Assembly (NCBI RefSeq): GCF_001056295.1
Contig: NZ_JVMD01000006.1
Location: forward strand, 124,232 to 188,231
Source of the DNA: Corynebacterium halotolerans
GTDB lineage: Bacteria > Actinomycetota > Actinomycetes > Mycobacteriales > Mycobacteriaceae
Length of the DNA: 64,000 nt
Direction: 5' to 3'
Shown: positions 1 through 64,000 of the stretch, one piece after another
Numbering within the stretch: the first letter of the stretch is position 1
Layout of the letters: every line of letters begins with the position of its first letter
Program-made: the position numbers and the translations under genes
Notes under the pieces: model-generated
Told to the model about the DNA's origin: nothing
Database searches by the model: none
The model's input: only the letters and a program-made list of their open reading frames with translations

Positions 1-1
1 C

Positions 2-403
2 GCCGCCGACGCGTTCGGCTCCGTGCCGCCCGCCGCCCGCGACGCCGCGAAATCGATGGGGTACCCGGCCTGGCGGCGGATCCTGACCGTCGAACTGCCC
101 CTCGCCGGGCCCGTGCTGCTCGCCGGCGCGCGCGTCGTGTCGGCGTCGACGGTGTCGCTGGTCAGCGTCGGTTCGCTGGTCGGCGTGCACGGGCTGGGAT
201 ACTTCTTCACCGACGGGTTCAACCGCAGCTTTCCGACGGAGATCCTCGCCGGGGTGATCGGCACCGCCGTCGTGGCGCTGGTCTTCGACGTGGTGCTGGT
301 CGCGTTGGGCAAGGTGCTCATGCCGTGGTCCCGGGCGGGCGCGGGGAAGCCCGGTAGGACGGGGTTGTTCGGAAGGCGGAGCAAGGCGGGGGTGGCGTCA
401 TGA
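2..403 (+). CDS. Osmoprotectant-type ABC transporter permease, 3' part
   Basis: This is the C-terminal 133 residues of an inner-membrane permease; the gene begins before the window. The visible part opens with an EAA-type loop (AARDAAKSMGYPAWRRI followed by ELPLA), the contact site for the ATPase, followed by hydrophobic segments and a basic tail. It overlaps the next permease by 4 nt (ATGA). The pairing with a second permease and a binding protein is the OpuB/OpuC (QAT) arrangement that imports glycine betaine, choline or carnitine; the ATPase gene is probably just upstream. The substrate is inferred from family context only. Confidence 0.85.
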   Translation, partial: AADAFGSVPPAARDAAKSMGYPAWRRILTVELPLAGPVLLAGARVVSASTVSLVSVGSLVGVHGLGYFFTDGFNRSFPTEILAGVIGTAVVALVFDVVLVALGKVLMPWSRAGAGKPGRTGLFGRRSKAGVAS

Positions 404-1125
404 GCATCGTCGTCGCCGCGGCCGACTCTGCCACCGACCGGAACGTCGTCGCGCAGGCGTGGGCGTGGCTGACGTCGGGCGACTCGTGGTCCGGCGGCGC
501 CGGCATCGGAGCCCGGCTTCTGGAGCACCTCGGGTATTCCCTGCTGGCCACCGCCATCGCGGCGGTCATCGGCATCGCGCTGGGCGTCGTCGTCGGGCAC
601 ACCGGCCGCGGGCAGGGCGTGGTGCTCGGCGCGTCGGGCATCCTGCGCGCGATGCCGTCGCTGGGCCTGCTGACGTTTCTCGCCCTGATCATCCCGGCGG
701 GCGTCACGCTGCCGCTGATCCCGTCGACGATCGTGCTGGTCATCCTGGCGGTGCCGCCGATTCTCGCGGGTACGGCGTCGGGGTTCCGGTCCATCGACCG
801 GTCCGTCATCGACGCCGCCTACGCGATGGGGCATTCCACGAAGCAGGTCATCGGCCAGGTCGAGTTCCCGCTGGCCATGCCGGTGCTCGTCGGAGGGCTG
901 CGGTCGGCCTGGCTTCAGGTGGTGGCCACCGCGACCATCGCCGCGTACCTGGGGCTCGGCGGGCTGGGGCGGTTCCTGCTCGACTCGCTGGCGGTGCGCG
1001 ATTACGGCGTGATGCTCGGTGCGGCGGTGCTCGTCGCCGCGCTGGCGCTGATCACCGACCTGGCGTTCACGGTGGCGGAGAAGTCCCTGGCCAGAGTGGG
1101 CGCGCGGACGGGAGGAACCCGATGA
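400..1125 (+). CDS. Osmoprotectant-type ABC transporter permease
   Basis: A 241-residue integral membrane permease with about five to six hydrophobic segments. An EAA loop (DAAYAMGHSTKQVIGQVEFPLA) lies near residues 130-150. The ATG overlaps the stop of the upstream permease, and its own end overlaps the start of the binding-protein gene, so the three genes are one transcript with translational coupling. It should form a heterodimer with the preceding permease in a QAT-family importer of compatible solutes. The family is clear; the substrate is not. Confidence 0.88.
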   Translation: MSIVVAAADSATDRNVVAQAWAWLTSGDSWSGGAGIGARLLEHLGYSLLATAIAAVIGIALGVVVGHTGRGQGVVLGASGILRAMPSLGLLTFLALIIPAGVTLPLIPSTIVLVILAVPPILAGTASGFRSIDRSVIDAAYAMGHSTKQVIGQVEFPLAMPVLVGGLRSAWLQVVATATIAAYLGLGGLGRFLLDSLAVRDYGVMLGAAVLVAALALITDLAFTVAEKSLARVGARTGGTR

Positions 1126-2105
1126 ACGCTAAGCAACCGACGCGGCAACCCGGCAGGCAACCGAGGAAGCTCAGCCGCCGCGCTTTCCTCGCCGGCGCCG
1201 CCACGACGGCCGCGGCGCTGGCGGGCCTGTCGGCCTGCTCGCTCGATCCCGCGAACCCCGCCAACCGCGCGGCCGGGCAATTGCGGGTGGGGTCGGCGAT
1301 GTTCCCGGAGTCGGAGATCGTCGCCCGCATTTGGGCGCGTGCGTTGACCGAGGCGGGCCACGACGTGGAGGTCGTCCCGCAGATCGGCGCCCGCGACGTG
1401 TACCTGGCCGCGCTGCAGGAGGGGTCGGTCGACCTGGTGCCGGAGTACTCCGGCAACCTGGCCGCCTACTTCGGCGAGGTGCCCGAGGGCGCCGACCCGG
1501 CCGGGGTGCTCGCCGCCCTCGACGCGAACCTGCCGCAGGATCTGGAGGCCGTCGCACCGGCCGAAGCCGAGTCCAAGGACGCTTACCGCGTGCTTCGCTC
1601 CGTCGCCGACGAGCACGGTCTGGCGAGCCTCGCCGACCTGCCCAAACTCGCCGAGGCCGCCGGCGCCATCCGCATCGGCGGCTCCCCGGAGCTGGCGCAG
1701 CAGCCCTATGGCCCGGATGGCCTGGCCAAGGTCTACGGCGTCGATCGGGGCGCACTCGAGATGGTGGTCTACGGAGATTCCGGCGGCCCGTTGACCATTC
1801 GCGCGCTGGCCGATGGCGCCGTCGACATCGCGGACATCTACACCACCACGCCCCTGCGCGACCCGACCGGCGCCGACGTCGACGTGGTCACGCTGGAGGA
1901 TCCGAAGCAGCTCATCCCGGCGCAGAACGTCGTCGCGCTGGCCCGCCGCGATGTGCTCGATGACTCTGCGCGCCGGGCCCTCGAATCGGTGAATTCCCGC
2001 TTGACGACGGCCGACCTCACCGCCATGAACCTCCGCGCCTCGGGCGACGAAAAGGCGGGCGCCGAGCTCATCGCGCGGGATTGGTTGGGCGCGGGGGCGT
2101 CGTAA
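1122..2105 (+). CDS. Osmoprotectant ABC transporter substrate-binding lipoprotein
   Basis: A 327-residue binding protein of the ProX/OpuCC type. I chose the ATG at 1122, which follows the Shine-Dalgarno GGAGGAA (1111-1117) and overlaps the stop of the permease. The N-terminus is a Tat-like lipoprotein signal: SRRAFLAG at residues 18-25 and the lipobox LSAC ending at Cys39. The mature part starts with the typical RVGSAMFPESEIVARI and contains VDLVPEYSGN, the ligand-loop region of OpuC/OsmX proteins. It is the last gene of the importer operon. Confidence 0.88.
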   Translation: MNAKQPTRQPGRQPRKLSRRAFLAGAATTAAALAGLSACSLDPANPANRAAGQLRVGSAMFPESEIVARIWARALTEAGHDVEVVPQIGARDVYLAALQEGSVDLVPEYSGNLAAYFGEVPEGADPAGVLAALDANLPQDLEAVAPAEAESKDAYRVLRSVADEHGLASLADLPKLAEAAGAIRIGGSPELAQQPYGPDGLAKVYGVDRGALEMVVYGDSGGPLTIRALADGAVDIADIYTTTPLRDPTGADVDVVTLEDPKQLIPAQNVVALARRDVLDDSARRALESVNSRLTTADLTAMNLRASGDEKAGAELIARDWLGAGAS

Positions 2106-2407
2106 AGCCGGCGCCTGCCCGCCGACACCTGCCCGCCGGTGCCCGCGCGCCGGATCCTGCTGCCCGCCCTGCGTGGCGTCGGAAAGTGCACATTTCCGCC
2201 GCCGGAAAAATGCCGACCTGGGGTTTTGCGGGAGGGTGGCTGCACTTTGCGGCGCCGCCCGGGCCCCTCAACCCGGTGAACTGCCGATGGTGCACGTGTA
2301 ATGCCCCGATGATCCGCAGGTGAACGCACGGTTAATGCAGGTCGGGTGGGAAAATCGGGGCGGTCGCCGAGTCGCCAAGTGCCGCAATGTATCTCATACT
2401 GGCCGGT
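2106..2407. other. Intergenic region with imperfect inverted repeats
   Basis: No convincing gene lies here. AAAGTGCA (2183-2190) is matched by TGCACTTT (2241-2248), and inside it GTCGG (2178-2182) pairs with CCGAC (2213-2217) around CATTTCCG/CGGAAAAATG. The folding may terminate the ABC operon or represent a small repeated element. The 3' end carries TCATACT (about 2394-2400) just before the start of the dehydrogenase gene, a possible -10 box. Confidence 0.4.
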
Positions 2408-3748
2408 ATGCGTATGACCGTCATCGGAACCGGATATCTGGGTGCGACCCATGCCGCGTGCATGGCCGAGCTGGGGCACGAGGTGCTCGGCGTCGACGTC
2501 GACCCCGCCAAGATCGAGGCGCTGTCGGAGGGGCGGGTGCCGTTCTACGAGCCCGGTCTGCCGGAGCTGCTGCGCAAGCACGTCGATTCCGGGGCGCTTC
2601 GCTTCACGACGGATTACGACGAGGCCGCTTCGTTCGCCACGCTGCATTTCGTCGGCGTGGGCACGCCGCAGGTGAAGGGCTCCAATGCCGCGGACGTGCG
2701 CTACGTCGACGCCGTCATCGATGAGCTGGCGGCGCGGATCACCGGCGATCACGTGATCCTGGGCAAGTCGACCGTGCCGGTGGGCACCGCGTCGCGCCTG
2801 CAGGAGCGGGCCGATGCGATTCTCGCGGACCGCTCCGGCGACGGCGGGCCGGTGGGGACCGTCGACTTGGCGTGGAACCCCGAGTTCCTGCGCGAGGGCC
2901 ACGCGGTGAAGGACACCCTGGAACCCGACCGCATGGTGCTGGGCCTGGGCGCCGGGTCGACCCGCGCGGAGGATGCCGTCCGCGAGTGCTTCGCCCCGAT
3001 CCTCGACCGCGGCACGCCGATGATCGTCACCGACCTGCCGACGTCCGAGCTGGTCAAGGTCTCGGCGAACGCCTTTCTGGCCACGAAGATCTCGTTCATC
3101 AACGCGGTGTCGGAGATCTGCGAGACCACCGGCGCCGACGTCACGGTGCTCGCCGACGCGATCGGCATGGACCCGCGCATCGGCCGGCGCTTCCTTAACG
3201 CCGGTCTGGGCTTCGGCGGCGGCTGCCTGCCGAAGGACATCCGCGCGTTCATGGCCCGCGCCGGCGAGCTCGGCGCCGACCAGGCGATGACGTTCCTGCG
3301 CGAGGTCGACGCGATCAACATGCGCCGCCGCGAAAAATGCGTGGGCCTGGTCAAGGACGCCTTCGGCGGCAACGCGCTGGGCCGCCAGGTCGCCGTGCTC
3401 GGTGCCGCGTTCAAGCCGAACTCCGACGACGTCCGCGATTCTCCGGCGCTGTCCATCGCGGGTTCGCTGTCGCTGGCCGGCGCCGCGGTGCGCGTCTATG
3501 ACCCGCAGGCGATGGACAACGCCCGGAAGATCTTCCCGACCCTCGATTACCGCGATTCGGCCGACGACGCGCTCGACGGCGCCGAGATGGTCGTCGTGGC
3601 CACCGAATGGGACGAGTTCCGCAACCTCGACCCGGTCGCCGCAGGTGAGCGCGTCGCCGCCAAGCGCCTCATCGACGGCCGCAACTGCCTGCCGGTCGAC
3701 GCGTGGCGCGAGGCGGGCTGGGACGTCAATTGCCTCGGGCGCGGCTGA
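2408..3748 (+). CDS. ugd: UDP-glucose 6-dehydrogenase
   Basis: A 446-residue cytosolic enzyme that oxidises UDP-glucose to UDP-glucuronate with NAD for envelope polysaccharides. The N-terminal Rossmann motif is GTGYLGA, the middle has the family dimerisation helix, and the catalytic cysteine is in GFGGGCLPKD (Cys273). An ATG seven codons upstream (2387) is in frame, but the 2408 ATG gives the usual MRMTVIGTGYLG start. No Shine-Dalgarno is seen, and a -10-like TCATACT sits about 8 nt upstream, so a leaderless transcript is plausible. GDP-mannose dehydrogenase is a less likely alternative. Confidence 0.9.
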   Translation: MRMTVIGTGYLGATHAACMAELGHEVLGVDVDPAKIEALSEGRVPFYEPGLPELLRKHVDSGALRFTTDYDEAASFATLHFVGVGTPQVKGSNAADVRYVDAVIDELAARITGDHVILGKSTVPVGTASRLQERADAILADRSGDGGPVGTVDLAWNPEFLREGHAVKDTLEPDRMVLGLGAGSTRAEDAVRECFAPILDRGTPMIVTDLPTSELVKVSANAFLATKISFINAVSEICETTGADVTVLADAIGMDPRIGRRFLNAGLGFGGGCLPKDIRAFMARAGELGADQAMTFLREVDAINMRRREKCVGLVKDAFGGNALGRQVAVLGAAFKPNSDDVRDSPALSIAGSLSLAGAAVRVYDPQAMDNARKIFPTLDYRDSADDALDGAEMVVVATEWDEFRNLDPVAAGERVAAKRLIDGRNCLPVDAWREAGWDVNCLGRG

Positions 3749-3771
3749 CCATCGTGGAATAGGATCACACT

Positions 3772-4398
3772 ATGACTCAGCTCACGAACAATGACCTGGA
3801 TGACCTGTTCCGGCTTTACCTCGAGATCGAGGTCGCGTGCATGGACCTCGAGGAGGACGACTGGGAAGAAGAGCTCGACGACCTGCTGGACGACGACTCG
3901 GATGGCGACCGGATGATGCTCGAGGCGCGGGATCGCGTCCTGGAACTCGGCTCCGACGCCTATCGCGCGGAGGTCGCCGACAAGATTGCGGCGTTGGATT
4001 CGTCCGGTGCGGTGCACGTCCTCGCCGCCGCATGGGGCCACAACGATGACCCCTGGCCGCTGAAGCTGCTCGTCGCCCATCCGCTGTGCGACGTGGTCAC
4101 CGCCCGGATGATCTATTGGGGCCGGGGCGCGGACACCGTGCACCGGGACTGGGCGAAGCGCGGTTACCGTCCGGACGACTGGTACGAGTGCATGGTCAAG
4201 GCGGTCGAGGAGCGTGCGACCGGCGCTGGCTTCCCGGAGGGCCTGGACGTCGAAGCCGTCGAGGCGCTTTTCGACGACGGCGCGTACGGCGAGTTCGAGC
4301 TGTCGACGCCCGACTACGGGGACTTCATCGGGGACGTGCGGCCGGATCTCGACTACGGGGAGAAGCCGTGGTCGGACATCCCCGAGGTTCTGCGCTGA
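3772..4398 (+). CDS. DUF4274-like protein
   Basis: A 208-residue acidic soluble protein with no signal peptide or membrane segment. The central part (AAWGHNDDPWPLKLLVAHPLCDVVTARMIYW) resembles the DUF4274 pattern, in which a WDDGFE-like stretch precedes NCDLGTALLIFW. The role of the family is unknown. TAGGAT about 8 nt before the ATG looks like a -10 box, suggesting a leaderless message of its own rather than co-transcription with the dehydrogenase 23 bp upstream. Assignment to DUF4274 is by eye. Confidence 0.65.
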   Translation: MTQLTNNDLDDLFRLYLEIEVACMDLEEDDWEEELDDLLDDDSDGDRMMLEARDRVLELGSDAYRAEVADKIAALDSSGAVHVLAAAWGHNDDPWPLKLLVAHPLCDVVTARMIYWGRGADTVHRDWAKRGYRPDDWYECMVKAVEERATGAGFPEGLDVEAVEALFDDGAYGEFELSTPDYGDFIGDVRPDLDYGEKPWSDIPEVLR

Positions 4399-4453
4399 CG
4401 GCGTGGACCTGGCCGCCCCGGCGTGACCGGCACCGCGCGGCGGGAGTGCTTTT

Positions 4454-4477
4454 CGCGCGCGGCGGACACCGCGCGCG
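4454..4477. repeat. GC-rich hairpin between convergent genes
   Basis: CGCGCGCGG (4454-4462) pairs with CCGCGCGCG (4469-4477) around a 6-nt loop, directly abutting the stop codon of the convergent AlkD-like gene. It may reduce read-through from either side, but no T-tract follows. Confidence 0.4.
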
Positions 4478-5170
4478 TCACAGGTGCTTCGCCGCTTCCC
4501 GCCGCGACAAGGGCGACAATTCCGGGTGCGCGGCGAGGTATGCGCGGACCCATTCCGGATCGGTTTTCGCGTAATCGCGCAGCGCCCAGCCGATGGCCTT
4601 GCGAATGAAAAACTCGGCATCGGCGGCATTCGGCGCGATGACGTCGGCAAGCAAGCCCGCATCCGTCGCGTCCTTCGCCTGCAGCTGGTGCAGGATCGCG
4701 TACCGGCGCACCCACATGTTCCCGTCGCGCGCCCACGCGCGCATCCGCGCGTCCTCGCCGGCCCGGTCGCGGTCGCGGACGATGAGCTGCACGCGCACCA
4801 GCTCATCGACGAGGTCCCACCACGCGCCGGTGACCACCATGCGCCGGACCAGGCCCATGATGTCGGGCCCGACGAAATGCTTCACGACGGGAGCCAGCAG
4901 CAGCCCGATCGCGGCCTTCCGCTCCTCCCGATTGCGGGCGCCCTCCCACAGTGCGCGTGCGGCATCGGCGACCTGATCCGCCGACGTGAACCCGGACGCT
5001 TTCGCGGCGGCGCGGGTGATGCGGCGGACGTCGGGGACGCGGACGCCGAGCGTCGGCTCATCGGTTTTCAGGTAGGCGGCCTGGCCCGCGGCCCGGTCCG
5101 GATCCGCCAGCGGCGCCAGCCCCTCGCGGACGGCGGCGATGAAGATGTCGGTGGGGGAGGCGGGCGTCAT
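4478..5170 (-). CDS. AlkD-like DNA alkylation repair protein
   Basis: A 230-residue all-helical protein of the AlkD/HEAT-like DNA glycosylase family, which removes alkylated bases (3-methyladenine, 7-methylguanine). Family-typical stretches are GAWWDLVDEL, MWVRRYAILHQL and FFIRKAIGWALRDYAKTDPEWV near the C-terminus. The start lies 12 nt after the stop of the YibE/F gene, making it the third gene of an aminotransferase-YibE/F-AlkD operon. Length matches the family. Substrate range is not predictable here. Confidence 0.88.
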   Translation of the reverse strand: MTPASPTDIFIAAVREGLAPLADPDRAAGQAAYLKTDEPTLGVRVPDVRRITRAAAKASGFTSADQVADAARALWEGARNREERKAAIGLLLAPVVKHFVGPDIMGLVRRMVVTGAWWDLVDELVRVQLIVRDRDRAGEDARMRAWARDGNMWVRRYAILHQLQAKDATDAGLLADVIAPNAADAEFFIRKAIGWALRDYAKTDPEWVRAYLAAHPELSPLSRREAAKHL

Positions 5171-5182
5171 CGTCGGGCCCCG

Positions 5183-7228
5183 TCAGGGAAACCGCACGTA
5201 GCCGGCGGGGGAACTCGGCCCGGAGTTTCCGGACGACGGCGGTGACTTCTGCGCCGGCGCCGGGGATTGCGGCCGCGGGCGCGCGGTGGCGTCGTACTGG
5301 GGCCGGGGGCCGTACCGCGACTGCGTTTCACGACGAGGCTGGGTTTCGCGGGAGGGCTGGGTCTCACGGCGCGGCTGCGTATCCCGATGGGACGCTTCAC
5401 GACGCTGCCGGGTATCCCGGTGCGGCGTCTCACGGCGGGAAACGGCCTCGCGATGGGGCTGCGTTTCACGGCGGAGCTGCGTTTCGCGATGAGGCTGTGC
5501 CTCGAAACGGGCCGTCGGCGAGTACCGGCGTTCGTCGGCGTAGTCGGGTTCGTCGTCGTACCCGGTTTCGTCGAGGTACCCGGGATCATCGTCATAGCTC
5601 GCGCCATCGTCGTAACCCGAGTCGTCGTCGTAGCCGGAATCATCGTCGTACGCGAAGTCGTCGTCGTAACCGTCGTCGTACCCGTGATCGTCGTAGCGGG
5701 AATCGTCGTCATAGCGGGAATCGTCGTCGTAGCGGGAGGAGGGGCGGTCCGACGGCTGCGGCTTCGGCCGCTCGGTCACCGTCGTCACCGCGGCAATCGC
5801 AGTGGTCACCGGCACGGCGAGGGTCAGCCCCAGGGCGCCGATGGCCGAGCGCAGCAGCTCGGTGGCCACGATGTCGGAGGTGAGCACCTGCATCAGCGGG
5901 CGATCGGCGACGGACAGCAGCAGCGTCATCGGCAGCGACGCGCCGACGTACGCCAGCACCAACGTGTAGACCATCGACGAAATGTGGTCGCGGCCCACCC
6001 TCATCGCCGAGGTGAACAGCTCCATCGGGCTCGCGTCGGGGTCGGCCTCCGACAACTCGGTGACGGTCGACGACTGGGCGATGGTGACGTCGTTGAGCAC
6101 GCCCAGCGCGCCGACGATGAACCCGGCGAGCATCAGGCCGGTGACGCTGACCGCGGGCAGGTACAGCTGGATGAGCAGGTTCGATTCGTCGGCGAGCCCC
6201 CTCAGGTCGGCGCCGCCGATGGCCAGGTGCGCCAGGCCCGCGGCGGCCGCCAACGACGTCAACGTGCCGCCCAGCGCGGCGGCGGATTTCCAGTTCACGC
6301 CGTGGACCAGGAACATCACCGGGAAGAGCACCACGGCGCCGGTGATCAGCGACAGCGCGACCGGCGGGCCGCCGCGCAGCAGCGCCGGAATGAGGAACGC
6401 GCCCACCACCGCGAGGGTGAGCACCAGGCCCGCGATGGCGCGCACGCCGCGCCAGGCGGCGACGACCACGATGGCCAGCGCCGTCAGCACCATCCACGCC
6501 CACACGGGCACCGTGCGGTTGATGTCCAGGAACGCGTAGCGCGTCTGCCCGGCGCCGATCGCGTGCGACGTCAGGTGGATCTTGGTGCCCTCGGCGAGCT
6601 CGGGTTCGCCGGGCTGGTCGGACATTTCCAGCAGCGTGTGCCGGCCCTGGTCCGGGCCGCCGGTGATGTCGACGATGACCAGTTGGCACTCGCGTTGCTG
6701 CAGGCCGGGGGCGGCGGGTGCAGCGGGCGCGGCGGGAGCCGCGGGAGCCGCCGGTGCGGCGGCGGGCGGGGCCGGGGGCGCGGGCGCGGCGTGGACGGTG
6801 AACGCCACCGGCGCCACCGCGGGCGCCGGGGGACCGGCGGCGCCGGGATCGGCGGGCGCGGGAGCCGCCGGGGGAACCGGGGCCGCCGGGCCACCGGGCA
6901 ATCCCGGCACCTGGGGCATCGGCGACGCCGGGCGCGGGTCTCCGTCGAAGGCGGTGCCCGCATCCGGGGAGCCGCACACGCCCGTGGTCACGCTGGAGAC
7001 CTTGCCGGGGAACGACTGCGCCGCCATCGACTGGGATTCGCGGAAACCCGGCGCCGGCTCGGGAGCCTCGCCCTTCGGCCACAGCATCGCCAACCCGATC
7101 AGGGCCGCGACGCCCGCGAAGGCGAGCACGGCCGCGAGCACCCCCCGCGCCATCATGGCGGGGCCGGACCGGCGCGACGACGGGGCGTCGTCAAGCGAAG
7201 AAACCGGAAGAGTCGAATGCCGCCCCAC
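5183..7228 (-). CDS. YibE/F-like polytopic membrane protein with Tyr/Asp-rich tail
   Basis: A 681-residue membrane protein. A first transmembrane helix lies at residues 28-48. A long Pro/Ala linker (about 95-185) precedes a small extracytoplasmic region (VIVDITGGPDQGRHT...), then seven or so membrane segments typical of YibE/F (ADESNLLIQLYLPAVSVTGLM, GVLNDVTIAQSSTVTEL). The C-terminal 180 residues are cytoplasmic low complexity: repeats of YDDD / SRYDDD and then HRETQ / RRETQ. The GTG start follows AAAGGGGG on the minus strand, 13 nt after the aminotransferase stop. Function of the family is unknown. The tail is far longer than in most relatives and is encoded by tandem DNA repeats (about 5330-5740). 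Confidence 0.8.
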   Translation of the reverse strand: MGRHSTLPVSSLDDAPSSRRSGPAMMARGVLAAVLAFAGVAALIGLAMLWPKGEAPEPAPGFRESQSMAAQSFPGKVSSVTTGVCGSPDAGTAFDGDPRPASPMPQVPGLPGGPAAPVPPAAPAPADPGAAGPPAPAVAPVAFTVHAAPAPPAPPAAAPAAPAAPAAPAAPAAPGLQQRECQLVIVDITGGPDQGRHTLLEMSDQPGEPELAEGTKIHLTSHAIGAGQTRYAFLDINRTVPVWAWMVLTALAIVVVAAWRGVRAIAGLVLTLAVVGAFLIPALLRGGPPVALSLITGAVVLFPVMFLVHGVNWKSAAALGGTLTSLAAAAGLAHLAIGGADLRGLADESNLLIQLYLPAVSVTGLMLAGFIVGALGVLNDVTIAQSSTVTELSEADPDASPMELFTSAMRVGRDHISSMVYTLVLAYVGASLPMTLLLSVADRPLMQVLTSDIVATELLRSAIGALGLTLAVPVTTAIAAVTTVTERPKPQPSDRPSSRYDDDSRYDDDSRYDDHGYDDGYDDDFAYDDDSGYDDDSGYDDGASYDDDPGYLDETGYDDEPDYADERRYSPTARFEAQPHRETQLRRETQPHREAVSRRETPHRDTRQRREASHRDTQPRRETQPSRETQPRRETQSRYGPRPQYDATARPRPQSPAPAQKSPPSSGNSGPSSPAGYVRFP

Positions 7229-7241
7229 TGCGACGCCCCCT

Positions 7242-8783
7242 TTACTGCTTGTAGCCGGCCAGGAAGTTGCCCAGGCGCTCGATGGCTTCCCGCAGCTCGC
7301 GGGCCCAGGGCAACGTGACTATGCGGAAGTGGTCGGGCGTCGGCAAGTTGAAGCCGCGGCCGCCGACCATGAGGATCTTCTCCTCGCGGAGGATGTCGAG
7401 CATCAGCTTCTCGTCGTCGTGGATCTCGTGGACCTCCGGGTCGAGCTTCGGGAACGCGTACATCGCGCCCATCGGCTTGACGCAGCTGACGCCCGGGATC
7501 GAGTTCAGGCCCTCCCACGCGACGTTGCGCTGCTCCAGCAGGCGCCCGCCGGGCAGGATCAGGTCGTCGATGGACTGGTAGCCGCCCAGCGCCACCTGGA
7601 TGCCGTGCTGCGCGGGCACGTTCGGGCACAGGCGGGTCGACGCCAGCAGGTTGATGCCCTCGATGAAGCCCTCGGCGTGGCGCTTCGGGCCGGTCAGCAC
7701 CATCCAGCCCGCGCGGTACCCGGCCACGCGGTAGGTCTTGGACAGGCCGTTGAAGGTGATGCACAGCAGGTCCGGGGCCAGCGACGCGGTGGAGATGTGC
7801 TCGGCGTCGTCGTAGAGGATGCGGTCGTAGATCTCGTCGGACAGCAGCAGCAGCGAATGCTCGCGCGCGATGTCGACGATGCCCTCCAGCACCTCCCGGG
7901 TGTACACCGCGCCGGTCGGGTTGTTGGGGTTGATGATGACGATCGCCTTCGTCCGGTCCGTCACCTTCGACCGGATGTCCTCCAGGTCGGGCGCCCAGTC
8001 CTGTTCCTCGTCACACGTGTAGTGCACGGGCTTGCCGCCGGCCAGCGTCGTCGCGGCGGTCCACAGCGGGTAGTCCGGGGCGGGGATCAGCACCTCGTCG
8101 CCTTCGTCGAGCAGCGACTGGGTCACGATCGAGATCAGCTCGGAGACTCCGTTGCCCAGCCACACGTCGTCGACGTCGAAGCGGGGGAAGGTCGAGTCCA
8201 TCTCGTACCGCGTGACGACGGCCCGCCGCGCCGAGTAGATGCCCTTCGATTCGGAGTAGCCCTGCGCATGCGGCAGCGCGCGCACCATGTCCTGGACGAT
8301 GGTGTCGGGCGCGTCGAAGCCGAACTTCGCGGGGTTGCCGGTGTTGAGCATCATGATGCGGTGGCCGTCGGCCTCCATCTGCTCCGCCAGCGTGGTCACC
8401 GGGCCGCGGATGTCGTAGAGGACGTTGCGCAGCTTCGGCGACTGGTCCAGGGACTTCAGCGGCGTGCGGCGCGGGTGGCTCATGCCGCGGCGCTGGGCGA
8501 CGCGGGCCGCGCGGGTCTGCTCGGCGCGGGCGGCGCGCAGCAGCTCGGCGGACTTGCGCAGCGCCTTCTCCTTCACCTGCGCGGCGTCCGGGGCGGTGGT
8601 GCCCGCCGCGTCGTGGACGGGCGCGGTGGTGGTGTCGTTGGCGGCGTCGGCGATGGGGGCGTCAGAAGCGGGGGCCTGTGCGGCGGCGGCGGGCGCGCCT
8701 GCGGCGGCCGCGGCGGTGGCGGGATCGACGGTGCCCGGAATTTCCGGCTGGTCCTGGGGTCGCTTCTGGGTACTCACCCCCAA
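7242..8783 (-). CDS. alaT: Alanine-type aminotransferase (PLP fold type I)
   Basis: A 513-residue aminotransferase of the AlaT family, which makes alanine from pyruvate and glutamate. The PLP lysine is Lys349 in FNGLSKTYRVAGYRAGW; IINPNNPTGAVY and LLSDEIYDRI are the conserved cofactor-binding stretches. The catalytic fold begins near residue 105 (RRTPLKSLDQSPKLRNV). The first 100 residues are an Ala/Pro-rich extension followed by a basic helix and are absent from most relatives, so the true start might be an internal one, though reading is open and in-frame from 8783. First gene of a three-gene minus-strand operon, divergent from the XRE regulator. Confidence 0.85.
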   Translation of the reverse strand: MGVSTQKRPQDQPEIPGTVDPATAAAAAGAPAAAAQAPASDAPIADAANDTTTAPVHDAAGTTAPDAAQVKEKALRKSAELLRAARAEQTRAARVAQRRGMSHPRRTPLKSLDQSPKLRNVLYDIRGPVTTLAEQMEADGHRIMMLNTGNPAKFGFDAPDTIVQDMVRALPHAQGYSESKGIYSARRAVVTRYEMDSTFPRFDVDDVWLGNGVSELISIVTQSLLDEGDEVLIPAPDYPLWTAATTLAGGKPVHYTCDEEQDWAPDLEDIRSKVTDRTKAIVIINPNNPTGAVYTREVLEGIVDIAREHSLLLLSDEIYDRILYDDAEHISTASLAPDLLCITFNGLSKTYRVAGYRAGWMVLTGPKRHAEGFIEGINLLASTRLCPNVPAQHGIQVALGGYQSIDDLILPGGRLLEQRNVAWEGLNSIPGVSCVKPMGAMYAFPKLDPEVHEIHDDEKLMLDILREEKILMVGGRGFNLPTPDHFRIVTLPWARELREAIERLGNFLAGYKQ

Positions 8784-8889
8784 GAGTCTGCCACTTCGGG
8801 CGGCCCCGTTGGTAGCGATAGGCTGGGTTCATGCGGTAGAGGCGCCCGAATGTGCCCCCGCCGCGGATCAGAAGAGGCGGAAGGCGGAC

Positions 8890-9393
8890 ATGAGCGAACA
8901 CCGGGATGACGGCGCAGCCGGAGCCGAAGCCGGAGCGCAGGGGGATGGCACGGCTGGCGGCAATGGCGCCGGCATGGGCTCGGCGGGGGCCGCGGGGGCG
9001 GGGAGCGCGCGCGATCGGTTCACCGGGGAATCCCTGGGCGAGATGATCCGTCGGCAGCGCGAGCTGGCGCAGCTGCCGATGCGCCGGCTCGCGGAGATGG
9101 TGGGCATCTCCAACCCGTACCTGTCGCAGATCGAGCGGGGGCTGCGGGCGCCCAGCGAGCGCGTGCTCACCGCCATCGCCGACAACCTGCAGCTGTCGGC
9201 GGACCTCATGGCCGCCTACGCGGGCGCGGAGAAGGATGGCGAGGTGCTCTCGGCCATCGCCAAGGACCCGGATCTCACCGATGCGCAGCGGCGTTCCCTC
9301 GCGGAGACGTACCGGGCGTACGTGGAATTGACGCGCGCGCGGCGCCGCCGGCCCGGCGCCGGCGGGGTCGCCGGGGAATCCGGCGGCAACTGA
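8890..9393 (+). CDS. XRE-family helix-turn-helix regulator
   Basis: A 167-residue DNA-binding protein. After a Gly/Ala-rich N-terminal stretch of about 40 residues comes a Cro/C1-type HTH (IRRQRELAQLPMRRLAEMVGISNPYLSQIERG, roughly residues 50-85), followed by a helical C-terminal part. The ATG at 8890 is preceded by a purine-rich GAGGCGGAAGGCGG. It sits immediately upstream of the PHA cluster, so control of PHA synthesis or of the phasin is a reasonable inference. Nothing in the sequence proves it. Confidence 0.8.
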   Translation: MSEHRDDGAAGAEAGAQGDGTAGGNGAGMGSAGAAGAGSARDRFTGESLGEMIRRQRELAQLPMRRLAEMVGISNPYLSQIERGLRAPSERVLTAIADNLQLSADLMAAYAGAEKDGEVLSAIAKDPDLTDAQRRSLAETYRAYVELTRARRRRPGAGGVAGESGGN

Positions 9394-9549
9394 TTCCGCG
9401 GGGCGTCCGCGCGGGCCCGGCAGCGTGCGGACGGATCTTTGCCGAGCGTAAAGGGGGGTTCTTCGACGCGCGCGAATGGTGGTTAACTGTCTATCTTGGA
9501 GTGGTCCCGGAAACTCAAACCTACGAAAACAATGCCGAGGAGTGCTCCA

Positions 9550-10005
9550 ATGGCCAAAAACGTGACCATTTCCGAACTGCCCCAGCTGGTGGGCGAGGAC
9601 CTGGGAGTGTCCCGCTCGGTGACCATGAGCCAAGAGCGCATCAACGGCTTCGCCGAGGTGACCGAAGACCGCCAGTGGATCCACCTCGACGCGGAGCGCG
9701 CGGCCGAGACCCCGTTCGGCGGCACCATCGCGCATGGCTTCCTGACGCTGTCGCTGGCGTCGGCCCTCATCTTCGACGTCATCGACGTGGAGGGCGCCAC
9801 CGTCATCAACTACGGCCTGGACAAGGTCCGCTTCACCGCGCCGGTGCCGTCCGGCTCCGACATCGAGATGGCCGTCAAGGTCGCCGAGGTCTCCGAGTGT
9901 CGTGGTGGCCAGCAGGTCACCTTCGACCTGGAGTTCCGCAACCCGGGCGCCGAGCGCCCCGCGTGCATCGCGGCCCTGGTCTTCCGCTACCTCGGGGAGG
10001 GCTAG
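9550..10005 (+). CDS. phaJ: (R)-specific enoyl-CoA hydratase, MaoC-like (PhaJ-type)
   Basis: A 151-residue single hot-dog domain. The catalytic pair is Asp40 and His45 in TEDRQWIH, followed by FGGTIAHGFLTLSL, the standard R-hydratase signature. It hydrates enoyl-CoA from beta-oxidation to (R)-3-hydroxyacyl-CoA, the monomer of PHA. The ATG at 9550 follows GAGGAG (9538-9543), which decides against an in-frame ATG 54 nt upstream. It ends 4 nt before the PHA synthase start, strongly supporting a PhaJ role; in isolation, a general MaoC dehydratase would be possible. Confidence 0.85.
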   Translation: MAKNVTISELPQLVGEDLGVSRSVTMSQERINGFAEVTEDRQWIHLDAERAAETPFGGTIAHGFLTLSLASALIFDVIDVEGATVINYGLDKVRFTAPVPSGSDIEMAVKVAEVSECRGGQQVTFDLEFRNPGAERPACIAALVFRYLGEG

Positions 10006-10009
10006 GCCA

Positions 10010-11713
10010 GTGGGAATCGACGACATCCGCCGCAAGATCAACGCCCGCATCGATCCGCTGGGCCTCGTCCCCGCCGCCGCCTCCGTGGCGGCCCGCGCCG
10101 CGGTGAATCCGCTCGGCGTGGCCAAGGCCAACCTCGACCTGGCCGGCGACCTGGCGAAGATCCCGGTCGCGTACCTGCGCGCCGCCGCCGGTGCCGACGA
10201 CCCGAAGTGGCCGGTCGACGCCGATCCGCGAGACCGCCGTTTCTCGGAGCGCACGTGGGAGGAGAACCCGAACTACGCCGCGCTGCGCCAGTACTACCTC
10301 GCCGCCTGCGGTTACGTCGACGGGCTGCGCGAGGCCGGCGCCGGCGATGCGCAGGCCGACGGCAAGATCGGCTTCATGTCCCGGCTGGTCATGGACGCCA
10401 TGGCCCCGACCAACTTCCTGGCCACGAACCCGGAGGCGCTCATCGAGGCCTACCGCACCGGCGGCCGCAGCGTGCTGAAGGGCCAGCGCTTCTTCATCGA
10501 TGATCTGCTGAACAACGACGGTCGCCCGGAGAAGATCGACCGCACGAAGTTCACCCTCGGCGAGGACATGGCCTGCACGCCGGGCAAGGTGATCTTCCGC
10601 AACGACCTCATCGAGGTCATGCAGTACGAGCCGCAGACCGAGCAGGTCCACGCGGTGCCGCTGCTGGTCACGCCGCCGTGGATCAACAAGTACTACATCC
10701 TGGACCTGACGCCGGGCCGCAGCCTCATCGAGATGGCGGTGAAGTCGGGCCGCACGGTGTTCGGCATCTCGTACCGCCAGCCCGATTCGTCGATGGCGGA
10801 TCTCGGCATGGACGACTACTACCGCGAGGGCACCGTCGCCGCGCTGGACGTCGTGCAGGAGGTCACCGGCGCGCCGAAGGTGGACATCCTGGCGCTGTGC
10901 CTGGGTGGCGCGATGTCGGCGATGGCCACCGCGAAGGACGCCGTCGACGGCAAGGACCGCATCGGCACGCTGACGCTGATGAACACCATGCTCGACTACA
11001 CCGACCCGGGCGAGATCAAGTACTTCACCGGCCCGGAGGACGTCGAGGTCATCGTCGAGCGGATGAAGGCGAAGGGGTACCTCGGCAAGAACGAGATGGC
11101 CGACACCTTCGACCTGGTCCGCGCCCGCGACCTCATCTTCAACTACTGGGTGAGCCGCTGGATGAAGGGCGAGGACCCGACGGCGTTCGACATCCTGGTG
11201 TGGAACGCCGATTCGACGAACATGCCGCTGCGCATGCACGCCGAGTACATGCGATCGCTCTACGTCGACAATGCGCTGGCCGAAGGTGATTTCGTGCTCG
11301 ACGGCACCCGCCTGGACATGGGCGCGGTGAAGAACGACACGTACGTCGTCGGCGCGGTGGGCGACCACATCGTGCCGTGGTCGACGTCGTACGCCGCCGT
11401 GAAGATGCTCGGCGGCGACGTCCGCTACGTGCAGTCCAACGGCGGGCACCTGGCCGGCGCGCTGAACCCGCCGTCGAAGCGGACCTGGTACCGCGCGATC
11501 GGCGAGCCGGAGAAGGCCAACCGCGGCGAGTACCCGTCGTCGCCCGCCGAGTTCGAGGAGAAGGCCCCGCAGATCAAGGGCGACTCCTGGTGGAGCGACT
11601 GGAACCGGTGGATGAGCGCCCGCGCCGGCGAGATGGTTTCCCCGCCGGAGATGGGCGGCGGGAAGCACGCGCCGATCTGCGACGCGCCGGGCGAGTACGT
11701 GCGGTCGAAGTAG
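10010..11713 (+). CDS. phaC: Polyhydroxyalkanoate synthase
   Basis: A 567-residue PHA polymerase that joins (R)-3-hydroxyacyl-CoA units on the granule surface. The lipase-like box is LALCLGGA with nucleophile Cys297; the other triad members are Asp452 (VGDHIVPW) and His480 (NGGHLAG). The PhaC N-terminal domain (about residues 60-240) contains NPEALIEAYRTGGRS. Length fits class I. The GTG at 10010 is chosen because it follows the PhaJ stop by 4 nt, with GGGGAGGG upstream. Translationally linked to phaJ. Confidence 0.92.
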   Translation: MGIDDIRRKINARIDPLGLVPAAASVAARAAVNPLGVAKANLDLAGDLAKIPVAYLRAAAGADDPKWPVDADPRDRRFSERTWEENPNYAALRQYYLAACGYVDGLREAGAGDAQADGKIGFMSRLVMDAMAPTNFLATNPEALIEAYRTGGRSVLKGQRFFIDDLLNNDGRPEKIDRTKFTLGEDMACTPGKVIFRNDLIEVMQYEPQTEQVHAVPLLVTPPWINKYYILDLTPGRSLIEMAVKSGRTVFGISYRQPDSSMADLGMDDYYREGTVAALDVVQEVTGAPKVDILALCLGGAMSAMATAKDAVDGKDRIGTLTLMNTMLDYTDPGEIKYFTGPEDVEVIVERMKAKGYLGKNEMADTFDLVRARDLIFNYWVSRWMKGEDPTAFDILVWNADSTNMPLRMHAEYMRSLYVDNALAEGDFVLDGTRLDMGAVKNDTYVVGAVGDHIVPWSTSYAAVKMLGGDVRYVQSNGGHLAGALNPPSKRTWYRAIGEPEKANRGEYPSSPAEFEEKAPQIKGDSWWSDWNRWMSARAGEMVSPPEMGGGKHAPICDAPGEYVRSK

Positions 11714-11735
11714 CGTCGCAAAGCATCGCCTGACG

Positions 11736-11772
11736 ACGGCCCGGCCGGGGATCATGCCCCCGGCCGGGCCGT
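11736..11772 (+). terminator. Hairpin terminator after phaC
   Basis: A perfect 15-bp stem (11736-11750 with 11758-11772) around a 7-nt loop, starting 22 nt after the PHA synthase stop. There is no strong T-tract, as is common in high-GC actinobacteria. Confidence 0.75.
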
Positions 11773-11784
11773 AGCCGTTGCGGA

Positions 11785-11812
11785 GTTAGCAATCGCGAGC
11801 TAACGTGCTAAC
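11785..11812 (+). promoter_or_regulatory. Operator-like repeats upstream of phasin gene
   Basis: GTTAGC (11785-11790) is inverted against GCTAAC (11799-11804), with TCGCGA between them. A further GCTAAC follows at 11807-11812, giving one inverted and one direct repeat within 28 bp. The block lies between the phaC terminator and the phasin gene. Binding by the nearby XRE regulator or by a TetR-type protein is inference. Confidence 0.55.
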
Positions 11813-11884
11813 TACCGCGGGTCGGGAACGGCCCCGCCGGACCGGAACCGGTTCGGATGACCAAGACCAACCGCAGGAGCAGAC

Positions 11885-12466
11885 ATGACCGAGCGCAAGA
11901 CCGCCCCCCGCCAGACCGCCGCCAAGACCGCCGCGAACAACACCGCCGCCGCCAAGGAGGCCGGCGCCAAGGCCACCGCCGCCGCCAAGGAGAACGCCGC
12001 CAAGGCGACCGAGGCCACCAAGAAGGTCACCGAGGGCGTCGCCAACGCGTCCAAGGAGGCCAACGCCAAGAACCTGAAGGCCGCCGAGGAAGCCACCTCG
12101 CGCACCGACCAGGCCATCGACGCCGCCGCCGAGCGCACCAAGGCCGCCGCCGACCGCGCCAAGGCCGCCTCCGACAAGGCCACCGACGCCTTCTCCAAGG
12201 CCTACGAGCGCAACACCGAGGCGTTCGCCGCCGCCGAGGCCCGCGTCCGCGCCCTGAACGAGCAGATCATCGAGGCTTCCAAGAAGAACTCGCTGGCCTC
12301 CCTCGACGCCTACGAGAAGGCGCTGTCCACCATGCTCGAGTTCGAGAACAAGACCGCCCAGGCCACCCAGCTGGAGTTCGTCTCCGCCGTCGCGAAGGCC
12401 CACACCTCCTTCGTCGCCGACATCTCGGCCGCGTTCACCGGCGCCGCCCGCGACCTGCTGAAGTAA
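11885..12466 (+). CDS. Phasin-like PHA granule protein
   Basis: A 193-residue protein rich in Ala, Lys and Glu, predicted almost entirely helical. Residues 1-110 are Lys/Ala repeats of the PAKKA kind (KTAAKTAANNTAAAKEAG, histone H1-like). Residues 110-190 form an amphipathic phasin-type helix bundle (AFAAAEARVRALNEQIIEASKKNSLASLDAYEKAL). Phasins coat PHA granules, and the basic part may tether granules to DNA as PhaM-type proteins do. A good ribosome site (AGGAGCAGAC) precedes the ATG. It is placed between the synthase and a hydrolase gene, with its own promoter region and a terminator behind it. Confidence 0.82.
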   Translation: MTERKTAPRQTAAKTAANNTAAAKEAGAKATAAAKENAAKATEATKKVTEGVANASKEANAKNLKAAEEATSRTDQAIDAAAERTKAAADRAKAASDKATDAFSKAYERNTEAFAAAEARVRALNEQIIEASKKNSLASLDAYEKALSTMLEFENKTAQATQLEFVSAVAKAHTSFVADISAAFTGAARDLLK

Positions 12467-12483
12467 AACCACGGCAACGTCGC

Positions 12484-12508
12484 GCGCCCCGGCCGATGGC
12501 CGGGGCGC
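12484..12508 (+). terminator. Hairpin terminator after phasin gene
   Basis: An 11-bp perfect stem (GCGCCCCGGCC with GGCCGGGGCGC) and a 3-nt loop, 18 nt after the phasin stop. It isolates the highly expressed phasin from the downstream hydrolase. Confidence 0.75.
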
Positions 12509-12564
12509 AGCCCGTGGGCAACGGCCGGCGGGTACAACCGAATCCAAGGTAAGGAACACATCCG

Positions 12565-12609
12565 ATGAACGATGTTGTACGCCGCCTTCCCGAGGGGCCG
12601 CTTTCGTGA
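12565..12609 (+). CDS. Possible 14-residue leader peptide
   Basis: ATG at 12565 opens a 15-codon frame (MNDVVRRLPEGPLS, then TGA) preceded by AAGGTAAGGAA. Its stop codon TGA overlaps the GTG start of the hydrolase gene (GTGA at 12606-12609), the geometry of translational coupling. It may equally be chance, or the remnant of a longer N-terminus separated by a frameshift. Confidence 0.35.
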   Translation: MNDVVRRLPEGPLS

Positions 12610-13832
12610 ACGCACGCGAGACCGGCCCCTCGGCCGCTTTCAGACGATCCCCTTTCGCCGTGCCCATGGCGGTCGCCGGCGCGTGGGGCGCCTACACCAC
12701 GTCACTGATGGACCGCATGGCGGGCATCCACGATCCGGCGGAAGCCGCGCGGATCGCCATGGATGACGCGGCGGCCCGTCGCCAAGTGCTCAAGGAGGCC
12801 GTGCGGCCCAGCCGCATGCTCCCGTACCCCGACGTCGAACCGGTGGCCTCGTGGCCGTCCGGCGACCTGCTGTGGGCGGGCGGGCCGGAGGGGGCGGGCG
12901 CCGACGAGGTGCCCGAGCTCATCGTGCCGCCGCAGGGCACCAGGCTCGACGCCGTCACGCGCATGTCCGCCGACGGGTCGCCGATGATCGTCGGCCCCGA
13001 CGGCGAGGTGCGCGACGCCTACGTGATCCGCTGGGCCGTCGAGCCGCCCGAGGACGCCACCATCGACGAGCCGCTGGCGCTCATCGCCGACGCGATCGCC
13101 GAACTGGGCGGCCGGGTGCGGCTGACGGGCTGGTCGCAGGGCGGCTGGATGTCCTTCATCCACGCGGCGCTGCACCCGGAGACGGTGGCCCGGCTGACGC
13201 TGGCGGGCACCCCGGTCGATTTCCACGCCGGCGGCCCGTGGCCGTCGACGACGAAGATCATCGCCCAGATGTCCTACCTGCCGTGGGTGCGGCCGGTGGC
13301 GGACATGATGGTCACGCCGGTCGGCGCCGTGCTGCGGACCGCGCTGGTCAACGACGTGTGGCGGCTGTACGACCCCGTCGGCGAGGCCGGCCGCGTCGCC
13401 GCCGCGATGCTGGATCCGGATGAGGGGCTGCGGGACGTCACCACGTTCACGGCGACCGCCCCGATGACGCCGCCGCAGTACAACTGGTTCCTGCAGCACC
13501 TGCTGCGCGGCAACGAGCTGGCCCGCGGCGTGCTGGAGATCGGCGGCGAGGTCATCGACGCCTCCCGGATCACCTGTCCGGTGCACCTCATCGTGGGTGC
13601 CGAGGACGGCGTGGTCGAACCCGGCCAGGGCCTGGCCACCGAGCAGGTCCTCGCCGACGCCGGATCGCCGGCGGAGGTCACCTCCGAGGTGTTCCCGGTC
13701 GGCCACATGAGCCTCTTCGGCGCGGGCGCCCTGCCCGGTGACGGCGCCGTCGAGGTGGGGAAGTTGTTTGAGGGGGAGCTGGGCGAGGCCGACGGCGAGG
13801 GGGACGGCGCAGCCGTCTCGCCCTCCAGCTAG
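12606..13832 (+). CDS. Alpha/beta hydrolase, possible intracellular PHA depolymerase
   Basis: A 408-residue alpha/beta hydrolase. The nucleophile elbow is GWSQGG with Ser177; a late Asp in IVGAEDGVVEP and His in VFPVGHMSLFG would complete the triad. The central region (PPQYNWFLQHLLRGNELARG) resembles the lid of PhaC/PhaZ-type proteins. Next to a synthase and phasin, release of stored PHA is the simplest role; other acyl-ester substrates cannot be excluded. The GTG start has GAGGGG 9 nt upstream; ATG 12666 is an alternative. The C-terminus is a Gly/Glu/Ser-rich tail. Confidence 0.7.
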   Translation: MNARETGPSAAFRRSPFAVPMAVAGAWGAYTTSLMDRMAGIHDPAEAARIAMDDAAARRQVLKEAVRPSRMLPYPDVEPVASWPSGDLLWAGGPEGAGADEVPELIVPPQGTRLDAVTRMSADGSPMIVGPDGEVRDAYVIRWAVEPPEDATIDEPLALIADAIAELGGRVRLTGWSQGGWMSFIHAALHPETVARLTLAGTPVDFHAGGPWPSTTKIIAQMSYLPWVRPVADMMVTPVGAVLRTALVNDVWRLYDPVGEAGRVAAAMLDPDEGLRDVTTFTATAPMTPPQYNWFLQHLLRGNELARGVLEIGGEVIDASRITCPVHLIVGAEDGVVEPGQGLATEQVLADAGSPAEVTSEVFPVGHMSLFGAGALPGDGAVEVGKLFEGELGEADGEGDGAAVSPSS

Positions 13833-13855
13833 CCGACGCAGCCGTCTCTTCCGCA

Positions 13856-13919
13856 AACCCACCCCGAATGCGCAGAGCCACCCGTTACAGCGGGTGGGTT
13901 GACCAATTCGGGGTGGGTT
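13856..13919. repeat. Nested inverted repeat
   Basis: An outer perfect 14-bp inverted repeat (13856-13869 with 13906-13919, arms AACCCACCCCGAAT / ATTCGGGGTGGGTT) encloses an inner 7-bp stem CCACCCG/CGGGTGG with a TTACAG loop (13878-13897). It lies 24 nt after the hydrolase gene and could act as its terminator or be a small palindromic repeat element. Confidence 0.55.
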
Positions 13920-13970
13920 AGCAGGGCGTGAGCGCGGTGGCCACGGCCACAACGCGCGAAAAGAGGCGAA

Positions 13971-14001
13971 AAGAGGAGGCCCCAGCCGGGGACCTCCTCT
14001 T
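13971..14001 (-). terminator. Terminator for the Fe-S reductase gene
   Basis: Stem AAGAGGAGGCCCC with GGGGACCTCCTCTT (one bulged A), loop AGCC. Read on the minus strand it is followed by TTTT and a second TTTT, so it suits the gene ending at 14065. It also faces the convergent hydrolase gene. Confidence 0.7.
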
Positions 14002-14064
14002 CTCGTATGTCACGGGCGGTGTCCGCCGGCGCTCACCGGTTTCGGTGGCGCCGGCCGGCGCGGC

Positions 14065-17000
14065 CTACCCGTTGTTGCGGCGCGCGGCACCCGGCAGCGG
14101 GACTCCACGGGACGTGCGCGGCACATCCGCACCCGACGGCTTCGGGGCCGGGGCATCCGTGGCCTCCGCGGCACCGGAGTCGGCGGACTCGGCGGCCTCG
14201 GTCGACTCGGACGGAGCTTCAGCCGGCTCGGCGGCAGCTGCCACCGGGGTCTCAGCCGACTCGGTCGGCTCGGTGACCTCGGCGGTCTCGGCCGACGGCT
14301 CGGGCTTGGCGTCCTGGGCGGGCGCGGCCGCGGCCTTCGGGGTCGACTTACGGGCACCGCCCGGGATGGGCGCACCGCGGCGCGCCGGCTGCGGTGCCTC
14401 CTCGGTCGCGTGCTCGAGCTGCTCGACCTGAGCCTCCTGGGCCGGGGTCGCCTCCTTCGGAGCCTCGGTCGGCTCGTCAGCGGTCTCGGTCGCCTCGGCG
14501 TCCTGCTTCGGAGCGGGCGCCGCGGCGGCCTTCTTCGCGCCGCCGGGCACCGGGGCACCGCGGCGGGCGCCGCCCGGAACCGGAGCACCGGACTTGGTCG
14601 CCGGGGTGGCTTCCTTCAGCTGCTCGGCCTGCTCGGTCTGCTGGGCGTCGGGGTCGGCGGCGGTGTCGGGCTCGGCCTTCTTGGCGCCACCGGGCACCGG
14701 AGCACCCGCCTTCGCGCCACCCGGCTTGGGAGCACCACCCGGGGCGGGAGCACCGGCCTTGGCACCACCCGGCTTGGGAGCACCACCCGGAGCGGGGGCA
14801 CCGGTCTTGGCGCCGCCGGGCTTGGGAGCACCACCCGGAGCAGGAGCACCACCCTTGGCACTGCCCGGCTTGGGCGCGCCACCCGGAGTGGGAGCACCAC
14901 CCTTGGCACCACCGGGCTTGGGGGCACCACCCGGAGCGGGGGCGCCACCCTTGGCACCACCGGGCTTGGGAGCACCGCCCGGGGCGGGAGCGCCGGCCTT
15001 GGCACTGCCCGGCTTGGGCGCGCCACCTGGGGCGGGAGCACCCGACGCGGCGGCACCGGCGGCGGCCGCGGCACCAGTTCCGGCGGCTCCGGCGGCGGCC
15101 TTCTTCTTCGCCTCGGCCTCCTCGGCCGCCTTCTTCTTGGCGGCCTCTTCCTCGGCGCGGGCGCGCTCCTCGGCCTCGATGGCTTCGGTGTCGACCCAGC
15201 CGCGCTCCGGCTGCGTCAGCCACTCGGGTTCGCGGGCCGGCGGCAGGGCGCCGTCGACGAGCACGGAGTCGCGGATCATCTGCGCGATGTCCAGGACCTC
15301 GGGCTTGTTGTCGTCGTCCTCGGCGAGGTTGTTCACGCCGTCGGACATCATGGTCTTGCAGAACGGGCAGCCGATCGCGATGGCCGACGCGCCGGTCTCC
15401 AGGGCCTCGGTGGTGCGGTTGACGTTGATGCGCTCGCCGATGGTCTCTTCCATCCACATGCGCGCGCCGCCGGCGCCACAGCAGAAGCCGGTGTTCTTGT
15501 TGCGCGGCATCTCCACCAGGTCCGCGCCGGACGCGCCGATCAGCTCGCGGGGCGCCTCGAAGACCTTGTTGTGGCGGCCCAGGAAGCAGGGGTCGTGGTA
15601 GGTGACCTGGCGGCCCTGGCCGGACGCCACGGGCTGCAGGCGGTTCTCGCGCACCAGCTGGTTGAGCAGCTGGGTGTGGTGGACCACGGAGTAGTGGCCG
15701 CCGAGCTCCGGGTACTCGTTCTTGAAGGTGTTGAAGCAGTGCGCGCAGGTCACGACGATCTTGCGCTGCTTCGGCGGCACGCCCTCGAACACCTCGCCGA
15801 GCTGCTCGATGTTCTGCTCGGCGAGCATCTGGAACAGGAACTCGTTGCCCGCGCGGCGGGCGGAGTCGCCGTTGCAGCCCTCGGCCTGCGACAGCACGGC
15901 GAACTTCACGCCGGCGGTGTACAGCATCTCGGCGACGGCCTTGGTGGTCTTCTTGGCGTTGTCGTCGTAGGCGCCGGCGCAGCCGACCCAGAAGAGGTAC
16001 TCGGTGTCGTCGAAGCTGTCGACGTCCTCGCCCCACACGGGCACGACGACGCCGTCCTGGCGGACCTCGTTGATCCAGTCGGCGCGGGTGGAGGCGTTCT
16101 GGCCCCACGGGTTGCCCTTGGTCTCGAGGTTCTTGAACAGGCCGGCCAGCTCGGTCGGGAAGTCCGACTCGACGAGCACCTGGTAGCGGCGCATGTCGAT
16201 GATGTGGTCGATGTGCTCGATGTCGACGGGGCACTGCTCGACGCAGGCGCCGCAGTTGGTGCAGGACCACAGGACGTCGGGGTCGATGACGCCGGCGTCG
16301 CCCTCGCCGACCAGCGGCAGGGTCAGCACGCCCGAGCCCGCGGACTCGGTCTCGGCACCTTCGCCATCACCCTGCGCGTCCTTGCCGGCGAGCAGGTAGG
16401 GGGCGGAGCGGTAGGCGTGGTCGCGCAGCTGGTTGACCAGCAGCTTCGGCGACAGCGGCTTGGCGGTGTTCCAGGCGGGGCACTGCTCCTGGCAGCGGCC
16501 GCACTCGGTGCAGGAGGTGAAGTCCAGCAGGGCCTTCCAGGAGTGGTCGGTGACCACGCCGGTGCCCATGGAGTCGACCTCGGGGTCGGCTTCCTCCAGG
16601 TCGATGATCTTGCCCTGGGAGGTCATCGGCTTCGCGGCGCCGAGGGCGTTGGCGCCGTCGGCGTTGCGGCGCAGCAGGATGTTGGCGAACGCGAGGAAGC
16701 GGTGCCAGGCGACGCCCCAGGTGAGGTTGCGGCCGACGACGAACAGCCAGATCATGCCGGACAGCAGCTTGATCAGGGCCATGATCGACACGAACTCGGG
16801 CGACGCGGGCAGGATCTTCGCGATCCACCCGGTGGCGAAGTCGGTCCAGTGGACGCTGCCGTCGCCGTAGGTGGCCAGCTTGGCGGCCTTGACCATCAGC
16901 ATGCCCAGGCCCTCGATGAGGACGACGGCCTCGACGAAGTAGGCGGCCTTGGCGTTGGAGCCGTAGAAGCGGCTGAGGCGCTCCTTGCCCATGTTCGTCT

Positions 17001-17448
17001 GGCGCACGATGATCAGCGCCAGGATGCCGAGGGTGGTGCCCAGGCCGAGCAGTTCGTCGACGAAGTGCCAGGCGGCGAGGTCCTTCAGGATGGGCCAGCC
17101 GCCGGCCGGGTTGAAGGTCTGGATGTAGGCCTCGAACCAGACGAGGGATCCGAGGGGGAAGCCGACCATGACGAACCAGTGGGCGATGGCGACGCCGGGC
17201 TTCTTGGCCATCTTGGTGTGGCCGACGATCTCCTTGATCGTGGTCCAGACGCGGGCGCCCCAGTCGCCGGTGTGGCCGTAGGTCTTCTGGCCGACCATGA
17301 TCGTGCGGACCATGTGGGCGAAGCCCTTGATGAACACGAACCAGCAGGGCAGGGACAGCAGCAGGCCGATGAAGCCGACGGTGATGGTGAACCCGTTCGA
17401 GGTCACGGCATCGCCGGCGGTTTCGGCCGCGAGGGGAAGCACGCTCAT
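14065..17448 (-). CDS. Membrane-bound (Fe-S) reductase, heterodisulfide-reductase-like, with repetitive tail
   Basis: An 1127-residue protein. About five membrane helices occupy residues 1-280. Two 4Fe-4S motifs follow, CTECGRCQEQCP (about residue 312) and CTNCGACVEQCP (about 396), then two CCG-type cysteine domains (GCAGAYD; CCGAGGARMWME near 656; GCPFCKTMM). It belongs to the actinobacterial HdrD/GlpC-like family (mycobacterial Rv0338c type), thought to pass electrons between quinone and an unknown partner. Residues from about 770 form a Glu/Lys/Ala helix and then 16-residue repeats with core GAPAPGGAPKPGGAK, followed by more GAPVPGGARR units; this tail is unusual. Single gene with a 500-bp divergent upstream region shared with dnaK. 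Confidence 0.85.
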   Translation of the reverse strand: MSVLPLAAETAGDAVTSNGFTITVGFIGLLLSLPCWFVFIKGFAHMVRTIMVGQKTYGHTGDWGARVWTTIKEIVGHTKMAKKPGVAIAHWFVMVGFPLGSLVWFEAYIQTFNPAGGWPILKDLAAWHFVDELLGLGTTLGILALIIVRQTNMGKERLSRFYGSNAKAAYFVEAVVLIEGLGMLMVKAAKLATYGDGSVHWTDFATGWIAKILPASPEFVSIMALIKLLSGMIWLFVVGRNLTWGVAWHRFLAFANILLRRNADGANALGAAKPMTSQGKIIDLEEADPEVDSMGTGVVTDHSWKALLDFTSCTECGRCQEQCPAWNTAKPLSPKLLVNQLRDHAYRSAPYLLAGKDAQGDGEGAETESAGSGVLTLPLVGEGDAGVIDPDVLWSCTNCGACVEQCPVDIEHIDHIIDMRRYQVLVESDFPTELAGLFKNLETKGNPWGQNASTRADWINEVRQDGVVVPVWGEDVDSFDDTEYLFWVGCAGAYDDNAKKTTKAVAEMLYTAGVKFAVLSQAEGCNGDSARRAGNEFLFQMLAEQNIEQLGEVFEGVPPKQRKIVVTCAHCFNTFKNEYPELGGHYSVVHHTQLLNQLVRENRLQPVASGQGRQVTYHDPCFLGRHNKVFEAPRELIGASGADLVEMPRNKNTGFCCGAGGARMWMEETIGERINVNRTTEALETGASAIAIGCPFCKTMMSDGVNNLAEDDDNKPEVLDIAQMIRDSVLVDGALPPAREPEWLTQPERGWVDTEAIEAEERARAEEEAAKKKAAEEAEAKKKAAAGAAGTGAAAAAGAAASGAPAPGGAPKPGSAKAGAPAPGGAPKPGGAKGGAPAPGGAPKPGGAKGGAPTPGGAPKPGSAKGGAPAPGGAPKPGGAKTGAPAPGGAPKPGGAKAGAPAPGGAPKPGGAKAGAPVPGGAKKAEPDTAADPDAQQTEQAEQLKEATPATKSGAPVPGGARRGAPVPGGAKKAAAAPAPKQDAEATETADEPTEAPKEATPAQEAQVEQLEHATEEAPQPARRGAPIPGGARKSTPKAAAAPAQDAKPEPSAETAEVTEPTESAETPVAAAAEPAEAPSESTEAAESADSGAAEATDAPAPKPSGADVPRTSRGVPLPGAARRNNG
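14700..15046. repeat. 48-bp tandem repeats inside the Fe-S reductase gene
   Basis: About seven 48-bp units encode successive copies of a 16-residue Gly/Ala/Pro/Lys motif (xGAPAPGGAPKPGGAK with A/V/T and G/S variants), plus partial copies on either side. Copies are near identical in DNA, so the number may vary between strains. Boundaries are approximate. Confidence 0.8.
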
Positions 17449-17792
17449 GACGTTCCTAACAGTGTGGGCGTGAAAAGTGGCTGAATGCCCGTCCGAGGGT
17501 GGCGGTCGGGCGCAAATAGTTCTCTTGTGAGGTATATCACGACCGTTCGTCCAGGTCGAACGGATTTCGCAAACGGGGGTCTCATGGGCCGGACATGCGC
17601 AGGTGGGAATTTTGCGAAGATTTTCGTTCCTTAATTTCAGGTGGGCGGCATGAATTGCGCTTTACGACGCTCCGGGTTCGGCCGGGACGTCGTAAAGCGG
17701 GAGGGGCGGTGACGTGGCGCGGTGAGGTGCGCCGCCGGCGAAGCGGCGCAAAACGGGGTGACGCGCATCACATGGAAAAGTTGAGTCGGCCG
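17449..17792. other. Divergent intergenic region upstream of dnaK, with 12-bp inverted repeat
   Basis: No gene was recognised. CGCTTTACGACG (17658-17669) is perfectly inverted at 17688-17699 around an 18-nt loop (cgctccgggttcggccgg). It is too far (about 290 bp) from dnaK to be part of its core promoter and about 210 bp from the Fe-S reductase start, so it could be a regulator site or a small RNA hairpin. The promoter of the reductase should lie near 17449-17560 (an A/T-richer stretch with gaggtatatcacg). Confidence 0.5.
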
Positions 17793-17818
17793 GGAACAAC
17801 TTTGCCGGGCGGCCCGTT
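17793..17818 (+). promoter_or_regulatory. SigH-type promoter of dnaK
   Basis: GGAAC (17793-17797) and GTT (17816-17818) are separated by 18 nt, matching the SigH/ECF stress-sigma consensus of actinobacteria. dnaK is a known SigH target in corynebacteria and mycobacteria. The same pair with the same spacing precedes clpB in this window. Confidence 0.7.
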
Positions 17819-17832
17819 GTGGGGGGTGAAAG

Positions 17833-17853
17833 GTTGAGCGGATGGCGCTCAAG
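17833..17853 (+). promoter_or_regulatory. HspR operator (HAIR element) of dnaK operon
   Basis: GTTGAGC, 7 nt, GCTCAAG: this fits the HAIR consensus CTTGAGT-N7-ACTCAAG with symmetrical changes. A second, half-conserved copy starts with CTTGAGT at 17897-17903, overlapping the housekeeping -10. The repressor hspR is the last gene of this operon, giving autorepression. Confidence 0.8.
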
Positions 17854-17869
17854 AATTCGGCCGCCGGGC

Positions 17870-17898
17870 TTGACGGGAATCGGGCCCTTCGGCAAACT
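17870..17898 (+). promoter_or_regulatory. Housekeeping-type promoter of dnaK
   Basis: TTGACG (17870-17875) and CAAACT (17893-17898) are separated by 17 nt. The -10 runs into the second HAIR half-site, so HspR binding would block it directly. Confidence 0.6.
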
Positions 17899-17985
17899 TG
17901 AGTCCCGGACGCTTAACGTCAACTTCGACCAACAACGAACCGTGAGCCGCGATGCTGCGGCCCCACAAACAGGAGGACATCAAAC

Positions 17986-19833
<1,848 letters not shown>

Positions 19834-19835
19834 AA

Positions 19836-20438
19836 ATGACGAATCCGACCGACAACCCCTTTGACGACCGGGGCGCCGGTCCGGACGCCGGCCCCGCCGA
19901 GGCGGCCGCCGCCGAAGGCGTCGATGACGCCGCCTTCGACGACGCCGTCGACGCGGACGCCGCCGCGCAGGCCGAGGCCGATGGGGCCGACGCCGGCGCC
20001 GTCGACGACGAGGCGACGCGCCTGCGGTCCGAGCTCGATGAGCGCACCGAGGACCTGCAGCGCGTGTCCGCCGAGTTCGCCAACTACCGGCGCCGCGTGG
20101 ACCGCGACCGCCGGCTCGACCGCGAGCTGGCCAAGGCGTCCATCGCCGGCGAGCTGCTGAATCTGGCCGACGACCTCGACCGGGCCGAGCAGCATGGCGA
20201 CCTGTCCGCCGAGGGCCCGCTCAAGGCGTTCGCGGACAAGTTCCGCAACACCCTGGACACCCTGAAGGTCACCGCCTTCGGCGCCGAGGGCGAGGAGTTC
20301 GACCCGGCCATCCACGAGGCCGTGCAGGACACCTCCAACGGCGACGAGAAGGTCATCGGCTCGGTCCTGCGCAAGGGCTACCGCCTGGACGAGCGGGTGA
20401 TCCGCACGGCGATGGTCGTCATCGCCGACCCCGCCTGA
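19836..20438 (+). CDS. grpE: Nucleotide exchange factor GrpE
   Basis: A 200-residue protein. The ATG at 19836 lies 2 nt after the dnaK stop. The first 60 residues are disordered and very Ala/Asp rich. They are followed by the long coiled coil ([33 protein letters not shown]) and the C-terminal beta domain ([31 protein letters not shown]). It releases ADP from DnaK. It is co-transcribed with dnaK. Confidence 0.95.
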
Positions 20439-20457
20439 CCGATTTCGGTCCGGCACT

Positions 20458-20490
20458 GCGGCGCGGCGGGCCAGCCGGCCCGCGCGCCGC
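20458..20490 (+). terminator. Attenuating hairpin between grpE and dnaJ
   Basis: GCGGCGC-G-GCGGGCC (20458-20472) pairs with GGCCCGCGCGCCGC (20477-20490), a 14-bp stem with one bulged G and an AGCC loop, 19 nt after the grpE stop. It probably lowers, rather than stops, read-through into dnaJ-hspR. Confidence 0.6.
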
Positions 20491-20498
20491 GGCCATAA

Positions 20499-20527
20499 AC
20501 TTGAAATGCAGCGCCACTTGAAATGCA
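20499..20527 (+). repeat. Direct repeat upstream of dnaJ
   Basis: ACTTGAAATGCA occurs twice (20499-20510 and 20516-20527), 17 bp apart. CTTGAA resembles the CTTGAGT half of the HspR site, so a regulatory role is possible but not shown. Confidence 0.45.
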
Positions 20528-20581
20528 CCGTCAACCGCGGGAAATGACCGCGACACCGTTTTCGGAAGGAGGAGATGTCCG

Positions 20582-21760
20582 ATGACCCAGCGTGAATGGG
20601 CGGACAAGGACTATTACGCGGATCTGGGCGTCTCCAAGTCCGCGAGCCAGGAGGACATCAAGAAGGCGTACCGGAAGCTGGCCCGGGAGAACCACCCGGA
20701 CACGCATCCCGGTGACGCGAAGGCGGAGGACCGTTTCAAGAAGGTGTCCGAGGCCTATTCCGTCATCGGCGACGCCGACAAGCGCCGCGAGTACGACGAG
20801 CTCCGGTCCGCGCTGGCCGGGGGCGGTTTCCGTTTCCCGGGCACGGGCGGCGGCTTCACGACGGGCGGCGCCGGGAGCGCCGGCGGCTTCGACTTCAACG
20901 TCTCCGACATTTTCGGGGAGGGCGGCGCCGGCGGCGGTTTGGGCGATTTCCTCAATGGGTTCGTCAACCGCGGCGGTGCGGGCGGCGGCCGGTCCGCGCG
21001 GCCGCGCCGGGGCGCCGACGTGGAAACCGAGATCACGCTCGATTTCCGCGAGGCCGCCAAGGGCGTGACCATACCGCTGCAGCTGACCAACCCGTCGCCG
21101 TGCACCACGTGCCACGGTTCGGGCGCGAAGCCGGGCACCCACCCGGTGACCTGCGGCACCTGCAACGGCTCGGGCTTCACCAACGAGCAGCGCGGGGCCT
21201 TCGGGTTCTCCGCCCCGTGCCCGGATTGCGGCGGCCAGGGCACGATCATCGAGGACCCGTGCCCGGATTGCTCGGGCACCGGCGTCACCACGCGCCGCCG
21301 CACCATCACGGTGCGGGTCCCCGCGGGCGTCGTCGACGGCCAGAAGGTCCGTTTGGCGGGCCAGGGCGAGGCGGGCCTGCGGGGCCGCCCGGCCGGCGAT
21401 CTGTTCGTGACGGTCCACGTCCGCCCGGACGAGATTTTCACGCGCTCCGGCGACGACCTCGAGGTGACGGTGCCGGTGAGCTTCGGCGAGCTGGCGCTGG
21501 GCGGCACGATCACGGTGCCGACCCTCGACGGCAAGGTCCGGGTCCGCGTCCCCGCGGGCACCGCGGATGGCCGTACCCTGCGCGTTCGCGGCCGGGGCGT
21601 GCCCAAGCGGTCCGGCACCCCGGGTGACCTGCTGGTCACCGTGCGGGTGCAGGTGCCGCCGAAGCTGGATGACGCCGCCGCGTCGGCGTTGCGTTCCTAC
21701 GTCGAGGCCGAGCGAGCCGGCGGGTTCAACCCGCGCGACGGCTGGGCCGGGGCGAAGTAG
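20582..21760 (+). CDS. dnaJ: Co-chaperone DnaJ (Hsp40)
   Basis: A 392-residue type A J-protein. The J domain has HPD in NHPDTHPGD (about residues 38-40), then a Gly/Phe-rich region (about 80-145) and four zinc motifs ([32 protein letters not shown]), then the two C-terminal beta domains. A strong GGAAGGAGGAG site lies before the ATG. It stimulates DnaK ATPase and delivers substrates. It is separated from grpE by 143 bp that hold a hairpin and a direct repeat. Confidence 0.97.
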
Positions 21761-22174
21761 GTGGTCGCCGTGGCTCAGGAAGAATCCCGCGCGGAGGTCT
21801 ACGTCATTTCGGTCGCCGCCGACCTGGCGGGCATGCACGCGCAGACGCTGCGCAACTACGACCGCCTCGGTCTGGTGACGCCGGAGCGCACCCGCGGCGG
21901 CGGTCGACGCTACTCCCAGCGGGACGTGGCGCTGCTCCGCGAGATCCAGCGCCTGTCCCAGGAGGAGGGAGTCAACCTCGCCGGCATCAAGTCGATCATC
22001 GAGCTGAACAAGCGCGTCGAAAAGCTCGAGAACGAGAACGCGGCGCTGCGCGCCGAGCTCAGCAAGGCCGAGGCCCGCCGCGGTCGCCCGCGCGGCGAGA
22101 TCGTGCACGTCCCCCGGTCGACGGCCGTGGTGATGTGGGAGCCGCGCAAGCGGCGCCGCCGCGGCGAAGACTAA
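21761..22174 (+). CDS. hspR: Heat-shock repressor HspR (MerR-type)
   Basis: A 137-residue MerR-family repressor. The HTH is SVAADLAGMHAQTLRNYDRLGLVTPERTRGGGRRYSQRDV near residues 13-55, followed by a short coiled coil and a basic tail. GTG 21761 is directly after the dnaJ stop; GTG 21770 is an in-frame alternative. HspR binds HAIR sites with DnaK as co-repressor; matching sites occur before dnaK and clpB here, so the operon is feedback-controlled. Confidence 0.93.
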   Translation: MVAVAQEESRAEVYVISVAADLAGMHAQTLRNYDRLGLVTPERTRGGGRRYSQRDVALLREIQRLSQEEGVNLAGIKSIIELNKRVEKLENENAALRAELSKAEARRGRPRGEIVHVPRSTAVVMWEPRKRRRRGED

Positions 22175-22254
22175 CGGGGACTAGCGGGGGTTGGCCGGGG
22201 ACCGGCGAGGGAGAGCGGTATCCGCGGCGACCTCTCCCGGCGTGCACCCCAAAA

Positions 22255-22297
22255 GGCCGGTCCGATGCATGAAAGCGTCGGACCGGCCGTTACATTT
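22255..22297 (+). terminator. Terminator after hspR, overlapping next promoter
   Basis: GGCCGGTCCGA (22255-22265) pairs with TCGGACCGGCC (22278-22288) around 12 nt, preceded by AAAA and followed by a T-rich stretch. The hairpin ends 14 nt before the next ATG. TACATT (22292-22297) after the stem could be the -10 of that gene, giving a leaderless message. Confidence 0.75.
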
Positions 22298-22302
22298 TTC
22301 AC

Positions 22303-23460
22303 ATGACCGACAAAAGAGTTCGAGAGGCCAAGCCCGGCGAGCCTCCCCTCATCACGACGCCGGACCGTCCCGCCCCGCTCGGCGAGACCTCCCAGACGTC
22401 TCCGCCGGCGGATCGCCTGACCGCCGGTTCGTTCACCATCAAGGTGCTCAACGGCATCTCCATTGCCGTGGTCGTCGCGCTGGTCCCGCAGGCGCTGCTC
22501 GGCGAGCTGTTCAAGGCGCTGTTGCCGGTGTTCCCGGCGGGGCAGTCCGTCATCGAGCTGGTGTCGCTGGCGTCGTCGATGCTGCCGGTGCTCATCGGCA
22601 TTCTGGTGGCCATGCAGTTCAAGCTGACGCCGATCCAGACCGCGGCGACGGGCATCGCGGCGGTGTGCGGTTCGGGCGTGGCCATGCCGGATCCGGCGGG
22701 CGGTTTCCATCTGCAGGGCACGGGTCTGGTCATCAACTCGGGCCTCACCGCCGCCATCGCGGTCGGGCTGCTGCTGCTCATCGGCGAGAAGCTGGGCAAT
22801 TACACGATTCTGCTGCTGTCGACGATCGTCACCCTGGTCGCCGGCGGCATCGGTTGGGTGGTCACGTTCCCGGCGGTGAAGGTGCTCACCGTGTGGCTGG
22901 GCAATCTGGTCAACGGCGCGACGACGCTGCAGCCGATTGTCATGGGCGTGGTGTTGGCGGTGCTGTTCGCGGCGATGATCGTTTCGCCGGTTTCCACCGT
23001 CGGCATCGCCACGGCGATTTTCATGGAGGGCGTCGCGTCGGGCACGGCGAACTTGGGCGTCGTCGCGGCGGGCTTCGGTTTGCTGGTCGGCGGGTGGAAG
23101 GCCAATGGCTTTGCGACGTCCCTGCTCCACGTTCTCGGTTCCCCCAAGGTGCAGATGGCCAATGTGCTCTCCCGCCCGGTGATCTTCTTGCCGGTGTTGT
23201 GCACGGCGGCGATCGTGGGCGCCGTCGGCGGTGCGACGGGCATTTCGGGCACCCCGATTTCGGCGGGCTTCGGCATTTCCGGTTTGGTCGGCCCGCTGGC
23301 GGCGCTGAATTACGAGGGCTGGGGCTGGTCCGCCGGCAACCTGGCAATGGTCGTAGTCGTGTTCGTGGCGCTGCCGCTGGGGCTGTCCCTCCTGTTCAAC
23401 GCCCTGTTCTCGCGCATCGGTTGGGTGCGCCCGGAGCACTACAAGCTCGACTTCAAGTAG
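22303..23460 (+). CDS. PTS EIIC-like membrane protein (PTS_EIIC_2 type)
   Basis: A 385-residue polytopic membrane protein with about nine to ten helices and an extramembrane N-terminus of 45 residues. The pattern (MLPVLIGILVAMQFKLTPIQTAATGIAA; SGVAMPDPAGGFHLQGTGLVINSG; GATGISGTPISAGFGISGLVGPL) matches the PTS_EIIC_2 family, stand-alone EIIC-like proteins of unknown substrate. No IIA or IIB gene is adjacent, so PTS transport is not assured. There is no Shine-Dalgarno before the ATG; the hspR terminator and a -10-like TACATT sit immediately upstream. Confidence 0.75.
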   Translation: MTDKRVREAKPGEPPLITTPDRPAPLGETSQTSPPADRLTAGSFTIKVLNGISIAVVVALVPQALLGELFKALLPVFPAGQSVIELVSLASSMLPVLIGILVAMQFKLTPIQTAATGIAAVCGSGVAMPDPAGGFHLQGTGLVINSGLTAAIAVGLLLLIGEKLGNYTILLLSTIVTLVAGGIGWVVTFPAVKVLTVWLGNLVNGATTLQPIVMGVVLAVLFAAMIVSPVSTVGIATAIFMEGVASGTANLGVVAAGFGLLVGGWKANGFATSLLHVLGSPKVQMANVLSRPVIFLPVLCTAAIVGAVGGATGISGTPISAGFGISGLVGPLAALNYEGWGWSAGNLAMVVVVFVALPLGLSLLFNALFSRIGWVRPEHYKLDFK

Positions 23461-23499
23461 GGGCACCGGCGACCCGCTCGCCGTCCCCACCCCGCGCGC

Positions 23500-24000
23500 T
23501 CAAGCCCCCGCGCCGTTGATGGGAATGGTGCAGGTACCGGGCTTTCCCGCCGGGCCGGTGGCCGAGACCTCGATCTTTCGCACGTCCTGATTCGCAATGG
23601 ACGTGGGGACCTGGCTCTCAACTTGACCGCTGCCCATCGAGAATCTCTCGATGAGTTCACGGTCACCGTTTCCCGGTTCCGCATACGTGATGGCGATGGT
23701 GATTTTGTCGCCGGGCAGGCCGCGGTAGGTCACATGCAGGGTCGGGCGTTCGTGGTCGATGCCGATGACCGCGGGATCGCATTCGCCGTCTTTCGAGCCA
23801 TGGCCCAAAACCCACCGATCGGGATTCCGGGTGCTCGCCGGCTTCTCGGAAGTGCCCGAATCGAGCGTGGCGGCGGGTTCGGGTTCCGGGCCCGCGCAGG
23901 ATGAAAGTGCGGCGAGGAACGGAATGGCCAGAAGGGCGACCGGGACTGTTTTCTTCACTGTGCGCTTGCCGATCCGACTTGAGTTCGTGGTGGGTGCCAT
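23500..24000 (-). CDS. Putative lipoprotein
   Basis: A 166-residue protein when started at the ATG at 24000 (an in-frame start at 24027 would give an implausible signal). A lipoprotein signal follows (KKTVPVALLAIPFLAALSSC), with the lipidated Cys about residue 35. The mature part is a small beta-rich domain with two cysteines (GECDPAV and GTCTIP), likely disulfide bonded outside the membrane. No family recognised. It is convergent with the EIIC gene, with 39 bp between. Confidence 0.6.
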   Translation of the reverse strand: MAPTTNSSRIGKRTVKKTVPVALLAIPFLAALSSCAGPEPEPAATLDSGTSEKPASTRNPDRWVLGHGSKDGECDPAVIGIDHERPTLHVTYRGLPGDKITIAITYAEPGNGDRELIERFSMGSGQVESQVPTSIANQDVRKIEVSATGPAGKPGTCTIPINGAGA

Positions 24001-24048
24001 TCGGAGTGAAGGCGTTCGACGGCACATCGTAGTGTCCGAGTGCCGCCT

Positions 24049-25455
24049 CTAACGCAGGTCGACTATTTTTCGCGGCTCGACTCCCGTGCCGGGCCCCGAG
24101 CCGGGAATTCTCGCGATCGTCGACTCGACCTTCTCGCGGAAAATCGGGTCCGGGAAGTAGTCGTCGGTGTGCGCGTCCAGGTACCGCCGGGGGAACCACC
24201 ACCGGGGCACGCCCGGGATCCTCTTCCCCTTCGCGATGTCGGAGATGTCCATCCGGTTCGCCCCGAACGCCTTGCCGACGACGTTCGCGCCGTGGACGAC
24301 CGATGCGCCGACGGTCCGGATGATGTCATCCGGCGAGGTCACCGCGATGACGCGGCGCTTGTTCTCGGACACCTCGTGCGGGGTCCCGTCCCGCTTGTTC
24401 AGCCGCATGTCGCGCGTGCCGTGCACGTCCGGCCCCGCGCCGGGGGAGCCTGCGAGCACGACGGCGTCGGCGTGCAGCCCCGCGCCCTTCGCTGCCTGCG
24501 TCACCACGGTGGCACCGTAGCTGTGCCCCATCACGGTCATTTTCATGTTCGGGTTGTCCGCTAGCTGTGCCTGGAACGACTGCAGGGAGGTCGCCGCCCG
24601 CTCGTGGTACTCGGCGCTCGCGGCGTTGACCAGCCCGGGCGGGGCGTCGTAGGTCCAGGCGATCACCGCGACGTCGGGGCCGACGAACAACCGCGCGCGG
24701 TCGATCTGCCCGGCCAATTCCTCCGCCGTCGATCCGGTGCCGGGCACGATGGTGATCACGTGCTCGGCGGTGCGCGGGTCGCCCAGCGCCACGGCGGTCG
24801 TCCCCGGATCGGTGGCCAGCACCTCCACATCCGCCCCGGCCCCGTACCCCGACTGCCCGCGCACGCGTTCCACCTCGGCGGCCTGCGCCGACGGCAATCC
24901 CTCCAGCCCCTCGGTTCGGCCCAGGGGCATGCCCGGCGTGGTCATGTGGCGACCGGCGGGGAGCTGGCCGCGAAGCCGGTTCGCCGCCGTCGCATCCGCG
25001 TCCAGGGCGCGGCGGAACCGGTACCCGACGTTCTTGCGGTGGTGGCTCAGCGACTTCCCGGGCCCCTGCGCGTCGGCCACGCTTCTCGCCCCCGACCCCT
25101 TGGGCGACACCCGGCCGGTGGCGCGGTCGACCCGGAAGCCGTCCCCCTCGGCATCGGCGACCGCCTTGGCCAGCCAGTCGCGCGCGGCCGTCAGCGACTT
25201 CCGCGCCTTGTCCAGTTCATCGGCGAACCGGCCGATCGAGGCCGCGTCCCGCCGCAGCCGCCCGCCCCGCTCCTCGGCGGCCGCCGCGCCCCGGTCCCGG
25301 ATCTCGCCGGCCAATTCCCCCTCGGGCACGGCGGCGACGCTGCCCGCCACCTTCTCCGCGGCATCCGCCAGCCGCTTTCCGGCGCCCCGCCACATGCCGA
25401 TCGCCGGCCCGAACGTCTCCGGCTTCCACGCCAGGATCATGCCGATGTCGGGCAC
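24049..25455 (-). CDS. DUF1023 alpha/beta hydrolase
   Basis: A 468-residue protein. I started it at GTG 25455 (VPDIGMILAWKPETFG), because the frame stays open much further upstream without any conserved sequence. Residues 1-150 are helical and resemble WXG100/ESX-substrate-like bundles. From about 230 comes the DUF1023 hydrolase: VITIVPGTGST, the nucleophile elbow GHSYGA and VLAGSPGAG. Its start overlaps the end of the small upstream gene by 19 nt. Such pairs are common in actinobacteria; secretion is possible but no signal is visible. Substrate unknown. Confidence 0.8.
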   Translation of the reverse strand: MPDIGMILAWKPETFGPAIGMWRGAGKRLADAAEKVAGSVAAVPEGELAGEIRDRGAAAAEERGGRLRRDAASIGRFADELDKARKSLTAARDWLAKAVADAEGDGFRVDRATGRVSPKGSGARSVADAQGPGKSLSHHRKNVGYRFRRALDADATAANRLRGQLPAGRHMTTPGMPLGRTEGLEGLPSAQAAEVERVRGQSGYGAGADVEVLATDPGTTAVALGDPRTAEHVITIVPGTGSTAEELAGQIDRARLFVGPDVAVIAWTYDAPPGLVNAASAEYHERAATSLQSFQAQLADNPNMKMTVMGHSYGATVVTQAAKGAGLHADAVVLAGSPGAGPDVHGTRDMRLNKRDGTPHEVSENKRRVIAVTSPDDIIRTVGASVVHGANVVGKAFGANRMDISDIAKGKRIPGVPRWWFPRRYLDAHTDDYFPDPIFREKVESTIARIPGSGPGTGVEPRKIVDLR

Positions 25456-25730
25456 AGGGCCTCCCCGTTGGCTCCGTCGCAGTCCTCGACTCCGGCTGCG
25501 ATGGCGCCGGCGGCGATCCCGAGCTTTTCGACGGCATCGCCCTCCGCCTCGAGCTCCTCCCGCCAGAGCAGCGCGCCGTGCATCAACTCGCCCCAAGTGC
25601 GGGACCCGGCCATTTCGGCGTCGTCGCAAAGCAACGACCGCAACCCCCGCACGCGGTGGCCCTGCACCGCCAGCGCCTCGCCGAGCCCGCGCAGCGCGCC
25701 CGGGCTCACGGTCATGTCCGTGTTCGTCAT
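25437..25730 (-). CDS. Small helical protein, partner of DUF1023 hydrolase
   Basis: A 97-residue helical protein starting MTNTDMTVSPGALRGLGEAL. Its length and a WGELMHGA-type turn in the middle recall WXG100-like proteins, but no clear WXG is present. It overlaps the DUF1023 gene, so the two are co-translated. ATG 25715 is an alternative start. Function unknown. Confidence 0.6.
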   Translation of the reverse strand: MTNTDMTVSPGALRGLGEALAVQGHRVRGLRSLLCDDAEMAGSRTWGELMHGALLWREELEAEGDAVEKLGIAAGAIAAGVEDCDGANGEALCPTSA

Positions 25731-25793
25731 GCCCGCAGGATCGGCGCGGCCCGGCCCGCGCGCACCCCGGACCGCGGCCGAAACCGGCCCGAT

Positions 25794-25821
25794 TGTGGAT
25801 GAATCCCCGCCTGTGGATGAA
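25794..25821 (+). promoter_or_regulatory. Direct repeat in nitrilase promoter region
   Basis: TGTGGATGAA occurs at 25794-25803 and 25812-25821, each followed by a CCCCG run; spacing is 18 bp. TACGGT at about 25828-25833 would be a -10 box placing transcription at the ATG. The repeats sit where an upstream operator or activator site would be. Confidence 0.4.
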
Positions 25822-25840
25822 CCCCGGTACGGTCGGTCGC

Positions 25841-26680
25841 ATGCGCATCGCACTCGCCCAGATGGAACTGTCCGCAGAGCCGCAGGAGAACCTCGGCGCG
25901 GTCAAGGACGTCATCGTCCGCGCCGCCGACGCCGGGTCAGACCTGGTGGTTTTCCCCGAGGCCACGATGAAGGCCTTCAACACCGGCCGCCTGGACACGG
26001 TCGCCGAACCCCTCGACGGGCCGTTCGCCACTGCAGTCCGCTCCGCCGCGGCGGACGCCGGCATCACGGTCGTGTTGGGCATGTTCCGGCCGGCCGACGT
26101 CGTCGAGCGCGACGGCAAGGAACTGCGCCGCGTGCACAACACGCTGCTGGCCACGGGGCCCGGCGTCGACGCGCACTACGACAAGATCAGGCTTTTCGAC
26201 GCCTTCGGTTTCCGCGAGTCCGACACCGTCGCCCCGGGCGAGGAGTTGGTGGTCATCGACGTTCCCGTCGGTGACGCCGAGGTCCGCCGTACCGTCCGCG
26301 TCGGCCTGGCCACGTGCTTCGACATCCGCTTTCCGGAGCAGTTCGTGGAGCTGGCGCAGCGCGGCGCGGAGGTCATCGTCCTGCCGGCGTCGTGGAATGA
26401 CGGGCCGGGCAAGGTCCGCCAGTGGGAGGCGCTGGTCGCCGGCCGCGCCCTCGATTCGACGTGCTTCGTCGCCGCCGTCGACGCCGCCCGCCCCGGTGGC
26501 GCGGAGAAGGCGGGCAAGCCCGAAGGGCCGGTGGGCGTCGGACATTCGATCCTGGCCACCCCGGACGGCGACGTCGTGGCGAAGGCCGGTTTCGGCCCGC
26601 AGCTGCTGGTCGCGGACATCGACCTCGACGAGGTCGCGCGCATCCGGAAGTCCATTCCGGTGCTGGAGATCCGCAAGTAG
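25841..26680 (+). CDS. Carbon-nitrogen hydrolase (nitrilase superfamily amidase)
   Basis: A 279-residue cytosolic enzyme. The catalytic triad is Glu40 (FPEAT), Lys115 (HYDKIRLF) and Cys159 (ATCFDIRFPE). Length and motifs fit the Nit/omega-amidase branch, which removes amide groups from small metabolites such as deaminated glutathione; the exact substrate is not known. The ATG 25841 has no Shine-Dalgarno, so a leaderless start is likely. It converges with the aldolase gene across a shared terminator. Confidence 0.87.
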   Translation: MRIALAQMELSAEPQENLGAVKDVIVRAADAGSDLVVFPEATMKAFNTGRLDTVAEPLDGPFATAVRSAAADAGITVVLGMFRPADVVERDGKELRRVHNTLLATGPGVDAHYDKIRLFDAFGFRESDTVAPGEELVVIDVPVGDAEVRRTVRVGLATCFDIRFPEQFVELAQRGAEVIVLPASWNDGPGKVRQWEALVAGRALDSTCFVAAVDAARPGGAEKAGKPEGPVGVGHSILATPDGDVVAKAGFGPQLLVADIDLDEVARIRKSIPVLEIRK

Positions 26681-26713
26681 CGCCCACCGCCCCGCCCCGC
26701 CCGCCAACGGCGA

Positions 26714-26746
26714 ACGCCCCGCCCCGGATCGACCGGGGCGGGGCGT
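26714..26746. terminator. Bidirectional hairpin between nitrilase and aldolase genes
   Basis: A 14-bp perfect stem (26714-26727 with 26733-26746) and a 5-nt ATCGA loop, 34 nt after the nitrilase stop and 23 nt beyond the aldolase stop. Confidence 0.8.
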
Positions 26747-26768
26747 CACTCGTCTGACGCGGCGCGCT

Positions 26769-27662
26769 TTACAGCGAAGCCTCGTAGATGCCCTTGACGG
26801 AATCGGCCATGGTGGCGTCGAACTCCTCGTCGGACTGCTGGGCCGACAGGCCCTCGGACAGCGCGCGGGAGAAGGAGGCGATCATGCCGGGCTGGCGGGA
26901 GAGGCGCTCGTTGGCCTCCTCGCGCGGGTAGCCACCGGAGAGGGCCACGACGCGCATGCACTTGGGGTGCTCGATGAGGGGGGTGTAGAAGCCCTCCTCG
27001 GTCGGGATGGACACCTTGATCATCACCTGCTGGTCCTCGGGGAGGGCGTCGAGGTGCTTGATCAGCTCGTCGCGCAGGATGGCCTCGGCCTCGGCCTTGT
27101 CGGCGGCGTTGATGTCCACCTCGGGCTCGACGATCGGGATCAGGCCGTGCGACAGGACCTGCTTGGCGAATTCGAACTGCTGGTCGACGTTCTCCTTGAT
27201 GCCGGCCTCGTTGGCCTCGGCGATGAAGGAACGCATCTTGGTGCCGAAGATGCCCTTGGCCACGCCGCGCTCGAGGAGCTCGTCCAGGCCCGGGCACGGC
27301 TTCATCAGCTGCACGCCGTTGGCCTTCTCGGCCAGGCCCTTGTCGGTCTTCAGGAACGGGACGATGCCCTTCTTCTCCCACAGGTACTGCGCGGTGGGGA
27401 TGCCGTCGATCTCGCGGTCCATGGTCTGCTCGAACAGGATCGCGCCGATGATGTGCTCGGAGCTGAACGACGGGGACTTGATGATGCGCGTGCGCATCTC
27501 GTGGACCAGATCGAACATCTCGTCCTCGTTGCTCCACTGGTCCTCGGTGACGCCGTACAGGCCGAGCGCCTTCGGGGTGGATCCGCCGGACTGGTCGAGC
27601 GCGGCGATGAAGCCCTTGCCCTCGGTCATCTGCTTGGCCTGCTCCGGGTTAATGGCGTTCAT
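26769..27662 (-). CDS. fda: Fructose-bisphosphate aldolase, class I
   Basis: A 297-residue Schiff-base aldolase of the bacterial FDA type ([20 protein letters not shown] at the start; [11 protein letters not shown] with conserved Glu; [10 protein letters not shown] with the likely Schiff-base Lys; [13 protein letters not shown] phosphate loop). It splits fructose 1,6-bisphosphate to two triose phosphates without a metal. AAAGGA precedes the ATG. It is 36 bp downstream of the flavoreductase gene on the same strand. Confidence 0.93.
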
Positions 27663-27698
27663 GCGTGTCCTTTCGTCGGGAAGGCTTTCGTCACAAGC

Positions 27699-28997
27699 CT
27701 AGCCAAGGACCGGAAAACGCGCTTCCCTCGCGACGGTGGTTTTGGCCACGGGGTCATGGTGAATGAAACGGGGGTCGGCGCCCGCCTCCACCAGGCGTTC
27801 CCGGGTCACGTCGATCATTTCCCCGCGACCCGCGATGAGCACGGTTTTTCCGGCGAGCTCGCCCGGCCGGTGGATGCGCGCGGCGACGTCGGCCGCCACC
27901 CCCAACCTGGGCATCGGCGCGGCCGGATGCGAGGAAAACGGCCCCGGATTGGTAAGGGGCTCGTCGATTCGCTTTTCGACGGCCGTGCTCAGCGTCAGAT
28001 TCGGGAGGTTGTTCGCGAGCCCCACCATCGTCCGGAGGTCGTACAGTTCGCCCGGCGTGCGCGCGCCGTACACGAGGTGGATCGGAGGCGGCGACGGCAG
28101 ATCGGCGGCCTCCATGATCAGCGCCCGCAGCGGGGCGAGGCCGGTGCCGCCGGCGACCATCAGGATGTCCCGCGGCGCCGCCTCGGGGAGGTGGTGCCGT
28201 CCGGTCGGCGGGCCGTCGTAACGCCTGGCGCGGTACGCGTCCAGGACCGTGCCCAGTCGCCCGCGCGGGGTGCCGAAGGTCCACTCGTCGCCGGGGCGCG
28301 ACGCGACCACCAGGGGGCGCGACTCGGCGCCGCCGTCGACGATGCGGATGTGGAACTCGAGCAGCCCCTCCGGATTCGGCGGTAGGGCGGGGGAGTAGTC
28401 GCGCCAGATGCCCGGCGCCAGCGGCGAGCGGATGGGGATGTGCTGGCCGACGGTGAACGGGATCGGGTCGGGGCAGTGGACGCGGATGACCGCGATGTGC
28501 CGGGTGCGGCGCTGCACCTCGAGGACCCGCCCGGTGTACGTCGCGGGCCCTTCGGCGCGTTCGGCGGCTTCGGCGGTGTCGGCCAGGAGCGTGAGGACCT
28601 CGTCGAGGGCGCCGCGCAGCGCGGCGACGCGCATGGAGGAATCGAGGCCCGGGGGCAGGCGCTCGGCGAAGACGTCGAGCAGGTGCTCGCCGAGCGTCGG
28701 GTAGTCGCGCGGGGCGACGCCGAACTTGCGGTTCTCGCGGGCGACGTCCTCCAGTTGGCGGATGGTCGACGTGGGGAAGCGGCCGACGTCGGCGCGCGCG
28801 ATGAGGGCGGAGGTCAGGGCGCCCATGAAATCGTCGCGCAGCTTCGTCTTCGAGCCGCCGAACATGTGGCGGAAGCGCGGTTCGGCGTCGAGGAGGCGTC
28901 GGAAAGCTTCGGGTCCGATGGCGGGGGCCAGCCGTCCGAATGCGGCTGCCGCCCGCATGAGTCGGCGGGTGTGTTCCATGATTGACCAGGTTCCCAT
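27699..28997 (-). CDS. Globin-like domain fused to FAD/NAD reductase (flavohemoprotein-like)
   Basis: A 432-residue protein. Residues 1-145 have the globin pattern of bacterial haemoglobins (FRRLLDAEPRFRHMFG; NRKFGVAPRDYPTLGEHLL). Residues 150-270 form an FAD domain with WRDYSPA in place of RxYS, and 275-430 an NAD domain (MVAGGTGLAPLRALI, VYGARTPGELY, IAGRGEM). The expected proximal heme histidine position (RDHRKYG in relatives) reads ENRKFG, with Asn89, so heme binding is doubtful. NO dioxygenase activity should not be assumed. Start at 28997 (ATG) or at ATG 28979. Confidence 0.75.
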   Translation of the reverse strand: MGTWSIMEHTRRLMRAAAAFGRLAPAIGPEAFRRLLDAEPRFRHMFGGSKTKLRDDFMGALTSALIARADVGRFPTSTIRQLEDVARENRKFGVAPRDYPTLGEHLLDVFAERLPPGLDSSMRVAALRGALDEVLTLLADTAEAAERAEGPATYTGRVLEVQRRTRHIAVIRVHCPDPIPFTVGQHIPIRSPLAPGIWRDYSPALPPNPEGLLEFHIRIVDGGAESRPLVVASRPGDEWTFGTPRGRLGTVLDAYRARRYDGPPTGRHHLPEAAPRDILMVAGGTGLAPLRALIMEAADLPSPPPIHLVYGARTPGELYDLRTMVGLANNLPNLTLSTAVEKRIDEPLTNPGPFSSHPAAPMPRLGVAADVAARIHRPGELAGKTVLIAGRGEMIDVTRERLVEAGADPRFIHHDPVAKTTVAREARFPVLG

Positions 28998-29093
28998 GTG
29001 AAGGTGCCCAAAGTCCGTAGAAGGTGCGGAAATTGTGCTAAATCACCCGGTCCGATCACCCAGATGTGACGCAAATCACCTGCGGCGGCGAGG

Positions 29094-29126
29094 GTTGAGT
29101 GGAACAGGCTCAACCCTGGGGGCGTT
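29094..29126 (+). promoter_or_regulatory. Overlapping HspR operator and SigH promoter of clpB
   Basis: HAIR site GTTGAGT-N7-GCTCAAC (29094-29114). Inside and after it lies GGAAC (29101-29105), 18 nt, GTT (29124-29126), a SigH-type promoter. HspR bound here would cover the -35 of SigH. TAGGAT at 29143-29148 may be an additional housekeeping -10. Confidence 0.78.
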
Positions 29127-29169
29127 GCAGAGCGTGAATGGCTAGGATCGTGGCAGCCCCGGAAGTGGA

Positions 29170-29190
29170 GTTGAGCGCGATCGACTCACA
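29170..29190 (+). promoter_or_regulatory. Second HAIR-like site upstream of clpB
   Basis: GTTGAGC, 7 nt, ACTCACA: the left half is good and the right half matches in five bases. It lies 30 nt before the ATG and downstream of the promoters, so it may act as a roadblock site. Confidence 0.55.
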
Positions 29191-29220
29191 TCTTGCAGAC
29201 CCCACGAAAGGACGAGGACC

Positions 29221-31818
<2,598 letters not shown>

Positions 31819-31830
31819 GGCGCGGGGCCC

Positions 31831-31861
31831 GGGCGGGCCGTTGCTTGACGACGGCCCGCCC
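31831..31861 (+). terminator. First hairpin after clpB
   Basis: GGGCGGGCCGT (31831-31841) pairs with ACGGCCCGCCC (31851-31861) around 9 nt, 12 nt after the clpB stop. Confidence 0.6.
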
Positions 31862-31888
31862 TGAGCCTTGAGCGACCTGAATTTTGGA

Positions 31889-31920
31889 GCGGGCCGGGTG
31901 GAAACACCCGGCCCGCTTTT
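31889..31920 (+). terminator. Terminator between clpB and the cas operon
   Basis: A 12-bp perfect stem with a GAAA tetraloop (31889-31900, 31905-31916) followed by TTTT. It insulates clpB from the convergent cas8e-cas5e operon and marks the left edge of the CRISPR island. Confidence 0.85.
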
Positions 31921-31941
31921 GGGGCAGTGAGATCGCGTGCC

Positions 31942-32646
31942 CTACAAGGTGCAGCGTCGTTTGAGCCCAAGATCTGCGACAGCGTCGATCCACGCGGCTC
32001 GATCCGGTACCGTGGGCACTCCGATTTGTGACGGCCGGGCAGTCGGTCCCATGCCAAGGAAATGCAGCTTAACGCCGATCTTCTTGGGTGCGTCGGTGCC
32101 TTCCCTCATCACGGGAATCAAGTTGATCAGATCTGCGTTGCCGACACCCAGATAGAAGGGGAAAGTGGCGGCGAACGCCTTGCGTCCCAGGTAAGTGGAG
32201 AACACCGGGTCGGATGCTGCGCGGTCAAGTTCCTCGGTGTGGCCATCCAGCGTCATGCGGACGAGGAAGTCCGCGTCGGACAGGTAAGTCCTGCGTGCGA
32301 TGACCGTCGCCCCCACGCCGGGCTTGAAGGCGATCGACTTTGCTGTTCGCACCGAAAGACCTTGAAGGATGGCAAGGCGGCGGCGGAATTCGAACTCGTC
32401 CTCTCGGGAGCCGATGGTGTGGAAGTCATCAACGATCTGGGGCCGCTTGTCTTCGCGCACAACGAATTCGATGGAGGATATCCATTCGGGCCATTCGCCG
32501 CGCCGGTGGCCCAGGGCGCCCGCCACGAGACCTCGGAGTGCGCTTTCGGTCGGGACTTCCCGCGTGTTCACGAAGTTCCCGGTGACCGCAGGCTTGGCCC
32601 ACGACTGCAACGGCCCGGCTAGCCGAAGATAGACGGAATCAGTCAT
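31942..32646 (-). CDS. cas5e: Cas5e (CasD), Cascade subunit
   Basis: A 234-residue RAMP protein that grips the 5' handle of the crRNA in type I-E Cascade. It starts MTDSVYLRLAGPLQSWAKPAVTGNF, the classic Cas5 N-terminus, and contains SALRGLVAGALGHRRG and RRTYLSDADFLV. The ATG at 32646 overlaps the cas7e stop by 8 nt; longer reading upstream is just cas7e in another frame. Last gene of the effector operon. Confidence 0.93.
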   Translation of the reverse strand: MTDSVYLRLAGPLQSWAKPAVTGNFVNTREVPTESALRGLVAGALGHRRGEWPEWISSIEFVVREDKRPQIVDDFHTIGSREDEFEFRRRLAILQGLSVRTAKSIAFKPGVGATVIARRTYLSDADFLVRMTLDGHTEELDRAASDPVFSTYLGRKAFAATFPFYLGVGNADLINLIPVMREGTDAPKKIGVKLHFLGMGPTARPSQIGVPTVPDRAAWIDAVADLGLKRRCTL

Positions 32647-33724
32647 CGTAAATCCACTCCACCACCGATTCGATGAGCTCGTTGAGCTGGACCGGATGGA
32701 GGGAACCAAACTTTTCGTCGAGCTGATCGAAAGTCCCGGCGAGGGCTTCGGTCGGGCCGAAGTTGCCGCCGTCGAAGGACCGGGCGCGGGAGTACTGCTT
32801 GGAAAGAGAGTCGATGGTCGCTGCCAGGTACCCACCGTTTTCTGTGGCGATAACGGGCGTTTCAAAGTCGTATGCCGTGCGGTAGCGTTGTTCCTCCGCT
32901 AGGACGAGGCTGGGAAGAGTGTACGGGGCCGTTCCGTGCTCCTTGCCGCGCGGCTGGCCGTAAATGACGCTGCGGATCAGTTCGGTGAGGTTTTCGCGGG
33001 ATTCTTCGTCGGCGAACGCCGACCAGCTCTCACGGAGCTGCCGCTTGTCGATAGTGACAGTCCGATAAAACACGCCACTCGTGTACTGGCTGACGCCAAG
33101 GTAGGTGGCGCCGGTCCGGTTGTCCGCTTCGTGGCGGTCGTCGATTGTGGAGAAGTAGTCGGTGTCGATGGACGCTGCGTGCGTGGTGACCGCCGGGGAA
33201 ACACTCAACGCCGCTTCAGTGTTGTTTTGGGGCGAGTTTGCGAACATGCGGCCGAAGGCGGCAATAGCGAGTGATCCCGTTTTCGTACTGTCGATGAAGT
33301 CGTTAACCTCGGCGGATTCGGCATCGGTAGCAGGTGCGATGATGTTCAGCACTGTCTGCGCGGCCGTGTTGATCTCCTCCGCCGAGAGCCACGCGGACCT
33401 GCTGGATTCACCTTCCTTCTCGGCCCCCTTGGTCAGAGCACCGACGAGCTTCTTGGCCTGCTTCAGTACCTTCTTTTCGTCGACGCCGGGGTTGAGGGCC
33501 AGGACCTTCTCGGTGATGGCCGCGTCGAGTTCGCCTGAGCGCACCGAAATGTCCCGGGAAGCGTTTTCGTAGTGTTTACGGATTCCGCGCTTGATTGCCT
33601 GGGACGAGTGTAGGGCCCGCAACACACCGCCCTGGTTGATGCGTTTCGGGGTTCCGGTGTCGTCGCGGTTCAGATTGCTGAAGGGAATCGCGGTGACGAT
33701 GTTCAGGGTCAGGTGGTTGGACAT
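32639..33724 (-). CDS. cas7e: Cas7e (CasC/Cse4), Cascade backbone
   Basis: A 361-residue protein. It starts MSNHLTLNIVTAIPFSNLNRDDTGTPKRINQGG, the conserved Cas7e N-terminus, and has the long insert with many charged residues and the C-terminal GGNFGPTEAL region. Six copies normally coat a 32-nt spacer, each kinking the guide so that every sixth base is flipped out. It lies 14 nt after the cse2 stop. Confidence 0.95.
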   Translation of the reverse strand: MSNHLTLNIVTAIPFSNLNRDDTGTPKRINQGGVLRALHSSQAIKRGIRKHYENASRDISVRSGELDAAITEKVLALNPGVDEKKVLKQAKKLVGALTKGAEKEGESSRSAWLSAEEINTAAQTVLNIIAPATDAESAEVNDFIDSTKTGSLAIAAFGRMFANSPQNNTEAALSVSPAVTTHAASIDTDYFSTIDDRHEADNRTGATYLGVSQYTSGVFYRTVTIDKRQLRESWSAFADEESRENLTELIRSVIYGQPRGKEHGTAPYTLPSLVLAEEQRYRTAYDFETPVIATENGGYLAATIDSLSKQYSRARSFDGGNFGPTEALAGTFDQLDEKFGSLHPVQLNELIESVVEWIYDD

Positions 33725-33738
33725 GGCGGTTTCGCTTT

Positions 33739-34386
33739 CTATGAGGTGGAGGCGTTCTGAGGCGACGGGGACGAAGAGATGGGGGCGGGTTCGTACGCGG
33801 AGTAGTAATCGCGAAGGATCTTTCGCCGGACGTGTTGGGAAGCTGGGCTCAGACCATTTCCCCAGCGCAAGAACATGCGGAATAGGTCGAAGTAGTCGAG
33901 AGCCGGCGCAGGTCCAGGAAGGCTCGATGCGAGCTTCATGATTCGCGTGACGTTGAGCAGCGCCTCCTCCGTGTTGAGCGTGTGGAGGAAACGTAGGCGT
34001 TGAGCGACCGCGTCGGGCAAGTCCGGGTCGGCGGTGTATGTCTCGCCACGGGCACGGGCGAGCGCGGTCGACACCAAGAAGCACCATTGGCCGAAACTAC
34101 GACGCGGGTACTCGACGGACCGCTGAAACTGCGGGATAGTGTCAAACTCGGCTGCCGCGGCAAATAATCTGATCAACGTTGTTTGCTCGTGGGCGGATGA
34201 CCCCGGATCGATATGCGGAAGGACATGGGCGTATGCGTACTGCTCGGTGTACACCGATGCGCCACGGCGCAGTGCGGCCCTGGTCCGCCGCCATGAGGAG
34301 TCGGTTCCGGTGCTGCGCCTGGCGAGTATGGCTCCGAGGCGCGATTCCCAAAGGGGCCGGGAAACATCGATGGGGTCGGGGTTCAT
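33739..34386 (-). CDS. cse2: Cse2 (CasB), Cascade small subunit
   Basis: A 215-residue helical protein, the Cse2 type I-E signature subunit, with typical WRRTRAALRRG near the N-terminus and FGQWCFLVSTALA in the middle. It holds the displaced strand of the R-loop. The ATG overlaps the cas8e stop (ATGA). The C-terminal 20 residues are Ser/Pro rich. Confidence 0.9.
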   Translation of the reverse strand: MNPDPIDVSRPLWESRLGAILARRSTGTDSSWRRTRAALRRGASVYTEQYAYAHVLPHIDPGSSAHEQTTLIRLFAAAAEFDTIPQFQRSVEYPRRSFGQWCFLVSTALARARGETYTADPDLPDAVAQRLRFLHTLNTEEALLNVTRIMKLASSLPGPAPALDYFDLFRMFLRWGNGLSPASQHVRRKILRDYYSAYEPAPISSSPSPQNASTS

Positions 34387-35987
34387 TGCGTCTCCTTGGC
34401 GATCTCGTTTTGGTTGACCACTCGGCGAATTCTGCCTTCGAGCGCCCCGCGCACAAAGGCGATGTGCGCGGGTTCCTGAAGTGAGTGGGGTGCGACGGTG
34501 TCGTCGAATGCCGTCAGAGTGGCTTCGATCGTTTTCCGCTTCAGCGACGGGGGCAATTCATAGGCGTCCAGTCTGCCGCCCGGATCGGTGATGCCCGTGT
34601 AGTGATCGCGGAGGTCGGCGATGATGTCGATGTAGACGCCCGTGATTCTTCTCCAGAATGCGGCCGATGCATCGTCCTGGCGGTCCGCCAGATCGTCTAG
34701 AACGGGGGAGGTTCCCTTCTCGGTCGATGTCTTCCGCCGAAACGATGAGCGCAGTGTGTAGTTGAGCTGCTGGATTGTGTCGGCCTGGGTCTGGATATCC
34801 GTTCGCACTTCTTCGTTGATGTCGAAGGCCCATCTGTCGGTGTCCGGCGAGAATAATTCGGATGCCCGGATGTTTGGCGAACTCGCCGTGCCGCTGATGT
34901 GGTGGCGAGCAAAAAGAACCTGGTTCTCGTCGGGCGGGCGTCCGATGACGGTGTCATTGACCCGGGCGAGTAAGGCGCTCATCTTGTTTTCAGCGGCCCA
35001 TTCGACGGCAAGGTGCGTACCGTCGACCCCTAAATCCAAGCGCTGGACCTTCAGATCACCGTTCCTATCGTGCATGTAGAGGTAAAAGGGGTCGTGCGTA
35101 TTGCGCTCGTCCCACCAGGACTTCCTGGATTCCTTCGTGGTCCCCATCTCAGATTTGAGATACCAGCTTTCTGGAATCCCTCCGGTCCGTACGCCAGTGA
35201 GCTGTGTGCCCGTCCAGTGGCAGGCGGGAGCATTGGAACTCCAGGTGGCCGCCCACAGTGGATGTGCTTGACCAGCTCGTTCGTCGAACGAAAGCGCACA
35301 GGTGCGGTCGGCCCATGCGGGAAGTCCGACACCGTCCACCCAAGACCGGGGGATCAGTGCCAGAAGTGTTTCTAGAAGCCGAGGGCCATCGAAGAAGACT
35401 TCGGTAGCGGTGAAATCGGCGCCGACAAACCGCATTGCGGGCGACCCCATCTGGCATTTGTCACCGTCGTAGGCGTTGTTGCCGGCCATCGACATGTGGT
35501 GGAAGACCGTGAGTGCAAGAAGGGCATCGGGAAGAGTGAGTTCGGGCTCGGGCTCATTCAGGAGATTCCAGTAAGCCTCCGCCTCGTCCGGAGCCATGGC
35601 AGGTGAAAGTTTCTTCACCGGGTGCTGGTTTGGCCCCAGCTTTCGGGCCCTGTCGTTCGGCCCAGAGGGGGTGAGGATAGGTCGCTGAAGGAAGGGTAAC
35701 TCGTTGTCGAACGGATCAGACGCGGAAGACAGATCCGCGATGGCGCGATCGATGGCTTCATCCGTAAAGCCGTTGGCGATCACCTCCTCCGCTCCGGCAT
35801 CGCAGTACCGAAGGGCTACGGCGGCTACCGCTGCAAGCAAGCGGAGTTGGGAAGTGACCATGTATCCGGGAGCGTTGAGGTCAAGCTTTACGCCTTTTAC
35901 GTGGGCTTTCCGGAGCATATCTCGAACACTTGAGCGACCGTGCGCTGCTCGTAGGAACGCCACATCCGTGAGGGCGTTTAGTGTCAT
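34383..35987 (-). CDS. cas8e: Cas8e (CasA/Cse1), Cascade large subunit
   Basis: A 534-residue protein that recognises the PAM and recruits Cas3. Family features are the N-terminal block (LTDVAFLRAAHGRSSVRDML), the zinc-poor central domain (GSPAMRFVGADFTATEVFFDGPRLLETLLAL) and the helical C-terminal bundle (from about residue 370). GAAGGGA precedes the ATG by 7 nt. First gene of the effector operon. Its promoter carries a target for the crRNA-like element described at 36092-36169. Confidence 0.93.
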   Translation of the reverse strand: MTLNALTDVAFLRAAHGRSSVRDMLRKAHVKGVKLDLNAPGYMVTSQLRLLAAVAAVALRYCDAGAEEVIANGFTDEAIDRAIADLSSASDPFDNELPFLQRPILTPSGPNDRARKLGPNQHPVKKLSPAMAPDEAEAYWNLLNEPEPELTLPDALLALTVFHHMSMAGNNAYDGDKCQMGSPAMRFVGADFTATEVFFDGPRLLETLLALIPRSWVDGVGLPAWADRTCALSFDERAGQAHPLWAATWSSNAPACHWTGTQLTGVRTGGIPESWYLKSEMGTTKESRKSWWDERNTHDPFYLYMHDRNGDLKVQRLDLGVDGTHLAVEWAAENKMSALLARVNDTVIGRPPDENQVLFARHHISGTASSPNIRASELFSPDTDRWAFDINEEVRTDIQTQADTIQQLNYTLRSSFRRKTSTEKGTSPVLDDLADRQDDASAAFWRRITGVYIDIIADLRDHYTGITDPGGRLDAYELPPSLKRKTIEATLTAFDDTVAPHSLQEPAHIAFVRGALEGRIRRVVNQNEIAKETQ

Positions 35988-36044
35988 TTATGAATCCCTT
36001 CCCTGGTGGGGTTGCAATCTTGAAGCTACCGGTCAAGGATGGAT

Positions 36045-36069
36045 GTCGCAACCACTGGAAACAAGTCTA
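36045..36069 (-). promoter_or_regulatory. cas8e promoter containing a pseudo-spacer target
   Basis: On the minus strand TAGACT (36069 to 36064) fits a -10 box; transcription would start near 36057, about 70 nt before cas8e. The 16 nt running from 36064 to 36049 (TTGTTTCCAGTGGTTG) match the first 16 nt of the pseudo-spacer at 36121-36140 except at position 6. The three bases on the PAM side are GAC. There is no good -35, as is common in corynebacterial promoters. Confidence 0.6.
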
Positions 36070-36091
36070 AATAAGTTGGGTTCCGAGGCAT

Positions 36092-36169
36092 CGCGATACC
36101 TCCGCTAGTGCGGAGAAGAGCCGCCAACCACTGGCAACAAGGAAATACCTCCACTAGTGCGGAGACCGG
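36092..36169 (-). ncRNA. Crypic CRISPR-like guide RNA (two degenerate repeats and a 20-nt pseudo-spacer)
   Basis: Read on the minus strand, a degenerate repeat (36169 to 36141) keeps the array repeat's 3' part exactly, GGAGGTATTTCC including the 8-nt handle GTATTTCC. A 20-nt pseudo-spacer (36140 to 36121, TTGTTGCCAGTGGTTGGCGG) follows, then a second degenerate repeat (36120 to 36092) that keeps CTCTTCTCCGC and GCGGAGGTAT. Both keep the six-pair Cas6e hairpin but with loop ACTA instead of GTGC. TATGCT (36180 to 36175) would be a -10 box with the start at the first repeat. A processed RNA would be 49 nt, 12 shorter than a normal 61-nt crRNA, two Cas7 steps fewer. Inferred role: guiding Cascade to the cas8e promoter. 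Not known to be transcribed. Confidence 0.6.
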
Positions 36170-36208
36170 GGGCCAGCATACCGTCGGAGTGTAAAAGAAA
36201 GGGTTCGA

Positions 36209-36889
36209 ATGTCCAATCCAGGGTTTCTCACCAAGGTCCCGGTCCATTCCCTCCTGTCCAGGGAGGGGTATCGACAGTCGCGCCTTGGCTGGGACATTGA
36301 TTCGCCAACGTTCCGTCACCGAGCCGTAATGGGTCTTTTTGGCCCCTTGGAGGAAGGCTCTCGGGACAAGGCTGGGATCCTGTTCCGCCTTGAGCGCGTC
36401 CCCGGCCAGGCCCCGTTTTTCCTTGTTCAGTCAGTTGTGGAGCCGGATAACGTTGAGGGCGTTGCGGGGGTGGAGGTGAGGGAGTGGACGTTTCCCGAGC
36501 TGGCGCCGGGCCGGCCAGTTTCTTTTCGTCTGGCGGTCAACGCAGTCCGGCGCCGGACGGTCCAAGAGGCTGGCAAGCGCAGGACGAAAGTGTCTTCCGT
36601 TCCATTCGACCACGATGCATCCGCAGTCGAAGCCGGGCAGACGACGGTTACGCCGTGGATCCGGGGGAAGTTGACCGGTTGTCTCGCTGACGTTCAGGTG
36701 ACCAACCACCTCCGGGACGTTCTGATGGATCCCGCCAGCGGGGGGCAACGTAAGGCGTTGCAGGTGGATACCATCGATGGCATTGGTCTTGTGAAAGACA
36801 CCGACGAGCTTAGAAACCTGGTGGAAGTCGGGATCGGCCGTGAAAAGGCCTACGGGTGTGGTCTCCTGAGCATTAGAGCGTTGCCATGA
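36209..36889 (+). CDS. cas6e: Cas6e (CasE), crRNA endoribonuclease
   Basis: A 226-residue double-ferredoxin RAMP nuclease that cuts each repeat RNA below the hairpin to leave an 8-nt 5' handle. N-terminus FLTKVPVHSLLSREGYRQSRLGWDIDSPTFRHRAVMGLF contains the candidate catalytic His. The C-terminus has the glycine-rich loop GIGREKAYGCGLLSI typical of Cas6e. AGAAAGGG precedes the ATG. In most type I-E loci cas6e sits behind cas5e; here it heads the divergent operon and overlaps cas3 by ATGA. Confidence 0.93.
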   Translation: MSNPGFLTKVPVHSLLSREGYRQSRLGWDIDSPTFRHRAVMGLFGPLEEGSRDKAGILFRLERVPGQAPFFLVQSVVEPDNVEGVAGVEVREWTFPELAPGRPVSFRLAVNAVRRRTVQEAGKRRTKVSSVPFDHDASAVEAGQTTVTPWIRGKLTGCLADVQVTNHLRDVLMDPASGGQRKALQVDTIDGIGLVKDTDELRNLVEVGIGREKAYGCGLLSIRALP

Positions 36890-39528
36890 GTAAAGACCAC
36901 GTCTTAGAGGAGTTGTGGGCCAAGCAGCGGGGGGCGGAAGGAACTTATCCGTTGTTGGCACACATGCTCGATTCCGCATCCGTCGCGACGGCGCTAATGC
37001 AACAGTGGCTTCGGCAGGAATTGCGCGAGCGTATTCAGGCTGAGTTGGGGCCCAAATCCGAGGCGATCGTCGCGTGGCTGGTCGGCCTCCACGATGTCGG
37101 CAAAGCGAACCCGATTTTCCAGATGCAGCCAACGAGCAGTGAACCCCAGTGGGCGCTGATCAGACGGGGCATCCGCAATTCCGGACGCTACTCCGAACCT
37201 AGTGAAACATGGCTGACGCGGTGGAACAAGAATGAGGACTTACGACGCCATGAGCGTGTGTCCGCGATGGAGATCGACGGTCTCGACATCGAGGGTAAGA
37301 CGGTGTCCCAAGCGTGGAAATCTGTGCCAGCGTTGGGCCATCACGGTTTCTTCACGGTACCGTTCGCGGGCGAGAGGAGGCGCAACGACGCGAAGCGACG
37401 CGCTTCCCGGTTTATGACACTGGGCGGGTGGCCGGAGGCGCGCCGGTGCTTGAGCGATTCTCTATGCGCTGCTGTCGGGCTAAACGAGGGAGACCTCCCT
37501 GAGTCATGTTCTCCGGATGTAACAATTCTGATCAGCGGGATCACGGTGCTCGCCGATCGTTTGGCGTCGTCAACGGAATGGGCGGAGCGATCGCGGGCGG
37601 ATATGCGCCGGGGTGTGCTCTCGCTCAAAGATCCCCGTGAATGGTATGAATCTCAAAGGAAGCGCGCGGATGAATACGTCCGCGCCAATCTAGGTGTCTA
37701 TCGGGGGTGGCCTTCGCCGGCGGCCGCGGAGAAGGGCATTCTTGCGGGTCGATCGCCGCGCCCGATGCAGGAAAAGGTCCGCGACGCTGGCGCCGGTCTA
37801 GTCGCCGTCATGGCACCCACCGGTTCCGGTAAGACCGAAGCTGCTCTGCTCAGGCACGCGCAAGTGGACGAGCGTCTTCTCTTCCTGTTGCCGACCCAAG
37901 CTACGACTAACGCGCTGATGCGTCGGGTTCAGCGGGCTTTCGCCCAGACAAGCAACGTAGCTTCGCTCGCGCATGGGCTGGCCAGCGTCGAGAACTTCTA
38001 CACCACACCGGTGACCGCTTTCGACGATCACCACCCGAATGTGGAAGGATGTCGCGACGAAAACGGCGGGCTATTTCCCACGACATTCGTCAACTCGGGA
38101 ATGTCGAGGTTGATGGCTAGCGTGTGCGTGGCAACCGTCGATCAGGGATTGAAAGCAGGACTCCGAGTCAAATGGCTCCACCTTCTCCTGCTGTCGCTCG
38201 CGAACTCCCATGTCGTCATCGATGAAGTTCACTCGCTTGACCACTATCAAACGAAGCTCTTGGAAACGGTTCTGCAGTGGCTGGGGCGCGTAGGAGCCCG
38301 AGTGACCCTGTTGACAGCGACGATGCCAAGTTGGCAATACCGTGCGCTCACCAAGGCCTACTACGGCTTTGATGCCCCTACTGAATCGGCTTTTCCCGCC
38401 ATCGCAACGAAAGGGGGAAACTCCATTGAGCCGCTGATAATGGAACCCCTTCATCTGGATATCGAGCACGCGGTAGTCGGACATCCCGACACCGCTCGCG
38501 AGCATATCCGGTGGGTGGACGACTGCCGACGGAAGTGGCCGAAAGCTAGGATTGGCGTCATCTGCAATCGCGTGGCCTGGGCACAGGATGTCGCACGCGC
38601 CCTGCATGACGCCGGCCACCGGGTGGTGGTGCTCCACTCCGCGATGACTTCGGCGCATCGGCAGGCGAACGCGGGTTTTCTGGAAAGGGAACTTGGTCCG
38701 GGCGGCGATGCCGAAGGGGTGATTGTCGTTGGTACGCAGGCCATCGAAGCCTCCCTGGACATCGACCTGGACATCCTGTCTACCGATCTGTGCCCGTCGA
38801 CTTCCCTTCTTCAGCGAGCCGGCCGCGTATGGAGGAGGGAGGATCCGAGAAGGGCGGAGCGCGTGCCCGGGCTCGGGAGAGCCGCCATCCGTGTTATCGA
38901 CGCGATTCATGTTAATGAAGAAGTTCGCTACCCGTATCGGAGCGCCGAACTTCGGCGAACCTCCCGATGGCTCCAGAGCCACGAGGGGATTTCCCTTCCT
39001 GACGATGGTCAGAGATTCGTCGACGTTGCGTCGGTTAGCTACGCGGATCTACTGCACAGCGACGTCGATGATGCTGACTACGAGCAGTACGCGGCAACTC
39101 TTATCCAGAGGAACAAGGCCAGCGCGGTCACTTACTCGGTGGAACATCTCCTCGATCCCGGGACACGTATGTTTGGCTTGCATGGACAATTCGGCGGCCA
39201 AGATGGAATGGCGGCAGAAGATCCCGACAGCCTTAGAACGCGCGACATCGACGAAGAGTCTGTGCAGTTTATCCTTGGCGGTGATCCTGACATCGTACCG
39301 GGTGCGTGGACGGGGACCGCAGATGATCTCCGTGGGTTGACCGGGCATGACAGGGAGGCAATTCGAGAAGCATTGGCGGGAGCGATTCCGTTGCGGAAGG
39401 GAATTATCGACAGATTGTTGGGGCAGGTTGAAGACCTCCATGAATCGAAGTCGTTGATTGGACGGTTCAGGTTCATGGATGCAACCGATCTTTACGATCC
39501 GCTAATCGGTTTCCGGCTGCCGTCCTAA
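36886..39528 (+). CDS. cas3: Cas3 nuclease-helicase
   Basis: An 880-residue type I-E Cas3. The HD nuclease is N-terminal (LLAHMLDS, GLHDVGKANPIFQ, LGHHGFF). The SF2 helicase follows: Walker A MAPTGSGKTEAA with Lys316, DEVH box at 446-449 (VVIDEVHSLD), LLTATMP, and motif VI LLQRAGRVWRR. The C-terminal domain begins near 700. All signature residues are present, so it is probably active. Recruited to Cascade-made R-loops, it degrades the target strand. It sits between cas6e and cas1. Confidence 0.95.
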   Translation: MSKDHVLEELWAKQRGAEGTYPLLAHMLDSASVATALMQQWLRQELRERIQAELGPKSEAIVAWLVGLHDVGKANPIFQMQPTSSEPQWALIRRGIRNSGRYSEPSETWLTRWNKNEDLRRHERVSAMEIDGLDIEGKTVSQAWKSVPALGHHGFFTVPFAGERRRNDAKRRASRFMTLGGWPEARRCLSDSLCAAVGLNEGDLPESCSPDVTILISGITVLADRLASSTEWAERSRADMRRGVLSLKDPREWYESQRKRADEYVRANLGVYRGWPSPAAAEKGILAGRSPRPMQEKVRDAGAGLVAVMAPTGSGKTEAALLRHAQVDERLLFLLPTQATTNALMRRVQRAFAQTSNVASLAHGLASVENFYTTPVTAFDDHHPNVEGCRDENGGLFPTTFVNSGMSRLMASVCVATVDQGLKAGLRVKWLHLLLLSLANSHVVIDEVHSLDHYQTKLLETVLQWLGRVGARVTLLTATMPSWQYRALTKAYYGFDAPTESAFPAIATKGGNSIEPLIMEPLHLDIEHAVVGHPDTAREHIRWVDDCRRKWPKARIGVICNRVAWAQDVARALHDAGHRVVVLHSAMTSAHRQANAGFLERELGPGGDAEGVIVVGTQAIEASLDIDLDILSTDLCPSTSLLQRAGRVWRREDPRRAERVPGLGRAAIRVIDAIHVNEEVRYPYRSAELRRTSRWLQSHEGISLPDDGQRFVDVASVSYADLLHSDVDDADYEQYAATLIQRNKASAVTYSVEHLLDPGTRMFGLHGQFGGQDGMAAEDPDSLRTRDIDEESVQFILGGDPDIVPGAWTGTADDLRGLTGHDREAIREALAGAIPLRKGIIDRLLGQVEDLHESKSLIGRFRFMDATDLYDPLIGFRLPS

Positions 39529-39557
39529 AATAGAGTTTCGAATTGTGGGGACGATGA

Positions 39558-40499
39558 ATGACTTACTCGGAAGACGCCTTGGTCTTTTCGCAGATCCCGG
39601 CGGACCATCAAGTTAGATTTGAAGATCGTGTCAGCTTTCTCTACCTGGAACACTGCAGAGTGCGGCAGGAGAAGACCGGAGTTGTCGCGATTTCCACAGA
39701 CCTAGAGGACAAGGACCACGTGGTGCGACGGCGGGTGCAAATCCCATTATCGGGAATTGCCGTTATTCAACTGGGTCCCGGTACCAGCATCTCTGCGGCC
39801 GCAATGACGTCGTGCACGCGCGCCGGCGCGACGGTGCTCATAACCGGGGGAGGTGGTACACCTGCGTATACGCGGGCCGTTTCGCTGACCAGTTCCGCGC
39901 GGTGGGCGATTGCACAGGCCCGGCTCGTGTCGTCGGAGCGGCATCAGCGCAAGGCGGCGGTCGCGTTGTATCGGCGGCAGCTGGGCATGGACGTCGATCC
40001 CGAGGAGACCAGTATCAATGTGATGCGAGGTTTGGAAGGGCGGGTTATGAAGCTCAAGTACCGGGAGGAGGCGAAAAAGTGGGGCATCCGCTCGTTCAAA
40101 CGCGACACTTCTGCGGATGACCCGGTCAATGTTGGTCTGAATCTGGCGAACGGCTTGTTATACGGCTGTGCGGCGTCGGCATGTGCATCGGTCGGAGTCA
40201 ATCCGGCGCTCGGGGTCATCCACCGCGGAGACGCGAGATCCCTGCTGTTTGACCTAGCAGATCTATACAAACCGACCGTGTCAATCCCGGCAGCCTTTGC
40301 CGGATCCAAGGAAGAGGATCCGCTTGCATTCGTCCGGCGCGAAGTTCGATCAAAAATTCATAGGCAGCAAATGCTGAAAAACATGCTGTCGGTGCTAATG
40401 GAGATCCTCGAGCCGCATCTGCCGGATCGGGACGATGACCGGTTGGTGGCGGGCCGCGGTGAAGAGGTAAACGGGCACACTCAGTATGGGAAAGGATGA
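39558..40499 (+). CDS. cas1: Cas1 integrase
   Basis: A 313-residue type I-E Cas1. Metal-binding residues are visible: Glu in MRGLEGRVMKLKYRE, His in ALGVIHRGDARSL, and Asp in LLFDLADLYKP. The N-terminal beta domain starts with DRVSFLYLEHCRV. With Cas2 it inserts new spacers next to the leader. It ends 9 nt before cas2 and 343 nt before the array, so it is part of the cas6e-cas3-cas1-cas2 operon. Confidence 0.95.
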   Translation: MTYSEDALVFSQIPADHQVRFEDRVSFLYLEHCRVRQEKTGVVAISTDLEDKDHVVRRRVQIPLSGIAVIQLGPGTSISAAAMTSCTRAGATVLITGGGGTPAYTRAVSLTSSARWAIAQARLVSSERHQRKAAVALYRRQLGMDVDPEETSINVMRGLEGRVMKLKYREEAKKWGIRSFKRDTSADDPVNVGLNLANGLLYGCAASACASVGVNPALGVIHRGDARSLLFDLADLYKPTVSIPAAFAGSKEEDPLAFVRREVRSKIHRQQMLKNMLSVLMEILEPHLPDRDDDRLVAGRGEEVNGHTQYGKG

Positions 40500-40508
40500 C
40501 ACGAGGAA

Positions 40509-40823
40509 ATGTTTGTGGTCATCGTCACCACCAGCGTTCCAGAGCATCTCCAAGGGTACTTGAGCCGCTTTCTCATGCAGGTCGACGCTGGTGTTTACGT
40601 CGGGAACGTGTCGCGACGCGTCCGAGACAATCTTTGGAGGCGCTGCCGCGACGCCTGTGATGACGGGGCTTTGACGATGATTAACAACGATCCAAGCCGC
40701 GAGCAGGGCTTTGCCGTCAACACGATGGGACCGAATCGTCGGGTTGTCAGAGACCACGACGGACTCCTTCTCCCGGAGTTCTTATCGGTTCGTGGCGTGG
40801 AAAACTGCGCTAACGTTCGCTAA
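40509..40823 (+). CDS. cas2: Cas2, type I-E
   Basis: A 104-residue protein of the I-E Cas2 kind (MFVVIVTTSVPEHLQGYLSRFLMQVDAGVYVGNVS; FAVNTMGPNRRVVRDHDGLLLPEFL). The conserved fold ends around residue 94; the last ten residues (SVRGVENCANVR region) extend beyond E. coli Cas2 and their DNA may double as array leader. GAGGAA touches the ATG. Structural partner of the Cas1 integrase. Confidence 0.93.
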   Translation: MFVVIVTTSVPEHLQGYLSRFLMQVDAGVYVGNVSRRVRDNLWRRCRDACDDGALTMINNDPSREQGFAVNTMGPNRRVVRDHDGLLLPEFLSVRGVENCANVR

Positions 40824-40841
40824 AGTCCCAGTTTGGGAAGT
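40785..40841 (+). promoter_or_regulatory. Probable CRISPR leader, partly inside cas2
   Basis: Only 18 nt separate the cas2 stop from the first repeat, far less than a usual leader. The segment includes the palindrome-like CCCAGTTTGGG (40828-40838). A leader must therefore overlap the 3' end of cas2, and array transcription may come from a promoter inside cas2 or from the cas operon. Boundaries are inferred. Confidence 0.45.
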
Positions 40842-42883
40842 CTCTTCTCCGCGTGCGCGGAGGTATTTCCCAAACCTGCGGCCAACGCTTCATCGGCGGA
40901 GACTCTTCTCCGCGTGCGCGGAGGTATTTCCCGGTAGCCGGAACCATTGTCAGTCATCACCCGCTCTTCTCCGCGTGCGCGGAGGTATTTCCAACCACTA
41001 CGAGTTCAACCACCGCGACGAGGACTCTTCTCCGCGTGCGCGGAGGTATTTCCCTGTGGCAGGTCGCAGACAACCCGCTCGACCCCTCTTCTCCGCGTGC
41101 GCGGAGGTATTTCCCGTCGTCGTGGAGCCCGGCAGCATCATCGGCGCTCTTCTCCGCGTGCGCGGAGGTATTTCCATGATCGGAGCCGTCTTTTTCCTCG
41201 ACACGCTCTCTTCTCCGCGTGCGCGGAGGTATTTCCCCGCTCGACTCCGTCCCACTCGGGCAGTCCGTCTCTTCTCCGCGTGCGCGGAGGTATTTCCACC
41301 GACCCGATCATGTTGCCCACCAGCTGCACCTCTTCTCCGCGTGCGCGGAGGTATTTCCAGGTCGGAGCCGGGGCTGACGTTGATAGCCAGCTCTTCTCCG
41401 CGTGCGCGGAGGTATTTCCCTGTGCCAGCGCGTCGATGACCTCGAAGAGGTCTCTTCTCCGCGTGCGCGGAGGTATTTCCTGGACCATGTAGCGCTTGCC
41501 GGCCTTGGTCATCTCTTCTCCGCGTGCGCGGAGGTATTTCCAGGTCGGGGCCGATGCAGCGGATGTAGAGGTCCTCTTCTCCGCGTGCGCGGAGGTATTT
41601 CCGGGACCGCCGCTACCGCGAAGAAAACCGCGAACTCTTCTCCGCGTGCGCGGAGGTATTTCCGACTATGGATCCTGAAATCTGCGTACCGGCCTCTCTT
41701 CTCCGCGTGCGCGGAGGTATTTCCTCCACCACGATGATGCGCTGCTCGACCTCCCCCTCTTCTCCGCGTGCGCGGAGGTATTTCCTTCTTCGTGCGGGTG
41801 CGGAAGAGGATCTGCGCCTCTTCTCCGCGTGCGCGGAGGTATTTCCGCCCTCCTGCTCGCCCCAGACGGCCGCACAGTCTCTTCTCCGCGTGCGCGGAGG
41901 TATTTCCTCCCCCGCCGCAGTGGCATGCCCCTCGGCGACCTCTTCTCCGCGTGCGCGGAGGTATTTCCTCCCCCGCCGCAGTGGCATGCCCCTCGGCGAC
42001 CTCTTCTCCGCGTGCGCGGAGGTATTTCCTCCCCCGCCGCAGTGGCATGCCCCTCGGCGACCTCTTCTCCGCGTGCGCGGAGGTATTTCCTCCCCCGCCG
42101 CAGTGGCATGCCCCTCGGCGACCTCTTCTCCGCGTGCGCGGAGGTATTTCCTCCCCCGCCGCAGTGGCATGCCCCTCGGCGACCTCTTCTCCGCGTGCGC
42201 GGAGGTATTTCCTCCCCCGCCGCAGTGGCATGCCCCTCGGCGACCTCTTCTCCGCGTGCGCGGAGGTATTTCCCCCATTGATGCGGGACTCCACCACGAT
42301 GATGCCTCTTCTCCGCGTGCGCGGAGGTATTTCCTCCCGGAGATCGAGCGTCGAAAGCCACTCCTTCTCTTCTCCGCGTGCGCGGAGGTATTTCCCCTTT
42401 CGGGCCGTCCTGGTGCCGGATGATCGTCTCTTCTCCGCGTGCGCGGAGGTATTTCCTTGTTCGGGGTGGTGCACGCCGAGGCGAAAGACTCTTCTCCGCG
42501 TGCGCGGAGGTATTTCCCAGAAAGCCGACTACTACCGCCGAAACCAAGACTCTTCTCCGCGTGCGCGGAGGTATTTCCATCAACGGCCTAGCCGCTAAAT
42601 ACTTCCGGCGCTCTTCTCCGCGTGCGCGGAGGTATTTCCGGGGTGCGCTGGTGCGGGCTGATGGAGAACATCTCTTCTCCGCGTGCGCGGAGGTATTTCC
42701 CGGGCGAAGCGCCTACAGCTCGACCCCATGAACTCTTCTCCGCGTGCGCGGAGGTATTTCCTGTTCGTCGCTGACGACGGTGCCGCAGTTCGACTCTTCT
42801 CCGCGTGCGCGGAGGTATTTCCAAGGCCCGATGGTGCCAGATGATGGCCGAATCCTCTTCTCCGCGTGCGCGGAGGTGTTTCC
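40842..42883 (+). CRISPR. Type I-E CRISPR array, 34 repeats
   Basis: Thirty-four 29-bp repeats at an exact 61-bp period, with 33 enclosed spacers all 32 nt long. The repeat begins CTCTTCTCCGCG and ends GCGGAGGTATTTCC. It forms hairpin CTCCGC/GCGGAG and leaves the 5' handle GTATTTCC, so crRNAs read on the plus strand. The first 33 repeats are identical; the last (42855) has one A-to-G change, marking the old, leader-distal end. Six consecutive spacers (41908 to 42244) are identical. Spacers at 41725-41756 and 42274-42305 share 16 nt. The array lies directly behind cas2. Confidence 0.98.
41879..42244 (+). repeat. Six identical repeat-spacer units within the array
   Basis: Six successive 61-bp units starting at 41879, 41940, 42001, 42062, 42123 and 42184 carry the same 32-nt spacer (begins TCCCCCGCCGCAG, ends CCCCTCGGCGAC). 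This is an internal tandem duplication of one unit rather than six independent acquisitions. Confidence 0.97.
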
Positions 42884-42916
42884 CAGTGGTGAGGAATGTT
42901 CCTGGGGTAAAGACGC

Positions 42917-42945
42917 ATCTTCTCCGAACGCGGGAAAATGCTCCC
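42917..42945 (+). repeat. Eroded terminal CRISPR repeat
   Basis: TCTTCTCCG followed by CGCGGGA-like sequence lies one spacer length (33 nt) after the last good repeat, so it is probably a decayed repeat at the trailer end. It would bound a 34th spacer. Confidence 0.6.
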
Positions 42946-43447
42946 GAGGAAGTGTATATTCCTACGCGGAGGTCGCTCTGACCTGTACGTGCGAAGTCAT
43001 TTTGCCTCGATGTTAGCTCTCTTATCACCTCGCGCCGTTAGCGGTCCTGTGCACGTGCGTTTGGGGTTGGCGTTTGTTCGTTGATTCTACGGAATGCGGT
43101 ATTGATGTCGTTTGCAGCGACAACCGTCGCAAGATGGGGCATGCTTTATGGGTTTTGTAGTGACCGTTGGCCGTCAATCTGAACTCGCATCTGTCTGGTT
43201 GCGCTGACATTCTCACATTCGGGTGTTGGGGAAATGACCGTCAACAATGTGAACATCAGTCACGAGATTTCACGGAGTGCGGATCGCCCATTTTAATATG
43301 GCTCGGAGGGGGCATCTGTGCATCGTGCTGGTTTTTCGAGGATTGCAATTCAATTAGCTGTATTGTGGTACTGATTGCCGGCTGTCGATCCGTCATCGCG
43401 ATTATGCCCAGGCCGCAGAAGGTGCTGGTTGCCGGCCTCGGTGCCTC
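42946..43447. other. AT-richer gene-free trailer of the CRISPR island
   Basis: About 500 bp near 50% GC, against about 70% in flanking genes. I see no conserved coding sequence on either strand and no tRNA or transposase remnant. CGCGGAGG at 42965-42972 resembles a repeat fragment but is out of phase with the array. It likely marks the right edge of the transferred island. Confidence 0.5.
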
Positions 43448-43873
43448 CTACTTCTCCAGCGTGAACCGCTCTTCGGCCCGTTCGTTGTCGCGTTCGAGTT
43501 CGACGCGGTACTCGCCGGATTTCATTTCGCCGGTGCCGTCGACGAGGGTCATGGCCATCGAGCTGTCGCACCCGGTCACGGGAACGGTGTGCAGGACTTC
43601 GTCGCCGGGCGCGGTGACGGTGAGCACGAACTCGCAGGTCTCGTCGTCGCCTTGGGCTTTGGCTTCCCAGTCGACGTTGTACTGCGCGGTGCCGGACTCG
43701 TCGAGGGTGATCGGCCCGTCCGGCGTCACTTTCAGCTCGATGCTGCCTTGGCTTTTGCTTTCCGACGTCTCGGCCGGCAACTCATCCGTCCCGCACGCCG
43801 CGATCGCCAGCGCGGCCACGGCCAGCGTCGAGGCGAGGGAAGAGCGGCGAACCAGCGTGGTGGCGTTCATCAC
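43448..43873 (-). CDS. Putative lipoprotein
   Basis: A 141-residue lipoprotein with signal ending AIAAC at about residue 27. The mature domain is a small beta sandwich with a Cys pair (ETCEFVLTVTAPG ... VTGCDSS). It is clearly related to the gene at 44131-44640 (ACDFMLTVYDQSG ... GTACQSK), so the two are paralogues on either side of a tiny peptide gene. Function unknown; surface location is predicted. Confidence 0.65.
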   Translation of the reverse strand: MMNATTLVRRSSLASTLAVAALAIAACGTDELPAETSESKSQGSIELKVTPDGPITLDESGTAQYNVDWEAKAQGDDETCEFVLTVTAPGDEVLHTVPVTGCDSSMAMTLVDGTGEMKSGEYRVELERDNERAEERFTLEK

Positions 43874-44015
43874 CTAAAAGTATTCCGCCGCCGGGCGGGA
43901 ATCAACAGTGTTCCCATTTCAGACACGGTGCGCGCCTCCCGGGCCTGCGCCGTCTCGCGTGTTACTTCTCATGTGCTGCCCCCAAGTGACGGGGAAACGA
44001 CGGAAGGAACCACGC

Positions 44016-44114
44016 ATGCTCGACATCATCAACTCGATCTTCACCGACCCCGGCTTCGCCATCGGGTTCTTCGGTGCGGCCGTGGAGCACGCGCGCGAGA
44101 CGATCGGGATCTAG
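44016..44114 (+). CDS. Small hydrophobic peptide, 32 residues
   Basis: A 33-codon frame encoding MLDIINSIFTDPGFAIGFF and a short amphipathic end (AAVEHARETIGI). A strong GGAAGGAA site lies 8 nt before the ATG, which argues that it is translated. Length, lack of a signal and hydrophobic/acidic pattern recall the short channel peptides of corynebacterial envelopes (PorA/PorH kind), but there is no recognisable sequence match. It is divergent from the lipoprotein on its left and convergent with the one on its right. Confidence 0.5.
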   Translation: MLDIINSIFTDPGFAIGFFGAAVEHARETIGI

Positions 44115-44130
44115 GCCCGGAGCAGGAACC

Positions 44131-44622
44131 TCACCCCTCCAGCGCCTTCTTCCGCACGGCCATCTTGTCGCCGGCTTTCAGGGCCACGGTGAATTCCTTG
44201 ACGTCGTAGCCCATCAGGTTCAGTTCGATCTTGCTCTGGCACGCGGTGCCCGGCGTGGCGGTCAGGGTTTCGCCGCTCTGGTCGTAGACGGTCAGCATGA
44301 AGTCGCAGGCGCCCGAAGCGTCCGGCTGGACCGACCAGCTGACGCCGATGGTGGCGCCATTCGGAAGGGCCTCGGAGGGGCGGGCGTCGGTGATGGACAG
44401 TTCGATGCCGTCGGCGTCCTGCTCGGCCGGCGGGCCCTTCGGCTTCTCGGCGGGCTTCGACGTCTCCTGCGAGGCGCCGGCACCGGCGTCGGCGGACGTG
44501 GTCGCCGCTCCGCTGCCGCCGCCAGTGTCGTCGTTCTTTCCGGCGTCCCCGTCACCGCCGCAGGCGGCGAGGAGCAGGGACGCGGTGAGGATGGGGGCTG
44601 CGAGACGCAGGCGGCGCTTCAT
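44131..44622 (-). CDS. Putative lipoprotein, paralogue of 43448-43873
   Basis: A 163-residue protein from ATG 44622 (MKRRLRLAAPILTASLLLAAC, lipobox LAAC); an ATG six codons upstream at 44640 is possible. A Gly/Ser/Ala/Lys-rich linker of about 50 residues separates the lipid anchor from a beta domain with two cysteines (GACDFMLTV and GTACQSK). Likely a surface-exposed protein of unknown role. Confidence 0.65.
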   Translation of the reverse strand: MKRRLRLAAPILTASLLLAACGGDGDAGKNDDTGGGSGAATTSADAGAGASQETSKPAEKPKGPPAEQDADGIELSITDARPSEALPNGATIGVSWSVQPDASGACDFMLTVYDQSGETLTATPGTACQSKIELNLMGYDVKEFTVALKAGDKMAVRKKALEG

Positions 44623-44714
44623 TCGGGTGTTGTACATCACTCAAAATTATGCGCCCCCGCCCGCGGCGGCAACCGTTTCCGGGCCGCTGCCCGGCCCGTC
44701 GCCAAGCAAAAGCC

Positions 44715-45524
44715 CTAAAACCCGATCTTCCGCTTGGTGGTCAGCTTGCCGTTGACGAAGCGCGTCAGGAACGCCGGTGACATGTGCGACGTCGCGAACA
44801 GCACCTTGGCCTGCAGGCCCACGGGGAAGTGCACTTTGGCGGGGGAGCGCGGGGTGCGGCGCTCGCCGTCCTCGTACCCGACGTCGATGCAGTCGATGAC
44901 GCCCTTGGCCACGTCGTCGGCGGTCAGGCGGATGCCCAGGCGCGACGTGCCGGTGGTGGCCACGCCGTCGAGCATCCCGGTGTCGGCGTACAGCGGCCAG
45001 ACGGCGGCGACGCGGATGCCGTGCGGGCGCCACTCGTAATCCAGGGCCTCGGTCAGGCCGCGGACGGCGAACTTCGATGCCGAGTACATGGCCATGTCCG
45101 GCGTGCCGTAGATCGCGGAGGCCGACGCCAGGTTGATCATCTGGCCGCGCGACTTCTTCAGGTGCGGCAGCCCCAGCTTCGCGCCCAGCGCGACGCCCTT
45201 GACGTTGACGTCGATGATCCGCTCGTCGACATCGGTGCCCGCGTCTTCGAACGGCCCGCCGTAGAGCACGCCGGCGTTGTTCACCAGCACGTCGATGCCG
45301 CCGGCGACTTCGGCGAAGGACTTCAGGGCCTCGCGCCACTCTTCGGCGTCGCGGACGTCCAGGTGCCCGGTCACCGCGCCGGGGCGGCCCTCGGCCCAGG
45401 CGACGTCGTCGGAAATGTCGTATACGCCGACGGTCCAGCCGCGGTCCAGAAGGAGTTCGGCGGTGCGGCGGCCGATGCCCTGTGCGGCCCCGGTGATGAA
45501 TGCGGTGCGCTTGATCTGGTTCAT
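44715..45524 (-). CDS. Short-chain dehydrogenase/reductase
   Basis: A 269-residue SDR. Cofactor motif TGAAQGIGRR at the N-terminus, NNAG in VLVNNAGVLYGG, catalytic Ser in NLASASAIYG and YSASK (Tyr and Lys). The C-terminal part ends in a basic stretch (GKLTTKRKIGF) like SDRs acting on lipophilic substrates. Substrate unknown. Divergent from the rhodanese gene. Confidence 0.9.
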   Translation of the reverse strand: MNQIKRTAFITGAAQGIGRRTAELLLDRGWTVGVYDISDDVAWAEGRPGAVTGHLDVRDAEEWREALKSFAEVAGGIDVLVNNAGVLYGGPFEDAGTDVDERIIDVNVKGVALGAKLGLPHLKKSRGQMINLASASAIYGTPDMAMYSASKFAVRGLTEALDYEWRPHGIRVAAVWPLYADTGMLDGVATTGTSRLGIRLTADDVAKGVIDCIDVGYEDGERRTPRSPAKVHFPVGLQAKVLFATSHMSPAFLTRFVNGKLTTKRKIGF

Positions 45525-45594
45525 GCCGCCAGGCTATAGCGACGGCCACCTGCGGCGCGGCGGATTCGGGCGTTCGGATCTAGGCTCTACCGGT

Positions 45595-46422
45595 ATGAGC
45601 ACCTGCATCTCCGCACGGGAACTCCATGGCCGCATCCAGGCCGGGCGCCGCATCGCGATCATCGACACCCGCTGGTCCCGCGACCGGTCGTCCTACTGCC
45701 ACTACACCATGGCCCACATTCCGCTGGCACTCTTCTCGGACCCGACGTATGACCTGGTCGGAATCCCCGACCGCGAGCACGGCCGCAACCCCCTGCCGGA
45801 GCTGGCGCGCGTCCAGGACGCCGTCGACAGGTGGGGCCTGACCGACGAGCACGAGGTCGTCGTCTACGACAAGGGCGACGGCCTGCTGGCGGCGCGCGCG
45901 TGGTGGATTCTCACGTGGGCGGGCATCAAGGACGTCAAGGTGCTGCGCTGCGGCCTGCGCGGCTGGGAGGAGGAGGGCTTCGACACCGCCGGCGGCCCGG
46001 GCAACCTCCCGCAGCCGGGCGATCTGACGGTCACCGCGGGCAACCTCCCGGTCATCGACGTCGACGAGGTCGCCGCGTGGCCCGACAAGGGCGTGCTCAT
46101 CGACGCCCGCGAACTCTCCCGCTTCCAGGGCCGCGCCGAGCGCCTGGACCTGCAGGCCGGGCACATTCCGGGGGCGGTGAACCTGCCGGTCCGCGCGCTG
46201 CAGCGCGACGGAGAGTTCCTGCCGGCCGAGGACATCCGCGCCAAGCTCGCCGAGGTCGGCGTGACCTCGGGCGATCAGGTCGCCGTGTATTCCGGGTCGG
46301 GCCTGCATTCGTCGCTGTTCATCCAGGCGATGCACGAGGCCGGGATGCCAGGCGCGTCGCTGTTCATCGGCGGTTGGTCGAAGTGGGCGGGTGATCCGGC
46401 GCGGCCCATCGTCCGCCTGTGA
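45595..46422 (+). CDS. Rhodanese-family sulfurtransferase with Ser in place of catalytic Cys
   Basis: A 275-residue tandem rhodanese of the SseA/thiosulfate or 3-mercaptopyruvate sulfurtransferase type: first domain ISARELHGRI to about 120, second domain from about 145 (LIDARELSRFQG; AGHIPGAVNLP). The active-site loop, normally CGSG, reads VYSGSGLHSS, with Ser233 at the cysteine position, so sulfur transfer is unlikely unless the codon is an error. ATG 45595 has TAGGCT about 10 nt upstream, suggesting a leaderless transcript. Confidence 0.85.
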   Translation: MSTCISARELHGRIQAGRRIAIIDTRWSRDRSSYCHYTMAHIPLALFSDPTYDLVGIPDREHGRNPLPELARVQDAVDRWGLTDEHEVVVYDKGDGLLAARAWWILTWAGIKDVKVLRCGLRGWEEEGFDTAGGPGNLPQPGDLTVTAGNLPVIDVDEVAAWPDKGVLIDARELSRFQGRAERLDLQAGHIPGAVNLPVRALQRDGEFLPAEDIRAKLAEVGVTSGDQVAVYSGSGLHSSLFIQAMHEAGMPGASLFIGGWSKWAGDPARPIVRL

Positions 46423-46447
46423 GGCAGCCGCATAGACTGTCCCCACG

Positions 46448-47770
46448 ATGACTTACCTCTTCATTCTCCTCGGGATCGCGCTGCTGGGCGCGGGTGCGGC
46501 GCTGTTCTTCCTGGACGCGCGCCGCCGCGCGGGGGCGTCGCGTTCGCTTGACGACGCCGCCGCCGTTCCCGTGGAGCCGGCCCCCGAGCCGGAAGAGGCC
46601 GAAAAAACGGAGCCCGAGCCGGAACCCGAGGTCGAGGCTGAAGCGGCGGCCGAGGCCGAGGCCGTCGCGGAACCCCTTGACGTGGTTGAAGTCGAGGACG
46701 AGGTCACAGCCGCGCCAGAAGTTCAGCCCGAAACCGACCCCGAGCCCGATCCCGACCCCGACGACGAGCCGCTCGATCTCGGGGATGGGGCCCCCAAGCG
46801 CCGGTCCCGCCCGTCGTTCGCGCCGCGGTTCCCCACCCGCGAGGAGCTGCGCCACGTCGGTCCGCTGGCTGGCATGAACGCGCGGCGCGCGCGGAAGGCG
46901 TGGGCGCTGGACCGGAAGGCGGACTTCCACAAGATCGACCCCGAGGTGGCCTCCTGGTGGGAGCGTGTCCCGGAGGGCGACGCCCGCGACGTGGTCAGCG
47001 GTTTCGCGCACGGCCGCGAAATGCACCTGTGCGACATCGGCGGGGTGACGCTGCTGGCGCTGCGCCGCCCGGTGCCGTCCGACGAGATCATGGAGTTCTC
47101 CCGCGACGGCCGCACCGACCTGCCCGAAGTCGGCGTGGAGGACGGCGTGACCGTCTCGGCCACCGACCCGGCGGTCATCCACCGCATCTTCGACAACCGC
47201 GCCCACCGGGTGCTGCGGTCCCTCCCCGAATCCATCACGGCGGCGTGGGCGGAGGGCGAGTGGGTCATCGGAGCCTTCGCAGACGGCTCCGGCCCCGACG
47301 ATTGGGATGCCGCGCTGGCGCCCATCGCCGGTTTCGCCGACATCGCCCGCCGCCTGCCGCCGTCGCCGGGGTCCATCGGCGAACTCGACCCCGCCCACCG
47401 CGACCCCACCCGCCCGACGGCCTCCGACGCCCCGGCCGCGCCGGGCCACCTGCGGCCCCTCGGCACCGCCCCCGCCGCACCCGCCCCGGCCGAACCCGCC
47501 GAGGAGACGCCCTCCTGGCGGCCCCCGGCCGCTTCGGGAGATCCGCTGGACACGCCCACGCGGTCCGTCGGAAAGCGGATGGGCGACGGCGAATTCCGCG
47601 ATTTGGGAGAATCCGGCGCGGACCTGCCCGCGCTGGGGGAGGATCCCGAACACAGCCGGGCCGCCGTCACCGGCGGACGGATCATCCGCCCGGACTCCGG
47701 GCCCGCGGTGATCTTCGGCGACGCCACGCCAGACGCAGAAACAGACCCAGAAAAGGACGACCAGGAATGA
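46448..47770 (+). CDS. Membrane-anchored protein of unknown function
   Basis: A 440-residue protein with one N-terminal membrane helix (LFILLGIALLGAGAALFFLDARRR), then a Glu/Pro-rich linker (50-115), a folded core at about 125-320 (FPTREELRHVGPLAGMNARRARKAWALDRKADF ... SWWERVPEGDARDVVSGFAHGREMHLCDIGG) and a Pro/Ala-rich tail. The core seems conserved next to pyrE in corynebacteria. No catalytic motif is recognised. It overlaps pyrE by ATGA, so expression is linked to pyrimidine synthesis. Confidence 0.7.
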   Translation: MTYLFILLGIALLGAGAALFFLDARRRAGASRSLDDAAAVPVEPAPEPEEAEKTEPEPEPEVEAEAAAEAEAVAEPLDVVEVEDEVTAAPEVQPETDPEPDPDPDDEPLDLGDGAPKRRSRPSFAPRFPTREELRHVGPLAGMNARRARKAWALDRKADFHKIDPEVASWWERVPEGDARDVVSGFAHGREMHLCDIGGVTLLALRRPVPSDEIMEFSRDGRTDLPEVGVEDGVTVSATDPAVIHRIFDNRAHRVLRSLPESITAAWAEGEWVIGAFADGSGPDDWDAALAPIAGFADIARRLPPSPGSIGELDPAHRDPTRPTASDAPAAPGHLRPLGTAPAAPAPAEPAEETPSWRPPAASGDPLDTPTRSVGKRMGDGEFRDLGESGADLPALGEDPEHSRAAVTGGRIIRPDSGPAVIFGDATPDAETDPEKDDQE

Positions 47771-48321
47771 ACAGACCCCAGGTAGACGAAAAGAAGCTCG
47801 CGGAGCTCGCCGAACTGGTCAAGGAGCTGGCCGTCGTCCACGGCCGGGTGACGCTGTCCTCCGGCAAGGAAGCCGACTACTATGTCGACCTGCGCCGCGC
47901 GACGCTGCACCACGGGGCGTCCCGGCTGATCGGCGAGCTGCTGCGCGAGCTCACCGCCGACTGGGATTACGCCGCCGTGGGCGGCCTGACGCTGGGCGCC
48001 GACCCGGTGGCCACGTCCGTCATGCACGCCGGCGGCCGCGCCATCGACGCGTTCGTGGTGCGCAAGGAGGCCAAGAAGCACGGCATGCAGCGCCGCGTCG
48101 AGGGCCCGGACATCGAGGGCGCGAAGGTCCTCGTCGTCGAGGACACCACCACCACCGGCAACTCGCCGCTGACCGCCGTCGCCGCGCTGCGCGAGGCCGG
48201 CGCCGACGTCGTGGGCGTGGCCACCGTCGTCGACCGCGACACCGGCGCCGCCGACGTCATCCGCGCCGAGGGGCTGGAATACCGCTTCCTCCTCGGACTC
48301 GCCGATCTGGGATTGGAGTAG
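47767..48321 (+). CDS. pyrE: Orotate phosphoribosyltransferase
   Basis: A 184-residue enzyme that joins orotate and PRPP to give OMP. Motifs: TLSSGKEADYYVDLRRATL near the N-terminus and the PRPP loop VLVVEDTTTTGNS near 120. The ATG at 47767 overlaps the upstream stop; AGGA precedes it. It is followed 4 nt later by the lysoplasmalogenase gene. Confidence 0.95.
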   Translation: MNRPQVDEKKLAELAELVKELAVVHGRVTLSSGKEADYYVDLRRATLHHGASRLIGELLRELTADWDYAAVGGLTLGADPVATSVMHAGGRAIDAFVVRKEAKKHGMQRRVEGPDIEGAKVLVVEDTTTTGNSPLTAVAALREAGADVVGVATVVDRDTGAADVIRAEGLEYRFLLGLADLGLE

Positions 48322-48325
48322 GGGC

Positions 48326-49087
48326 ATGGGACGGACCCGCGAGACCTTCAAGCAGGCGGCCGCGCGCCGCACGTCGGAGGGCGCCGGCGCGCTGATCGCC
48401 GCCGTCACCCGCGCCACCCGCGAACCCGAGCGGGCCGGCTACATCGGCGCCGCGGCGGTCAACGTCGTGTCCTCCGCGCTGGGCGCCGAAAAGCCCCGCA
48501 AGGTGTCCAAGACGCTGCTCATGCCGCTGCTCGCCGCCTCGGTGGTGCGCCGCCGCCACGAGACCCGCCCCGCCGTCACCGCCGGCCTGCTCGTCGGACT
48601 GGCCGCGGGCTGGATCGGCGACCTGGTGCTCATGCCGCGCAAGAACGACCTGAACAAGGGCGCCGCGGCGTTCGCGGTCAACCAGATCGCGTACCAGAAG
48701 ATGCTTTACGACGCCGGTGCGCGCCCGAACCGGTTCCGCTCCGTGGCGCGTTACCCGCTGTGGGCCGGCTCCGTCGCCGGTGCGGCGCTGTCGCGGCCGG
48801 ACCTGCTGCCCGCGGCGGCCGGCTACGGCTTCCTGCTGACCACCACCTCGATGCTCGGCGACGACGGCAACCTGGTCGCCGGGCTGGATTCGGAGTCCAA
48901 GGATCCGCGCTTCGGCATCGGCCACGGCGGCAACCTCTTCCTCATCTCGGATGCGCTGCTGATGCTGCGCGCGCTGGTGGGGGAGGACGGCGTCGTCGGA
49001 AAGCTGCTGGACGCCGGGGTCATGGACACCTACACCGCGGCGCAGCTGCTGCTCGTCGACGGCATCCTGGAGCTCGGCCGGAAGTGA
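48326..49087 (+). CDS. Lysoplasmalogenase (YhhN/TMEM86 family)
   Basis: A 253-residue membrane protein with about seven helices. Characteristic segments are KVSKTLLMPLL, GWIGDLVLM and GNLFLISDALLML, with acidic residues in the membrane as in the YhhN family, which hydrolyses the vinyl-ether of lysoplasmalogens. The gene overlaps the next by GTGA. The actual substrate in this organism is uncertain. Confidence 0.85.
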   Translation: MGRTRETFKQAAARRTSEGAGALIAAVTRATREPERAGYIGAAAVNVVSSALGAEKPRKVSKTLLMPLLAASVVRRRHETRPAVTAGLLVGLAAGWIGDLVLMPRKNDLNKGAAAFAVNQIAYQKMLYDAGARPNRFRSVARYPLWAGSVAGAALSRPDLLPAAAGYGFLLTTTSMLGDDGNLVAGLDSESKDPRFGIGHGGNLFLISDALLMLRALVGEDGVVGKLLDAGVMDTYTAAQLLLVDGILELGRK

Positions 49088-49755
49088 CCGACGGGACCGA
49101 TCAGCCCGGCCCCACCGAGTGGGGGACCCCGCGCGTCGGGGTCGGGCCGTGGGCGGAGGAGCACCCCGGCGAAGCCCCGCCGGATGACCCGCGGTACGAC
49201 CCCGAGCTCCTGCGCGAGGGCGACCGCCGCAACGTCGTGGACGCCTACCGCTATTGGACGCGCGAGGCCATCGTCGCCGACATCGACGCGCGGCGGCACC
49301 CGCTGCACGTGGCCATCGAGAACTTCGAGAACGACGCGAACATCGGCACCGTCGTGCGCACCGCCAACGCCTTCGCCGCCGCGGCGGTGCACATCGTGGG
49401 CCGGCGGCGCTGGAACCGGCGCGGTGCGATGGTCACCGACCGCTACCAGCACCTGCACCACCACGACACCGTCGACGAGGTCGTCGCCTGGGCCCGCGAG
49501 CGCGGCCTGGCCGTCGTCGCCGTGGACAACGTGCCCGGGTCGGTGCCGCTGGAGACGGCGGAGCTGCCGCGCGAATGCCTGCTGCTCTTCGGCCAGGAGG
49601 GCCCCGGCGTCACCGAGACGGCGCGGCGGGCGGCCGACATGACCGTCTCCATCGCCCAATTCGGGTCGACGCGGTCCATCAACGCCGGCGTCGCCGCCGG
49701 AATAGCCATGCACGCCTGGGTCCGCGCGCATGCCGATCTCGACGCCGCGTGGTGA
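49084..49755 (+). CDS. TrmH/SpoU-family RNA 2'-O-methyltransferase
   Basis: A 223-residue SPOUT enzyme. Motif 1 IENFENDANIGTVVRTANAF, motif 2 LLFGQEGPGVT, motif 3 IAQFGSTRSINAGVAAGIAMHAW. It methylates a ribose in tRNA or rRNA using S-adenosylmethionine. GTG 49084 overlaps the previous stop. The first 45 residues are a non-conserved extension. The modified position cannot be told. Confidence 0.9.
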   Translation: MTDGTDQPGPTEWGTPRVGVGPWAEEHPGEAPPDDPRYDPELLREGDRRNVVDAYRYWTREAIVADIDARRHPLHVAIENFENDANIGTVVRTANAFAAAAVHIVGRRRWNRRGAMVTDRYQHLHHHDTVDEVVAWARERGLAVVAVDNVPGSVPLETAELPRECLLLFGQEGPGVTETARRAADMTVSIAQFGSTRSINAGVAAGIAMHAWVRAHADLDAAW

Positions 49756-49814
49756 ATCCGCTCCCGCACGTAGACTGAACGTGGTAACCCGCCAGTACGG
49801 GAGAGGAGAGCCGC

Positions 49815-51017
49815 GTGGTGACCAGGATGTCGCGGACGGAGGTCGAGAACTGGGCCTACCGGGCCGATGTCGCCGAGCAGGCGATCAGGGACCGGCACGC
49901 GTCCAGGGTGTGGGGGCTGCCGGGCACGAATCTGGCGGTCCCGTCGTGGCCCGCCCCTCCGGCGCACAAGGCCTTCATCACCTGGCACTACTGGTGGCAG
50001 GCGCATTACCTCGATTGCCTGATCGACGCCGCCGCGCGCGTGCCGTCGCGGGAGAAGTCGAAGGCGGTGCAGGCGACGATCCGGGGCATCCGCATCCGTA
50101 ACCTGTCGCCGCTGGCGTCCAACGGGTACTTCGACGATCGCGCGTGGATGGTGCTGGCCCTGGGCCGCGCCGGCCACGTCGGCCGGGGCGCCCGCGGCAC
50201 CACGCGCCGCCTGCTGCATTCGCTGGTGGAGGGCATCGACCCGTCGACGGGCGTGCTGCCGTGGCGGACGGGCGACGTGTTCTTCAACGTTCCCGCCAAC
50301 GGCCCGGCGGCCATCGCGTTCGCGCGGGCGGGGCGGCTGGACGAGGCCTGCGCGCTGGTGGAGTGGATCTTCGACAACCTGGTGGATGACTCGGGGCTGA
50401 TCCTCGACGGCGTGCGGTTGTCGATGAGCGGCGTCGACGTCGAGCGCGGCCGCTACACCTACAACCAGGGCGTCATGATCGGCGCGTGCCTGGAGGTCGC
50501 CCTGGCCCTGCGCGAGCGCGGCGACCGGGACGCCTCGACGCGGTACCTGACGCGCCTGCACAACCTCATCCATTCGGTGGCCAAGGACATGGCCACGCCG
50601 GAGGGCGTGCTCAAGGGCGGCGGTGGCGGCGACGGCGGCCTGTTCAACGGGGTGCTCATGCGCTACCTGGCCGACGCCGCGATGCGCCTGCCCGACGACG
50701 GCCGCACCGACCGCGCCGCCGCGCGCATCGCCCGCCGGCTGGTGCTGGCGTCGGCGAACAGCGCGTGGCAGCACCGCCTCGAGGTCGACGGCCTGCCGCT
50801 GTTCCCGGCCGATTGGACGAAGGACGCCACGTTCCCGCAGGCCGGGGGCCTGGTGGCGGCGTCGGTGGGCGGCGCGGTGCGCGAGGGCGCCATCCGCGAG
50901 CGCGACCTGTCCGTGCAGCTGTCCGGCTGGATGCTCATGGAGGCCGCCGCCCGCGTGGCCGGCGACGCCCGCCGCAAGGCCGCGGCCGATCCGGACAAGG
51001 GCCCCTCATGCGAATGA
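49815..51017 (+). CDS. Glycoside hydrolase family 76-like protein
   Basis: A 400-residue (alpha/alpha)6-barrel protein resembling GH76 endo-alpha-1,6-mannanases: ASNGYFDDRAWMVLALGRAG contains the Asp-Asp pair that is catalytic in the family, and GRYTYNQGVMIGACLEVAL is also characteristic. No signal peptide is visible, so it may act in the cytosol or on cytosolic glycans. GGGAGAGGAGAG lies before the GTG pair at 49815/49818. Its end overlaps the next gene by 10 nt. In corynebacteria alpha-1,6-mannan is the core of lipomannan, a plausible substrate. Confidence 0.75.
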   Translation: MVTRMSRTEVENWAYRADVAEQAIRDRHASRVWGLPGTNLAVPSWPAPPAHKAFITWHYWWQAHYLDCLIDAAARVPSREKSKAVQATIRGIRIRNLSPLASNGYFDDRAWMVLALGRAGHVGRGARGTTRRLLHSLVEGIDPSTGVLPWRTGDVFFNVPANGPAAIAFARAGRLDEACALVEWIFDNLVDDSGLILDGVRLSMSGVDVERGRYTYNQGVMIGACLEVALALRERGDRDASTRYLTRLHNLIHSVAKDMATPEGVLKGGGGGDGGLFNGVLMRYLADAAMRLPDDGRTDRAAARIARRLVLASANSAWQHRLEVDGLPLFPADWTKDATFPQAGGLVAASVGGAVREGAIRERDLSVQLSGWMLMEAAARVAGDARRKAAADPDKGPSCE

Positions 51018-51904
51018 TCGATTCCGGCGCCGTGCGTTCGGCCATGACCGTCGGCCGCGCGGCGTACGTGCTGCGCGCCGCCCTGCTCGACGGGCTCGAC
51101 CCGAGCGACGACATCCCCCGCGGCAGCGCCGACCTGCCCCGCGGCAAGCAGATGCTGCTGATGCCCTCGGCCAACCGCGACCACGTGGGCGTCAAGCTGC
51201 TCACCGTCGGCGGCGACCCGTGGATCCAGGGGGCCTACCTGCTTTTCGACGGCCCGACGCTCGCCCCGACCGCCCTCCTCGACGGACCGGCCCTGACGGA
51301 TCTGCGCACTCCGGCGGTGTCCTTCGCGGGCGTCCTGGAGATCGTCTCCGCCCGCCGCCGCCCCGGGGCGCCGCTGCGCGCGGCCATCATCGGCTCCGGC
51401 CCGCAGGCCGTCCACCACGCTCTCGGCGCCGAGGAACTGTTCGGCGACGTGGAGGTCACGTTCGTCGTGCGCACCCCGCGCGAGATCGACTGCGACGTGC
51501 CGCATGAGGTGGCCACGGAATTGCCGGCCGACGCCGACTTCATCGTCTGCGCCACCTCCGCCGCCGAGCCGGTTCTCGCCGACGCCGACGTCGCCGACCA
51601 CGCCGTCGTCGTGGCCATGGGCGCCCACGACCCCGAGAAGCGTGAGCTGCCCGGCGAGCTGATGGGCCGCGCCCGCGTCATCGTCGAAGACGGCCACGTC
51701 GCCGAAACCGAATGCGGCGACGTCATGCTCGCCGTCGAGGAGGGGCATCTCGAACGGGGCGATTGGACGGAGTTCCGCGACGTCGTCGTCAAGCGGGACC
51801 TGGCCCTGGAACTGGCGCACTCCGGCGCGCCCGTGGTGTTCAAGACCGCCGGGATGAGCTGGGAGGACCTGGCCGTGGCGGTGGAGATTCTCGCCCTCGT
51901 TTGA
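51008..51904 (+). CDS. Ornithine cyclodeaminase/mu-crystallin-like protein
   Basis: A 298-residue Rossmann protein of the OCD/mu-crystallin family: GKQMLLMPSANRDHVGVKLLTV with the conserved Lys, GAYLLFDGPTLAPTALLDG, and the NAD(P) loop AIIGSGPQAVHH. Members include ornithine cyclodeaminases, alanine dehydrogenases and ketimine reductases; the reaction here cannot be assigned. ATG 51008 lies within the end of the GH76-like gene, so the two are translationally coupled. Confidence 0.8.
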   Translation: MRMIDSGAVRSAMTVGRAAYVLRAALLDGLDPSDDIPRGSADLPRGKQMLLMPSANRDHVGVKLLTVGGDPWIQGAYLLFDGPTLAPTALLDGPALTDLRTPAVSFAGVLEIVSARRRPGAPLRAAIIGSGPQAVHHALGAEELFGDVEVTFVVRTPREIDCDVPHEVATELPADADFIVCATSAAEPVLADADVADHAVVVAMGAHDPEKRELPGELMGRARVIVEDGHVAETECGDVMLAVEEGHLERGDWTEFRDVVVKRDLALELAHSGAPVVFKTAGMSWEDLAVAVEILALV

Positions 51905-51949
51905 CATCATCGGGGCTCGGCGACACGACGGCCGGGAAGGGTGGCCGCC

Positions 51950-52264
51950 ATGGCCTGGTTCATTCTCATCGCGTCCGGGGCCTTCGAGGCCGTGTGGGCG
52001 ATCGCCCTGGGCAAATCCGACGGGTTCACGCGGCTGTGGCCGTCGGTGATCTTCTTCGCCGCCCTGGCGGTGTCCATGGGCGGCCTGGCGTGGGCGATGC
52101 GCGAACTGCCGTTGGGGACGGCGTACGCGGTGTGGGTCGGCGTCGGCGCGACGCTGACCGTCGTCTGGGGGATGGTGTTCGACGGAGACCCCGTGACGCT
52201 GCCGAGGATGCTGTTCCTGGCGATGATCGTCGGCGGCATCGTCGGCTTGAAAGCACTGGCATGA
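51950..52264 (+). CDS. SMR-family exporter, SugE/Gdx type
   Basis: A 104-residue protein with four membrane helices. The conserved Glu is in the first helix (GAFEAVWAIALGKSDGFTRLWP), and this signature is that of the SugE/Gdx subgroup, many of which export guanidinium. GGGAAGGG precedes ATG 51950, favoured over GTG 51941. Only 45 bp separate it from the previous gene, so no guanidine riboswitch fits in front. Confidence 0.87.
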   Translation: MAWFILIASGAFEAVWAIALGKSDGFTRLWPSVIFFAALAVSMGGLAWAMRELPLGTAYAVWVGVGATLTVVWGMVFDGDPVTLPRMLFLAMIVGGIVGLKALA

Positions 52265-52683
52265 TGGGCCGCATGAAGCTCAACGACATGATGGCACCGC
52301 CCCCGGTGCACCTGCCCGCGTTCGACGACGCCGAGGCCGCGCGCGCCGACGGCAAGCCCGCCGACCAGGTCATCCGCATCTGCCCGCGCGACTCCGCGGC
52401 CTGGGCCGACCTCGCCGAGGCGGCGCTGGACCGCGGCGAGGACGTCACCGCCTACGCCTTCGCCCGCACCGGCTACCACCGCGGCCTGGACCTGCTGCGC
52501 GGCAACGGCTGGAAGGGCTTCGGCCCCGTGCCGTGGTCGCACGAACCCAACCGCGGCGTCCTGCGCGCCATTTCCGCGCTGGCGAAGGCCGCCCGCGCCA
52601 TCGGCGAAGACGACGAATACGACCGCTGCCTCGCCCTGCTCCAGGATTGCGATCAGTCCGCGGTGGCCGCCACGAACCTGTGA
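52261..52683 (+). CDS. DUF3151 protein
   Basis: A 140-residue helical, TPR-like protein (NDMMAPPPVHLPAF; DSAAWADLAEAALDRGEDVTAYAFARTGYHRGLDLLRGNGWKGFGPVPWSHEPNRG), matching the actinobacterial DUF3151 family of unknown role. Starts at ATG 52261 or 52273. It overlaps both neighbours by 4 nt (ATGA and GTGA), so the run from pyrE on is densely packed. Confidence 0.85.
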   Translation: MMGRMKLNDMMAPPPVHLPAFDDAEAARADGKPADQVIRICPRDSAAWADLAEAALDRGEDVTAYAFARTGYHRGLDLLRGNGWKGFGPVPWSHEPNRGVLRAISALAKAARAIGEDDEYDRCLALLQDCDQSAVAATNL

Positions 52684-54014
52684 CGCCCCGCCAGCCGCGC
52701 GACCCCCGCGACGTGGGGCTCGACGCCACCGAATACCTGGAGGCCCTGCGCCATCCCGCGTCCCGCGCGGCCATGGCGCTGCGCCGCCGGATGCGCCCGC
52801 GCACGCGGTTCCTCCACGGGGTGGAGCGGCTGCGCACGCGGTGGCTGCTGGTCATCCAGGCGGCGCTGGCCGCGGGCCTGGCGTACTGGGTCGCGTCGGA
52901 CGTCCTGGGCCACCCGACCCCGTTCTTCGCCCCGATGGCGGCGTTCATCGGCCTGAACGTCATGGTCGAGGGCCCGCGCCTGAAGTTCTCGCTCGAGCTG
53001 GTGCTCGGCGCGGCGCTGGGCGTCGGCGTCGGCGACGTCATCTTCTCGGTGCTCGGGCCGGGCGTGTGGCAGCTGACCGTGGGCGTGCTGGCGGCGATGA
53101 TCATCGGCGTCTTCGTCGGCCGCGGCCCGCTGGTGGTCAACCAGGCGGCGTCGTCGGCGGTGCTCATCGCCACGATCATGCCGCCGGGGTCGACGCTGTC
53201 CTACGAGCGCATGGTCGACGCCCTGGTCGGCGGCCTGATCGGCGTGATGGTCATGGCGCTGATTCCGCGCAACCCCGTGTCGGAGGCCCGCCGCACCGTG
53301 GCGACGGTGCTCGACCTGGGCGCCGACGTCCTCTACGACGTCGCCCGCGGCCTGGAGGACCACGACCCCGACCGCATCCGCGCCGGCCTGCAGGTGGCGC
53401 GGGCGTCGCAGGCCGACGTGACGCTGATGGACCGCACCATCGCCGACGGCGTGGAGCAGGTGCAGCTGTCGCCGCTGCTGTGGAATCGCCGCCGCCAGTT
53501 CCGCTCGCTCGCCCGGGTGGTCTATCCGGTGGACAACGCGCTGCGCAACATCCGCGTGCTGGCGCGCCGGGCCATGACCTCCGCCGAGGACAGCGTGGAC
53601 GTCTCCGCCGAGCTCGTCGAGCTGGTCATGGGGGTCAGCCGCTCCGCGACCACGGTCCGCAGGCTTCTCGACGGCACCCCGTCCCTCGCCGACATCCCCG
53701 AGTGGGGCGAGCTGCCCCACGACGACTCCAAGACCGGCGCTTTCGCGGCGGTGACCGGCGACGACGACACCGCGCCCGTGACCCCCGAGTCCGCGATCCG
53801 CGAGCTGCGCATCCTCGCCGCGAAGATGCGCCCGGCGGTGGTGGAGGGCGCGACGCTGTCGGAGATCGTCATCTTCGCCCAGTGCCGCTCGCTGACCGTC
53901 GACCTGCTGCAGGTCTGCGGCCTGTCCCGCCTGTCCGCCGTCGCCGCCCTGCCGCCCACCACCGAGCGCCCGGCGATGCCGCCGGAGGTGTGGGACCTCG
54001 ACGACGGGGACTGA
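52680..54014 (+). CDS. FUSC-family (aromatic acid exporter-like) membrane protein
   Basis: A 444-residue protein. After a basic N-terminus of 55 residues come about six membrane helices (residues 60-200, with FFAPMAAFIGLNVMVEGPRLK and LVVNQAASSAVLIATI), then a helical cytoplasmic domain. The pattern matches FUSC/ArAE proteins, which export aromatic acids or other small molecules. GTG 52680 overlaps the DUF3151 stop. Substrate unknown. Confidence 0.8.
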   Translation: MTPRQPRDPRDVGLDATEYLEALRHPASRAAMALRRRMRPRTRFLHGVERLRTRWLLVIQAALAAGLAYWVASDVLGHPTPFFAPMAAFIGLNVMVEGPRLKFSLELVLGAALGVGVGDVIFSVLGPGVWQLTVGVLAAMIIGVFVGRGPLVVNQAASSAVLIATIMPPGSTLSYERMVDALVGGLIGVMVMALIPRNPVSEARRTVATVLDLGADVLYDVARGLEDHDPDRIRAGLQVARASQADVTLMDRTIADGVEQVQLSPLLWNRRRQFRSLARVVYPVDNALRNIRVLARRAMTSAEDSVDVSAELVELVMGVSRSATTVRRLLDGTPSLADIPEWGELPHDDSKTGAFAAVTGDDDTAPVTPESAIRELRILAAKMRPAVVEGATLSEIVIFAQCRSLTVDLLQVCGLSRLSAVAALPPTTERPAMPPEVWDLDDGD

Positions 54015-54023
54015 TCCCGCGCC

Positions 54024-54848
54024 CTACCGCACCAGCTGCAGATCCAGCAGGTGCCGGTAGATGGTGGTCTTCTCCCGCGGCTTCTTCGCCTCCACGCCGT
54101 CGCGGACGTAGCGGAATCCGGGGCCGCCGGCCTGCATCGCGCGCCCCGTCACCGGTTCATGCAGCGTGCGGGGAGCCCCGGCCATGTCGGCGAGGCCGCC
54201 GTCGTCGGAAAGCCGCGTGCGCAACAGGCCGCGGCGCCGGCCCGGGGGCGGCGGCAGCTCCGCGGCGACCAGCCCCGGCGCGTCCGGCAGCGGCCGAACC
54301 TGGACGCCGTGCGAGGTGCCGGAGAACAGCTCCGTGCTGTCGACCCACACTTCGCCGCGCAGGCCGCCGCGCGAGGACGTCCCGTCGATGCCCGGCTCGG
54401 TCAGCAGCGCGAAACCGACGATCGCCTGGCCGGTGTCGTCGCGGATCAGCGGCACGGGGCGCACGGGGCGCGTTTCGGCCTCGGCCCGGGACAGCCCGTG
54501 CTCGCCGGACCCGTCGATTCCCCAGTTCCGCGCCGCCGGCGACGGTGCGGTGGGCACGTGGGCGACCTCGAACCACAGCAGGTTGCGGCGCATCAGGTGC
54601 GTGGCCACCGCCGCCAGCGACGCATCGGGGCCTTCGACGATCAGCCGCACCGGCTCGCTCGGCCGTTGCGGCGCGCGCCGCGGGGCGCCCAGGTGCGGGA
54701 CTTCCTTGCCCTTCGCGATGTCGTCGGGCGTCGGGTTGTCGTCGTGCGGCAGGACCTGCTTCGCGACGTCGTCGAGGAACGCCAGATCGCGCCTGCCGGG
54801 GATGAGGGGAAAACCGTCCGCACCGCATCGCAACGCCACAATCCGCAT
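54024..54848 (-). CDS. Conserved protein of unknown function next to purA
   Basis: A 274-residue soluble protein, [28 protein letters not shown] at the N-terminus, with no signal peptide and no motif I recognise. It is convergent with the FUSC gene and divergent from purA, with 50 bp in the latter gap; a similar gene sits beside purA in other corynebacteria. Alpha/beta content with several RR and PPPP stretches. Function unknown. Confidence 0.65.
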
Positions 54849-54898
54849 GGGACTACACTAGCCGGGGGTTTTATCAACCGACTTGTTGGAGTGGAGAC

Positions 54899-56188
<1,290 letters not shown>

Positions 56189-56193
56189 TCGCC

Positions 56194-57105
56194 GTGCGCC
56201 GCCTCGTCGCCGACGTCGACACCGGCATCGACGACATGCTGGCGCTGATCTACCTGGCCGGTCTGCACCGGGCGGGGGAGATCGAGTTGGCGGCGGTCAC
56301 CGCGACGGCGGGCAACACCACCGTCTGCCAGGCGGCGCGCAATTCCCGCTGGGTGCTGGACCTGTGCGGCTGCACGGACGTGCCGGTCGCGGCGAGTTTC
56401 GGCGCGCCCCTGAAGGTCCCGCTGACCACCACGCCCGAGACCCACGGCGAATTCGGCCTGGGTTTCGCCCGGCCGCCGTCGGTGGGCGCCTGCGACGCGT
56501 CCGGCGCCGCGCCGGGTCTGTGGAAGCGCGTGCTTGACGACGGTCCCGCCGACCTCCTGATAACCGGCCCCTTGACCACGGCCGCGCGGTACCCGGGGTT
56601 GGCCGCGGCGTTCGGGCGGATCACCGTCATGGGCGGCGCGGTCGATCATCCCGGCAACACCACGCCGACGGCCGAGTGGAATTTCTGGGTCGACCCGGAT
56701 GCGGTGGCGGCGGTGTTCGCGGAGGATTCCACGCCGCTGGTGCTCTGCCCCCTCGACGTCACCGAGACGATCATCGTCCGGCCGGAGGACGTCGGGCGGT
56801 GGGCGATCCCCGGCGAGCTGGGCGACGTGGTCGCCGACGCCCTCCGCTTCTACTTCGGGTTCCACCGCGGGCAGGGCATCGGGTACTTGGCGCAGGTCCA
56901 CGACCTTTTCGCCGCGATGGTCGCGTGCGGGACGGTGGAGACCGTCGCAAAGCCCATGACCCTGCGTGCCGTCGCCGGCGACCGTGGTGCGGTGGAGCGC
57001 GGGGAGGGGCGCGCGGTGGACGTCGTGTCGCACGTGGAGCCGTCCGACGTGCATGCCGAGTTCGAGCGCGTCCTGGCGCTGAATCCCGGGTACTTGCGGG
57101 AATAG
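56194..57105 (+). CDS. Nucleoside hydrolase (inosine/uridine type)
   Basis: A 303-residue enzyme that splits nucleosides to base and ribose. The calcium-binding start is DVDTGIDDMLAL (usually DTDPGxDD; here the spacing is kept as DVDTGIDD). TGPLTTAARYPG, MGGAVDHPGNTTPTAEWNFWVDPDA and the late HD of QVHDLFAAMVA complete the site. GTG 56194, 5 nt after purA, makes it the second gene of a purine operon. Base preference is unknown. Confidence 0.88.
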   Translation: MRRLVADVDTGIDDMLALIYLAGLHRAGEIELAAVTATAGNTTVCQAARNSRWVLDLCGCTDVPVAASFGAPLKVPLTTTPETHGEFGLGFARPPSVGACDASGAAPGLWKRVLDDGPADLLITGPLTTAARYPGLAAAFGRITVMGGAVDHPGNTTPTAEWNFWVDPDAVAAVFAEDSTPLVLCPLDVTETIIVRPEDVGRWAIPGELGDVVADALRFYFGFHRGQGIGYLAQVHDLFAAMVACGTVETVAKPMTLRAVAGDRGAVERGEGRAVDVVSHVEPSDVHAEFERVLALNPGYLRE

Positions 57106-57142
57106 TATTTTCAGGGGCAAATGGAAAGTCTATGGTTCGGCC

Positions 57143-57781
57143 ATGGACACCATGAGCGACATCAAGCACGGAAATGGCCGGTTCGCGGTCGCGGTCGTCC
57201 CCATCGCGGCCGCATTGCTGCTGGCCGGCTGCGGAAACGGGGAATCGGCCCCCGTCACCGAAACGCAGACCGAAACCAAGACCGAGACCGAAACCGGCAC
57301 GGCGACCGAGATCGACACCGTGACCGAAAGCGAAGGCGACGCCACTTTCACCCTGCCGACCGACCCGCCCGGCGACGTCTGTCCGCCCGGCGACCTCATC
57401 CCCTCGATCGAGCGAGTCGAAGGCGCGGCGGGTTCGCAGTACATCCACATCGCCCTGAATTACCGCGGGGACAGCCAGTGTTTCCTGCGCGGATTCCCCG
57501 GGGTCAGCGCCGTCGACGGCGCGGGCAACCAGGTCGGCGAAGCGGCCGGGCGGAATGAGGAGCCGGCTCGGGAGGCGATGGTGACGCCGTCGAGGCCCGC
57601 CAGGTTCACCCTCCGGCTGTCTCGCGTCGAGGCGGAATCCGGGTGCAAGACGGCCGATGCCCAGGGTCTGCGCATCTACCCGCCGGGCTCCCGCGAGGCG
57701 CTGGAGACGATCAGCCACCAGATGAAGATCTGCGTGGATCCGCCGACGGTGATGCTGTGGGCGGGGTCGGTGATGGGCTGA
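57143..57781 (+). CDS. DUF4232-like lipoprotein
   Basis: A 212-residue lipoprotein: signal VAVVPIAAALLLAGC with Cys about residue 30, then a Thr/Glu-rich linker of repeated ETxTET, then a domain with conserved cysteines (DVCPPGD, SQCFLRGFPGVSAVD, ESGCKTAD, KICVDPP) that fits DUF4232, a domain common in actinobacterial surface proteins. Role unknown. It ends 45 bp before purT. Confidence 0.75.
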   Translation: MDTMSDIKHGNGRFAVAVVPIAAALLLAGCGNGESAPVTETQTETKTETETGTATEIDTVTESEGDATFTLPTDPPGDVCPPGDLIPSIERVEGAAGSQYIHIALNYRGDSQCFLRGFPGVSAVDGAGNQVGEAAGRNEEPAREAMVTPSRPARFTLRLSRVEAESGCKTADAQGLRIYPPGSREALETISHQMKICVDPPTVMLWAGSVMG

Positions 57782-57826
57782 CCGTAGGATGGGGGTCGTA
57801 ACGCCGCGATGCCACGAGGAGATCCC

Positions 57827-59038
57827 ATGTTCACCCCCACTTCCACCGGCACCCCGTACACGGGTGGCGCAACGCGAGTGCTGCTGCTCGGTTCCGGAGA
57901 GCTGGGCAAGGAGGTGGCCATCGCGTTCCAGCGCCTCGGCGTCGAAGTGCACGCCGCCGACCGGTACGCCCACGCCCCGGCGCACCAGGTCGCGCATTTC
58001 TGGCATGAGCTGGACATGACCGACGGGCAGGCCGTCAAGGACCTCGTCGCCGAGGTGCGCCCGCACTTCATCGTCCCGGAGATCGAGGCGCTGGCCACCG
58101 ACGCGCTGGTGGAGCTCGAGGACGCCGGCGACGTCACCGTCATCCCGACCGCCCGCGCCGCGCAGCTGACCATGAACCGCGAGGGCATCCGCCGCCTGGC
58201 CGCCGAGGAGATCGGCTTGCCGACGTCGCGTTACCGCTTCGCGTCCACCCGCGAGGAATTCCTCGACGCGGTCGACGAAGTCGGGCTGCCGTGCGTCGTC
58301 AAGCCCGTGATGAGCTCGTCCGGCAAGGGCCAGTCCACCGTCCGCGCCGCCGCCGACGTCCTCGCCGCGTGGGAACACGCGATGAGCGGCGGCCGGGTGT
58401 CGTCGGGCCGCGTCATCGTGGAGGGTTTCGTCGATTTCGACTACGAGATCACGCTGCTCACCGTCCGCTCCATCGATCCCGCGACGGGGGAGCCGGCGAC
58501 GTGGTTCTGCGAGCCCATCGGCCATCGCCAGGTCGACGGCGATTACGTCGAGTCGTGGCAGCCGATGCCGATGTCGCAGGTCGCGCTGGACAACGCCCGT
58601 TCCGTCGCCGCCCGCATCACGGGTGCGCTGGGCGGTCGCGGCATTTTCGGCGTGGAGTTGTTCGTCCGCGGCGACGACGTGTGGTTCTCCGAGGTCAGCC
58701 CCCGCCCGCATGACACGGGGCTGGTCACCATGGGCACCCAGCGGTTCTCGGAGTTCGAGCTCCACGCGCGGGCGATCCTCGGCCTGCCCATCGACGTCAC
58801 GCTGACCACGCCGGGTGCGTCGGCCGTCGTGTACGGCAAGTGCGACGGCCCCGCACCGACGTATTCTGGGCTCGCCGAGGCGATGGCCGTGCCCGAGACG
58901 GACGTGCGCATCTTCGGCAAGCCGGAGGCCCATGACCGCCGCCGCATGGGCGTGGCGGTGTCCACCGCCGAGGACGTCGACGCCGCACGCGAGAACGCGT
59001 TCAAGGCCGCGTCGGCGCTGAGCGTCTCGGTGGATTAA
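57827..59038 (+). CDS. purT: Formate-dependent GAR transformylase
   Basis: A 403-residue ATP-grasp enzyme that formylates glycinamide ribonucleotide with formate and ATP. It starts with [36 protein letters not shown] is the ATP-grasp loop; [25 protein letters not shown] binds metal and ATP. I chose ATG 57827, which has GAGGAG 5 nt upstream, over the in-frame ATG at 57809. A folate-independent alternative to PurN. Confidence 0.93.
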
Positions 59039-59049
59039 GCGGCTGGCCA

Positions 59050-60453
59050 TCACGCCGCCCACAGAGCGTCGTCGAGCTTCTTCCTTTCCTCGTCGGCGCG
59101 TCGCCGGGCCTCCCGGGCCTCGGCGGCGATGCGGCGCTCGTTTTCGAGGATCCGCAGCCGTTTTTCGTTGTGCTCGGCCAGCGTGCGGCGCCTGCGCATC
59201 TGCCGGGCGGTGAAGTTCGTGCGGTGCGCGCCGGCGAGCGGCCCGGAGGGGACGCTGACCGCGACGAGGCCGGTGGAGCGCGACGTCCAGTATTCGGTGC
59301 CGTCTGGCTTGCGAAGAACGTCCCACATCTTCCGCGTCTTCAGGTCGTGGTGCTTCTTGCACAGGCAGTGGAGGTTCTCCGTGTCGGTCGCGCCGCCCGC
59401 CTCCGGGTTCTCGTGATCGAAGTTCTCCACGTGGTCGGCCTCGGTGCGGTGGGCCGGGCGGTCGCAACCGGGGAAGCGGCAGGTGCCGTCGCGGCCGATG
59501 ATGAACGCCTTCTGCGCGTCCGACGGCGCATAACCGCCGGTGTCGGAGTCGCCGCAGAGCCGCGCTCCGTCGGCCATGGCCACCCAGTCCTCGGCGAAGG
59601 CCCCGTCGACCCACCCGCCGGCGCCCGGCACCCAGGTGTCGCCGGTTTCCCAGCTCTTGTAGACGTTCAACGTCACCGTCACCTCGCACGTGCCCCTGGT
59701 CAAGTGGGTCAGCGCCTCCACCCGCGAGCAGCCTTCCTTCGCGCAGATCGCGTCGAGGACGGCCATCACCTCGAACGCCCTCGCCTTGTCCATCTGGGCC
59801 ATCAGCAGGTCCGTTCGCCCGCCTTCCTCGACGGTGATGAACTCTTCGGGCGGCGCGTCCGGGTCCGCATCCGGATCGGGCGCATCCGTGTGATCCGGGT
59901 CGATGTCGCGGGGCCGGGCCAGGGGCTCGATCCGCTCGATGACATCCTGGACCCGATTGTGAAGCGCCCGCCACCCCTTCAACGCCTGCCCGTCGCGCTT
60001 GGGCAGGACCAGCGGAAGCAGGCGGTCCTCCAGCTCGGCGAGAATCTCGTCGGGTGCGGTCAGCGTGCAGCCGGCGAGCACCCGCAGATGGGAAAACGGC
60101 AGGTGGCCTCGGTTCCGCAGCACCCGCGCCAGCCGCGGGAACCTCCGCAGCATCACGCCGACGTCGACGTACGATTCCGCCACGCCCGGCGTCATGCCCA
60201 ACTGCAGCGTCACGTGGGCGAGGTGATCGGCGACGTCGGCGCTCCCGTCGGGCGGCGCGCAGGCTTCCGCGATGCGCAGATCGTCACGGTTGCGCCGGAT
60301 GCCGACGATGGACAGCGCCGTCGCGAACTCGTGCGCCCACCGGGCCGCGTCGGTCGAGCAAGCGGCGTCGTAGGCGTTGGGACGGTGGTTGGTTTCGGCT
60401 TGGTGGGTTGGTCTCGATTGACTTGGTCTCGGATCGGATGCGTGATCCCGCAT
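59050..60453 (-). CDS. HNH endonuclease with DUF222 domain
   Basis: A 467-residue protein of a type found in many copies in actinobacteria. Residues 60-340 hold the DUF222 region (VAESYVDVGVMLRRFPRLARVLRNRGHLPFSHLRVLAG). The HNH nuclease follows: CRFPGCDRPAHRTEADHVENFDH and LHCLCKKHHDLKT with its zinc cysteines. A basic coiled coil ends the protein. Biological role unknown; some relatives sit in intron- or phage-like contexts, but nothing here shows mobility. Convergent with purT. Confidence 0.88.
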   Translation of the reverse strand: MRDHASDPRPSQSRPTHQAETNHRPNAYDAACSTDAARWAHEFATALSIVGIRRNRDDLRIAEACAPPDGSADVADHLAHVTLQLGMTPGVAESYVDVGVMLRRFPRLARVLRNRGHLPFSHLRVLAGCTLTAPDEILAELEDRLLPLVLPKRDGQALKGWRALHNRVQDVIERIEPLARPRDIDPDHTDAPDPDADPDAPPEEFITVEEGGRTDLLMAQMDKARAFEVMAVLDAICAKEGCSRVEALTHLTRGTCEVTVTLNVYKSWETGDTWVPGAGGWVDGAFAEDWVAMADGARLCGDSDTGGYAPSDAQKAFIIGRDGTCRFPGCDRPAHRTEADHVENFDHENPEAGGATDTENLHCLCKKHHDLKTRKMWDVLRKPDGTEYWTSRSTGLVAVSVPSGPLAGAHRTNFTARQMRRRRTLAEHNEKRLRILENERRIAAEAREARRRADEERKKLDDALWAA

Positions 60454-60800
60454 CGCAGTTCCCCCGGTATCCGACGGCCGCCGATCGCGCCCCGCACGCG
60501 ATCTCCTCTTCGTCCGTCAGTTCGCACACTAGAACACGCACCGGATTGAGGCTGCGGAAAAAGGCCCCGGATCGCTCGAAAATCAATCCGGTGTTCGACT
60601 GGGGAAACGGAGCCCTCGCGACATCGGAAACGCCGCAAGGAATCTCACGTTGCCCGGAAATCGGACGAGGCCGAAAACCACCGCCCGGAAAAACGGCGGA
60701 ACCTGGAAAACGCCCCCGAAGAACCGGCGGAATCGAAGAACCGACGGAATCCGAATCACGCCAGGCCGTCGTCAAGCAAGCCCCGCCGCGCCCCGAAAAG
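60454..60800. other. Intergenic region with 11-bp inverted repeat
   Basis: No gene recognised in 347 bp. CACCGGATTGA (60539-60549) is inverted at 60583-60593 (TCAATCCGGTG). The rest contains many GGAAA/CGGAA motifs and lies downstream of the phosphoribosyltransferase gene and upstream of the HNH gene, both on the minus strand. Confidence 0.45.
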
Positions 60801-61304
60801 CTAGGCCTTCGGCGTCACCGGCGGCTCGGCGGACCAGGGGAAGACGATCCACTCGTCGGTGTGGCGCCAGGTGTAGTCGGGCTTGACCACGGAGACGGAC
60901 TTCTCGTACAGGACGGCGGAGCGGACCTCGGCGCCCTGCTCGGACAGCAGCTCCAGCACGAGCTTCAGGGTGCGGCCGGAATCGGCGACGTCGTCGACGA
61001 CCAGCAGCTTGCGGCCGGTGATCGCCTCGACGTCCAGCAGCGGCTCCAGCAGGATCGGGTCCGGCAGGGTCTTGTGGACGTCGGTGTAGAACTCGACGTT
61101 GATGGCGTCGGAAAGCTTCACCCCCAGCGCGTAGCTCAGGGCGCCCGCTGCGACCAGGCCGCCGCGGGCGATCGCGATGATGACCTCGGGCTCGAAGCCG
61201 TCATCCGCGATGGTCTGGGCCAGCTCGCGCGAGGCGTCGCCGAAGCCTTCCCAGGTCAGGATTTCCTTGTTCTGAACGTCCGACGAATCCGCGTGGTAAG
61301 CCAT
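60801..61304 (-). CDS. Purine-type phosphoribosyltransferase
   Basis: A 167-residue type I PRTase: IIAIARGGLVAAG near residue 45 and PRPP loop LLVVDDVADSGRTL near 98. Short relatives act on xanthine, hypoxanthine or guanine. The substrate loop does not allow a choice. It is 22 nt downstream of the fprA-like gene on the same strand. Confidence 0.87.
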   Translation of the reverse strand: MAYHADSSDVQNKEILTWEGFGDASRELAQTIADDGFEPEVIIAIARGGLVAAGALSYALGVKLSDAINVEFYTDVHKTLPDPILLEPLLDVEAITGRKLLVVDDVADSGRTLKLVLELLSEQGAEVRSAVLYEKSVSVVKPDYTWRHTDEWIVFPWSAEPPVTPKA

Positions 61305-61326
61305 GAGACAACTTTAGCGGCCCGCG

Positions 61327-62706
61327 TCAGCGCGCGGCGAGCACGGCGCTCCCGCTGCGCGAATGGCGCACCATGTCGGCCCATTCGACGATCTTCTTGC
61401 GCTCGCGGCCCACGGCGGCGCCGGCCGCGCGTTCGGCGGCGTCGAGGGCGTGCCACCCCTCCCACGTGGTCCATTCGATGCCGCGTTCCGCCAGGAACGC
61501 GTCGACCGCGCTTTCCGACGGGTCGGCCGCCGCATCGAGCAGCCCGCCGGCCCAATCGGCCAGGAGGTTCGCGACGACCTCGTTGGCGTCGCCCTTGGTG
61601 TTGCCGATCAGCCCGACGGGTCCGCGGCGCACCCACCCGGTCGTGTACAGGCCTGGGGCGCCGTCGACGCGGCCGCCGTCGTTGGGGATGACGGCCCGGC
61701 GCTCGTCGAAGGGCACGCCGGGGACGGCGTCGGAACGGTAGCCGACGGCGCGGTAGACGGCGCCGACCGGCCAGTCGGTGAACGTGCCGGTGCCGCGGAC
61801 GCCGCCCTCGCCGTCGAGTTCGGTGCGCTCGGTGCGGATGGCGGTGACGCGGCCGTCGTCGCCGAGCAGCGCGACGGGGGATTCGAAGAAGTGGATGTGC
61901 AGCTCGTGCGGGGCGCCCTTCGGCTCGCGGATGGCGTAGTCCTCCAGGATCGAGCACACCTGGTCCACGATCTTCGACTCTCGGCGGGCGGCCTCGGATG
62001 CGGCGTCGTAGGCGATGTCCCGCGGGTCGACGATGACCTCGATGGTCGGGGAGTGGTCGAGCTCCTTCAGCTCCAGCGGGGTGAACTTCGCCTGCGCCGG
62101 CCCGCGGCGGCCGAAGACGTGGATGGTGCGGGCGGCGTTGGCGGACAGGGCGTCGTGGACGTTGTCGGCGATCTCGGTGGGCAGCAGCTCATCGGCGGTT
62201 TTCGCCAGGATGCGGGCGACGTCCAGGCCGACGTTGCCCACGCCGACGACGGCGACTGCCTCGGCGGAGAGGTCCCACGACCGGGCGAACTCCGGATGTG
62301 AGTCGTAGAAGCCCACGAACTCGCCGGCCCCGTGGTGGCCGTCGAGATCCGCGCCGGGGACGTCCAGGTCGCGGTCGCCGGTGGCGCCGGTGGCGAAGAC
62401 GATGGCGTCGTAAAGCCCCCGGAGTTCCCCGACGGTGACGTCGCGCCCGACGTCCACGTTGCCCAGGAGCCGGACCTCGGGCTTGTCCAGCACGCGGTGC
62501 AGGCTCTTGACGATGCCCTTGATGCGCGGATGGTCGGGGGCCACGCCGTAGCGGATCAGGCCGAACGGCGCGGGCAGGCGTTCGATGAGGTCGATGGACA
62601 CGGGGTGGCCGGATTTGATCAGCGCGTCGGCGGCGTAGATGCCGGCGGGGCCGGAGCCGACGACGGCGACGCGCAGGGGACGGGATTCGGGTGCGGGAAT
62701 GGTCAT
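61327..62706 (-). CDS. fprA: Ferredoxin-NADP reductase, FprA/adrenodoxin-reductase type
   Basis: A 459-residue flavoenzyme. FAD loop VAVVGSGPAGIYAADAL at the N-terminus, FGLIRYGVAPDHPRIKG, NADPH loop VVGVGNVGLDVARIL, VFGRRGPAQAKFTPLELKEL and C-terminal TTGWVRRGPVGLIGNTKGDA are all typical. It reduces ferredoxin with NADPH. Divergent from a TSUP transporter and the start of cysI, it probably supplies electrons to sulfite reductase, as fpr2 does beside the cys genes of C. glutamicum. Confidence 0.9.
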   Translation of the reverse strand: MTIPAPESRPLRVAVVGSGPAGIYAADALIKSGHPVSIDLIERLPAPFGLIRYGVAPDHPRIKGIVKSLHRVLDKPEVRLLGNVDVGRDVTVGELRGLYDAIVFATGATGDRDLDVPGADLDGHHGAGEFVGFYDSHPEFARSWDLSAEAVAVVGVGNVGLDVARILAKTADELLPTEIADNVHDALSANAARTIHVFGRRGPAQAKFTPLELKELDHSPTIEVIVDPRDIAYDAASEAARRESKIVDQVCSILEDYAIREPKGAPHELHIHFFESPVALLGDDGRVTAIRTERTELDGEGGVRGTGTFTDWPVGAVYRAVGYRSDAVPGVPFDERRAVIPNDGGRVDGAPGLYTTGWVRRGPVGLIGNTKGDANEVVANLLADWAGGLLDAAADPSESAVDAFLAERGIEWTTWEGWHALDAAERAAGAAVGRERKKIVEWADMVRHSRSGSAVLAAR

Positions 62707-62805
62707 GGGTGCCGATCGTGGCCAATCGGCGCGGGAAACGCGGGGTTCGATTCACCGTGACACGAACCCCGCGCCGAACAGACCGGCCTGTCTAGTGTTC
62801 GGTCC

Positions 62806-63708
62806 ATGGAAAGAATCGCACTGTTCGCGTTGATCGGCCTCGGGGCCCAATTGGTCGACGGCACGCTCGGCATGGCCTTCGGCGTGACGGCGACGACGCT
62901 GTTCATGATGACCGGCACCGGCGCCGCCGCGGCGTCGGCCGTCGTGCACGTGGTGGAGGTCGGCACGACGCTGGCCTCCGGCGCGTCGCACTGGCGGTTC
63001 GGCAACGTCGACTGGGGCCGCGTACTGCGGCTCGGCGCGCCGGGCGCCGCCGGCGCCTTCATCGGCGCCACCTTCCTGTCCGGACTCGACGGCGACACGG
63101 CCAAGCCCGTGACCTCCACGATCCTGCTGCTGCTCGGCCTGTGGGTGCTCATCCGCTTCGCCTTCCTGCCCGGCCGCCCCAATGCCGCGGCCAAGCGGTG
63201 GGGATGGGCGAAGCTGGGCCCGTTGGGCCTGGTCGGAGGGCTTCTCGACGCCACGGGCGGCGGGGGTTGGGGTCCGGTGACCACCTCGACGCTCATGAGC
63301 GCCGAGGCCGACAGTCCCCGGAAGATCATCGGCACCGTCTCCGCCGCCGAGTTCCTGGTCACCGCCGCCGCCGTGGTCGGCTTCCTGCCGCTGCTCCACC
63401 GGGAGTTCTCCGACCATGCGCTGCCGATCCTGGGGCTGCTGCTCGGCGGAATGCTGGCCGCGCCCGTGGCCGCGTTCCTGGTCGGCCGCCTGGATCCCCG
63501 GACGCTGGGCATCGTCATCGGCGGCGTGCTGGTGCTGCTCAACCTGCGGACGCTGTTCGGAACCGTCGGTCCGCTGCTCATCGGCTGGGCGGCCGTCGTC
63601 GTCGCGATCCTCCTGTGGTCGCGCCGCCACGACGCCTTGCCGTGGCGTCGTCGGCGGGTCGAGCTGGCCGCCGGCGCGCGCCCGACCGTGAAAGACCGAG
63701 CCGTCTAG
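62806..63708 (+). CDS. TSUP (TauE/SafE) family transporter
   Basis: A 300-residue membrane protein with about eight helices and two TauE/SafE repeats (GLGAQLVDGTLGMAFGVTATTLF and GLVGGLLDATGGGGWGPVTTSTLM). TSUP proteins carry sulfite, sulfate or organic sulfonates. Location before cysI suggests sulfate or sulfite transport, like CysZ of C. glutamicum. TCTAGT before the ATG may be a -10 box of a nearly leaderless message. Confidence 0.87.
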   Translation: MERIALFALIGLGAQLVDGTLGMAFGVTATTLFMMTGTGAAAASAVVHVVEVGTTLASGASHWRFGNVDWGRVLRLGAPGAAGAFIGATFLSGLDGDTAKPVTSTILLLLGLWVLIRFAFLPGRPNAAAKRWGWAKLGPLGLVGGLLDATGGGGWGPVTTSTLMSAEADSPRKIIGTVSAAEFLVTAAAVVGFLPLLHREFSDHALPILGLLLGGMLAAPVAAFLVGRLDPRTLGIVIGGVLVLLNLRTLFGTVGPLLIGWAAVVVAILLWSRRHDALPWRRRRVELAAGARPTVKDRAV

Positions 63709-63750
63709 AAAAGCCGTCCACCCGATTTACACACCCACGAAAGCGAACCC

Positions 63751-64000
63751 ATGACCACAGCCACGACCACCCGCCGCACCCGGGCGAAGAAGCCCGAGGG
63801 CCAATGGCTCATCGACGGCCGCGAGCCGCTCAACGACGACGAACGCATCAAACGGGAGGACGCCGGCCTGGCCGTGCAGCGCCGCGTCCGCGAGGTCTAC
63901 GCCAAGCAGGGCTTCGACTCCATTCCCGCGGAGGACCTCGCGCCCCGCTTCAAGTGGATCGGCCTGTACACCCAGCGCAAGCAGGACCTGGGCGGAGAGC
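63751..64000 (+). CDS. cysI: Sulfite reductase (ferredoxin type), 5' part
   Basis: The first 83 residues of a gene running off the window: MTTATTTRRTRAKKPEGQWLIDG, then FDSIPAEDLAPRFKWIGLYTQRKQDLGGE. This is the N-terminal signature of actinobacterial ferredoxin-dependent sulfite/nitrite reductases. With fprA and a TSUP protein next to it, assimilatory sulfite reductase (sulfite to sulfide) is the best choice; nitrite reductase is the alternative. The siroheme and Fe-S cysteines lie outside the window. Confidence 0.85.
   Translation, partial: MTTATTTRRTRAKKPEGQWLIDGREPLNDDERIKREDAGLAVQRRVREVYAKQGFDSIPAEDLAPRFKWIGLYTQRKQDLGGE

What the first reader, a model, noticed from the sequence alone, without database searches (positions are those of the whole stretch)
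36045..36180. CRISPR-like guide RNA between the two cas operons appears to target the cas8e promoter (CreR/CreA-like autorepressor)
Seen directly: two degenerate copies of the array repeat lie in the divergent cas promoter region, inverted relative to the array. Both keep the six-pair Cas6e stem and share a new ACTA loop; the upstream one keeps the exact GTATTTCC handle. They enclose 20 nt, TTGTTGCCAGTGGTTGGCGG on the minus strand. The first 16 nt match 36064-36049 except at position 6. That site begins on the last base of a TAGACT -10 box for cas8e. Known: in type I-E Cascade every sixth guide base is flipped out and need not pair, and Cascade assembles in 6-nt steps, so 20 = 32 - 12 nt should give a smaller, mostly binding-only complex. 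Known too: CreA/CreR-type crRNA-like RNAs repress cas genes or a linked toxin through partial matches. Inferred: Cascade loaded with this RNA sits on the cas8e promoter and limits its own synthesis; if Cascade falls (for example by anti-CRISPR), the operon is derepressed.
Basis: partly seen in the sequence, partly recalled or inferred. Interest (0 to 1): 0.93.

Follow-up and report, generated by a model that had tools for sequence, protein, structure and literature searches.

The report
CRISPR guide that silences own genes
Beside its CRISPR immune genes this bacterium carries a tiny CRISPR-like guide whose sequence matches the start region of those same genes, and fourteen related gene clusters carry matched pairs of their own, mostly with quite different sequences, so the immune complex likely turns down its own production.

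Summary
On the minus strand (36169-36092) two degenerate array repeats enclose a 20-nt pseudo-spacer; its first 16 nt match 36064-36049 except at position 6, beside GAC. In the 3.15-Mb genome only guide and target match this well. Array spacers that match a C. xerosis phage perfectly have the PAM AAC or GAC. Related loci speak for the reading: in 15 of 22 loci with this Cas8e lineage the pseudo-spacer is the best of all handle-preceded guides against the cas8e upstream region, each time with AC before the site, although its sequence varies widely between species. Nineteen of 20 mismatches in positions 1-14 lie at 6 or 12, bases that type I-E Cascade flips out. One locus keeps the match over 4.2 kb after rearrangement. 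So this is very likely a CreR-type cas autorepressor. CreR is a known kind; this is a new, well-supported member. Neither RNA nor repression was measured.

The parts
36188..36215 (-). predicted creR promoter TGGACA-16-TACACT
   Evidence: only sigma-70-like hit of that scan on either strand of 35960-36280; shuffles give 0.1 on average. A second -10-like TATGCT lies nearer psiR1; 12 of 15 loci have a TANNNT ending 3-14 nt before psiR1 against 6.4% background (L037 offset set by hand)
36141..36169 (-). psiR1, degenerate repeat with Cas6e-type stem and exact GTATTTCC handle
36121..36140 (-). psiS, 20-nt guide of the CreR-type RNA
36092..36120 (-). psiR2, degenerate repeat; Cas6e cleavage here would give the 3' end of a 49-nt RNA
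   Evidence: fold
36065..36067 (-). GAC, PAM of the target
   Evidence: AAC or GAC beside four perfect phage protospacers of the array, AC in 15 of 15 loci
36049..36064 (-). target site, 15 of 16 matches to psiS, mismatch at position 6
36046..36051 (-). predicted cas8e -35 TTGCGA, target positions 14-19
   Evidence: best candidate, but below the threshold of the scan; a -35 starts at target position 13-18 in 9 of 15 loci (in L043 as second candidate)
36023..36028 (-). predicted cas8e -10 TAGCTT
   Evidence: below the threshold
34383..35987 (-). cas8e, first gene of the Cascade operon
   Evidence: Pfam PF09481 Cse1, E 1.8e-8; no NCBIfam hit
33739..34386 (-). cas11 (cse2)
   Evidence: TIGR02548
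32639..33727 (-). cas7e
   Evidence: TIGR01869, 176.4 bits, just under its cut-off of 178.05; start chosen by me
31942..32700 (-). cas5e
   Evidence: TIGR01868; start chosen by me
36209..36889 (+). cas6e, divergent gene group with cas3, cas1, cas2
   Evidence: TIGR01907
36886..39528 (+). cas3
39558..40499 (+). cas1e
   Evidence: TIGR03638
40509..40823 (+). cas2e
   Evidence: TIGR01873
40842..42883 (+). CRISPR array, 29-nt repeats and 32-nt spacers
   Evidence: spacers 3-6 match phage Lederberg perfectly

Best explanation
The element at 36169-36092 is a two-repeat mini-CRISPR of the CreR kind whose predicted RNA would load Cascade and, by pairing up to 15 of 16 bases beside a GAC that is also a PAM of the array's phage targets, would likely block the cas8e promoter so that Cascade limits its own synthesis. 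Shown: the repeats, the guide, the unique match, the PAM and the joint change of guide and target across species. Inferred: transcription from 36215-36188, cutting by Cas6e to a 49-nt RNA, assembly with Cascade, and occlusion of the -35 region. Position 6 is flipped out in I-E Cascade, so the single mismatch should cost little. Pairing that stops at position 16 here, and at 14-18 in the relatives, would keep Cas3 from cutting the chromosome. When Cascade is drawn off by many crRNAs or by an anti-CRISPR, the operon would be derepressed. The guide has the same sense as the cas8e mRNA, so it can pair with the template strand of the DNA but not with that mRNA, which points to Cascade and not to a classical antisense RNA.
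For: Exact anatomy. Unique site in the genome. Of 39 handle-preceded guides in the window psiS scores 15 of 16 upstream of cas8e, the next 11. psiS ranks first in 15 of 22 loci, with AC before the site in 15 of 15 although the PAM was not used for choosing. Matches of 15 loci by position: 1-5, 7, 9-11, 13, 14 all 15; position 8 14; 15 13; 6 3; 12 8; then 6, 9, 5, 5, 2 at 16-20. 19 of 20 mismatches in positions 1-14 at 6 or 12, binomial p 1.5e-15; 18 of 19 without L039 and L052. L038 against L039: core changes at positions 7 and 10 occur in guide and target alike, the change at 12 in the target only. L041: 14 of 16 kept across 4.2 kb after rearrangement. Array spacers 3-6 match a phage perfectly with PAMs AAC, AAC, GAC, AAC. 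A candidate -35 starts at target position 13-18 in 9 of 15 loci (second candidate in L043), a candidate -10 at position 4 in two more.
Against: No RNA or reporter data. In 7 of 22 loci no such match was found (L042, L049, L050, L055, L056, L057, L058), so the element is dispensable. In E. coli partial-R-loop binding of Cascade left transcription unchanged, promoter repression drops with 6 PAM-distal mismatches, and position 6 does contribute somewhat to binding (PMC5904413, passages). The proposed cas8e promoter is weak and is not reported by the consensus scan; the promoter is unclear in 4 of 15 loci (L038, L039, L041, L054). The psiR1 hairpin itself scores as terminator-like. L044 and L045 match weakly (39 and 20 of 4000 shuffles as good). 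The free psiS folds into its own hairpin. The handle motif was drawn up after I had read most of these loci.
Confidence: 0.86

Rival explanations
1. A dead remnant of a mini-array or of an ectopic repeat insertion; the match to the promoter is left over from its origin and does nothing.
For: The repeats are degenerate; some loci lack it, C. silvaticum apparently through loss of one repeat-spacer unit.
Against: Guide and target change together between species; mismatches in positions 1-14 fall almost only at 6 and 12, while matches beyond position 17 are near chance. A remnant would decay evenly.
Confidence: 0.04
2. A CreA-type antitoxin: the target promoter drives a small toxin (creT) in the leader of cas8e and the guide keeps it silent.
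For: Same anatomy as CreTA; a type I-E CreTA was reported in Citrobacter rodentium (PMC12055562, passages).
Against: The target starts 77 nt before the cas8e ATG and the predicted -10 ends about 35 nt before it, which leaves little room for a toxin unit; the next gene is cas8e. Small ORFs there were not screened.
Confidence: 0.05
3. The guide RNA binds Cascade and the site but represses nothing that matters, because a 15-bp R-loop is too short-lived to compete with RNA polymerase.
For: [quoted passage not shown] coli was transcriptionally inert (PMC5904413, passages).
Against: The match has been kept near the start of cas8e in 15 loci, in 11 of them over or within 2 nt of a candidate -35 or -10; with a 20-nt guide, 16 positions are most of the possible R-loop.
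Confidence: 0.05

Closest known systems
CreR, cas-regulating crRNA-like RNAs (Liu et al. 2023, Cell Host Microbe, pmid 37659410)
   Same: CRISPR-like RNA gene with limited complementarity to a cas promoter, generally without a toxin; reported for types I-B, I-E and V-A according to a passage in PMC13131331, and described in passages of PMC12737573. The paper itself is not held and was not read.
   Different: Here in an actinobacterial I-E lineage with divergent operons; whether that paper lists Corynebacterium could not be checked. The target lies before the Cascade operon only, cas6e-cas3-cas1-cas2 starts on the other side; in one relative guide and target stand 4.2 kb apart.
CreTA toxin-antitoxin RNA pairs (PMC9458426, first of five parts read; PMC8501985, passages)
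   Same: psiR-psiS-psiR, seed match with a PAM; H. hubeiense CreA pairs 1-5 and 7-11 with position 6 skipped (PMC8501985, passage).
   Different: Target drives a toxic RNA there, cas8e here; type I-B there.
Type I-E CreTA of Citrobacter rodentium (PMC12055562, passages)
   Same: Type I-E, spacer-like guide in a gap between cas genes, PAM beside the target.
   Different: Guards a toxin ORF between cas3 and casA.
scaRNA of Francisella novicida and SpyCas9 autorepression (passages in PMC9458426 and PMC13131331)
   Same: CRISPR effector used as a transcriptional repressor; for scaRNA through a short complementary stretch.
   Different: Cas9, not Cascade.

Membership tests
CreR | crRNA-like gene with degenerate repeats around a spacer-like guide, outside the array | tested here: met
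[quoted passage not shown]
   the promoter itself is predicted
CreR | no linked toxin gene | tested here: inconclusive
   next gene after the target is cas8e, 77 nt away; small ORFs not screened
CreR | RNA is made, processed by Cas6 and bound by Cascade | not testable with these tools
   promoter predicted only
CreR | represses the cas promoter; relieved by excess crRNA or anti-CRISPR | not testable with these tools
   needs a reporter
CreTA | guide represses a toxic RNA or small ORF | tested here: inconclusive
   the gene after the target is cas8e, 77 nt away; no search for a tiny toxin was made
canonical CRISPR array | near-identical repeats with 32-nt spacers matching foreign DNA | tested here: not met
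   7-8 of 29 repeat letters differ, guide 20 nt, matched site is in the own cas gap

The most novel reading that the evidence does not exclude
Actinobacterial type I-E systems commonly keep a self-target with a fully functional PAM at their own cas promoter, and what makes this safe is a cap on pairing (about 14-18 nt with 6 and 12 set free), not the PAM, the guide length (15-32 nt) or the place of the gene. The rule would hold in two separate I-E lineages of Corynebacterium with different repeats and PAMs, with cas8e or cas3 as target, and even for two independent guides in one genome.
Probability: 0.4. Interest if true: 0.7.

Novelty: new member of a known kind. Interest (0 to 1): 0.57.

Why it matters
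Guide and target at a cas promoter form a natural mutational experiment: a dozen species have solved the same pairing problem, mostly with unrelated sequences. From genomes alone this shows which bases of a Cascade guide have been kept paired (1-5, 7-11, 13-14) and which have not (6, less so 12), and roughly where pairing ends where the cell must bind but not cut its own DNA. If the reading is right it extends autorepression by Cascade to Corynebacterium and other actinobacteria, gives ready test loci, and offers a sequence rule for finding such switches and for building type I-E gene silencers.

Tried and rejected
Considered and rejected: TAGACT as -10 (outscored; neither is strong); antisense pairing with cas8e mRNA (psiS is same-sense). 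For C. silvaticum (L056) and L042 I looked for a guide also by reading the gap and, for L042, by comparing the array repeat with the whole 18-kb stretch: none found. L046 and L047 were dropped from the 22-locus count because their contigs have the lengths of those of L039 and L038 and the same guide and target. A class-wide sample of 394 genomes gave only the window and two weak Cas8e matches. A first, too lax search of standard-layout loci gave mostly chance candidates; it was repeated more strictly. The array of L038 found no convincing phage match, so the PAM rests on the window's array alone. No search of the large protein database and no structure prediction was made. Literature: searches (listings; searches show 20 of 1398 and 40 of 1422 papers) showed among the listed papers none on CreR in Corynebacterium. 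Passages were read of PMC12737573, PMC13131331, PMC12948488, PMC12055562, PMC8501985, PMC12231136, PMC7296934, PMC10989794 and PMC5904413, and the first of five parts of PMC9458426.

Full report
WHAT IS THERE. The window lies in a 3.15-Mb genome (G000, 37 contigs). Two genomes of its genus have contigs of the same lengths as named Corynebacterium records, and array spacers match phages whose host is given as C. xerosis. The window holds a type I-E locus: cas8e-cas11-cas7-cas5 on the minus strand, cas6e-cas3-cas1-cas2 and an array of 33 spacers on the plus strand. In the 221-nt gap between the two start codons, read on the minus strand, stand psiR1 (36169-36141), psiS (36140-36121, 20 nt) and psiR2 (36120-36092). 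psiR1 has the exact handle GTATTTCC. The site 36064-36049 matches psiS 1-16 except at 6 and is preceded by GAC.

IS IT CHANCE. The pattern TTGTTNCCAGTGGTTG occurs twice in the genome without mismatch: guide and target. Shuffled guides never reach 15 of 16 in 4000 trials. The genome-wide expectation for 15 fixed letters is 0.006 (uniform letters).

PAM. Of 33 array spacers (28 distinct) eight match phage Lederberg at 24 or more of 32 positions. Four are perfect (spacers 3-6; AAC, AAC, GAC, AAC), two differ at one base (9 and 10; CAC, AAC), two are weaker (7, GAC; 8, AAG). So NAC is the likely PAM of this system, and the self-target carries it. TAC, seen in three relatives' self-targets, was not among these protospacers.

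RELATED LOCI. A genus search with cas6e led me to ten further loci, whose surroundings were fetched. A genus search with a Cas8e alignment (A1) then found 12 genomes of 242 at E below 1e-190, the window's and those ten among them, and one weak match. The twelfth, G148, has the same gap as C. silvaticum L056. A scan of public genomes gave 13 named loci, among them Rothia, Actinotignum, Arcanobacterium and Trueperella; it used two peptide patterns and is not exhaustive. For 22 loci (two duplicates left out) I took every 20-mer after a handle-like motif, array spacers included, and scored it against the 230 nt upstream of cas8e over positions 1-16, all positions alike, PAM ignored. The motif was written after I had read most of these loci, so it is fitted to them; the match to the promoter is not. 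In 15 loci a guide after a degenerate repeat is first with 12-16 matches, the next best having 8-12; the two bases before the site are AC in all 15. In seven loci (L042, L049, L050, L055, L056, L057, L058) no such guide was found. Among the 12 corynebacterial loci it is 10.

THE PATTERN OF PAIRING. Matches of 15 by position: 1-5: 15 each; 6: 3; 7: 15; 8: 14; 9-11: 15; 12: 8; 13-14: 15; 15: 13; 16: 6; 17: 9; 18: 5; 19: 5; 20: 2. Of 20 mismatches in positions 1-14, 19 are at 6 or 12 (p 1.5e-15; 18 of 19 without L039 and L052). [quoted passage not shown] coli (PMC5904413, passages). Guides against foreign promoters give 8-12, except between near relatives (L038/L039, L051/L052) and one 14 (L037 on L039), which I take as chance. 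L044 and L045 are the weakest own matches (39 and 20 of 4000 shuffles as good). L038 and L039 differ at core positions 7 and 10 in both partners alike.

NATURAL EXPERIMENTS. In L041 the genes are rearranged; the guide stands beside cas6e, the target before cas8e 4.2 kb away, and 14 of 16 bases match. In C. silvaticum one repeat-spacer unit is missing where its relative L044 has psiR1 and psiS, and position 2 of the former target differs. This is one case, not a test.

PROMOTERS. A simple consensus score of mine puts the window's cas8e promoter at TTGCGA (36051-36046) and TAGCTT (36028-36023); it is below the threshold of the standard scan. A -35 candidate starts at target position 13-18 in nine loci (in L043 it is the second candidate; in L040 and L053 it starts at 18, just past the scored target); in L044 and L045 the -10 starts at target position 4; four loci are unclear. 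The creR promoter is predicted at 36215-36188; 12 of 15 loci have a TANNNT ending 3-14 nt before psiR1 (background 6.4%). The psiR1 hairpin also scores as terminator-like.

LENGTH. Guides are 19-21 nt in Corynebacterium (for L045 and L041 the script gave 33 and 21; by eye both are 20) and 20 in Trueperella, but 32 in Rothia, 27 in Actinotignum and 15 in Arcanobacterium. Pairing ends between 14 and 18 in all 15 (only 20 positions were scored). So the cap on pairing, not the length of the guide, is shared. This also fits the report that I-E Cascade with shortened spacers can still lead to cutting (PMC7296934, passage), and the finding in type I-B that spacers of 20-24 nt repress, with interference and primed adaptation gone at 24 (PMC10989794, passages).

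A SECOND LINEAGE. I fetched 20 other corynebacterial I-E loci with more distant Cas6e (of 71 genomes with a match); 17 have a recognisable array. Nine show a psiR-psiS-psiR whose guide has a site near the start of cas3 (five) or cas8e (four); gene identities by NCBIfam. The three bases before the site are AAN in eight of nine. Position 12 matches in 3 of 9, position 6 in 7 of 9, positions 1-5 in all. These nine were picked from a list by inspection, so the counts are biased; shuffles reach the observed score in 0 to 79 of 3000. G082 has both lineages, each with its own guide (L040, L080).

HOW IT LIKELY WORKS. Predicted: creR is transcribed from its own promoter, cut by Cas6e in both repeats, and bound by Cascade. 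Cascade finds GAC and pairs with the template strand up to the cas8e -35, shutting out RNA polymerase. Pairing ends too early for Cas3. When Cascade falls, the operon opens again. None of this was measured.

WHAT SPEAKS AGAINST. Partial binding was inert in E. coli (PMC5904413, passages). The free guide folds on itself (-18.8 kcal/mol for the 49-nt RNA). Seven loci do without it. The promoter of cas8e is only weakly recognisable.

PLACE AMONG KNOWN THINGS. CreR RNAs of types I-B, I-E and V-A have been described (Liu et al. 2023; known to me from a passage in PMC13131331, passages of PMC12737573 and recall; not read). The element meets the sequence features of that kind. It is a new member, with strong comparative support.

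Noticed in passing
L075, L078, L080, L081, L085, L086, L088, L089, L094: CreR-like elements with sites near the start of cas3 or cas8e in 9 of 20 fetched Corynebacterium I-E loci of another lineage, with other repeats and mostly AAN before the site. In L086 and L094 guide and target stand about 3 kb apart.
   Followed up: partly
L040 and L080 (both genome G082): One genome carries two type I-E systems of different lineages, each with its own guide and cas-promoter target.
   Followed up: partly
41908-42244: The same spacer stands six times in a row in the array (33 spacers, 28 distinct).
   Followed up: no
40993-41451 and L059: Spacers 3-10 of the array all match one phage, Corynebacterium phage Lederberg, at 24 or more of 32 positions, four of them perfectly.
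   Followed up: partly
L056 / L069 upstream of cas8e: C. silvaticum seems to have lost psiR1 and psiS by loss of one repeat-spacer unit; the old target differs from its relative L044 at position 2.
   Followed up: partly
L049:5990-6160: Actinotignum timonense has a second psiR-psiS-psiR with a site beside GAC (read by eye) about 4 kb before its cas8e, while the guide at the main gap does not match.
   Followed up: partly
L058:9819 and 9998: Mobiluncus mulieris: 15 nt AGAATGGCTATCAAC stand both before psiR1 and at the cas8e start codon; no CreR-type match was found there.
   Followed up: no
L037 (genome G014): cas8e has an in-frame TAG and the cas7 frame is short, yet guide and target still match.
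   Followed up: no
genome G070: The other genome of the same species has no match to cas6e or to this Cas8e lineage.
   Followed up: no
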